From Thermodesulfobacteriota bacterium (GTDB taxonomy: Bacteria; Desulfobacterota; Thermodesulfobacteria; Thermodesulfobacteriales; Thermodesulfobacteriaceae): a DNA stretch of 37,459 nt. The position numbers and the translations under genes are program-made. The notes under the pieces are model-generated. The model was given only the letters and a program-made list of their open reading frames with translations, had not been told where the DNA came from and did not search any database. The stretch is taken from positions 1 to 37,459 of the forward strand of contig JAUQQL010000014.1 in the NCBI GenBank assembly GCA_030578315.1, written 5' to 3'. Shown piece by piece: positions 1-37,459 of this stretch (positions within the stretch are counted from its first letter, which is position 1; every line of letters begins with the position of its first letter).

Positions 1-100
1 TGTGTTTTTTTTATTTGTTTTTGGTGTGTTTTTTTTATTTTTTTTTTTTTGGCTTTTTTGTTGGTTTTTATTTTTTTTAATTTTTTTTTAAAATTTTTGC
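1..100. repeat. T-rich, strand-asymmetric low-complexity tract upstream of sat
   Basis: Overwhelmingly T with some G; only two C residues in the first 100 nt (positions 53 and 100). Confidence 0.9.
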
Positions 101-146
101 ATTTTTTAAAATTATTTATTAAACACAAAATTACAGGAGGTAAAAT

Positions 147-1541
147 ATGCAAGATATAAGAATTCAAGATTTACCTCCACCTCATGGTGGGAAACTTGTA
201 GAAAGAGTGGTTAGAGATCCTCAAATGGCTTGGAAGTTGATGGAAAAATGTTCTGCAGTTTATGATATTAAGCCTAATTTTTTTAAAGGTAATCCTATCA
301 GAAATGTATATAGAGAAATTATGTCAGTGTGTTATGGATTTTTTAGTCCTGTAGAAGGTTCTATGACCAAAGCTGAGCTTGAAAGTGTTCTTACAAGAAG
401 AAGGCTTTTGAGTGGTTGGATATTTCCGTATCCTATTCTTTTTGATATTTCTAAAGAAGATTTTCAAAAACTCGGTGTTGGGCCAGGGGATTGGTTACTT
501 TTAAGACTTAAGGGAGAACCTTTTGCAATTCTTGAAATTGAAGAAGTTTATGAAATTGATCCTCAAGATGTAGCAGTAAGAACTTTTGGAACTCCTGACA
601 AAAATCCTGAAGTTGTTAGAGTTCCATTTGATCAAAAACATCCGGGATACAATATTTATTGTTCTTTGAATCCTATAATTCTTGCAGGAAAATATACGAT
701 AATTAATGAACCTAAGTTAAGACCGCCTTTTGATAGATTTTGGTATCCGCCTAAGAAAGCAAGAGAAGAGTTTAAAAAGAGAGGGTGGAAAGTAGTAATT
801 GCTCATCAAACAAGAAATGTTCCTCATACGGGTCATGAGGCTTTAATGAAAAATGCGGCTTATATTGGTGATATTAAACCTTGTGATGGAATAGTTGTTA
901 ATGCAATAATTGGGGCAAAAAGAATTGGAGATTATCCTGATGAAGCTATTGTTGAAGGACATGAGATGTTGCATTTAGCAGGTTATATCAAGCCAGAAAG
1001 ACATATGGTAACAATTTGTCTCTGGGATATGAGGTATGGTAATCCAATGGAATCTTTACTTCACGCTACTATAAGACAGAATATGGGAATTTGGTATCAT
1101 ATGTTTGGAAGAGACCATGCAGCCTTAGGTGAGTATTATGATGTATATGCTACTCAAATTCTTTGGTCTCAAGGACTTCCGAGTTATGGAATAGAGGGAC
1201 CGCCTTATGCTGTTCCTGGAGGTTTTTATATAAGACCTCAAAATATTGCTGAATTTTGGTATTGTCCAAAATGTAAAGAATTTGCTTATTCTGAAAATTG
1301 TAATCATAAGGGAATATATTCAAGATATTCTGGTAGTTTTATTAGAGGACTTATTGGAGAAGGTGTATTTCCGCCCCCTGAAATTTTTAGACCTGAGGTT
1401 TATAAAGTAGTGGTGAAATGGTGGAAAGAGTTTGGATATCCGTTTAATAATGAAAAATACTTAAGAGAAAGAGAAGAGAGGCTAGAGGTTGATCTTCCTC
1501 ATATGGACATACCAGAGCATTTAAAGAAAAAAATTTCTTAA
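147..1541 (+). CDS. sat: Sulfate adenylyltransferase (ATP sulfurylase), dissimilatory type
   Basis: 464-aa ORF with AHQTRNVPHTGHEALMKNA and GRDHAALGEYYD (ATP sulfurylase HxxH/QTRNxxH and GRDHAG-like motifs) and C-terminal Cys site CPKCKEFAYSENCNH; RBS aggagg; followed by aprBA. Confidence 0.97.
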   Translation: MQDIRIQDLPPPHGGKLVERVVRDPQMAWKLMEKCSAVYDIKPNFFKGNPIRNVYREIMSVCYGFFSPVEGSMTKAELESVLTRRRLLSGWIFPYPILFDISKEDFQKLGVGPGDWLLLRLKGEPFAILEIEEVYEIDPQDVAVRTFGTPDKNPEVVRVPFDQKHPGYNIYCSLNPIILAGKYTIINEPKLRPPFDRFWYPPKKAREEFKKRGWKVVIAHQTRNVPHTGHEALMKNAAYIGDIKPCDGIVVNAIIGAKRIGDYPDEAIVEGHEMLHLAGYIKPERHMVTICLWDMRYGNPMESLLHATIRQNMGIWYHMFGRDHAALGEYYDVYATQILWSQGLPSYGIEGPPYAVPGGFYIRPQNIAEFWYCPKCKEFAYSENCNHKGIYSRYSGSFIRGLIGEGVFPPPEIFRPEVYKVVVKWWKEFGYPFNNEKYLREREERLEVDLPHMDIPEHLKKKIS

Positions 1542-1566
1542 AGAAAAAATTTTAAGGAGGAAAGAG

Positions 1567-1971
1567 ATGGCAACTTATTTTGCAGTTATTCTTGATGAAA
1601 AAAGGTTGGCAGCTATTAAAGGTACAGGTCTTGAGGAGAAAGTTACTTCTATGTTTGGGGGAGCTGTTAAGGCGTTAGTTATAGAGTTATCTGATGAACT
1701 TGGTAAAAAGGTAATTGAGCCTTTTCCTAAGGCAAGATTTGATGCGAGATTTTTTATTGAAGAAACACCTTTAGCTTTTAGAAGAGCTGTTTTTAAGAGA
1801 TTAGTAGAAATGAAATCTTTGGGACCTGAGGTAATTGAAAAGGTTTTGGCAGAAGATCTGGAAAAGATTAAAGAAGAGGCAGCAAAAGAAGATCAGGAGC
1901 TGCCAGTTCCTGATGTTGATATTAGTGATATTTTAGAACTTCAAAAAAATCCAGTACAAAAACCTGATTAG
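1567..1971 (+). CDS. Conserved-looking protein of unknown function between sat and aprB
   Basis: 134-aa ORF with RBS aaggagg, co-directional, 25-26 nt gaps to neighbours; soluble, acidic C-terminus; no recognised motif. Confidence 0.85.
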   Translation: MATYFAVILDEKRLAAIKGTGLEEKVTSMFGGAVKALVIELSDELGKKVIEPFPKARFDARFFIEETPLAFRRAVFKRLVEMKSLGPEVIEKVLAEDLEKIKEEAAKEDQELPVPDVDISDILELQKNPVQKPD

Positions 1972-1997
1972 CAAAAAACTAAATAGGAGGTGGGGTT

Positions 1998-2489
1998 ATG
2001 CCCAGTTATGTAAATCCTGAAAAGTGTGATGGATGTAAAGGTGGTGATAGAACGGTATGTATGTATATTTGTCCTAATGACCTTATGATTCTTGATCCAG
2101 AGGCTATGAAGGCTTATAATCAGGAGCCAGATCAGTGTTGGGAATGTTATTCTTGTGTAAAAAGTTGTCCTCAAGGAGCTATTAGTGTAAGACATTATGC
2201 AGACTTTGCTCCTTTAGATGGAACTTGTCAACCCATGCGTGGAACTACTGACATTATGTGGACTATTAAGTTTAGAAATGGGGTGGTATTGAGATTTAAA
2301 TATCCTACTAGGACTACTCCTGAGGGAGCTGCAGATCCGACTGTTGGGAAGCCTACTCCAGATCCGGCTTTACTTGGAACTAATCAACTATTTACCCAAG
2401 CTGCTGATGGTAAAGAACCTGCTAAACCCCAGGCTGTAGTAAATAAGAAATTTGAAGTAGGTGCTCTTGGAAAAACTGCTAAGTTTTAA
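1998..2489 (+). CDS. aprB: Adenylylsulfate reductase beta subunit (2x[4Fe-4S])
   Basis: PSYVNPEKCDGCKGGDRTVCMYICPNDLM and CWECYSCVKSCPQGAI ferredoxin motifs; directly upstream of aprA. Confidence 0.97.
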   Translation: MPSYVNPEKCDGCKGGDRTVCMYICPNDLMILDPEAMKAYNQEPDQCWECYSCVKSCPQGAISVRHYADFAPLDGTCQPMRGTTDIMWTIKFRNGVVLRFKYPTRTTPEGAADPTVGKPTPDPALLGTNQLFTQAADGKEPAKPQAVVNKKFEVGALGKTAKF

Positions 2490-2532
2490 AAAGTAAGATT
2501 AAAAATTTTTAAAATAAAAAGGAGGTGTCGAT

Positions 2533-4533
2533 ATGCCTAAAATTTGGAGTTACAATCCTGGGTTACCTTGTGCTGAACCAGAAATTGTTGAAAAAGAAAC
2601 AGATATTTTAATTGTAGGTGGGGGAATGGCTGCCTGTGGAGCAGCTGTTGAGGCTGTTCAATGGGCTAAACCTCATGGGTTAAGAATTATTCTTTGTGAC
2701 AAAGCAGCTCTTGAGCGTTCCGGTGCTGTAGCTATGGGACTTTCTGCTATTAATACCTATATCGGAGAAAATACTCCTGATGACTATGTAAGGATGGTTC
2801 GTTGTGACTTAATGGGAATTGTTCGTGAAGATTTAGTATTTGATGTAGGTCGTCATGTGGATGATACGGTACATTGTTTTGAGGAATGGGGTCTTCCTAT
2901 TTGGAAAAAGGATCCCAATACTGGAAAGACTTTAGATGGAGCTGAGGCTAAAGCTAAGGGTTTAACTTTAAAGGCTGGTGCTCAGCCTGTTCGTTCTGGA
3001 CGTTGGCAGATTATGATTAATGGAGAATCTTATAAAGTTATTGTTGCAGAAGCAGCTAAGAATGCTCTTGCTAACTATGATAAAGCTGAAATTATTGAAA
3101 GATGTTTTATTGTAAGACCTTTAATGGATGCTAATGAACCTAATCGTTGTGCTGGAGCAGTAGGATTTTCTGTAAGAGAAAATAAGATCTTTATTATCAA
3201 GGCTAAGGCAACGCTTTTAGCTACAGGTGGTGCGGTTAATGTATTTCGTCCAAGATCTATAGGTGAGGGTAAAGGTCGTGCTTGGTATCCTGTATGGAAT
3301 CCTGGTTCTGGTTTTGCTATGTGTGCTCAGAGTGGGGCAAAGATGGTGCTTATGGAAAACAGATTTATTCCTGCCCGTTTTAAAGACGGATATGGTCCAG
3401 TAGGTGCTTGGTTCTTACTTTTTAAAGCTCGTGCAACTAATGCTTTTGGAGAAGACTATGTAGCTAAGCATAAAGACGAGCTTAAAAAATTTGCTCCTTA
3501 TGGAGAGGCTACTCATATTGGAACTTGTTTGAGAAACCATGCTATGCTTATTGAAATGAAAGAAGGAAGAGGTCCTATTTTTATGCATACTGAATGGGCT
3601 CTTCAAGAAGCAGCTAAAACCATGGATAAAAAAGATTTTAAACACTTAGTTGCTGAAGCTTGGGAAGACTTTTTAGATATGTGCGTAACTCAAGCTGGTC
3701 TTTGGGCTTGTTTAAATATTGAGCCTGAAAAGCAGCCTTCTGAGATAATGCCTACTGAGCCTTATTTACTTGGTAGCCATGCTGGTTGTGCTGGTGCTTG
3801 GGTATGTGGACCTGATGAAGATTGGGTTCCTGAAGAATATAAAGCTCCTTGGAGAAATATTGGGCTTTATAACAGAATGACTACTGTAAAGGGACTTTTC
3901 TGTGCTGGTGATACTGTAGGAGCTTCTGGACATAAGTTTTCTTCGGGTTCTCATGTAGAAGGTCGTATTGCTGCTAAGGCTATGGTTAAGTTCTGTGTGG
4001 ACAACAAAGATTATAAACCTACTCCCAAGGAAAAACCTGAAGAGTTGAAAAAAGAAATTTATGATCCTTGGTACAGATTTGAACAGTTTAAGAATGCCAC
4101 TACTGCTTATGAAGTGAATCCTAACTATCTTATTCCTCGTCATGTACAGGAAAGACTTATGAAAATTATGGATGAATATGTAGCTGGATGTTCAACTTTC
4201 TATATGACTAACAAAGTTATGCTTGAAAGAGGCCTTGAACTTTTAAGAATGCTTAAAGAAGATATGGAAAAATCAGCTGCTAGAGACTTGCATGAGCTTA
4301 TGAGAGCTTATGAGAACAAACATCGTGTATGGACAGCTGAAATGCATCTTCTCCATATTCTCTTCCGTGAAGAGACTCGTTATCCGGGGTATTATTATAG
4401 GACTGATTTTCCTAATCTTGATGATGCTAATTGGAGATGCTTTACTCTTTCTCAGTGGAATCCTGAAACTAAGGAGTGGACTTTAGAAACTTATCCATAT
4501 ATTCAGATTATTCCTGATCCACTTGGACCGTAA
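2533..4533 (+). CDS. aprA: Adenylylsulfate reductase alpha subunit (FAD)
   Basis: 666 aa; FAD-binding TDILIVGGGMAACGAAVEA, ERSGAVAMGLSAINTY, SSGSHVEGRIAAKA; characteristic AprA sequence. Confidence 0.98.
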   Translation: MPKIWSYNPGLPCAEPEIVEKETDILIVGGGMAACGAAVEAVQWAKPHGLRIILCDKAALERSGAVAMGLSAINTYIGENTPDDYVRMVRCDLMGIVREDLVFDVGRHVDDTVHCFEEWGLPIWKKDPNTGKTLDGAEAKAKGLTLKAGAQPVRSGRWQIMINGESYKVIVAEAAKNALANYDKAEIIERCFIVRPLMDANEPNRCAGAVGFSVRENKIFIIKAKATLLATGGAVNVFRPRSIGEGKGRAWYPVWNPGSGFAMCAQSGAKMVLMENRFIPARFKDGYGPVGAWFLLFKARATNAFGEDYVAKHKDELKKFAPYGEATHIGTCLRNHAMLIEMKEGRGPIFMHTEWALQEAAKTMDKKDFKHLVAEAWEDFLDMCVTQAGLWACLNIEPEKQPSEIMPTEPYLLGSHAGCAGAWVCGPDEDWVPEEYKAPWRNIGLYNRMTTVKGLFCAGDTVGASGHKFSSGSHVEGRIAAKAMVKFCVDNKDYKPTPKEKPEELKKEIYDPWYRFEQFKNATTAYEVNPNYLIPRHVQERLMKIMDEYVAGCSTFYMTNKVMLERGLELLRMLKEDMEKSAARDLHELMRAYENKHRVWTAEMHLLHILFREETRYPGYYYRTDFPNLDDANWRCFTLSQWNPETKEWTLETYPYIQIIPDPLGP

Positions 4534-4551
4534 AATTTAAATAAGAAAAGG

Positions 4552-4590
4552 AAAACAGGGGGCTTTTAAGCCCCCTGTTTTTTTATTTTT
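4552..4590 (+). terminator. Rho-independent terminator after aprA
   Basis: AAAACAGGGGGCTT-TT-AAGCCCCCTGTTTT, 14-nt complementary arms with GC core, followed by TTTTATTTTT. Confidence 0.93.
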
Positions 4591-4635
4591 TCAGAATAAA
4601 TCTTCCTAAAGAAAGGAGGATTTATTCTGAAAAAA
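4586..4635. repeat. 22-bp inverted repeat with 6-nt loop in the qmoA leader
   Basis: TTTTTTCAGAATAAATCTTCCT (4586-4607), loop AAAGAA, AGGAGGATTTATTCTGAAAAAA (4614-4635); one T/G wobble in 22 pairs. Confidence 0.9.
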
Positions 4636-4654
4636 TGTTTTAGGGGGTATTTTT

Positions 4655-5893
4655 ATGGGTCATCCAACTATTTTAGTGGTAGGTGGAGGAATTAGTGGAA
4701 TTACAGCAGCTGTTGAAGCTGCAGAAATGGAATACGAAGTAATTTTGATAGAAAAAGAACCGACTCTAGGAGGAAGGGTTGCTCAGTTGAGATATTATTT
4801 TCCTAAACTTTGTCCTCCTGCTTGTGGGTTGGAAATAAACTTTAGAAGAATAAAATCTAATCCTAAAATTACAGTGTATACTATGGCTGAAGTGGTGGAA
4901 ATTTCTGGAAAACCCGGAAACTATAAAGTGAAAGTTAAAATAAGACCTAGGTATGTAAATGATAACTGCACTGCTTGTGGAGAGTGTGAAAAGGTTTGTC
5001 AAGGAGAAAGAGTAAGTGATTTTGATTTTGGTCTTGGGAAGACGAAAGCTATTTATCTTCCTTATCCTATGGCATTTCCTATGAAATATGTCCTGGATAA
5101 GGAGGCTTTAGCACCTGGAGATTTAGAAAGGATAATTTCGGTTTGTAAGTACAATGCAATAGAACCTGAGATGGAAGAAAAAATATTAGAACTAGAGGTA
5201 GGAGCAATTATATGGGCTACAGGCTGGCAACTTTATGATGCAACAAAATTAGATAATCTTGGTTATGGGAAATTTTCTAATGTAATTACTAATATGCAAA
5301 TGGAAAGAATGGCGTCCCCTTGGGGACCAACAGGAGGACAAATTTTAAGACCTTCTGACCAAACGGTTCCTAAAAGAGTAGCCTTTGTCCAATGCGCGGG
5401 TTCAAGAGACGAAAATCATCTTCCTTATTGTTCTTATATTTGTTGTTTAGCTAGTTTGAAACATAGTTTATATCTTGCAGAAAAAAGTTCAGAGACTGAA
5501 TCTTTGATTTTTTATATAGATATTAGAACTCCTGGAAGATATGAGAAATTTTTGAAAAAAGCTCAAGAAGAAGCTAAAATTACTTTTATAAAAGGTAAAG
5601 TAGCTAAAATTGAAGAAGAACCTGAAACGAAAGACCTTATTGTAACAGCTGAAGACACTCTTTTAGGAAAAAAGATTCATGAAAAGGTAAACATGGTAGT
5701 TTTAGCTCTTGGGATGCAACCAAGTACAGCTATTTTAAATATTCCTGGTCTTAAAGTAGATGAATATGGATTCGTTACTTCAGAGGAAGGAATTATTGGA
5801 TGTGGATGTGCTAAAATGCCTCTTGATGTGGTAAGTTCAGTTGAAACTGCAACTGGTGCAGTACTTAAAGCTATTCAGAGTATAATAAGATAA
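4655..5893 (+). CDS. qmoA: Quinone-interacting membrane-bound oxidoreductase subunit QmoA (HdrA-like flavoprotein)
   Basis: ILVVGGGISGITAAVEAAEMEYEVILIEKEPTLGGRV FAD motif, CTACGECEKVC, FVQCAGSRDENHLPYCS HdrA-like motif; downstream of aprBA. Confidence 0.95.
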   Translation: MGHPTILVVGGGISGITAAVEAAEMEYEVILIEKEPTLGGRVAQLRYYFPKLCPPACGLEINFRRIKSNPKITVYTMAEVVEISGKPGNYKVKVKIRPRYVNDNCTACGECEKVCQGERVSDFDFGLGKTKAIYLPYPMAFPMKYVLDKEALAPGDLERIISVCKYNAIEPEMEEKILELEVGAIIWATGWQLYDATKLDNLGYGKFSNVITNMQMERMASPWGPTGGQILRPSDQTVPKRVAFVQCAGSRDENHLPYCSYICCLASLKHSLYLAEKSSETESLIFYIDIRTPGRYEKFLKKAQEEAKITFIKGKVAKIEEEPETKDLIVTAEDTLLGKKIHEKVNMVVLALGMQPSTAILNIPGLKVDEYGFVTSEEGIIGCGCAKMPLDVVSSVETATGAVLKAIQSIIR

Positions 5894-5908
5894 TTAAGGA
5901 GGTTTAAA

Positions 5909-8110
5909 ATGGAAAAGATAGGAGTATTTATATGTACTTCTTGTGATATTGGAAAAAGATTAGATATAGAGCAACTTGAGAGTGTCGCTAAAGAGCAAGG
6001 AGCAATTTCAGTTTATAGTAAAGAATTTTTATGCTCTTCAGAAGGTAAGGAATTTATAAATTCTAAAATTGCAGAAGAGGGGCTTGATGCTGTTTCCATA
6101 TGTGCATGTTCTTCAAGGGTAAATTATGATGTTTTTAATTTTGGAAAAGTTGTAGTAGACAGAGTAAGCTTAAGAGAGGGGGTTGTTTGGAGTAGATTTC
6201 CAATAGGAGAGGGTGGAGAAATTTTAGACGACTCAACGGAATATGTAAGTGGAGTTTCTTTTAAAGATGAACTTATGGCTTTAGCTAAAGACTATATTAG
6301 GATGAGTGTAGCTAAACTTCAAATTTACAAAATTCCAGTTCCTTTTAAGCCGGAGGAAGAAATTTCAAAAACTGTTTTAGTTATTGGTGGAGGAGTTGCA
6401 GGACTTACAGCAGCTTTGGAAGTAGCTAAAGCTGGATATCCTGCTATTATTGTAGAAAAAGAAAAAGAATTAGGTGGTTTTGTAAAAAAAATGAAAGCTC
6501 ACTGTGAAGTTAAGCCACCTTATAAAAATTTAGTTTCTCCTGTAGTGGAAGACCTCATAAGTGAGGTAGAGAAAAATAAAAGAATTAAGGTATATACTTC
6601 AGCTCAGATTGTCAAAATTTCTGGAGGTCCAGGGATTTTTAAAGTTCTTATAAATCAAGGTGGAAAAGAGTTAGAAGGAAAGGTAGGAGCTATAGTTTTA
6701 GCAGTAGGGTTTAAACCCTATGATGCTTCTAATTTGTCTGATTTAGGATATGGGGTAATAAAAAATGTAGTAACTAATGTAGAATTTGAAAAAATGGCTA
6801 AAGAAGGAAAATTTGTTAGACCTTCGGATGGAACTCCAATTAAAAGTGTACTTTTTATTCAGTGTGCAGGACAAAGAGACGAATCTTATCTTCCTTATTG
6901 TTCTAGTTTTTGTTGTTTAGCTTCTTTAAAACAGGCTAAGTATTTAAGAGAAGCAGATCCCGAAGCTAAAGCTTACATTATTTATGAGTATATGAGAACT
7001 ATGGGAATTTATGAAAACTTCTATAAGTCCTTACAAGATGACCCTGGAGTGTTTTTAACTAAAGGAAAGGTAGTTAGTGTTTCTGAGGGACAAGAAGGTA
7101 AAGTTAGAGTGGAAGTAGATGAAACTCTTTTGGGAGAAAAAATTGTATTAGAAGTAGATGTTGTAGTTTTAGCAACAGGAATGGTTCCAGTAACTGCTGA
7201 GGAGCCAGTTTTGAATTTAGAGTATAGACAAGGACCAGCTTTACCTGAATTAGAACTTTTTTATGGATATGCTGATTCTAACTATATTTGTTTTCCCTAT
7301 GAAAGTAGAAGAACAGGTATTTATGCAGCAGGAGCAGTTCATCAACCTATGACGATAGGTCAGGCCATAGAAGATGCCCGGGGTGCTGCACTTAAGGCTA
7401 TTCAGTGTATTACTGCAGTTGAGGCAGGACATGCAGTTCATCCAAGAACTTGGGATTTTGCTTACCCGGAATTTGACCTAAAGATGTGTACTCAGTGTAA
7501 AAGATGTACTGAAGAGTGTCCTTTTGGAGCCTTAAATGAAGATGAAAAAGCCTTTCCTATTCCTTTTACCACCAGATGTAGAAGATGTGGCACTTGTTTT
7601 GGAGCTTGTCCACAGAGAATTATAAATTTCAAAGATTATTCTATTGATATGGTTTCCAACATGGTTAAAGCTACAGAGATGCCTGAACAAGGATATGAAC
7701 TTTATAGGTTCATGGCTTTTGTATGCGAAAACGATGCTTTACCAGCTTTAGATATGATAGCCTATCAAAGAAAGAACCTTCCAGTTGCCTTTAGGATTAT
7801 TCCTGTTAGATGTTTAGGAGCTGTAAATGTAGCTTTTGTTAAAGATGCTATGAGTAAAGGTTATGATGGAATTTTAATGATAGGTTGTAAGTATGGAGAG
7901 AACTATCAGTGCCATTTTATTAAGGGAAGTGAAATTGCAAATAGAAGAATGGAAAATGTAGCAGAAACTTTACAGCAGTTAGCTTTGGAGTCTGAAAGAG
8001 TAACTATGTTAATTACAGCTATAGATGAAATTGACCACATAGTTGAAAAGATGAAAGAATTTGCAGAAACTATAAAAGGATATGGGGAAAATCCATTTAA
8101 AGGATGGTAA
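5909..8110 (+). CDS. qmoB: QmoB (HdrA/MvhD-like fusion)
   Basis: 733 aa; VLVIGGGVAGLTAALEVAKAGYPAIIVEKE, IQCAGQRDESYLPYCSSFCC, two ferredoxin motifs CTQCKRCTEECPFGA and CRRCGTCFGACPQR, C-terminal MvhD-like domain. Confidence 0.95.
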   Translation: MEKIGVFICTSCDIGKRLDIEQLESVAKEQGAISVYSKEFLCSSEGKEFINSKIAEEGLDAVSICACSSRVNYDVFNFGKVVVDRVSLREGVVWSRFPIGEGGEILDDSTEYVSGVSFKDELMALAKDYIRMSVAKLQIYKIPVPFKPEEEISKTVLVIGGGVAGLTAALEVAKAGYPAIIVEKEKELGGFVKKMKAHCEVKPPYKNLVSPVVEDLISEVEKNKRIKVYTSAQIVKISGGPGIFKVLINQGGKELEGKVGAIVLAVGFKPYDASNLSDLGYGVIKNVVTNVEFEKMAKEGKFVRPSDGTPIKSVLFIQCAGQRDESYLPYCSSFCCLASLKQAKYLREADPEAKAYIIYEYMRTMGIYENFYKSLQDDPGVFLTKGKVVSVSEGQEGKVRVEVDETLLGEKIVLEVDVVVLATGMVPVTAEEPVLNLEYRQGPALPELELFYGYADSNYICFPYESRRTGIYAAGAVHQPMTIGQAIEDARGAALKAIQCITAVEAGHAVHPRTWDFAYPEFDLKMCTQCKRCTEECPFGALNEDEKAFPIPFTTRCRRCGTCFGACPQRIINFKDYSIDMVSNMVKATEMPEQGYELYRFMAFVCENDALPALDMIAYQRKNLPVAFRIIPVRCLGAVNVAFVKDAMSKGYDGILMIGCKYGENYQCHFIKGSEIANRRMENVAETLQQLALESERVTMLITAIDEIDHIVEKMKEFAETIKGYGENPFKGW

Positions 8111-8122
8111 GGAGGAAGACCT

Positions 8123-9319
8123 ATGGCAAATGAAGTGATTAAAATTGATGCAGATTTATCAGCTATTAAAGAAATTCAATCTGTGGGAGGAGATACTTTA
8201 AAAAAGTGTTATCAATGTGCTACTTGTGCAACAGTATGTCCCCTTTCTCCTGACGAAGCTCCTTTTCCAAGGAAGCAGATGATTTTAGCTCAATGGGGAT
8301 TTAAAGAAAAATTACTTAAAGACCCTACAGTTTGGCTTTGTCACCAATGTGGAGATTGCAATAAGTACTGTCCACGCGATGCTAAACCTGGAGATGTAAT
8401 GGCGGCTTTAAGACTTTTGGTAATAAGAGAAGTGATGCCCTTTAAAATTTTATATTCTCTTTGTAATAATCTTTGGGGACTTCCGATTTTAGCCTTAATA
8501 GGATTATTTTTTATTCTTTTTTGGACAGTACTTTTGTTTGGAGGAGTTCCTAATTTTGCAGACCCCAATTCTTTTCCTTATGGAGGAGGACATTATAAAA
8601 TTTGGTTTTTAGATTTGCCAGCTCGAGTTCTTATGATTGACATAATTTTTGTTCCTCTGGCAATTTTTATAGCAGTGGTCTTACTTGCTGGAGTGAGTAA
8701 GCTTTGGAATAATTACATAGAAACCTTTAACATTCTTCCTGCCTATCGATATAGATGGTGGCAAATCTTAAGAATGTACTTCTGGCCAGCTATTAAAGAA
8801 ATTCTTCTTCATCAAAGATTTGAAAAGTGTAATATAAATAATTGGAGAACCGTTCCTCATCAGATGCTTCTTTATGCCTTTATTATTCTAGCTATCACTA
8901 CAGCCATTGTGTTCTTTTTAGCAGATATTTTAGGATTTCATACTCCTTGGAATCCTCTTACTCATCCAGTAAAGTGGTTAGGTAACATTGGAGGTATTCT
9001 TCTTATTTATGGAAGTCTTCGTATAATTGCAGGGAGAACTAGAGCTTCTATAGAAAATTATTTAAAAAATAGTTATCCTGACCTCTTTTTAATGTATTTG
9101 ATTTTAGTGGTAGGAATAACTGGATTTGGAATAGTAGTTTGTAGGTCTGTTGAATTTTTAAATTTTCTTACTTCTTTCTTTTATATAGCCCACTTAGTAG
9201 CTGTGTTTATTTTATTTATTAGCGCTGGATATTCTAAATTTGCTCACTTAGCTTTTAGGACTACTGCTGTAGTTTTTGACCTTTATTACAAAGATGTTTT
9301 GAAAAAGGAAGGTTTTTAA
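8123..9319 (+). CDS. qmoC: QmoC (HdrC-like FeS plus heme b membrane domain)
   Basis: 398 aa; CYQCATCATVCPL and CHQCGDCNKYCPRDAKPGDVMAALR, then multiple TM helices; follows qmoB. Confidence 0.95.
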   Translation: MANEVIKIDADLSAIKEIQSVGGDTLKKCYQCATCATVCPLSPDEAPFPRKQMILAQWGFKEKLLKDPTVWLCHQCGDCNKYCPRDAKPGDVMAALRLLVIREVMPFKILYSLCNNLWGLPILALIGLFFILFWTVLLFGGVPNFADPNSFPYGGGHYKIWFLDLPARVLMIDIIFVPLAIFIAVVLLAGVSKLWNNYIETFNILPAYRYRWWQILRMYFWPAIKEILLHQRFEKCNINNWRTVPHQMLLYAFIILAITTAIVFFLADILGFHTPWNPLTHPVKWLGNIGGILLIYGSLRIIAGRTRASIENYLKNSYPDLFLMYLILVVGITGFGIVVCRSVEFLNFLTSFFYIAHLVAVFILFISAGYSKFAHLAFRTTAVVFDLYYKDVLKKEGF

Positions 9320-9455
9320 AATCTATTAAAAAGAAGTTTTAAAGATAGAATTTAATTTCTTATTAGAAGAATTTTGTTCTGATAAAAATTGTTTTAAAAA
9401 TTTAAAATTATTTTTCAAATTAGAATTTAAAAGGCTAAGGTGAGGAGGTAAAATA

Positions 9456-10622
9456 ATGAAGATAAGTTTAGTGGGAGATTTTCCAAAAACTAAAAGTTTT
9501 AATTATTTATTAGGAATTTCTATATTAATTTTCTTGTTATCTTTAGGATTTGGTTTGCACGGTATTTATACAGGTTATAGACATGTTTATGGAGTAACAA
9601 GAGAAATTCCCTGGGGAATTTTAATTTCAGGTTATGTATTTTTTGTAGTAACTTCTACTGGACTTTGTATAGTTTCCTCTATAGGTCATGTATTTGGAGT
9701 AAAATCCTTTATTCCCATAGCTAAAAGATCTGTATATCTCTCTGTTATAACTTTACTTGCTGGTTTTTTAGTTATTTTTTTTGATTTAGAAAATCCTTTT
9801 AGAATGGCTATTTGGAATATATTTTCTCCTAACTTAACTTCTAATATATGGTGGATGGGAACTTTTTATGGAGTTTATTTATTTTTTATGAGTTTAGAAT
9901 TTTTATTTTTACTAACAGAAAAGCATAAATATGCAAAAGTATCTGGCTTTTTAGGATTAATTTCAGGAGTTGCTGCCCATAGCAATTTAGGTGCTGTTTT
10001 TGGAATGCTTCATAGTAGGGAGTTTTGGTACGGACCTTACATGCCTATTTATTTCATAGCTTCTGCAGTAGCCTCAGGTTGTACTGCTATTATATTTTTT
10101 ACTTATTTAGGATATAAAGTTGCTAATAAAAAGATAGAGGAATCTATGGAGTTAGCTTTGCGATCAGTAGCTAAGCTGTGGGCTCTTATTTTAGCTATTC
10201 TTATGTTTTTTACTGCTTGGAAGTTAATTACAAGTTTTGTAGGCGGAGAAGGAAAAATTTTAGTGGTTAAAGAGATGATTTCAGGAAAATATGCCTTTAA
10301 CTTCTGGTTTTTTGAAGTGATTTTAGGTATGTTGGTTCCTTTTTTTATATTGTTAATTTCGAAATTTAAAAATTTAACTTATATGTTTATAGCTTCTATA
10401 TTAGCTTTTATTGGAATTTATTTTATGAGAGTTGATTTAGTAGTCTTAGGTCAAATAGTTTCTCACTATTTTGAACTTAGGGTTACCGATTTTCCTATAC
10501 TTTTTTCTTATACACCAAGTTTACATGAAGTTATTATTGTAATTGGAGCTATTGCTTTTTCTATATTAACATTTCTAATAGGAGAAGGTATTTTTAAAGG
10601 TCACAAAATGGAAAATCATTAA
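9456..10622 (+). CDS. NrfD/PsrC/DsrP-type polytopic quinone-interacting membrane subunit
   Basis: 388 aa, about 10 hydrophobic segments, motif YRHVYGVTREIPWGILISGYVFFVVTSTGLC typical of NrfD/HybB-like subunits; followed by ferredoxin and cytochrome c genes. Confidence 0.88.
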   Translation: MKISLVGDFPKTKSFNYLLGISILIFLLSLGFGLHGIYTGYRHVYGVTREIPWGILISGYVFFVVTSTGLCIVSSIGHVFGVKSFIPIAKRSVYLSVITLLAGFLVIFFDLENPFRMAIWNIFSPNLTSNIWWMGTFYGVYLFFMSLEFLFLLTEKHKYAKVSGFLGLISGVAAHSNLGAVFGMLHSREFWYGPYMPIYFIASAVASGCTAIIFFTYLGYKVANKKIEESMELALRSVAKLWALILAILMFFTAWKLITSFVGGEGKILVVKEMISGKYAFNFWFFEVILGMLVPFFILLISKFKNLTYMFIASILAFIGIYFMRVDLVVLGQIVSHYFELRVTDFPILFSYTPSLHEVIIVIGAIAFSILTFLIGEGIFKGHKMENH

Positions 10623-10640
10623 ATTTAGGGGGAATAAAAT

Positions 10641-11399
10641 ATGTTTAAAAAATGGTGTAGTTGGCTTAAAGATTTAAAAAATGAGAATATAAAAGAAATT
10701 CCTGATGAAGAAAGAAGAGAGTTTTTAAAGATAGGTTTGATTATTACAGGAATTTTTGCAGGTGGTAGTTTACTAAGTGTAGTTTCAACTATTTCAGAGG
10801 GACTTGCGACCCCTCAAGAGTTAAAAGAGAGCTATCCTTACAAACCACATTACAGCATGGTCTTGAAAATAGACTTATGTATTGACTGTGAAAGATGCAT
10901 AGAAGCTTGTGCGATCACTAATAATGTACCTAATTATGGGTGGAGAACTATGATACTTGAAAGATACGTTCCCGAAGCTACTGACCAAAAAAGACTTTTT
11001 GTACCTATTTTATGTAATCATTGTAATCGTCCTCCTTGTGTAATAGCTTGTCCTACTAAAGCTACTATTAAAGATCCTACAACAGGGATTGTCAAAATGG
11101 TTTCTCATAAGTGTATAGGATGTAAAACTTGTATGGTTGCTTGTCCATATAATGCAAGATATTTTAATGATGAAAAACATGCTGTAGATAAGTGTGACTT
11201 TTGTTGGGAAAGTAGACTTTCTAAAGGTATGACTACCACAGCTTGTGCTGAAGCTTGTCCTGCAGGTGTAAGAGTTTTTGGAGATCTCTCAGATCCAGGA
11301 AGTGAAGTTTATCGTTTAGTTCATCAATTAGGTAAGCCTGTATGGGTTTTAAAACCAGAGACAGGAGCAAAACCTAATGTCTTTTATACCATAAGCTAA
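10641..11399 (+). CDS. Tat-exported 4x[4Fe-4S] ferredoxin subunit (DsrO/HybA/NrfC-like)
   Basis: Twin-arginine motif ERREFLKIG before a hydrophobic stretch; cysteine motifs CIDCERCIEAC, CNHCNRPPCVIACP, CIGCKTCMVACP, CDFCWES...CAEACP. Confidence 0.9.
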   Translation: MFKKWCSWLKDLKNENIKEIPDEERREFLKIGLIITGIFAGGSLLSVVSTISEGLATPQELKESYPYKPHYSMVLKIDLCIDCERCIEACAITNNVPNYGWRTMILERYVPEATDQKRLFVPILCNHCNRPPCVIACPTKATIKDPTTGIVKMVSHKCIGCKTCMVACPYNARYFNDEKHAVDKCDFCWESRLSKGMTTTACAEACPAGVRVFGDLSDPGSEVYRLVHQLGKPVWVLKPETGAKPNVFYTIS

Positions 11400-11415
11400 A
11401 AAGGAGGTTTTTGGA

Positions 11416-11835
11416 ATGAAAAGAGTTTTAAAATTTCTTGGTTTATTATTAGGATTTTTTTTGGGATTGGTAAGTTTAGCCTATCTACAAGAGAGATCTG
11501 AGGAAGGATTAGTTATTCCTAATGAAGATATAGGAGCTCCAGAAATAGTTTATAATAAACCAGTTAAAGGGGTTCTTTTTAGTCACAAGTATCATGTAGG
11601 TGAATTAGGAATGAGCTGCGAGAGCTGTCATCCCAAACTTTTTGAAATGCAGGCACTTAAGTCTCAAGAAAATCCTGATTTCAATATGAAATCTCTTTAT
11701 CAAGGGAAATACTGTGGAGCTTGTCACGATGGGAAAATGGCTTTTGCTTCTAATACTAAATGTGCTAATTGTCATATAGGAGTAAAAGGATTAAAAAGAC
11801 TAGAAAAAGAAGTGAAAAAGATCGAGAAAAAATAA
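11416..11835 (+). CDS. Membrane-anchored triheme cytochrome c (c7/c3-like)
   Basis: N-terminal hydrophobic segment; three CxxCH motifs (CESCH, CGACH, CANCH) and FSHKYH distal-histidine pattern. Confidence 0.9.
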   Translation: MKRVLKFLGLLLGFFLGLVSLAYLQERSEEGLVIPNEDIGAPEIVYNKPVKGVLFSHKYHVGELGMSCESCHPKLFEMQALKSQENPDFNMKSLYQGKYCGACHDGKMAFASNTKCANCHIGVKGLKRLEKEVKKIEKK

Positions 11836-11849
11836 AGGTTTAAAAGAAT

Positions 11850-12515
11850 TTACTTTTTTTTAACCTTCCATTCGGTGATTAAAAAGTTGTCTAATACGAA
11901 ATAGTTTTTGATTTCTAGATAAAGAAGTTTTTTTAGACTTTTAAAACCTTCTCCTCCTACAAAAGTAGGTACATTTTCTCCTCCTACTACTACTGGTAGA
12001 TGAATAATTCGAATTTCGTCTACATACCCTTTTTTAGTTAGTTCCCAGTTAATAGAAGACCCTCCCTCTACCATAAGGGTTTTAATACCTTTTTCATAAA
12101 GAAGTGGAAGAAGTAACTCAAACTCCACTAATTCTTCCCCTACTACTAAAACTTCAATACCAAGAGCTTTAATTTTTTTAATTCTTTCCTGAGGTGCTCT
12201 TTTAGTAGAAACTACGATAGTAGGAGCTTCTTTAGAGAGAACAGAGGCATTTAAAGGAATGTTAGCAGTAGAACAAGGTATAATTCTTATCGGGTTTTTT
12301 CCAGGTACATATCTTACTGTAAGGCTTGGATCATCAGTTCTTACAGTTTCACATCCTACCATGATACCGTCTACCTGAGCTCTTATACTGTGAAGATATT
12401 TATATACATTTTCAGTCATTAGACTCATAAGTTCTTTACTGGAGGCACCTCTATAAAGAGTAAGTTTACCATCTAAGGTAACTTCTGAAACTATTAAAAT
12501 ATAAGGTCTATTCAT
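11850..12515 (-). CDS. Stand-alone RibD C-terminal-type reductase (2,5-diamino-6-ribosylaminopyrimidinone 5'-phosphate reductase-like)
   Basis: RPYILIVSEVTLDGKL, DGIMVGCETVRTDDPSLTVR, LMVEGGSSINWEL are RibD_C/DHFR-fold motifs; no N-terminal deaminase domain. Track begins at 12530; MNRPY at 12515 is a more natural start. Confidence 0.85.
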   Translation of the reverse strand: MNRPYILIVSEVTLDGKLTLYRGASSKELMSLMTENVYKYLHSIRAQVDGIMVGCETVRTDDPSLTVRYVPGKNPIRIIPCSTANIPLNASVLSKEAPTIVVSTKRAPQERIKKIKALGIEVLVVGEELVEFELLLPLLYEKGIKTLMVEGGSSINWELTKKGYVDEIRIIHLPVVVGGENVPTFVGGEGFKSLKKLLYLEIKNYFVLDNFLITEWKVKKK

Positions 12516-13134
12516 CTTGAATCTTTCCAAAATGTTTATAAAGATAAAAGATTCTAACTAAGAGAGAAAGAAAAGTTCCGAAAGTAATAAACTTTATTCC
12601 AAAAGAAAGTCCTGCAGGAGTTTCTAGTTTTTCCATTAAAGTAAAAAAAATTAAAGAAATGTGAGTTTCTGGTCTTCCAAAAAATCCTACATTTTCTAAA
12701 GGATCAATTATTTTACCTTTTATCTTTTCTTTATACCCTATTTCTGAATAAACTACTGGTTTTATAAAGGAATGAAGAAGAGAAAGAGTTACAGCTAAAG
12801 TTGCTACAAAAGGACCTGCATAGAGGTATCCTATAGTTCCTAATATTAATCCATCTACCCATTTATCTGCGATCCAATCAAAGATAGCTCCGAACTTAGT
12901 AGTTTTTTCAGCCAAACGAGCTACTAAACCATCTGCTAAATCTAAAAGACCAGAAATAATAAGAAATAAACTGGCTGTTAAAAGATTGTCATAATAATAA
13001 AATAAAGCAGCTATAGTTCCAGCTAAGAAAGACAGAAAAGTAATTATATTAGGTGGAAAGTGAAGTTTATATAAAAAAAATCCCACAGGATAATAAAACT
13101 TTTGAAGATAATTTTTTCTTTGAGAAAGATTCAT
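12508..13134 (-). CDS. CDP-alcohol phosphatidyltransferase family protein
   Basis: Signature DLADGLVARLAEKTTKFGAIFDWIADK (Dx2DGx2ARx8Gx3Dx3D); several TM segments. Confidence 0.9.
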   Translation of the reverse strand: MNLSQRKNYLQKFYYPVGFFLYKLHFPPNIITFLSFLAGTIAALFYYYDNLLTASLFLIISGLLDLADGLVARLAEKTTKFGAIFDWIADKWVDGLILGTIGYLYAGPFVATLAVTLSLLHSFIKPVVYSEIGYKEKIKGKIIDPLENVGFFGRPETHISLIFFTLMEKLETPAGLSFGIKFITFGTFLSLLVRIFYLYKHFGKIQDE

Positions 13135-13142
13135 TTTTTAAA

Positions 13143-13625
13143 CTAACATCCTTCTATTTTCTTTTTCTGGAGAGAAGACTTAGAAACTGTTTCAAAGGCT
13201 TTTATTATCTCTTCGTCTTTTAAGTTTTTATGCAAATTTTTGTGAGAAGAAATATTTTTTAAGTATTTAGCTAGCTCTTGTCCAGAGGTAACTTTAGAAT
13301 TTTTAATAGAAACTGTCAATTTTTCTAAAGTTTCATGACATTTTAAACAAGAAAGTGTAGCCGAAACTTTTTCTCCAGATTTTTCTACTGCGGTTTGAGT
13401 TTGATTAACTATTTTTTTAACAGGTTGTTCTATAGGTTGTTTTAGAGTTTGATTAAGAGTTTGAGTTTGGTTAGTAATCTTTTCAGCAGTTTGATTTACA
13501 GTTTGATTAACTAATTGTCCTACAGTTTGATTAGTTAGTGTCGCTTTTTCTTCTTTTTTACACCCTGTGCCTAAATTTAAAAAAATAAATAAACTAATAA
13601 TTGCTGGAAAAAATTTTCTTCCCAT
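13143..13625 (-). CDS. Probable heme c-binding lipoprotein with NQT repeats
   Basis: Signal peptide with imperfect lipobox LGTGC; repeats of NQT; one CxxCH (CLKCH, nt 13335-13349). Confidence 0.7.
   Translation of the reverse strand: MGRKFFPAIISLFIFLNLGTGCKKEEKATLTNQTVGQLVNQTVNQTAEKITNQTQTLNQTLKQPIEQPVKKIVNQTQTAVEKSGEKVSATLSCLKCHETLEKLTVSIKNSKVTSGQELAKYLKNISSHKNLHKNLKDEEIIKAFETVSKSSLQKKKIEGC
13392..13532 (-). repeat. Imperfect in-frame NQT-coding repeats
   Basis: Six NQT tripeptides in aa 32-78; on the + strand recurrent (a)cagtttgatt / gagtttgatt. Confidence 0.8.
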
Positions 13626-13730
13626 GAATTCCTCCTAAAATTTATTTTCTTTTTTAATTTAAAATTAACACAAAATTTTTTTTTGCCAATTTAAAAAATT
13701 AAACATCAGCTCAAATTTGTTTTTAAAAAT

Positions 13731-14642
13731 TTAATAAAGTACTTCTGGAAAAGGTTGAAGGTATTTTTGAGATAAGAGATAATTATCTTCAAAACGAAAA
13801 GCAAGATTCTTAAAGACTGATAGAAGAGTTTCAAGCCTTATTTGATTTCTTTTAAACTTTTTAAGAAGGTTAAGGATATATCTTTTTTCCTTAGAATTTA
13901 ATTTTCTTGTGAAGTAATTGGCTAGGTAATAAAGAGTATTTAAGTGTTGAATTTTAGAAGGTTTTTTAGATATAGCCTTTTTAAAAAGAGACTCGTATAA
14001 AAGTAGCTTTTCTTTGAGATCAAGGTCTTTTTTTACTACCAAATGTTCAAGTTTTTTAAAAAGTTCTTTATTATAAGTTTTTAGCAGAAATTTATAGGAA
14101 TTATGAAAAGATACTAGTTTTGAAGGAGAAGCGTTTTTCAAAAAATTTTTCCATTCTGCTAGAGAAAATATTCTTACTAAAAAGTGATGATATATTTCAG
14201 GATTTTTTAATCTTTCCTCATCTTCTAAAGGTAATTCAGGAAAATTTAGTTTGATACTTTCTGCTAATAGACCATCTGTTTTTCCAATTATTACTCCATT
14301 GTAGTAAAGTTTGGTTGAACCTACTCCACAGGAAGGAGACCTACTTTTTAAAATAGCTCCTTCTACTTTTTCTAATATTGGTTTAAGTTGGTTTATAAAT
14401 TCTAAAAACTTTACAGTTAGGTCTTTTCCAGTTTCAACCTGAAAAAATTTTTTCCTATTTTTTTCTTTAATAAGAATTATTTTAGAACGAGGTATTCCAA
14501 GTCCTATCTCAACTTCTGGACATACATACACTGGGTCAATAAAGGGTTTAAGCTTTTCAACCACTTTATCCAAAACAGAGCTTCCATTGTATCTAACTGG
14601 TTCATTAAAACATCTACTTAGTAGAATTTTAGGCTTAATCAT
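13731..14642 (-). CDS. DUF523 + DUF1722 (YbgA-like) domain protein
   Basis: MIKPKILLSRCFNEPVRYNG, VCPEVEIGLGIPRSKIIL, LKSRSPSCGVGSTKLY are DUF523 motifs; C-terminal DUF1722-like helical region. ATG at 14642 preferred to the track start 14723. Confidence 0.85.
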   Translation of the reverse strand: MIKPKILLSRCFNEPVRYNGSSVLDKVVEKLKPFIDPVYVCPEVEIGLGIPRSKIILIKEKNRKKFFQVETGKDLTVKFLEFINQLKPILEKVEGAILKSRSPSCGVGSTKLYYNGVIIGKTDGLLAESIKLNFPELPLEDEERLKNPEIYHHFLVRIFSLAEWKNFLKNASPSKLVSFHNSYKFLLKTYNKELFKKLEHLVVKKDLDLKEKLLLYESLFKKAISKKPSKIQHLNTLYYLANYFTRKLNSKEKRYILNLLKKFKRNQIRLETLLSVFKNLAFRFEDNYLLSQKYLQPFPEVLY

Positions 14643-14728
14643 CACTTTTAAATTATAAAGCTTTGCTATAAAAGTGACAAGCTTCTTATTGAAAAAAGAA
14701 AAATGCATTTTATTTTTTAACAAAAAAT

Positions 14729-15658
14729 ATGGAAAAAAAACTTTATTATTCTTTAAGTGAATTTTTAAAAGAAAAATTTGGAGAAAAAGTAAGAAAAATA
14801 CCTTTAGATGCAGGACTTATTTGTCCTAACAGAGACGGAACTAAAGGATATGGAGGTTGTATTTACTGTAATCCAAGAGGTTCAGGAACAGGACTGTTTT
14901 TTAAAGGAATACCTTTAGAAAAGCAGCTTGCTTTATTTTTAGAAAATTATAAAAAAAAGGGATTTAAAAAGTTCATAGCTTATTTTCAGTCTTTTAGCAA
15001 TACTTATGGCTCTCCTGAGGTTTTGGACAAAATATATAGTGTAGTTCTTTTGGATACTTCTATTGTAGGAATAGCTATTGGTACTCGTCCCGACTGTATA
15101 AATGAAGAAGTTATTGAAGTAATAAAAAAATATCAAAAAATGGGTTATTATGTGTGGATAGAACTTGGGCTTCAAAGTAAACACAATCAGACTCTTAAAT
15201 TTATTAATAGAGGACATACCTTTGAAGATTTTGTGAAAGCTTACGAAATTCTTAAAAAAAATGATTTTCCAGTGGTAGTTCATGTAATTTTTGGACTTCC
15301 GGGAGAAACAAAAAAAATGATGCTAGAAACTACAAGTGCACTTTCAGAACTTCGGGTTGATGGAGTTAAGTTTCACTCTTTATATATAATAAAAGGCTCA
15401 AAAATGGATGAACTTTATCAAGAAGGCAAGTATGAACCTTTAGAAATGGAAGATTATGCTTATTTAGTTGCTAGGTCTATCACTTTACTTCCTCCTCAAA
15501 CGGTTATTCACAGATTAACCTCTGAGGCACGATTAGAAGAGATCTCTGGGCCACCATGGGCTTCAACTAAACACAAAGTTATAAATAAAATAAAAGAGAT
15601 TCTTTTGAAAAACCACTGGTATCAGGGAAAATTTTATAAAAATTTTAACAAATTTTAA
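14729..15658 (+). CDS. Radical SAM protein, YhcC-like (TIGR01212 type)
   Basis: KIPLDAGLICPNRDGTKGYGGCIYCNPRGSG, GTRPDCI, WIELGLQS, HVIFGLPGET. Confidence 0.88.
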   Translation: MEKKLYYSLSEFLKEKFGEKVRKIPLDAGLICPNRDGTKGYGGCIYCNPRGSGTGLFFKGIPLEKQLALFLENYKKKGFKKFIAYFQSFSNTYGSPEVLDKIYSVVLLDTSIVGIAIGTRPDCINEEVIEVIKKYQKMGYYVWIELGLQSKHNQTLKFINRGHTFEDFVKAYEILKKNDFPVVVHVIFGLPGETKKMMLETTSALSELRVDGVKFHSLYIIKGSKMDELYQEGKYEPLEMEDYAYLVARSITLLPPQTVIHRLTSEARLEEISGPPWASTKHKVINKIKEILLKNHWYQGKFYKNFNKF

Positions 15659-15819
15659 CGAGAAATAAAGAAAAGTTTATTTATTAGTATAAAAATAATA
15701 AGAAGAGCAATACCTAATCCAATAGAGCCCCATGTCAATTTACTTTCTACAGGTAACCAAGGCTCATGTTGCATTTTTTTTAATTCGTCTATCAGTTTAA
15801 CCTCTTCTTTTTTTTCCAA
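15655..15819 (-). CDS. Small single-TM membrane protein (54 aa), not in the ORF track
   Basis: TTG start after AAGGGGGGAT; MEKKEEVKLIDELKKMQHEPWLPVESKLTWGSIGLGIALLIIFILINKLFFISR; stop overlaps the convergent radical SAM gene stop. Confidence 0.72.
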   Translation of the reverse strand: MEKKEEVKLIDELKKMQHEPWLPVESKLTWGSIGLGIALLIIFILINKLFFISR

Positions 15820-15885
15820 AATTTTATCCCCCCTTAAAAAAGGATGTTTATTTTGTTTTAATTTTAATTTTTAACTTTTAAACTT

Positions 15886-17502
15886 TTAATCTACAATAAC
15901 AGGTGGTTTTGTTCCAGCAAAGAAAATGTAACTAATTATTAAACCAATCCAAATAATGAAGCCAAAAAGACAAAGGAAATAAACTATAGCTAATTTACCT
16001 ATACCTTCTTCCCAAAGTTTTTTAAAATTAGAAACTATACCAATTGTGAAAAAAGTAAAAAGAAACATTAATTTCCTTAAATTATCAAGTCCGGAAGTTG
16101 CAACTTTGGTTTTGTTTATTATATTTTCTGAATTTTTAAGGCTTTCTTTGATCTGAGTTATTTTTTGTTTATTTTGTTGAATTTGTTGAAGAATTTGAGA
16201 TTTAACATACTCCTCTGGAGTTGCTTCTAACTGTTTTTCCAATTTGGTTATTTCTTTTTCTAAGTTTTTTATTTCATGTTTAGCAAGGTCAAGCCTTGGA
16301 GCGTGAGGAGCTGAGATTATAAGAAAAACTGCAAATCCAATAGCATAAGGTAAAACGAATTTAGGAAATCTTTTCCAAATTTCTTTTCCACTGACTTTTT
16401 CTCCAGGTTTTCTTTCAATATAGGCACACCACACATAAGCTAGAATAAAAGCCCACACACTTATAAAGACATCTATAAAAAGTTTAGTTGTGGCGGCTGT
16501 CATCATAATCCATCCTGGTTCATATTTTATACCTGCTTCAGCTTCTGCTTTTCCTCTAATAAGTGCATCAACAATAGCTCCGGCAGCAAAAGCTGCTCCA
16601 TCTGTTTTAACGGTAAGTCCCATCCAAGCACCAGCTACCATAGGCTCTTTCCAAAGAAAGTGCTGAGCAAGAAAAGGTAAAATGACTAATTCAATTACTG
16701 CAAAAATTACCACTAAAGAAGAAACCATAATAGGAACTACTGGTCTAGCTTTAATAGCTCCTCCAGTAGCAATAGCAGCCGAAACTCCACAAATAGAAAT
16801 TCCTGAAGCCAAAGGAGCTGACCATTCTTTACTAAAGTGGAACCATTTTCGAGCAATATAATAAGTTAAAGCCCAGAAAATAAGATAGGCAACTACAATA
16901 GCACAGAAACCAGAAAAAAAGATAGTAGAAGCTAATCCCAGAGCAGAAGCAGATTTTAAACCTAACACAGCTCCCATTAAACCTATAGCTGTTTTAACAT
17001 AAAATTCAGGTAAAGTGGCATCTTTTATAAGATTTGAAAAACTTTTAAAAAAGTTTCCTAAAATTAAGCCTAAAATTAAAGCAAAGATATAACCTCCTTC
17101 ACCCGTTAATTTTAAAGCCCAAGAGATATTATACTTAGCAGGATCTGTAGCAGCAAAATAAGCATAATGTCCTACAAACCAACAAAAATAACTTAACCAA
17201 AAAATAAAAAAGAATCCCACGCTAAACTTCCAAAAGTTTATTCCTAAAAGAGTTACACCTATCCCAAAAAATAGATTTAAAAATAAATAAGTCAATAAAA
17301 GAGAAAGAATCGGATTTAAATTTTGATAAGCTTTGCCTAAAGGTTTTAAACTGTCTTTTAAGTTTACCCATTCTTCAGTTTTTACAGACCAACCCAAAGG
17401 GTCTATTCCTAAGTAGGCTATTAAAGAAAAAACTATTAAAATAATAGCTAACCAAAAAGCTAACCAATCTTCGTTTAACTTTTCTTTTTTAGCTTTTTCC
17501 AT
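15886..17502 (-). CDS. YeiH-family putative sulfate exporter (UPF0324/Cons_hypoth698)
   Basis: 538 aa polytopic; SAPLASGISICGVSAAIATGGAIKARPVVPI and WMGLTVKTDGAAFAAGAIVDALI motifs; internal coiled-coil insert KHEIKNLEKEITKLEKQLEATPEEY. Confidence 0.82.
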   Translation of the reverse strand: MEKAKKEKLNEDWLAFWLAIILIVFSLIAYLGIDPLGWSVKTEEWVNLKDSLKPLGKAYQNLNPILSLLLTYLFLNLFFGIGVTLLGINFWKFSVGFFFIFWLSYFCWFVGHYAYFAATDPAKYNISWALKLTGEGGYIFALILGLILGNFFKSFSNLIKDATLPEFYVKTAIGLMGAVLGLKSASALGLASTIFFSGFCAIVVAYLIFWALTYYIARKWFHFSKEWSAPLASGISICGVSAAIATGGAIKARPVVPIMVSSLVVIFAVIELVILPFLAQHFLWKEPMVAGAWMGLTVKTDGAAFAAGAIVDALIRGKAEAEAGIKYEPGWIMMTAATTKLFIDVFISVWAFILAYVWCAYIERKPGEKVSGKEIWKRFPKFVLPYAIGFAVFLIISAPHAPRLDLAKHEIKNLEKEITKLEKQLEATPEEYVKSQILQQIQQNKQKITQIKESLKNSENIINKTKVATSGLDNLRKLMFLFTFFTIGIVSNFKKLWEEGIGKLAIVYFLCLFGFIIWIGLIISYIFFAGTKPPVIVD

Positions 17503-17702
17503 AAACTCTCCTCCTGCGTTTTTAAAACTACTTTGGAGTTGTTATTTAAAATATTATTTAAAACTAACATTAATTTCAGTCAAGATAAACTTAACTAAAC
17601 TCTTATAAAAAATTTTAAGAATTTCGAGCTTGATAATTTTTAACTTGAAGTAGGGAATAACTATATTAAAATTTTTGAAAGATTTAAATTAGATGTTTCA
17701 AG

Positions 17703-18644
17703 ATGAAAGGTATAAAAATATTAATTTTTTTAATATTAATTTTTTTTTTAGGATTAGCAACTTATATATATTTTTTAAAATATAGAAAAATTCATAAGGG
17801 AGTTTTAATTTTTCATGGAAGAGTTGAAGGTCGTGAAGTTTCGATAGCTTCTAAAATTCACGGAAGAGTTCTTAAACTTTATAAAGAAGAAAGCGAGAAA
17901 GTAAAAAAGGGAGAACTTCTTGCTGAACTTTTTCCAGAGGAGTTTGAAGCAAAATATAAAAGTATAAAAGAAGAGGTAGAAGCAGCCTATCAAAATAAGC
18001 TTATGGCAGAAAGTTATCTTATTAAAGCAAAAGCTAATTTAGAACAATCTGAAAGAGATTTAGAAAGATATAAAAAGCTCTTTGAAGAAGGAGTCGTTTC
18101 TAAAAGAGATTTAGAAATGGCTGAACTTAATTACCGTTCAGCCTTAGCAGATTTTAAAACTAACAGTAAATTTGTAGAGTACGCTAAGGCTAAGTATAAG
18201 TCTGCTAAAGAAAGATTAAAAGAAGTGGAAGTAATTTATAAAGAAACTAAGATATATTCCCTCTTAGATGGAGTAATTCTTTCCAAACCTGTTGAAGAGG
18301 GAGAAGTAGTAAATTCAGGACAAACTCTTTATACTATTGTTAATCTTCAAAAACTTTATGTAAAAATTTATATTCCAGAACCTCATCTTGGTAAAGTAAA
18401 ACTTGGGGCTCCTGCAAGAATTTATGTAGATGCTTATAAAGATAAATTTTTTGAAGGAAAGGTTACCAGAATTTATGAACAAGCTGAGTTTACTCCTAAA
18501 AATGTAGAAACGAGAGAAGAAAGAGTAGATCTTGTATTTGGGGCAGAAGTCTCGGTAGAAAATTTAGAAGAACTTTTAAAGCCTGGGATGCCTGCAGATG
18601 TAGTGATAAAAATTGACCCACAAGCAGAATGGATAAGACCCTAG
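17703..18644 (+). CDS. HlyD/YbhG-like membrane fusion protein
   Basis: N-terminal TM, GRVEGREVSIASKIHGRVLKL, coiled-coil hairpin, YSLLDGVILSKPVEEGEVVNSGQTLYTIVNL. Confidence 0.9.
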   Translation: MKGIKILIFLILIFFLGLATYIYFLKYRKIHKGVLIFHGRVEGREVSIASKIHGRVLKLYKEESEKVKKGELLAELFPEEFEAKYKSIKEEVEAAYQNKLMAESYLIKAKANLEQSERDLERYKKLFEEGVVSKRDLEMAELNYRSALADFKTNSKFVEYAKAKYKSAKERLKEVEVIYKETKIYSLLDGVILSKPVEEGEVVNSGQTLYTIVNLQKLYVKIYIPEPHLGKVKLGAPARIYVDAYKDKFFEGKVTRIYEQAEFTPKNVETREERVDLVFGAEVSVENLEELLKPGMPADVVIKIDPQAEWIRP

Positions 18645-20332
18645 ATCATCTTGTCATCAAGGTTGAAAACCTTTCTAAATTTTACGGAAATTTTGAGGCA
18701 GTAAAAAATATATCTTTTGAAGTCAAAAAAGGAGAAGTTTTTGGCCTTATAGGTCCAGATGGTGCTGGAAAAACCTCAGTTATTCAAATTCTGGCGGGGG
18801 TAGCCTCTTTAAGTTCAGGAGAGGCTTTTATAAATGGATTAAGAGTAAGCAAAGAAACCGAAAAAATAAAAGAAATTATAGGTTACATGCCTCAAGGCTT
18901 GGGAGTGAATCTTTATGACAATTTAACTGTGGAAGAAAACATAAACTTTTTTAAAGCTTTAAGACTGATTCCTCAACATCTTTTTAAAAAAAATAGAGAA
19001 CTTCTTTTAGAAATAACTAAACTTAGCCCATTTTTAAAAAGACCTGTTAAAACACTTTCCGGAGGAATGAGACAAAAACTTGCTTTAGTTTGTACTCTTT
19101 TACATCTTCCAGATATTCTTCTTCTTGATGAACCTACAACTGGGGTTGACCCTATTTCAAGGCAAGATTTCTGGAAAATAATTTATAACTTGGTAAAGGA
19201 AAGAGAAATAACAGTTTTGCTTACCACTTCTTATATGGATGAAGCAGAAAGGTGTCATAAAATAGCTTTGATGCATGAAGGAAAAATACTTTTAGAAGAT
19301 TATCCTGAAAAAGTTTCTAACTTAGAAGAAGTTTTCATTGAAAGGATAGGTGGTAAAAGGTGGGAAGAAAAAAGGTTAAAAACTCCACTTTTTGGAGGGG
19401 TAGAAGAGTCTTTGGTAATTTGCAAAGAGGTAAGTAAATTTTTTGGAAACTTTATAGCGGTAGATAAAGTTAATTTAGAAGTTAAAAAAGGAGAAATTCT
19501 GGGGCTGCTTGGCCCAAATGGAGCTGGAAAAACCACTTTAATAAAGATGATGTGTGGACTTCTTGAGCCTTCAGAGGGTAAAATCTACGTTTATCGCTAC
19601 GAAGTTCATCGGGAAAGGGCTAAAATTTGGGAAATTATCGGTTACATGTCTCAAAAATTTTCACTTTATAGAGATTTGACGGTTGCTGAAAATATAAAAC
19701 TTTATGCAGGTCTTTACAAAGTAAAAAACTTTAATCCGAAGGAGCTTATAGAACTTCTTGAACTTGAAGAGTTTGAAAACCGTTGGGTTAAGGACCTTCC
19801 TTTTGGAATAAGACAGCGGGTAGCTCTAGCTTGCGCACTTTTACATAATCCTAAAGTGGTTTTTTTAGATGAACCTACTTCAGGGGTTGATCCTGTTGCC
19901 AGAAAAATTTTCTGGGAAATTATTTACGAAATTTCTCGAAAGAAAGGAATTACCGTTATTGTTTCTACCCACTATATGGATGAAGCTGAAAACTGCGACC
20001 GAATCGCTTTTATGAATAGAGGAAAAATTATTGCTCTTGGAACTCCTGAAGAAATTAAGAAGAATTCTGAAAAAATTTCTGGATTCCTTATAGAAATAAA
20101 AACTTCTGAGTATAAAAAAGCTTTTGACCTTCTTTTACCAAATTTTACTGAAATTTCTGTTTATGGAAAAAGAATTTTTGTAAGGACTTTCAATCTAAAA
20201 GATACTGAAAATCAAATTAAAACCCTTTTTGATACTTATAAGTTACCTTTAGAGGAAGTAAGAAACATTCCAGTACCTTTACAAGAGGCTTTTGTAGATT
20301 TCATTAAAAGAAGTGAAAAAGATGTTTTTTGA
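18629..20332 (+). CDS. ABC transporter, two tandem ATPase domains (YbhF-like)
   Basis: Walker A GPDGAGKTS and GPNGAGKTT; LSGGMRQK; LLLDEPTTGVDP and VFLDEPTSGVDP. Confidence 0.93.
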   Translation: MDKTLDHLVIKVENLSKFYGNFEAVKNISFEVKKGEVFGLIGPDGAGKTSVIQILAGVASLSSGEAFINGLRVSKETEKIKEIIGYMPQGLGVNLYDNLTVEENINFFKALRLIPQHLFKKNRELLLEITKLSPFLKRPVKTLSGGMRQKLALVCTLLHLPDILLLDEPTTGVDPISRQDFWKIIYNLVKEREITVLLTTSYMDEAERCHKIALMHEGKILLEDYPEKVSNLEEVFIERIGGKRWEEKRLKTPLFGGVEESLVICKEVSKFFGNFIAVDKVNLEVKKGEILGLLGPNGAGKTTLIKMMCGLLEPSEGKIYVYRYEVHRERAKIWEIIGYMSQKFSLYRDLTVAENIKLYAGLYKVKNFNPKELIELLELEEFENRWVKDLPFGIRQRVALACALLHNPKVVFLDEPTSGVDPVARKIFWEIIYEISRKKGITVIVSTHYMDEAENCDRIAFMNRGKIIALGTPEEIKKNSEKISGFLIEIKTSEYKKAFDLLLPNFTEISVYGKRIFVRTFNLKDTENQIKTLFDTYKLPLEEVRNIPVPLQEAFVDFIKRSEKDVF

Positions 20333-21425
20333 GAGATTCATAGGAATTGTTCAAAAGGAATTTACTGAACTTTTAAGAGATAAGCTTTATCTTACTTTTA
20401 TTTTTGTAGTTCCGACAATGGTTATGATTCTTCTCGGGTATGGACTTAACTTAGATGTTAAAAATATTCCTCTTGCTTTTTTAGATTATGACCGAAGTAA
20501 ACTTAGTAGGGAATATATAGATGCGTTTATAAACTCAGAATATTTTAAGTTTTATCGCTTAGTTGAAAACTATGAGGAGGCAGAAAAACTTGTGAGATTA
20601 GGGAAAATTAGAGCATTAATTGTTATTCCAGAAGATTTTTCGCAAAAACTTTACAAGGGCCAAAAAACAGAAGTTCAAATCCTAATTGACGGAACCTATC
20701 CAAGTAGAGCCGAGGTAATAAAAGGATATTTAGAAACAATAAATACTCTTTTTAATCAAAAGTTTGCAGCTTTGAAGCCGCCTATCGAAGTTGAGCTTAG
20801 AGCTTGGTACAATCCCGGGCTTGAAAGTAAGAACTTTATCATGCCAGGAATGCTTGTTACTACTCTTTGCTTTTATCCTGTTCTTCTTGGATGTCTCGTA
20901 ATTGTAAGAGAAAAAGAGCTGGGAAGTATTTTTAATTTTTACTCTTCCCCTGTAAAATCTTGGGAAATCGTTTTTGCTAAAGCTTTTCCTTACATTACGG
21001 TTTCTTTTTTTACCTATTTAATTCTCTTTTTTATTACGGTAGTAATTTTTAAAACCAAGTTTACAGGAAATTTTTTAGTTTTATCTTTAGCAAGTTTTTT
21101 TTACATTTCTTGTACAGTTGGGCTTGGCATTTTAATTTCTACTTTTACTAAAACTCAAATTACTGCTATGCTTATAGCTTTTATAACTACGGTTATTCCT
21201 TCTTATATTTATTCTGGATTTCTTTATCCGGTAAGTAGTATGGAAATAAGTGGACAAATTATAAGTAAATTTATTCCAGCAACTTACTTTTTGGGAGTAG
21301 TAAGAGGTATTTATTTAAAAGAAGCTAGTTTAAGCTTTTATGGTAAAGACCTTTTAAGTCTTGTAATTTATACTTTAACAGTCTACTTTCTTTCCATTTT
21401 AAAACTTGTAAAAAGGATTTCTTAA
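20313..21425 (+). CDS. ABC-2 type permease (YbhS/YbhR-like)
   Basis: VQKEFTELLRDKLYLTFIFVVPTMVMILLGYGLN; REKELGSIFNFYSSPVKSWEIVFAKAFPY. Confidence 0.92.
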   Translation: MKKMFFERFIGIVQKEFTELLRDKLYLTFIFVVPTMVMILLGYGLNLDVKNIPLAFLDYDRSKLSREYIDAFINSEYFKFYRLVENYEEAEKLVRLGKIRALIVIPEDFSQKLYKGQKTEVQILIDGTYPSRAEVIKGYLETINTLFNQKFAALKPPIEVELRAWYNPGLESKNFIMPGMLVTTLCFYPVLLGCLVIVREKELGSIFNFYSSPVKSWEIVFAKAFPYITVSFFTYLILFFITVVIFKTKFTGNFLVLSLASFFYISCTVGLGILISTFTKTQITAMLIAFITTVIPSYIYSGFLYPVSSMEISGQIISKFIPATYFLGVVRGIYLKEASLSFYGKDLLSLVIYTLTVYFLSILKLVKRIS

Positions 21426-21428
21426 GCT

Positions 21429-22535
21429 TTGAAATTTTTAGCTTTGCTTAAAAAAGAATGTTTACAACTTTTAAGAGATAAGGTTTTAGTAGTAGTTTTG
21501 TTTTATGCTTTTACGGTAGTAGTCTATACCGGAGGCAAAGGCGTTTCACTAGAAGTTAGAAATTTTCCTACCATAATTCAAGACCAGAGTAAATCTCCTA
21601 AAAGTAGAGAGCTTATAAGTAGATTCAGAAGCCCTTACTTTAAAATTATGGGCTATGTTGAAAGTGAAAAAGAGATTGAAAGATGGTTTCAAGAGGGAAA
21701 GGCTTATATGGTGATAGTTATACCACCTGACTTTGAAAGAAAAATAGGAGAGGGTAGGGCAAAAATTCAAGTAATTATAGATGGAACTATCTCACTTACA
21801 GCCACTATGGCAATTTCTTATGTAGCTAAAATTACCAATGAATATACAGTAGAGTGTTTACCTTACCTAAACTTAAAGGAAAAGCCTTTTGTTGAAGACC
21901 GGGTGAGAATTCTTTTTAATCCTAATAACTTAAGTTCCTGGTTTATGAGTCTCTTAGAGCTTTTTAACATGATAACCATGATATCTATTCTTATAACTTC
22001 AGCTGCTTTAATAAGAGAAAAGGAATACGGTACAATTGAACAACTTCTTGTAACTCCGGTTAAAAGTTGGGAAATTTTTCTTGCTAAGATTATTCCTACT
22101 TTGGTAGTTATAAGTTCTCTTTCACTTTTTAGCCTTTTTTTAATGGTAAAAGGAGTTTTTAAAGTGCCTATTCGTGGAAATGTCATGCTTTTTTTCTTAG
22201 TTACAGCTCTTTATGTTTTTACAGTAGCTTCAGTGGGAATTACCATAGCTACCCTAGTTCAGACTCTTTCTCAGGCTATGATGGTTATAATGGTAATTTT
22301 AGTTCCGATGCTTATGATTTCAGGTGCCTGGAGTCCACCCGAGGCTATGCACCCTTTGATAAAATATTTAAGCTTACTTTCTCCCATGAGATATTATCTA
22401 AATTTTGGTTACGGAGTTTTGCTTAAAGGAAACGGAATTGAATATGTATGGAAGGATATACTGGGTATTGCAGTGCTTGGTTTTTCACTTTTTGTTCTTT
22501 CAGCTCTCAGATTTAAAAAGAGTTTTGGAAAGTAA
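21429..22535 (+). CDS. ABC-2 type permease (YbhR/YbhS-like)
   Basis: TTG start; LLKKECLQLLRDK; REKEYGTIEQLLVTPVKSWEIFLAKIIPT; PMLMISGAWSPPEAMHP. Confidence 0.92.
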   Translation: MKFLALLKKECLQLLRDKVLVVVLFYAFTVVVYTGGKGVSLEVRNFPTIIQDQSKSPKSRELISRFRSPYFKIMGYVESEKEIERWFQEGKAYMVIVIPPDFERKIGEGRAKIQVIIDGTISLTATMAISYVAKITNEYTVECLPYLNLKEKPFVEDRVRILFNPNNLSSWFMSLLELFNMITMISILITSAALIREKEYGTIEQLLVTPVKSWEIFLAKIIPTLVVISSLSLFSLFLMVKGVFKVPIRGNVMLFFLVTALYVFTVASVGITIATLVQTLSQAMMVIMVILVPMLMISGAWSPPEAMHPLIKYLSLLSPMRYYLNFGYGVLLKGNGIEYVWKDILGIAVLGFSLFVLSALRFKKSFGK

Positions 22536-22611
22536 AAGATTTTTCTTGTAATATTGTTTTTTAAAAAAACTATGTTATTTGTTAAATAAGTAATTCAAAA
22601 ATATAAAAATC

Positions 22612-25600
22612 ATGAAAGTTATTTTCATAATACTTAAGTCAAAAAGTTTTTTCCAATATCTTAAAAAATTTTTATTGATTTTTGTAATATTTTTAATTTC
22701 CTTTCTAAGTAAAGAAGCTACTATTGGAACAAGTGGGATGAGTGACTATTGTTATGCTCCTCCAATGGTCGGAACAGCATTACCCCCTAATGTTTTACTG
22801 ATAATAGATGTTAGTGGTTCCATGGGATGGTGTGCTTATAATCCTAAAAATAATAAAGAAGAGTGTTGTAATAACAGCGTGGGGTGTGGGTGGAATTACA
22901 GAGGAAATGAGGAAGGATATTTTGAGCCTGATAAAATTTATGAATATCGTACAATTACTGTAGGTTCAAGTAGAGATGTAGGAGCATGGATAAAATCAAA
23001 TAGTACTAGTAGTACAACTTGTCCTGCATATCCTGGAGGAATCAACACTAATAACCGATATAAAGGTAGTTGTCTTAATTTTCACTATATGAGAAGAATA
23101 GACCTTGTGAGATGGGCTTTAACTGGAGGAACTTTAGATAGTTGTAATACAGGAGTAAATGTAAATAATCCTCAGTTTAATAGATGTAATCCTATGGCTT
23201 TTGGAAGACCTGGAGACCAGACCTCTTGTAATGCCACGGGTTGTTTACTTAAAACTTATAAAAATGTAAGAGTTTTTGCCTCTTGGGATAGAATTAATGG
23301 CACTCAAGGAGGATTACTTTTTCAATTTAAAAGTTTGAGTCCCCAACCTCGTATCGGGCTTATGGAATATTCTGACAGAAGTAATAGGCCTTCAGATTTT
23401 ATTAGACAAAGCCTGGTTTATATTGGAGACTTTGTTGCTTCTGCTAATTATGATGCTGTCAATCCTTATAAAAATGTAATTACTTCTATTAATGCTGAAG
23501 ATCCTTACGGAGGTACTCCTACAGGTCCTGTCTTGTGGGATGCTTACAATTATTTTGCTCAGAGGACCCCTCAATATGGAGGATTTCAGCCACAAACAGG
23601 ACAAGGAGATCAATGGAAAAATTATATGTATCAGTGTGAAGATGCTAATAATGATGGTAATTGTCAAGGAAATGAATTTAAATTCGTATATTGTGCTAAA
23701 AATTTTATAATTCTTTTAACTGATGGACAATGGAATACAGGATATAATGCAGCTACAGTATGCACTATAGATCATGGATTTGAAGATCGTTCAGCAGATC
23801 CTGTAGTTCCAGCTTATTGGCTACACAAAAGGGGTTTTAACAACACAGCTGCTAATAATACCTATTCTTATGTAGAAGCTATTTATGGAATAGGTCTTTG
23901 GTTAGGAGGAACAGGAGAGAGGTCTTTAAAAAATGTAGCCATGTACGGAAGTTTTGATAGGTACAAAAGTTGGCCAGGAAATTTAACTGGATATCCTCAA
24001 GCAGTTTGTGGTCCTGTAGACGATTGTTGTACTGGAGTGAATTGTGGAAAAGGTTCTTCTTGTGCTAATCTTCCTCCTTCCTCTCCAGATTGGGACAAAG
24101 ATGGGGACGATATTCCAGATACTTTTTTTTCAGCTTCAGACGCTAAAGAAATTAAAGATTCTATAATGTCTGCTATTCTTGACATTCTCCGCAGGGCTTC
24201 TTCGGGGGCTACTGTAGCAACGCTTTCTCAAAGGGTAGGAAGTGGTGCTATTTTAATTCAACCTTATTTCTTTCCAAGATTTCAATCTACTACAGGGGAA
24301 ATCTCCTGGATAGGGTCCATTAAAAGTTTTTGGACGGATTTTAAAGCAAGAATAAGAGAAGATTTAAATACTAATAAAATTTTAGACGTCTTAATAGATA
24401 AATGGATTCTTTTTGGAACTTCTAATCAGACTTCTGAGGGTACTAAAATTTATAGAATTCTTGATGAAAATACCTGTAGCTATGAAGTTTTAGATATTTT
24501 TGATGTTAAACCGCTTTTTGATGCTGGTTGTTTACTTGCTAATAGAAATTATTCTGATAGAACAGTTTATGTGAATTTGAATGGAACTTTAAAAAACTTA
24601 ACTGACTACAATATAGTAAGTGATTTAACTAACATTTGGAATATAAGTGTTAAAGAAATTTTAGGTCCAAATGTTAGTATAAATAATGCAACTACTGTTT
24701 GTATAATAAATTATTTAATGGGTAGTAACTCTACTAATTGTCCAAATGGTAATAGTACTTTTATTAATAGACTAAGAGACATCAATTTATCATCTATATG
24801 TTCTATTAACAGTGTAAAAACTTGGAAACTAGGAGATATTGTGTATTCAACCCCAACTATAATTTCTAATCGTCCGCTTAATACTTATCATCTTAAATAT
24901 GGAGATATAAGTTATCTTCAATATATAAGAAGTGATGAGTATAAAAAAAGAAATGCTTATGTTTTAGTAGGAGCTAATGATGGTATGTTACATGCTTTTA
25001 GAATAGGATGGTTAGAATATCCATATAATCCTCCTACTCAGCCTTTAAGATTAATAGATAGCTTAACTAATCCTACTACAAACTTTATAGGTAAAGAAGA
25101 ATGGGCTTTTATTCCTTTTAATGCGCTTCCTTATCTTGTAGTGTATGGAATGAATGATTATTGTCATATATTTACTGCAGATTATAAAGTGTCAGTATTT
25201 GACGCCAAAATAAATGAAGAATGGAAAACTTTACTTTTAGGAGTAATGGGATTTGGAGCAAAAGCTTTGGGGAATTTTAGTTCTTCTATTTATCTTTTGG
25301 ATTTAACACCTTGGTTAAATGGAACAGATACTAAACCTAGTGTTTTGTGGGAAAGAACTTTGCCTGATAAAACTTTAACTCTTTCTTATTTTCATGTAAT
25401 TAAAATTCAGGATAAGTGGTATGTGGTTATAGGAAGTGGACCCGAGTATATTAAAGGAGCTGGAGAGGGTATAGAAGTAAAATATCCTTCTCAGGCACCC
25501 AAGCTATTTTTCTTTGATCTTGCTAACGGAACTCTAGTCAAAAGTTTAGAAATTCCTGGAGTAAACAATCAAGCTGTAGGAGCTATTCGTCCTGTAGATT

Positions 25601-26472
25601 ATGATAAAGATTACAGCGACGACCTTATATATTTTGGAACTTATAATAAAACTTCTGGTCAACTATTTAGATTGTCTTTTAAAATGTCAAACGGCTCTTA
25701 TAAATCTGTTGAGAGTTTAACAAATGCTGATATAAAGGTTGCTTTAGAAAATTTTCCAGCAAGACCTATATTTTCTGCTCCTGAGTTAACTATGGATCTT
25801 GAAAATAATCTTTGGGTTATCTTTGGGACAGGTGTGTACTTTGGAGATGATAAGACAATTAATTATAATAATTATTTTGTAGGATTTAAAGACATTTGTG
25901 CAATTAGTTCTAACATCACTTGTACAAAATGGACTGACTTACAAGATAGAAGTATATATTGTAGAAATTTTAATAACTATAATGCAACAGTTCTTTACAA
26001 TTCAACAGAAACAACTTGTGAATTTAATCCAGCAACTGGACAAGTAGAATCTATAAATACAGGATTAGTATATGCTTTTTTCTTTTCTAACGTTGATTTA
26101 GGATGGTATCACCAACTTGAAAATAATGAAAGGATGTATTCTCAACCTTTAATTATAGCTTCTTTAGTTAACGCTTTAAGCTATATTCCTTCTGATAACC
26201 CCTGTGAAATAGGTGGAAATACTTTTTACTGGAATGTATGTTATCTTGAAGGTTGTCCTTGCATAAGTACTAAAGGAGAAAATATTCCTGAGCCTAAAAG
26301 ATGGTTCGCTAGAGGAGCTCCACCTCTTGGACAGCCTTTTCAGATTGTTTTAACTCAGGACGAAAGAATAACTATTTTGACTCAAACTTCTGAAACAGGA
26401 CCGAGTTCCCCTGTTTCACCCTTACGTACTCATGGTCTTAAAGGGAGGTTTATTTTTTGGATAGAAAAATGA
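22612..26472 (+). CDS. PilY1-like type IV pilus tip/assembly protein
   Basis: 1286 aa; signal sequence, vWA-type MIDAS VLLIIDVSGSMGW, C-terminal PilC/PilY1 propeller region (YVLVGANDGMLHAFRIG, RPVDYDKDYSDDLIYFGTY); followed by minor prepilins. Confidence 0.9.
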   Translation: MKVIFIILKSKSFFQYLKKFLLIFVIFLISFLSKEATIGTSGMSDYCYAPPMVGTALPPNVLLIIDVSGSMGWCAYNPKNNKEECCNNSVGCGWNYRGNEEGYFEPDKIYEYRTITVGSSRDVGAWIKSNSTSSTTCPAYPGGINTNNRYKGSCLNFHYMRRIDLVRWALTGGTLDSCNTGVNVNNPQFNRCNPMAFGRPGDQTSCNATGCLLKTYKNVRVFASWDRINGTQGGLLFQFKSLSPQPRIGLMEYSDRSNRPSDFIRQSLVYIGDFVASANYDAVNPYKNVITSINAEDPYGGTPTGPVLWDAYNYFAQRTPQYGGFQPQTGQGDQWKNYMYQCEDANNDGNCQGNEFKFVYCAKNFIILLTDGQWNTGYNAATVCTIDHGFEDRSADPVVPAYWLHKRGFNNTAANNTYSYVEAIYGIGLWLGGTGERSLKNVAMYGSFDRYKSWPGNLTGYPQAVCGPVDDCCTGVNCGKGSSCANLPPSSPDWDKDGDDIPDTFFSASDAKEIKDSIMSAILDILRRASSGATVATLSQRVGSGAILIQPYFFPRFQSTTGEISWIGSIKSFWTDFKARIREDLNTNKILDVLIDKWILFGTSNQTSEGTKIYRILDENTCSYEVLDIFDVKPLFDAGCLLANRNYSDRTVYVNLNGTLKNLTDYNIVSDLTNIWNISVKEILGPNVSINNATTVCIINYLMGSNSTNCPNGNSTFINRLRDINLSSICSINSVKTWKLGDIVYSTPTIISNRPLNTYHLKYGDISYLQYIRSDEYKKRNAYVLVGANDGMLHAFRIGWLEYPYNPPTQPLRLIDSLTNPTTNFIGKEEWAFIPFNALPYLVVYGMNDYCHIFTADYKVSVFDAKINEEWKTLLLGVMGFGAKALGNFSSSIYLLDLTPWLNGTDTKPSVLWERTLPDKTLTLSYFHVIKIQDKWYVVIGSGPEYIKGAGEGIEVKYPSQAPKLFFFDLANGTLVKSLEIPGVNNQAVGAIRPVDYDKDYSDDLIYFGTYNKTSGQLFRLSFKMSNGSYKSVESLTNADIKVALENFPARPIFSAPELTMDLENNLWVIFGTGVYFGDDKTINYNNYFVGFKDICAISSNITCTKWTDLQDRSIYCRNFNNYNATVLYNSTETTCEFNPATGQVESINTGLVYAFFFSNVDLGWYHQLENNERMYSQPLIIASLVNALSYIPSDNPCEIGGNTFYWNVCYLEGCPCISTKGENIPEPKRWFARGAPPLGQPFQIVLTQDERITILTQTSETGPSSPVSPLRTHGLKGRFIFWIEK

Positions 26473-27023
26473 AAGGATATTCTACTATTGAACTTCTTTT
26501 TGTAATAATTATTATAGGTATTCTTTCTTTTATAAGTGTAAGAGAAATTATATCTTATATTCAAGATGCCCGGCTTAAAAAAGCTGTAAATCAATTTATT
26601 TCAGACTTAAATTATATTAAAAACCAAGCAATTATTACTGGACGCCCTTGGGGCATAAGAGGATGTGCTGGAACTGGTAAATATAAAATTTTTATAGATC
26701 ATGACGGTGATTGCAAAGACGAAGACCCCTCGTGTAATCCTACAGATACTTTAAAAATATGTCTTAATAGTTTTAATCAAACTTGCAATACAGATGCTGA
26801 TTGTTCTTTTAGTCAACCAGGAAATTGTATTAACAGGTCTATGTATTTTGAACTTCCTCCTGGAATAATTTTTAACGGAACTTCAAGTTTTTATGTAGTA
26901 TTTGACAGATTAGGATATCCTTTTAATTACATTTGTGGTTTCGGAGCAGGAAATGCTACTTTAATCAATCAATCTGGAAAATTTGTAATAATTAATGTGT
27001 CTAGATTGGGAAGAATTAATTAA
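26469..27023 (+). CDS. Type IV minor prepilin (FimT/GspH-like)
   Basis: Prepilin motif KG|YSTIELLFVIIIIGILSFIS with Glu5; ATG at 26469 overlaps the pilY1 TGA (ATGA); track start at TTG 26457. Confidence 0.88.
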   Translation: MKGYSTIELLFVIIIIGILSFISVREIISYIQDARLKKAVNQFISDLNYIKNQAIITGRPWGIRGCAGTGKYKIFIDHDGDCKDEDPSCNPTDTLKICLNSFNQTCNTDADCSFSQPGNCINRSMYFELPPGIIFNGTSSFYVVFDRLGYPFNYICGFGAGNATLINQSGKFVIINVSRLGRIN

Positions 27024-27029
27024 AAAAAA

Positions 27030-27572
27030 ATGAAAAGAGAAAAAGGAATTACTTTAATTGAATTAATATTTACTATACTGATCTTTATTTTTGTTTTAAT
27101 AAGCATAGCTAAAGGAATTATAGATTATCAAAAATTTCAAAAAAGAGCTCATATTTTTAATACTGGAAGGATACTTTTAGAAAATTTAAGAGGTACAATA
27201 GAGACTAGACCTTTTAACTTTTTTGATAATATTACTAACTATTACCAAACTTCAGCCACTTGTGCTCTAAATGGAACTTGTAGTTTTGATACAGAAGAAT
27301 GTTATACAAATACAAAATATAATACTGCCAACTGTTTACCTGAATTTTATTGTATTTACTGTTTGCAAAATAATCAACTTGTTCCTTCTGCTGAAAATTG
27401 TAGTTTTGGATATCAATATAATGTAGGATTTAATGTATCAAGAATAGTAGATATAGAAAATCCTTATGTTCTGTTAGGTTATGGAATCTGTATTGTAGTA
27501 TGGTTTAACGATCCTATTTACAATTCTACTAAAAATTATAGAAGTACAGTAATAGTTAGAAATTGGTTGTAA
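27030..27572 (+). CDS. Type IV minor prepilin (PilV-like)
   Basis: Prepilin motif KG|ITLIELIFTILIFIFVLISI. Confidence 0.85.
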   Translation: MKREKGITLIELIFTILIFIFVLISIAKGIIDYQKFQKRAHIFNTGRILLENLRGTIETRPFNFFDNITNYYQTSATCALNGTCSFDTEECYTNTKYNTANCLPEFYCIYCLQNNQLVPSAENCSFGYQYNVGFNVSRIVDIENPYVLLGYGICIVVWFNDPIYNSTKNYRSTVIVRNWL

Positions 27573-27573
27573 A

Positions 27574-28524
27574 ATGTGTAAAAATAAAATAAAAGGATTT
27601 TCCTTACTTGAAATTTTAATAGTCATTGGAATAATTGCTATTTTTAGTACGGGTTTTATAACAGTTTATTTTCATCTTCTTAAATCTGAAAGAACTGGAA
27701 GACTTTTTGTCAAAAGTGAAGTAGATCTACAGGCTTTTGTTAGCCAATTAAAAAAAATTTTTTCAGCAATTGGATATGGTATTCCGCTTGAGTACTTTAA
27801 AGTTTCTCCAGTTTGTAGTCAAGATGCAGTAATTTCATATAATGGAACTAATTTGTGTTTTTTATCCACTTTTTTAAGACAAACTCCTTACGCTGGTTGT
27901 TGGTGGGTATACAGTACAGATAGTTTTACTAGAGCTTTGTCAAGGTTTTCTAATAATTGTCCTTCTTTAGAAAGTTTATATAGAAATCCTAATCACAATT
28001 GGTTTATGATATTAGACGATACTAAAAGATTAAAATTTAGTGGAATAGATGATATAACTACAGTTACCAAAAATCAAGGAGATATAATAATTTATTTAGG
28101 AAAAGGATCTTCTAATAACCCTTATTTTTTTCCTCAAGACTTTTTAGTAAATATTTATTTAAATAACCTTAATCTTCCGTCTGTGTGTGCTAATAATACT
28201 GCTAATCTTTATATAAAAATAGGAAATGATATTGAACAACCTTTAATTTCCTGCGTAGGTAATTTTCAAGTGGTTTTTATAAAAAAAGACGGAACTTATA
28301 CTTCAAATATAAGTGAATTTATAAATGATTTTTCAAAACTTTGGGGAATAAGAGTTTGTTTTCTTTTACAGATAGGGGGAAGGAGAGACAGTCCAGAGGT
28401 TCTTCCTTTATATTCAAGTAAATGCGGTAGTTATCCTGTTTTTTCTAATTGGCAATATTATCGTTGGAAAGTAATAGAAGAAGATATACCATTTTATAAT
28501 ATAATTAATTGGAAGCTTGAATGA
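27574..28524 (+). CDS. Type IV minor prepilin (PilW-like)
   Basis: Prepilin motif KG|FSLLEILIVIGIIAIFSTGF. Confidence 0.85.
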   Translation: MCKNKIKGFSLLEILIVIGIIAIFSTGFITVYFHLLKSERTGRLFVKSEVDLQAFVSQLKKIFSAIGYGIPLEYFKVSPVCSQDAVISYNGTNLCFLSTFLRQTPYAGCWWVYSTDSFTRALSRFSNNCPSLESLYRNPNHNWFMILDDTKRLKFSGIDDITTVTKNQGDIIIYLGKGSSNNPYFFPQDFLVNIYLNNLNLPSVCANNTANLYIKIGNDIEQPLISCVGNFQVVFIKKDGTYTSNISEFINDFSKLWGIRVCFLLQIGGRRDSPEVLPLYSSKCGSYPVFSNWQYYRWKVIEEDIPFYNIINWKLE

Positions 28525-29027
28525 GTAAAAATCAAGGAAGCGTGCTTCTTTTAAGTTTAATTTTATCTCTTATAGGACTTATTCTTATTTCAGGTCTCTT
28601 TACTGCCTATTATAGGATGATAAAAATTGTTTTTCCTATAAGAGTATATTCTACAGTTAGAGAAGCAGCATCAGGTACTGTTACATTACTTGCTACCTAT
28701 ATAGATAATAAATACTTTAGTAGAATTGACCAAGCAGATTGTCCTAGAGGAACAGTAGAAATTAGTAATGCAAGCGCTATAAGATGTTGTAAGGCAAATA
28801 TTAGATTCAAGTTAACTAATTATACGGAAACTTTTACTGCTGAAGGTATGGTATGTTTAATTTCTTTAGCTAGTGCTTCAGGATTTAGTGCTTTACCTGT
28901 GATTGGGGGAGGGGGAATGACTTTACCTTATAATTGCGATAATTATCCTTGCGTCTACAGTATTACTTCAACTGCTTATGGTCCACAAGGGGTTTCAGCT
29001 TATGTGGAAGCAGTTTATGTAAAATAA
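28521..29027 (+). CDS. PilX/GspK-like minor pilin lacking Glu5
   Basis: NQG|SVLLLSLILSLIGLILISGL; ATGA overlap with the preceding gene. Confidence 0.75.
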   Translation: MSKNQGSVLLLSLILSLIGLILISGLFTAYYRMIKIVFPIRVYSTVREAASGTVTLLATYIDNKYFSRIDQADCPRGTVEISNASAIRCCKANIRFKLTNYTETFTAEGMVCLISLASASGFSALPVIGGGGMTLPYNCDNYPCVYSITSTAYGPQGVSAYVEAVYVK

Positions 29028-29052
29028 AAAGTTTGAAGCAACAAAAATTATA

Positions 29053-29502
29053 ATGAACAAAGAGAAAATAAAACTTTTTACAGATGGATGTTCTCTTGGG
29101 AATCCGGGACCAGGAGGCTATGCAGTTTTAATTAAAGATGAAAAGGAAGAAAAGATTTTGTCTGGAGGTGAACCCTATACTACTAATAACCGAATGGAAC
29201 TTATTTCCGTAATTGAAGGTCTTTCTTATTTTAGAGAACCTAAAGTAATTATAGTTTATACTGATTCTGAATATGTGTTAAAGGGAGCTACAAAGTGGCT
29301 TTTTTTATGGAAAAAGCGTGGATTTAAAACTTCAGACGGTAAACCTGTAAAAAATCAAGACCTTTGGCTTGAACTTGAAAAATGGCTTTCCTTTCACAAA
29401 GTTACTTTTATTAAAATTCCTGCTCATAAGGGTCATCCTGAAAATGAAAAAGTAGATAAACTTGCTAAAAAAGAGGCTCAGAGGTGGAAAAAAAACTTTT
29501 AG
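29053..29502 (+). CDS. rnhA: Ribonuclease HI
   Basis: KLFTDGCSLGNPGPGGYAVLI, TTNNRMELISVIEGL, YTDSEYVLKG. Confidence 0.94.
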   Translation: MNKEKIKLFTDGCSLGNPGPGGYAVLIKDEKEEKILSGGEPYTTNNRMELISVIEGLSYFREPKVIIVYTDSEYVLKGATKWLFLWKKRGFKTSDGKPVKNQDLWLELEKWLSFHKVTFIKIPAHKGHPENEKVDKLAKKEAQRWKKNF

Positions 29503-30080
29503 TAGGAATAACTGGAGCAAGTGGAATGCCTTATGCTTACTACTTAGTTAAAGAACTTCAAAGTTTAAAAATACCTTTTGAGGTGATTATTACCGAAGCT
29601 GGGAAACTGGTGTGGAAACATGAATTAGAAAAAGACTGGCAAATTTTAAAAAATTTTACTTCTAAAGTTTACGAAGAGCATGAAATGTCAGCCCCTCCTG
29701 CAAGTGGTTCAGCTCCTTATTATGGAATGGTAGTAGTGCCATGTAGTATGGGCACTCTTTCGGCAGTTGCCTGTGGAAGTGCAAGAAATCTCTTACAAAG
29801 AGCAGCTGATGTAATGCTTAAAGAAAGAAAACCTCTTGTTCTTGTAATAAGAGAAACTCCTTTAAGTCTTATTCATTTAAAAAACATGCTTTATTGTACC
29901 GAAGCAGGAGCAGTAATTTTTCCTGCCATGCCAGCTTTTTATCACAAACCGAGTTCTTTAGAAGATTTAATAATTCAATTTGTAAAAAGAATAATTCAGT
30001 TTTTAGGTGTAAATTCTAAAAACTTTTATACTTGGCAAGGCATAAATCCTTACCAAAGTTTCAATAGCTCCCTAAAATAG
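29484..30080 (+). CDS. ubiX: UbiX-family flavin prenyltransferase
   Basis: LVGITGASGMPYAYYLVKEL, VVPCSMGTLSAVACGSARNLLQRAADVMLKERKPLVLVIRETPLS. Confidence 0.93.
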   Translation: MEKKLLVGITGASGMPYAYYLVKELQSLKIPFEVIITEAGKLVWKHELEKDWQILKNFTSKVYEEHEMSAPPASGSAPYYGMVVVPCSMGTLSAVACGSARNLLQRAADVMLKERKPLVLVIRETPLSLIHLKNMLYCTEAGAVIFPAMPAFYHKPSSLEDLIIQFVKRIIQFLGVNSKNFYTWQGINPYQSFNSSLK

Positions 30081-30130
30081 GAGAGCAAGAAAATAACCTC
30101 ACCCAAGTTTAATTTATATAAACTATCCTC

Positions 30131-30158
30131 TTGACAAAAATTTTGAAAGAATTATTTT
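30131..30158 (+). promoter_or_regulatory. Candidate sigma70-type promoter for the tRNA
   Basis: Consensus -35 TTGACA at 30131-30136, 16-nt spacer, TATTTT at 30153-30158; tRNA 5' end at 30198. Confidence 0.5.
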
Positions 30159-30197
30159 ATATTTTGGTGTATTTTTTGTGTTCTAAAAGGAGAAATA

Positions 30198-30271
30198 GGG
30201 CCCGTAGCTCAGCTGGTTAGAGCCACCGGCTCATAACCGGAAGGTCCCAGGTTCGAATCCTGGCGGGCCCA
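30198..30271 (+). tRNA. tRNA with CAT anticodon (elongator Met or Ile2/lysidine type; not initiator)
   Basis: Cloverleaf: acceptor GGGCCCG/CGGGCCC, D-arm GCTC/GAGC, anticodon loop CTCATAA, T-arm CCAGG TTCGAAT CCTGG, discriminator A, no encoded CCA. G1-C72 pair argues against initiator. Confidence 0.95.
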
Positions 30272-30283
30272 TTAATTTTATTT

Positions 30284-31084
30284 ATGTCAATTTTAGTAAA
30301 ACATTTTTATAATTTCTTAAATTCTTTTTCGCCCCTTAAAATAGCAGAAGAAAATGATAACAGTGGTTTACAAATAGCTTCCTTTGAAGCAGAAATAAAG
30401 GGAATTCTTCTTTCTGTTGATCCCTCAAAAAAAGCTATTTTTTATGCTATAGAAAATAATTTAAATCTTATTCTTACTCATCATCCTCTTATCTATCCTT
30501 CTCTTAAAAATATAATAAAAGAAGAGTTAATAGGAGAGCTTATTTATTTAATTATTCAAAATCATTTAAATTTAATCTCCTGGCATACCCCTCTTGACAA
30601 AATAGAAGAAGGAGTTTCAGAAGCCTTAGTTAAAGTTTTAAAATTAGAAAAGATTGATTTTATAACTAAAAAAGAGATAGATGGAAAAGTTTACGGATTA
30701 GGTAAAATAGCTGAAATTTATCCTCCTCTTACTGTTAAGGAACTTGCAGAAAGGATTAAAGAACTTACAAAAAGTTGGGTTATGATAGTAGGAAATCCTC
30801 AAGAAAAAATAAGTAAAGTTGGTATTTGTGGAGGTTCTGGTGGTTTTTTAAAAGATGTTTTAAAACAATTAGGTATAAACACTTTAATTACTTCAGATGT
30901 AAAATATCACCTGGCAAAATTAGCTGAAGAAGAGGGTTTTAATTTCATTATTATGGATCACAATATATCCGAATTTTTTGTATTAGAATTTTTAAAAGAG
31001 AAAATTGAAAAATTTTTACAAAAGACTAAATTAGATATTCCTGTAAAAATTTTTAAAGAAGAAAGCCCTTATAAGATATTATAA
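30284..31084 (+). CDS. NIF3/DUF34-family metal-binding protein
   Basis: ENDNSGLQIAS, LTHHPLIYPS, SWHTPLDKIEEGVSEAL, CGGSGGFL, TSDVKYHLA, DHNISEFF. Confidence 0.9.
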   Translation: MSILVKHFYNFLNSFSPLKIAEENDNSGLQIASFEAEIKGILLSVDPSKKAIFYAIENNLNLILTHHPLIYPSLKNIIKEELIGELIYLIIQNHLNLISWHTPLDKIEEGVSEALVKVLKLEKIDFITKKEIDGKVYGLGKIAEIYPPLTVKELAERIKELTKSWVMIVGNPQEKISKVGICGGSGGFLKDVLKQLGINTLITSDVKYHLAKLAEEEGFNFIIMDHNISEFFVLEFLKEKIEKFLQKTKLDIPVKIFKEESPYKIL

Positions 31085-31118
31085 ACTTAAAAGCTTTAAA
31101 GAGGAGGTTGAAAGAGAA

Positions 31119-31886
31119 ATGCAGGAGGAAATTCTTAAATTGATTGAATTACAAAAAATAGATCTAGAAATTTTAAAAATAGAAAGAGATTTACAAAAAA
31201 TTCCTCAAAGTCTACAAAAGGTTCAAAAAGAACAAGAACAAATGAGTAAAAAACTGGAATTATTAATTACTAATTTGGATGAAAAAAAGAGTCAAAAAAA
31301 ATTTTTTGAAGAAGAACTTCAGGAGGAGTATCAAAGATTGAAAAGAACTCAGGCAAGATTAATGCAAATTAAAGGAACCAGGGAGTATCAGTTGTTGTTG
31401 AAAGAAATGGAAGAGATTAAAAGAACTAATAAACAAAAGGAAGATGAAATTTTAAAATTGATGGAAGAAATTGAAAATTTGGAAAAAGAAAAAGAAAAAT
31501 TAGAAAAAAAACTAGAAGAAATAAATGCTGTTTTTAAAGAAGAAGAACAAAAATTTAATGAATTTTGTCAAAAATTGCTAAAACAAAAAGAAGAATTAAT
31601 GGAAAAAAGAACCAAACTAACTCAAAAGATTTCTCAAAATTTACTTAAAAAATATGAAGCTGTTAGACAGAAAAAGTCAGGTATTGGAATAGCTCCGGTT
31701 ATAAATTCTATATGTGAAGGATGTCATATGGCTATTCCTCCCCAACTTTATAACGAACTTCAAAGAGATAATAGATATTATGAGTGTCCACATTGTAAAA
31801 GATTAATTTATTATAAAAAAATTTATTGCCCAGAAGAAGGAGAAGATGGCTCTCTTGAGGCACACACTCAAAGTGTTAAAAAATGA
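31119..31886 (+). CDS. Coiled-coil plus C4 zinc-ribbon protein (DUF164/CdsZ-like)
   Basis: Long Glu/Lys coiled coil; CEGCHMAIPPQLYNELQRDNRYYECPHCKRLIYY. Confidence 0.88.
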   Translation: MQEEILKLIELQKIDLEILKIERDLQKIPQSLQKVQKEQEQMSKKLELLITNLDEKKSQKKFFEEELQEEYQRLKRTQARLMQIKGTREYQLLLKEMEEIKRTNKQKEDEILKLMEEIENLEKEKEKLEKKLEEINAVFKEEEQKFNEFCQKLLKQKEELMEKRTKLTQKISQNLLKKYEAVRQKKSGIGIAPVINSICEGCHMAIPPQLYNELQRDNRYYECPHCKRLIYYKKIYCPEEGEDGSLEAHTQSVKK

Positions 31887-32509
31887 TTTTATCGTTGAAA
31901 GAAAATTGGAGCAACTTAAATGAAGTTTTAATAAAGGTGGTTCAGTTTTTGAAAGAAGATAAAGTAGGAGCTATACCTACAGAAACTTTTTATGGATTAG
32001 CAGCTAATCCATTTTCGGAGAAGGCTTTAAAAAAACTTCTTTTTTTAAAAAAAAGACCACCAACTAAACCTATATTACTTCTTATAGGAACAAAGGATGA
32101 CCTTTTTAAGGTTGTTAAAAAAGTTTCTCTTCTAGCAGAAAAGCTTATAGAAAATTTCTGGCCAGGTCCTTTAACTATAGTATTTGAAGCAAAAGAATTT
32201 TTGTCTCCTCTTCTTACAGCTAATACTAATACTATAGGGGTAAGACTTTCATCTTCACCTTTAGTTCAAAAATTGTGTTTGCTTTTTGGTAATCCTATTA
32301 CAGGAACAAGTGCTAATATTAGCAATTTACCTCCTTGTAAAACTGCAGAAGAAGTCAAGGCTCAAATTCCGGAGATTGACTTTATTTTAGATGTTGGAAA
32401 GCTAGAAGCTGTTTTACCTTCTACTGTAGTTTCTGTAGTAAAAAATGAGATCCAATTAATTAGAGAAGGAGCTATTCCTTTTGAAAAAATTTTAAGTATA
32501 TTTAAATAA
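31883..32509 (+). CDS. Sua5/YciO/YrdC (TsaC-like) threonylcarbamoyl-AMP synthase
   Basis: GAIPTETFYGLAANPFSEKALKKLLFLKKRPPTKPILLLI; FWPGPLTIVFEA; TGTSANISNLPPC; STVVSV. Confidence 0.9.
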   Translation: MILSLKENWSNLNEVLIKVVQFLKEDKVGAIPTETFYGLAANPFSEKALKKLLFLKKRPPTKPILLLIGTKDDLFKVVKKVSLLAEKLIENFWPGPLTIVFEAKEFLSPLLTANTNTIGVRLSSSPLVQKLCLLFGNPITGTSANISNLPPCKTAEEVKAQIPEIDFILDVGKLEAVLPSTVVSVVKNEIQLIREGAIPFEKILSIFK

Positions 32510-32550
32510 AAACTTTAAAAATTTCTTTTTAAAAAAGGAGGAAAATTAAA

Positions 32551-33300
32551 TTTAAAATTGCTTTTTCTGGTAAAGGAGGGGTGGGTAAAAGTGCTATAGC
32601 AGCTCTTCTTTCCTTAGCTTTTATGGAAAAAGGTTATAGAGTATTGGCTATAGATGCTGATCCAAGTCCTCACTTAGCAAGACTTCTTGAAATTGAAGAT
32701 AAAATTATACCTTTAGCTGAGATGAGAGATTTATTAGCTGAAAGAGCTGAGAAAATGGGACCTTATTATACTTTAAATCCCAAAATTGAAGATTTACCTG
32801 AAAAATTTATGAAAACTAAAAATAAGATAAACTTAATGGTTCTTGGAGCAATAAGAGAAGCAGGAGCAGGATGTGCTTGTCCTGAGCAAACCGTTTTGAG
32901 AAGGCTTATGAGTTATTTAATTCTTAAAACCCAAGATGTAGTAATTGTAGACATGGAGGCGGGAGTAGAGCACTTTGGAAGAGGAACAGTTATTCCTATG
33001 GATGTGATTTTGGTAGTTACTAAACCTTATAGAGGAAGCCTTGAAACTTCAAAACAAATCTTAAAATTGGCAGAAAAGCTTAATTTAAAAAAAGTTTTTA
33101 TAGTAGGAAATGGAGTTAGAAACTTTCAAGAAGAAGAGTTATTAAAAAAAGAATTTGGTGATAAAATTATTGCCATATTACCTGAAGATAATGAATTAGA
33201 AAAAAGAGAAATAGAAGGTAAGGGCCTTTGGGACTACAGAGGCAAGCTTTTTAAAAAGGTGGAAGAATTAAGAGATAAACTTATGGAGTTAAAAGATTGA
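32551..33300 (+). CDS. CooC-like P-loop ATPase (nickel/CODH maturation type); start codon unresolved
   Basis: Frame reads KIAFSGKGGVGKSAIAALLSLAF (Walker A), ADPSPHLARLL, GCACPEQ (CxC), VIVDMEAGVEHFGRG. The track start GTG 32581 cuts the P-loop; frame is open upstream but without ATG/GTG/TTG near the RBS at 32537-32541. Confidence 0.82.
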   Translation, partial: FKIAFSGKGGVGKSAIAALLSLAFMEKGYRVLAIDADPSPHLARLLEIEDKIIPLAEMRDLLAERAEKMGPYYTLNPKIEDLPEKFMKTKNKINLMVLGAIREAGAGCACPEQTVLRRLMSYLILKTQDVVIVDMEAGVEHFGRGTVIPMDVILVVTKPYRGSLETSKQILKLAEKLNLKKVFIVGNGVRNFQEEELLKKEFGDKIIAILPEDNELEKREIEGKGLWDYRGKLFKKVEELRDKLMELKD

Positions 33301-34085
33301 TTCTTCCTGATATTCAAAATAGTACTCCAGAATTTAAAATTCCTATAGATAAAGTAGGAATTAAAAACTTAAGATATCCCATAAAAGTTTTGGATAAAAA
33401 TAAAGGTTTACAGGCAACTATAGGAGAATTTAATATTTACGTTGACCTTCCATCTCGTTTTAAGGGAACTCATATGAGCAGGTTTGTAGAAATTTTAAAC
33501 GAATTTAAAGACGAAATCCATATAAAAAACATAAGAATTATTTTAAAAAAACTTAAAGAAAGACTTAATGCTAAGTCTGCACATTTAGAAATTTTTTTTC
33601 CTTATTTTATAGAAAAAAAAGCACCAGTTACTCATGTCTTGGGGCTGATGGAATATCAAGCTTTCCTAAAAGCTTCTTTATATTCTCAAAAAACACAAGG
33701 AGAAGACCTTATATTGGGGGTTAAGGTTCCGGTTATGACTCTCTGTCCTTGTTCTAAAAGCATAAGCAAATTTGGAGCTCATAATCAAAGAGGTTTGATC
33801 ACTATCTCGGTTAGATTTAAAAAATTTATTTGGTTAGAGGAATTAATTGAAATAGCCGAAAACAGTGCCTCTTCCCCTGTTTATCCTATTTTAAAAAGAC
33901 CAGATGAAAAATTTGTTACTGAAAAAGCCTATGAAAATCCTAAATTTGTTGAAGATGTTGCTAGATGTGTAGCTGAAAAACTTCTTCAGAAAAAGGAAAT
34001 CTTTTGGTTTTCAGTAGAAGTAGAAAATTTTGAATCTATACATGGACATAATGCCTATGCTTTTCTTGAAATTCAAAAAGACTAA
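33297..34085 (+). CDS. folE2: GTP cyclohydrolase FolE2
   Basis: TTG start overlapping previous TGA; DIQNSTPEFKIPIDKVGIKNLRYPI, GTHMSRFVEIL, VMTLCPCSKSISKFGAHNQRG. Confidence 0.94.
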   Translation: MILPDIQNSTPEFKIPIDKVGIKNLRYPIKVLDKNKGLQATIGEFNIYVDLPSRFKGTHMSRFVEILNEFKDEIHIKNIRIILKKLKERLNAKSAHLEIFFPYFIEKKAPVTHVLGLMEYQAFLKASLYSQKTQGEDLILGVKVPVMTLCPCSKSISKFGAHNQRGLITISVRFKKFIWLEELIEIAENSASSPVYPILKRPDEKFVTEKAYENPKFVEDVARCVAEKLLQKKEIFWFSVEVENFESIHGHNAYAFLEIQKD

Positions 34086-34288
34086 CTTTCTTGATCTGCT
34101 AGCTCTATTTCTAAATAAGATGTTCCACATTCGTAACATTTAACATCTAAAATTTTATCTATTAAGGCTACATAAAGAGTATCTGAACCGCATACTTTAC
34201 AAGCGTTTCCTAAATTTTCTTCTTCTATATTTTTTAAAATATCTTCTTTTAAGTCTTCAGGAATATCAGGATCAAAAATCACTTTCAC
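34082..34288 (-). CDS. Small zinc-ribbon protein of unknown function
   Basis: 68 aa with CKVCGSDTLY...VKCYECGTSYLEIE (CxxC...CxxC); convergent, stop overlaps folE2 stop. Confidence 0.7.
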   Translation of the reverse strand: MKVIFDPDIPEDLKEDILKNIEEENLGNACKVCGSDTLYVALIDKILDVKCYECGTSYLEIELADQES

Positions 34289-34369
34289 TTTAACCTCCCA
34301 TTAAATAGTTGCTCTTTAATCTTATCAAAAAGTTTTTAATTTGTAAAGATGAGAATCTAAAAATTTTGT

Positions 34370-35974
34370 TTAAAATTTAGAAATAATTGTGTTTTTTTCA
34401 AACTCTTTTCTTTTAAAAGGATAATCGGTAAGATAGTGAGTACCTCTGGATTCTAATCTTTGCATGGCTGAAATTATTATTAGTTCAGCAACAGTGCAGA
34501 TATTTTTTAGTTCCATTGTATCTAAATCTAGATAAAATCCACTCCAGTAAGTTTCTAACTCCTTTTTAATAAACTCAATTCTATTTTTAGCAAATTGCAA
34601 CATTTTCAAATTTCGCACAATTCCCACAAAGTCCCACATAAGTTTTCTGATCCAATCCCAATTATGAGAAATAAAAACTTTTTCTTCTTTTACTTCTTTA
34701 ATCTGAAATTCCTGTAAGGGAGGAACTTTGTAAGAAGTTTCTTTTAAGGAATGCCACATTTCTTTTATTTTTATACTAGCTTGATGAGAAAAACAAATGG
34801 CTTCCAAAAGAGAATTAGAAGCCAATCTATTTGCTCCGTGAAGACCTGTACAGGCACATTCACCTATAGCAAAAAGATTGTTAATATCGGTTTGTCCCCA
34901 TTCATTGGTTAAAATACCTCCACATAAATAATGAGCTGCCGGAACTACAGGAATTGGCTGAGTCGTTATATCAATTCCATATTTTAAGCAAGTTTCGTAA
35001 ATATATGGAAATCTTCTTTTAATATAGTCAGATGGTAGTTTAGAAATGTCTAAATATACACATTCGGCTCCAGTAACTTTAAGTTCCATATCAATAGCTC
35101 TGGTAACTACATCTCTTGGAGCTAATTCTTTTCTTATAGGATCATATTTAAACATAAAAGGTTTTCCTTCAGCATTTAATAAGACAGCTCCTTCTCCTCT
35201 TAAAGCTTCAGAAATTAAAAAATTTTTAGCTTTAGGATGATATAAACAAGTAGGGTGAAATTGAATGAATTCTAAATTAGCTATTTTACAACCTACTTCG
35301 TAAGCTAAAGCTATTCCGTCTCCTGTTGCTGTATCAGGATTGCTGGTATAAATATAAACCTTTCCAGCTCCTCCTGTACACAGCGCTATCACCTTAGCTA
35401 AAAAAACGCGCTCTTTGAAATGAGTAAAATCTAAAGCATAAACTCCTACTACTCTTTTGGGAGTTCCATTTAAAGAAGAATCTTTTTCAGGAATTAATTT
35501 TAATACTAAATGATTTTCCAAAATTTGAATATTAAAATTTTCTAATACCCGTTCTATCAGCTTATTTTCTATAATTCTACCTGTATAATCTCCTATATGA
35601 AGAATTCTTTTTTTTGAATGTCCTCCTTCCAAAGTTAAGTGATATTTAGAAGGATTAACGGGATCTTTATCAAATTCAATTCCCCACTCTATTAGGTCTT
35701 TAATTCGTTCAGGAGCTGACTTAACTACTAACTCTACAATTTTTGGCTCGCACAGCCCGTCTCCTGCGGTTAAAGTATCTTTAATGTGAAATTCAAAAGA
35801 ATCTTCTTCATCTACTACACAAGCTATACCACCTTGAGCTAAAATAGTTGCAGTATCAAAAACTCGTTTTTTTGTCAAAATGATAATCTCTCCCAGATCT
35901 TTTAACTTTAAAGCCAAACTAAGCCCAGCAATACCAGAACCTATAATAAGAATATCAGTCTTAAAAACTTCCAT
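34370..35974 (-). CDS. nadB: L-aspartate oxidase
   Basis: DILIIGSGIAGLSLALKL, AQGGIACV, HIGDYTGR, EFIQFHPTCLY, EALRGEGAVLLN, AAHYLCGGI, CTGLHGANRLASNSLLEA. Confidence 0.94.
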   Translation of the reverse strand: MEVFKTDILIIGSGIAGLSLALKLKDLGEIIILTKKRVFDTATILAQGGIACVVDEEDSFEFHIKDTLTAGDGLCEPKIVELVVKSAPERIKDLIEWGIEFDKDPVNPSKYHLTLEGGHSKKRILHIGDYTGRIIENKLIERVLENFNIQILENHLVLKLIPEKDSSLNGTPKRVVGVYALDFTHFKERVFLAKVIALCTGGAGKVYIYTSNPDTATGDGIALAYEVGCKIANLEFIQFHPTCLYHPKAKNFLISEALRGEGAVLLNAEGKPFMFKYDPIRKELAPRDVVTRAIDMELKVTGAECVYLDISKLPSDYIKRRFPYIYETCLKYGIDITTQPIPVVPAAHYLCGGILTNEWGQTDINNLFAIGECACTGLHGANRLASNSLLEAICFSHQASIKIKEMWHSLKETSYKVPPLQEFQIKEVKEEKVFISHNWDWIRKLMWDFVGIVRNLKMLQFAKNRIEFIKKELETYWSGFYLDLDTMELKNICTVAELIIISAMQRLESRGTHYLTDYPFKRKEFEKNTIISKF

Positions 35975-35997
35975 TCCCTAAAAAAACCTCTTTCTAA

Positions 35998-37350
35998 TTA
36001 ACTTTCTTCTAAGTTTAAAGGTTCCCTCATCAAAAAATAAGATAAAAGTTCAGGTCCACTTTTAAAAAATATAGGCGAGTTATAAGCTGTTTTTTCACAA
36101 AAATTTAAATCTTTCTTTTTTTCTCTATTTCTTACAGAATCAAAAATAGCCCAAGGAACTGGTTTGGAAGAGTGAGTCCTTATAGAAATAGGCGTTAGAT
36201 GGTCACAACAAACTAGAATTCTATATTTATCCGTTATTTCAACAATTCTTTCTAAAAAATATCTTACTACTCTCCTGTCAAACTCATTAATGGCTTTTAT
36301 TTTAAGTTCCAAAGAACCTTCATGACTTACTTCATCAGGGGCTTCCACGTGAATTACCACAAGGTCGTGTTCTTTTAAAGCTTCTATACCATAGTCTACT
36401 TTTCCTTCATAATTAGTATCTAAGTACCCAGTTGCTCCTGGAACTTCTATAAAAGTAAGACCAGCAAGAATAGCTAAACCTTTAACTAGGTCTACAGCAG
36501 AAATAACAGCTCCTTTTAATTTCCATATTTTCTCAAAAGACTCCAGCTCAGGCGTTCTTCCTTGACCCCAAGGCCAGATAGCATTTGCTGGAGGTTTGTT
36601 TTGACTTTTTCTTTTTAAATTTATAGGATGTTTTTCTAAGATTTCAATAGCTTTTATAATAAATTCCTTAAGATAAGGCTCTTCATTATAAGCTTCAAAA
36701 GCAAACCAAATATTTTTCCCAAGTAAGTCGTGAGGAGGGTAGGTAGTAAGCCCACCTGAGCCACCTCTCCAAATTAAAATATGACGATAACTTTTCCCAG
36801 GAACAATTTCAATTTTATCTGTGCCAGCATATCTATTAATACTTTCTATAAGTTCAATTGCTTCTTCAGTAGAAATATGTCCAGCGGAGTAATCTTCCAT
36901 AATAAGGTCTTTGCCTTCAAATTTAAGAGTTACTAAATTGCATCTATAAGCTACATCTTCTGGTTTTAATACCAATCCCTTGCTTGCCGCTTCAATAGGA
37001 CCTCTACCAGTATACTTCTTTTCTGGAGGATAACCTAAAAGACCCATTATGGCTACATCAGAACCAGGGTGTAGTCCAGAAGGAATAGTTTGACACCATC
37101 CAATTTCTCCCCAAGATGCTATGAAATCCATACCAGGAGTGATAGCTACTTCTAAGGGTGTTTTCCAATTAAGTTCTTTTAAAATGAAATCCCCCATTCC
37201 GTCCCCAATCAGAATAACATATTTCATTCCTTCTTCTGGAGGAGTTAAGAATTTAATTGCCCTTTTTTTTTCTTCTTTACTAAATTTTTCCAAATTCTCT
37301 TTTTTAGCTTCTTCAGTCTCAAAAGATTTAATCTTTTTTCTCCTGCCCAT
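35998..37350 (-). CDS. apgM: 2,3-bisphosphoglycerate-independent phosphoglycerate mutase, archaeal (ApgM) type
   Basis: KYVILIGDGMGD, ATPGMDFIA-like TPGMDFIASWG, GLHPGSDVAIMGLLGYPP, TGRGPIEAAS, VHVEAPDEVSHEG, CCDHLTPISIRTHSSKPVPWAI. Confidence 0.9.
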   Translation of the reverse strand: MGRRKKIKSFETEEAKKENLEKFSKEEKKRAIKFLTPPEEGMKYVILIGDGMGDFILKELNWKTPLEVAITPGMDFIASWGEIGWCQTIPSGLHPGSDVAIMGLLGYPPEKKYTGRGPIEAASKGLVLKPEDVAYRCNLVTLKFEGKDLIMEDYSAGHISTEEAIELIESINRYAGTDKIEIVPGKSYRHILIWRGGSGGLTTYPPHDLLGKNIWFAFEAYNEEPYLKEFIIKAIEILEKHPINLKRKSQNKPPANAIWPWGQGRTPELESFEKIWKLKGAVISAVDLVKGLAILAGLTFIEVPGATGYLDTNYEGKVDYGIEALKEHDLVVIHVEAPDEVSHEGSLELKIKAINEFDRRVVRYFLERIVEITDKYRILVCCDHLTPISIRTHSSKPVPWAIFDSVRNREKKKDLNFCEKTAYNSPIFFKSGPELLSYFLMREPLNLEES

Positions 37351-37362
37351 TTTTACTCCCTA

Positions 37363-37459
37363 TTAAAAAAATTTAGCTAATTCAAAACTTAATTTAAAAA
37401 ATAAATAAAAAGTTAATATTAACAAGGCCTGAACAAAAAAATCCGTAGGAGAAATTAAA
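37363..37459 (-). CDS. tatC: 3' end of a probable TatC (truncated by the window edge)
   Basis: Reverse-strand frame reads LISPTDFFVQALLILTFYLFFKLSFELAKFF*, resembling the TatC C-terminal L(I)(T/S)PxDxxxQ + TM segment. Confidence 0.6.
   Translation of the reverse strand, partial: LISPTDFFVQALLILTFYLFFKLSFELAKFF

Follow-up and report, generated by a model that had tools for sequence, protein, structure and literature searches.

The window analysed here is a stretch of 37,459 nucleotides from a Thermodesulfobacteriota bacterium (contig C35 of genome G000, which has 1.67 Mb in 71 contigs and is 99.98% complete and 5.17% contaminated). It carries sat, a DUF6955 gene, aprB, aprA, qmoA, qmoB, and qmoC, all on the forward strand, followed on that strand by three genes for an NrfD-type membrane protein, a Tat-signal ferredoxin, and a triheme c7-type cytochrome (nrfD, fdx, and cyt, hereafter the trio; Table 1). 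The coordinates of these three open reading frames were reproduced exactly, and their Pfam matches agree with the gene content given in the initial annotation for positions 9456-11835, namely an NrfD protein, a Tat ferredoxin with 16 cysteines, and a triheme cytochrome c. Profile searches of the window placed sat, aprB, aprA, and qmoC above their NCBIfam cut-offs and, in line with the initial annotation, no gene for DsrMK or for a molybdopterin subunit was found in it. The trio genes are separated by 18 bp (nrfD-fdx) and 16 bp (fdx-cyt). Because G003, an independent genome (contig JANXAD010000001.1, Thermodesulfobacteriaceae bacterium SKYB108), has the same order qmoC-nrfD-fdx-cyt, this order is not an assembly chimera, and the trio is genuine, beyond chance.

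Other features of the window were recorded as well. The DUF6955 gene (1567-1971) lies between sat and aprB, a place that it occupies in nearly all relatives seen. On the reverse strand, positions 13143-13625 encode a 160-residue lipoprotein-like protein with asparagine/threonine/glutamine-rich repeats, a single CxxCH motif, and no Pfam match. A 1286-residue PilY1-type protein is encoded at 22612-26472 and is followed by several small open reading frames on the same strand, possibly a type IV pilus cluster.

Table 1. Positions of the trio, its upstream neighbours, and the separate dsrMKJOP genes (window positions unless another contig is named)
Feature	Position	Strand	Evidence
sat, DUF6955, aprB, aprA, qmoA, qmoB (upstream context)	147..8110	+	Pfam and NCBIfam profiles
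qmoC (upstream neighbour)	8123..9319	+	NF038018, 366.8 bits (cut-off 300)
qmoC-nrfD gap, 136 bp, AT-rich, GGAGG ahead of nrfD	9320..9455	.	
nrfD, 388 aa, NrfD-type integral membrane protein	9456..10622	+	PF03916, 1.9e-29
fdx, 252 aa, Tat-signal ferredoxin (NrfC/DsrO-like)	10641..11399	+	Fer4_11, 3e-23
cyt, 139 aa, triheme c7-type cytochrome	11416..11835	+	PF14522 (Cytochrome_C7), 8.6e-17
dsrMKJOP	G000 contig C69, 13180-14241 down to 9116-10297 of L024		dsrO and dsrP above cut-off

Predicted features of the three proteins

Ten transmembrane helices are predicted for NrfD, and its AlphaFold2 model (pLDDT 83, pTM 0.87) has ten long helices. The top structure in a Foldseek search with this model was ActC of alternative complex III (TM 0.81, 15% identity). 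When residues of QrcD were mapped onto the window protein, Ser138 corresponded to S129, which is invariant, and Asp120 to D110, which is replaced by Glu in the clades not linked to qmo. Tyr150 and Arg358 are retained as Y141 and R325, while Asp70 and Tyr110 are replaced, by Y60 and L100, respectively. NrfD thus carries the signature of a quinone pocket, suggesting that it may react with quinones.

The ferredoxin has 17 cysteines, 16 of which lie within four [4Fe-4S] cluster motifs, and a twin-arginine motif, ERREFLK, at residues 24-30. Its Thr163 (in CKTC) stands at the position of the essential Tyr113 of QrcC, and either Thr or Ser occupies this position in every trio ferredoxin of the alignment.

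The cytochrome matches the c7 triheme model TIGR04257 with 82 bits for a cut-off of 40, and has three CxxCH motifs (at nucleotides 11617, 11713, and 11761). A hydrophobic N-terminal stretch at residues 4-22 is predicted to be an anchor or a cleaved signal. Five histidines are present, and H57, H60, M78, and M91 are invariant among 17 relatives. The closest solved structures are the domains of GSU1996, in whose domain C Met209 is an axial heme ligand (PMC10138318). Because M91 aligns with this Met209, one His/Met heme is predicted, and the distal heme ligands would be H57, H60, and M91.

Relation to known complexes

The initial annotation had likened the trio to DsrJOP, and the same types of subunits are indeed found, that is, a triheme cytochrome c, a Tat ferredoxin, and an NrfD-type membrane protein. 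In contrast to DsrJOP, the cytochrome of the trio is of c7 type, it does not match the DsrJ model (NF038038) in a profile search, pairwise comparison revealed no full-length similarity to the DsrJ of its own genome, and no DsrMK adjoins it. The ferredoxin reached 172 bits against the DsrO model (cut-off 200) and is 33% identical to the DsrO of its own genome; NrfD reached 38 bits against DsrP (cut-off 350) and is 25% identical to the DsrP of its own genome, the only other member retrieved there in an NrfD-domain search. A genome check confirmed that a complete dsrMKJOP set lies on a different contig, with all genes above curated cut-offs. The identity with DsrJOP is therefore abandoned on three grounds, the intact set elsewhere, the c7 cytochrome, and the separate clades of NrfD and ferredoxin, and the intact set also rules out that the trio is a JOP part displaced from a DsrMKJOP that has broken up.

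As in QrcABCD, an NrfCD module is combined with a multiheme cytochrome, and the quinone-site Ser and Asp are common to QrcD and the trio NrfD. Unlike Qrc, the trio has no QrcB, its cytochrome has a local match to QrcA of 27 bits (cut-off 180), and neither QrcC nor QrcD is found above cut-off in it. The QrcC Tyr113, QrcD Asp70, and QrcD Tyr110 are replaced, so that of the set formed by these three with Ser138 and Tyr150, the equivalents of the latter two alone are retained. The trio differs from Hmc in having a triheme cytochrome instead of the hexadecaheme HmcA, and its NrfD scored 52 bits against HmcC, for a cut-off of 550. With respect to NrfABCD, no match to the NrfD equivalog or NrfB models was found in the trio by NCBIfam profile search, the ferredoxin reached 165 bits against NrfC (cut-off 378), and an NrfA-like protein is encoded on another contig. 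The core ActABC of alternative complex III resembles the trio in that ActC has the nearest fold to NrfD and ActA has a c7-like cytochrome domain; the trio differs in lacking the molybdopterin-like part of ActB, ActD-F, and the monoheme cytochromes, and the identity is about 15%. A stand-alone NrfCD pair with a cytochrome, separate from dsrMKJOP, is also found at the DsrOhPh-tetrahaem locus of cable bacteria, but there the cytochrome is a tetraheme and the membrane protein was reported to branch beside DsrP, unlike the trio NrfD (PMC13047784).

Close counterparts are found in lineage g5, which from its matching gene order we take to be Thermosulfurimonas and whose orthologues of the trio NrfD are 50-53% identical. 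In Thermosulfurimonas dismutans, TDIS_1141-1144 have been described as an nrf operon from which nrfA is missing (Mardanov, 2016, PMC4911364), and encode NrfD, a Tat NrfC-type ferredoxin, and a triheme cytochrome in the same order; they differ from the trio in having an NrfH-like multiheme cytochrome in front and no linkage to qmo.

The phylogenies point in the same direction. In a tree computed with the longest branches left out, the trio NrfDs form a clade of their own that includes neither DsrP nor QrcD nor the HmcC-like protein, and the trio ferredoxins form a clade (100/99) apart from DsrO, QrcC, NrfC, HmcB, and HybA. Together, an NrfD-domain membrane protein and a Tat ferredoxin with four clusters constitute a module of the NrfD/PsrC superfamily. 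Within it, the trio belongs to an uncharacterised NrfCD + c7-triheme family of its own, outside DsrJ/DsrO/DsrP, Hmc, and Qrc. The comparison called for in the initial annotation thus sets the trio apart from DsrJOP, and does not place it within any other known complex encoded elsewhere.

Distribution and inheritance of the linkage to qmo

Surveys were performed on 41 genomes of the order and on 395 genomes of Desulfobacterota. In the order, qmoC is present in 39 genomes and a trio-type NrfD in about 21, and it is near qmo in only five or six, which argues against the conduit dedicated to Qmo that had been envisaged initially. Within the nominal genus, the trio occurs in G000 and G003 only. In the complete relatives G005, G010, and G013, which are presumably Thermodesulfobacterium species, sat-DUF6955-aprBA-qmoABC is followed by unrelated genes, and the trio was not found anywhere in these genomes. 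Qmo-bearing genomes evidently can dispense with it, and the many relatives that have Qmo without the trio rule out that it is a general subunit of Qmo. Among the other genomes of the order, we take G018 to be Caldimicrobium thiodismutans, G017 Thermosulfurimonas marina, G030 Thermosulfuriphilus, and G032 Thermodesulfatator.

All three genes are again found together in lineages g1, g2, g4, g5, g6, g7, and g9, with two trios in g7. In g8, a sigma-54/PAS regulator splits fdx-cyt from two nrfD genes. An NrfH-like multiheme cytochrome precedes the trio in g4 and g5, and the trio adjoins NrfH/NapC-like multiheme cytochromes in g4 to g6. Across the phylum, matches below 1e-40 were obtained in 63 of the 395 genomes, often as two to four paralogues. 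Because these relatives adjoin sigma-54 regulators, MerR regulators, and c3-type tetrahemes, and usually lie far from qmo, the trio family is not specific to qmo. Separately, an 8-heme cytochrome that joins an NrfH-like N-terminal part to a c7 triheme C-terminal part was observed (L026, 13039-14004; L072, 398-1363); its neighbour in g6 is the trio, and in G029, for which no trio was detected, it is qmoC.

Proximity to qmo was observed in G000, G003, G014, G018, and G026, and probably exists in G024 across a contig break. The NrfDs concerned form one clade (98/100). In the QmoABC tree, G000 and G003 group with the g2 and g6 lineages (98/99), the latter of Caldimicrobium type, and the rest of the nominal genus falls outside this group. 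The branching of QmoABC agrees with that of the NrfD and ferredoxin trees of the trio, and by parsimony a single gain suffices for the linkage. The qmo-trio link NEVERTHELESS is thus inherited: because the qmo-linked trios form one clade congruent with QmoABC, it arose once and was passed down through three genera. The single clade and the congruent branching rule out separate recent captures beside qmo in each lineage. Inside the corresponding QmoABC clade, G020, G022, G028, and G029 lack the trio.

The genes between qmoC and the trio vary. In g6, small genes intervene together with those for a histidine kinase and a sigma-54 response regulator, and in G014 a gene for a 99-residue membrane protein does. 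The g6/g2 intervals were also seen to encode small membrane proteins and a conserved 116-residue protein with no Pfam match (L026, 8782-10532; L028, 9202-10273; L029, 9881-10180). The gene order for which conservation had been asked is thus identical in G003, while genes intervene in g6 and g2, and most genomes of the genus lack the trio. In the window, the 136-bp gap between qmoC and nrfD compares with 12-43 bp elsewhere in the cluster, except for the 121 bp between aprA and qmoA. No terminator-like site was detected in this gap; in the sister genome G003, in contrast, the equivalent gap holds a strong 14-bp terminator-like hairpin (fold z-score -2.5), so that qmo and the trio are likely transcribed separately there. 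No sigma-54 promoter consensus was found near the trio in the window or in the G018 and G014 regions. The neighbourhood is conserved, yet neither one operon nor one complex is indicated. The description of the trio as appended to the Qmo operon is not supported, in view of the 136-bp gap and the G003 hairpin. No report of a qmo-linked trio was found in literature searches.

Electron flow and candidate roles

The trio is most readily understood as a free-standing menaquinone/menaquinol:cytochrome c oxidoreductase that shares its pool with Qmo and is a subunit of neither Qmo nor DsrMKJOP, a reading that we consider probable. NrfD, with its ten helices and a quinone pocket on the periplasmic side, would pass electrons and protons to or from menaquinone/menaquinol. 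The ferredoxin, exported by the Tat route, would conduct electrons through its four [4Fe-4S] clusters to the membrane-tethered triheme c7 cytochrome, which, with one likely His/Met heme, would trade electrons in either direction with soluble periplasmic cytochromes, and the trio and QmoABC would be connected through the menaquinone pool. The three proteins may form a complex, but an obligate three-subunit assembly is not certain, as fdx-cyt and nrfD are not contiguous in the g8 genomes. A point against the stand-alone reading is that the linkage to qmo was kept over three genera despite differing intervening genes, which hints at some functional tie. The initial interpretation is thus partly supported. 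A quinone/cytochrome redox trio is tied to qmo by inheritance, with S129, D110, and Y141 kept, but not as a dedicated or necessary partner of Qmo. Nor would it explain how menaquinol drives Qmo, since its terminal cytochrome, a triheme protein that faces the periplasm, does not reach the cytoplasmic AprAB.

As to direction, we lean weakly towards menaquinol oxidation, because residues essential in Qrc are replaced in the trio (Thr163, Leu100, and Tyr60) and because orthologues adjoin NrfH/NapC-like multiheme cytochromes. Mutagenesis has shown that QrcC Tyr113 and QrcD Tyr110 are essential in the menaquinone reductase Qrc, and the position of QrcD Asp70 is reported to be Tyr in the polysulfide reductase PsrC of Wolinella (PMC13059093). 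The part of this lean that is based on residues relates to mutants of one enzyme, and the authors of the Qrc study noted that the residues differ between members of the family (PMC13059093).

A specific form of the free-standing oxidoreductase, in which electrons flow in the direction opposite to that first proposed, concerns sulfur disproportionation. Sat-AprBA-QmoABC working backwards (sulfite to sulfate) would load menaquinone, and the trio would unload it to cytochromes of the periplasm that serve a reductive partner; we regard this as possible, though on balance unlikely. A YTD cluster (YedE-TusA-110 aa-118 aa) is present in the window genome (contig C68, L137 3731-5909), as in all nine trio-bearing genomes checked, including G003, and is absent from all four trio-less genomes of the same genus, Thermodesulfobacterium-type, that were checked (G005, G009, G010, and G013). 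The trio-less G022 and G028 also possess it, giving a table of 9/0 versus 2/4 (Fisher p=0.011), in which the genomes are phylogenetically non-independent and amount to nearly one contrast within the order. YTD occurs in all S0 disproportionators, but also in some non-disproportionators (PMC12998232). The experimentally established sulfur disproportionators of the order belong to Caldimicrobium, Thermosulfurimonas, Thermosulfuriphilus, and Thermodesulfatator (PMC12998232), which match the trio-bearing genera if our putative genome names are right, and a reverse Qmo has already been proposed in T. dismutans (PMC4911364). A hypothesis to which the association with YTD points is that Qmo runs in reverse with the trio as its menaquinol outlet. 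Against it, the window genome has no MOLY-type molybdenum enzyme, formate dehydrogenase-N being the only molybdopterin oxidoreductase found. The gene for the alpha subunit of the latter (contig C38, L108 1381-3837) contains an in-frame TGA, probably for selenocysteine.

Less probable is that the trio acts as an NrfBCD-like menaquinol dehydrogenase supplying a periplasmic multiheme reductase for nitrite or hydroxylamine reduction. The T. dismutans orthologues were annotated as an nrf operon, with a multiheme NrfH (PMC4911364), a similar locus has been associated with nitrite reduction or sulfur compounds (PMC5276818), NrfH/NapC-like cytochromes adjoin the trio in g4 to g6, and the window genome encodes an NrfA-like 7-heme protein and an octaheme HAO/HDH-like protein. 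However, neither reductase adjoins the trio in that genome, the trio cytochrome is not NrfB but a c7 triheme, the NrfD equivalog model is not matched, and the neighbours across the phylum are regulators and not reductases.

It is similarly improbable that the trio substitutes for Qrc, with formate, H2, or an extracellular donor reducing periplasmic cytochromes from which the trio would pass electrons to menaquinone and on to Qmo and Dsr. The order lacks Qrc (PMC10553843), no QrcD was found above cut-off in the window genome, and quinone-site residues are common to QrcD and the trio NrfD. On the other side stand the replacement of two essential QrcD residues and of the QrcC Tyr, and the lack of the trio in most relatives of the same genus. 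No NiFe hydrogenase was found above cut-off in the window genome, which also speaks against a hydrogenase-linked Qrc-like role. Extracellular electron uptake as the purpose of the trio was rejected as well: despite the presence of ExtKL-like and other multiheme proteins in the window genome, G000 and G003 rank among the genomes of the genus with the fewest heme motifs, with no sign of strong uptake.

Finally, the Qmo-JOP supercomplex initially proposed, in which the trio would physically join QmoC and feed APS reductase, agrees with an adjacency inherited as a single clade with congruent trees, but is very unlikely given its patchy co-occurrence (many Qmo-bearing relatives lack the trio, which elsewhere lies away from qmo), the two-component and other genes intervening in g6 and g2, the G003 hairpin between qmoC and nrfD, and a homology to JOP limited to the level of the NrfCD superfamily.

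The trio defines an NrfCD + c7-triheme family, so far uncharacterised, that is found repeatedly across Desulfobacterota and can easily be confused with DsrJOP or Nrf. We suggest, with considerable reserve, that the trio beside qmo oxidises menaquinol as the outlet of a reverse-running Qmo in sulfur-disproportionating Thermodesulfobacteriales. If so, the electron circuit of disproportionation would be completed, and the trio and Qmo would be one physiological unit without forming a supercomplex. Its inherited site beside sat-apr-qmo in lineages with YTD makes the trio a concrete, testable candidate for the route by which electrons reach menaquinone or are withdrawn from it while Qmo is active during sulfur disproportionation.
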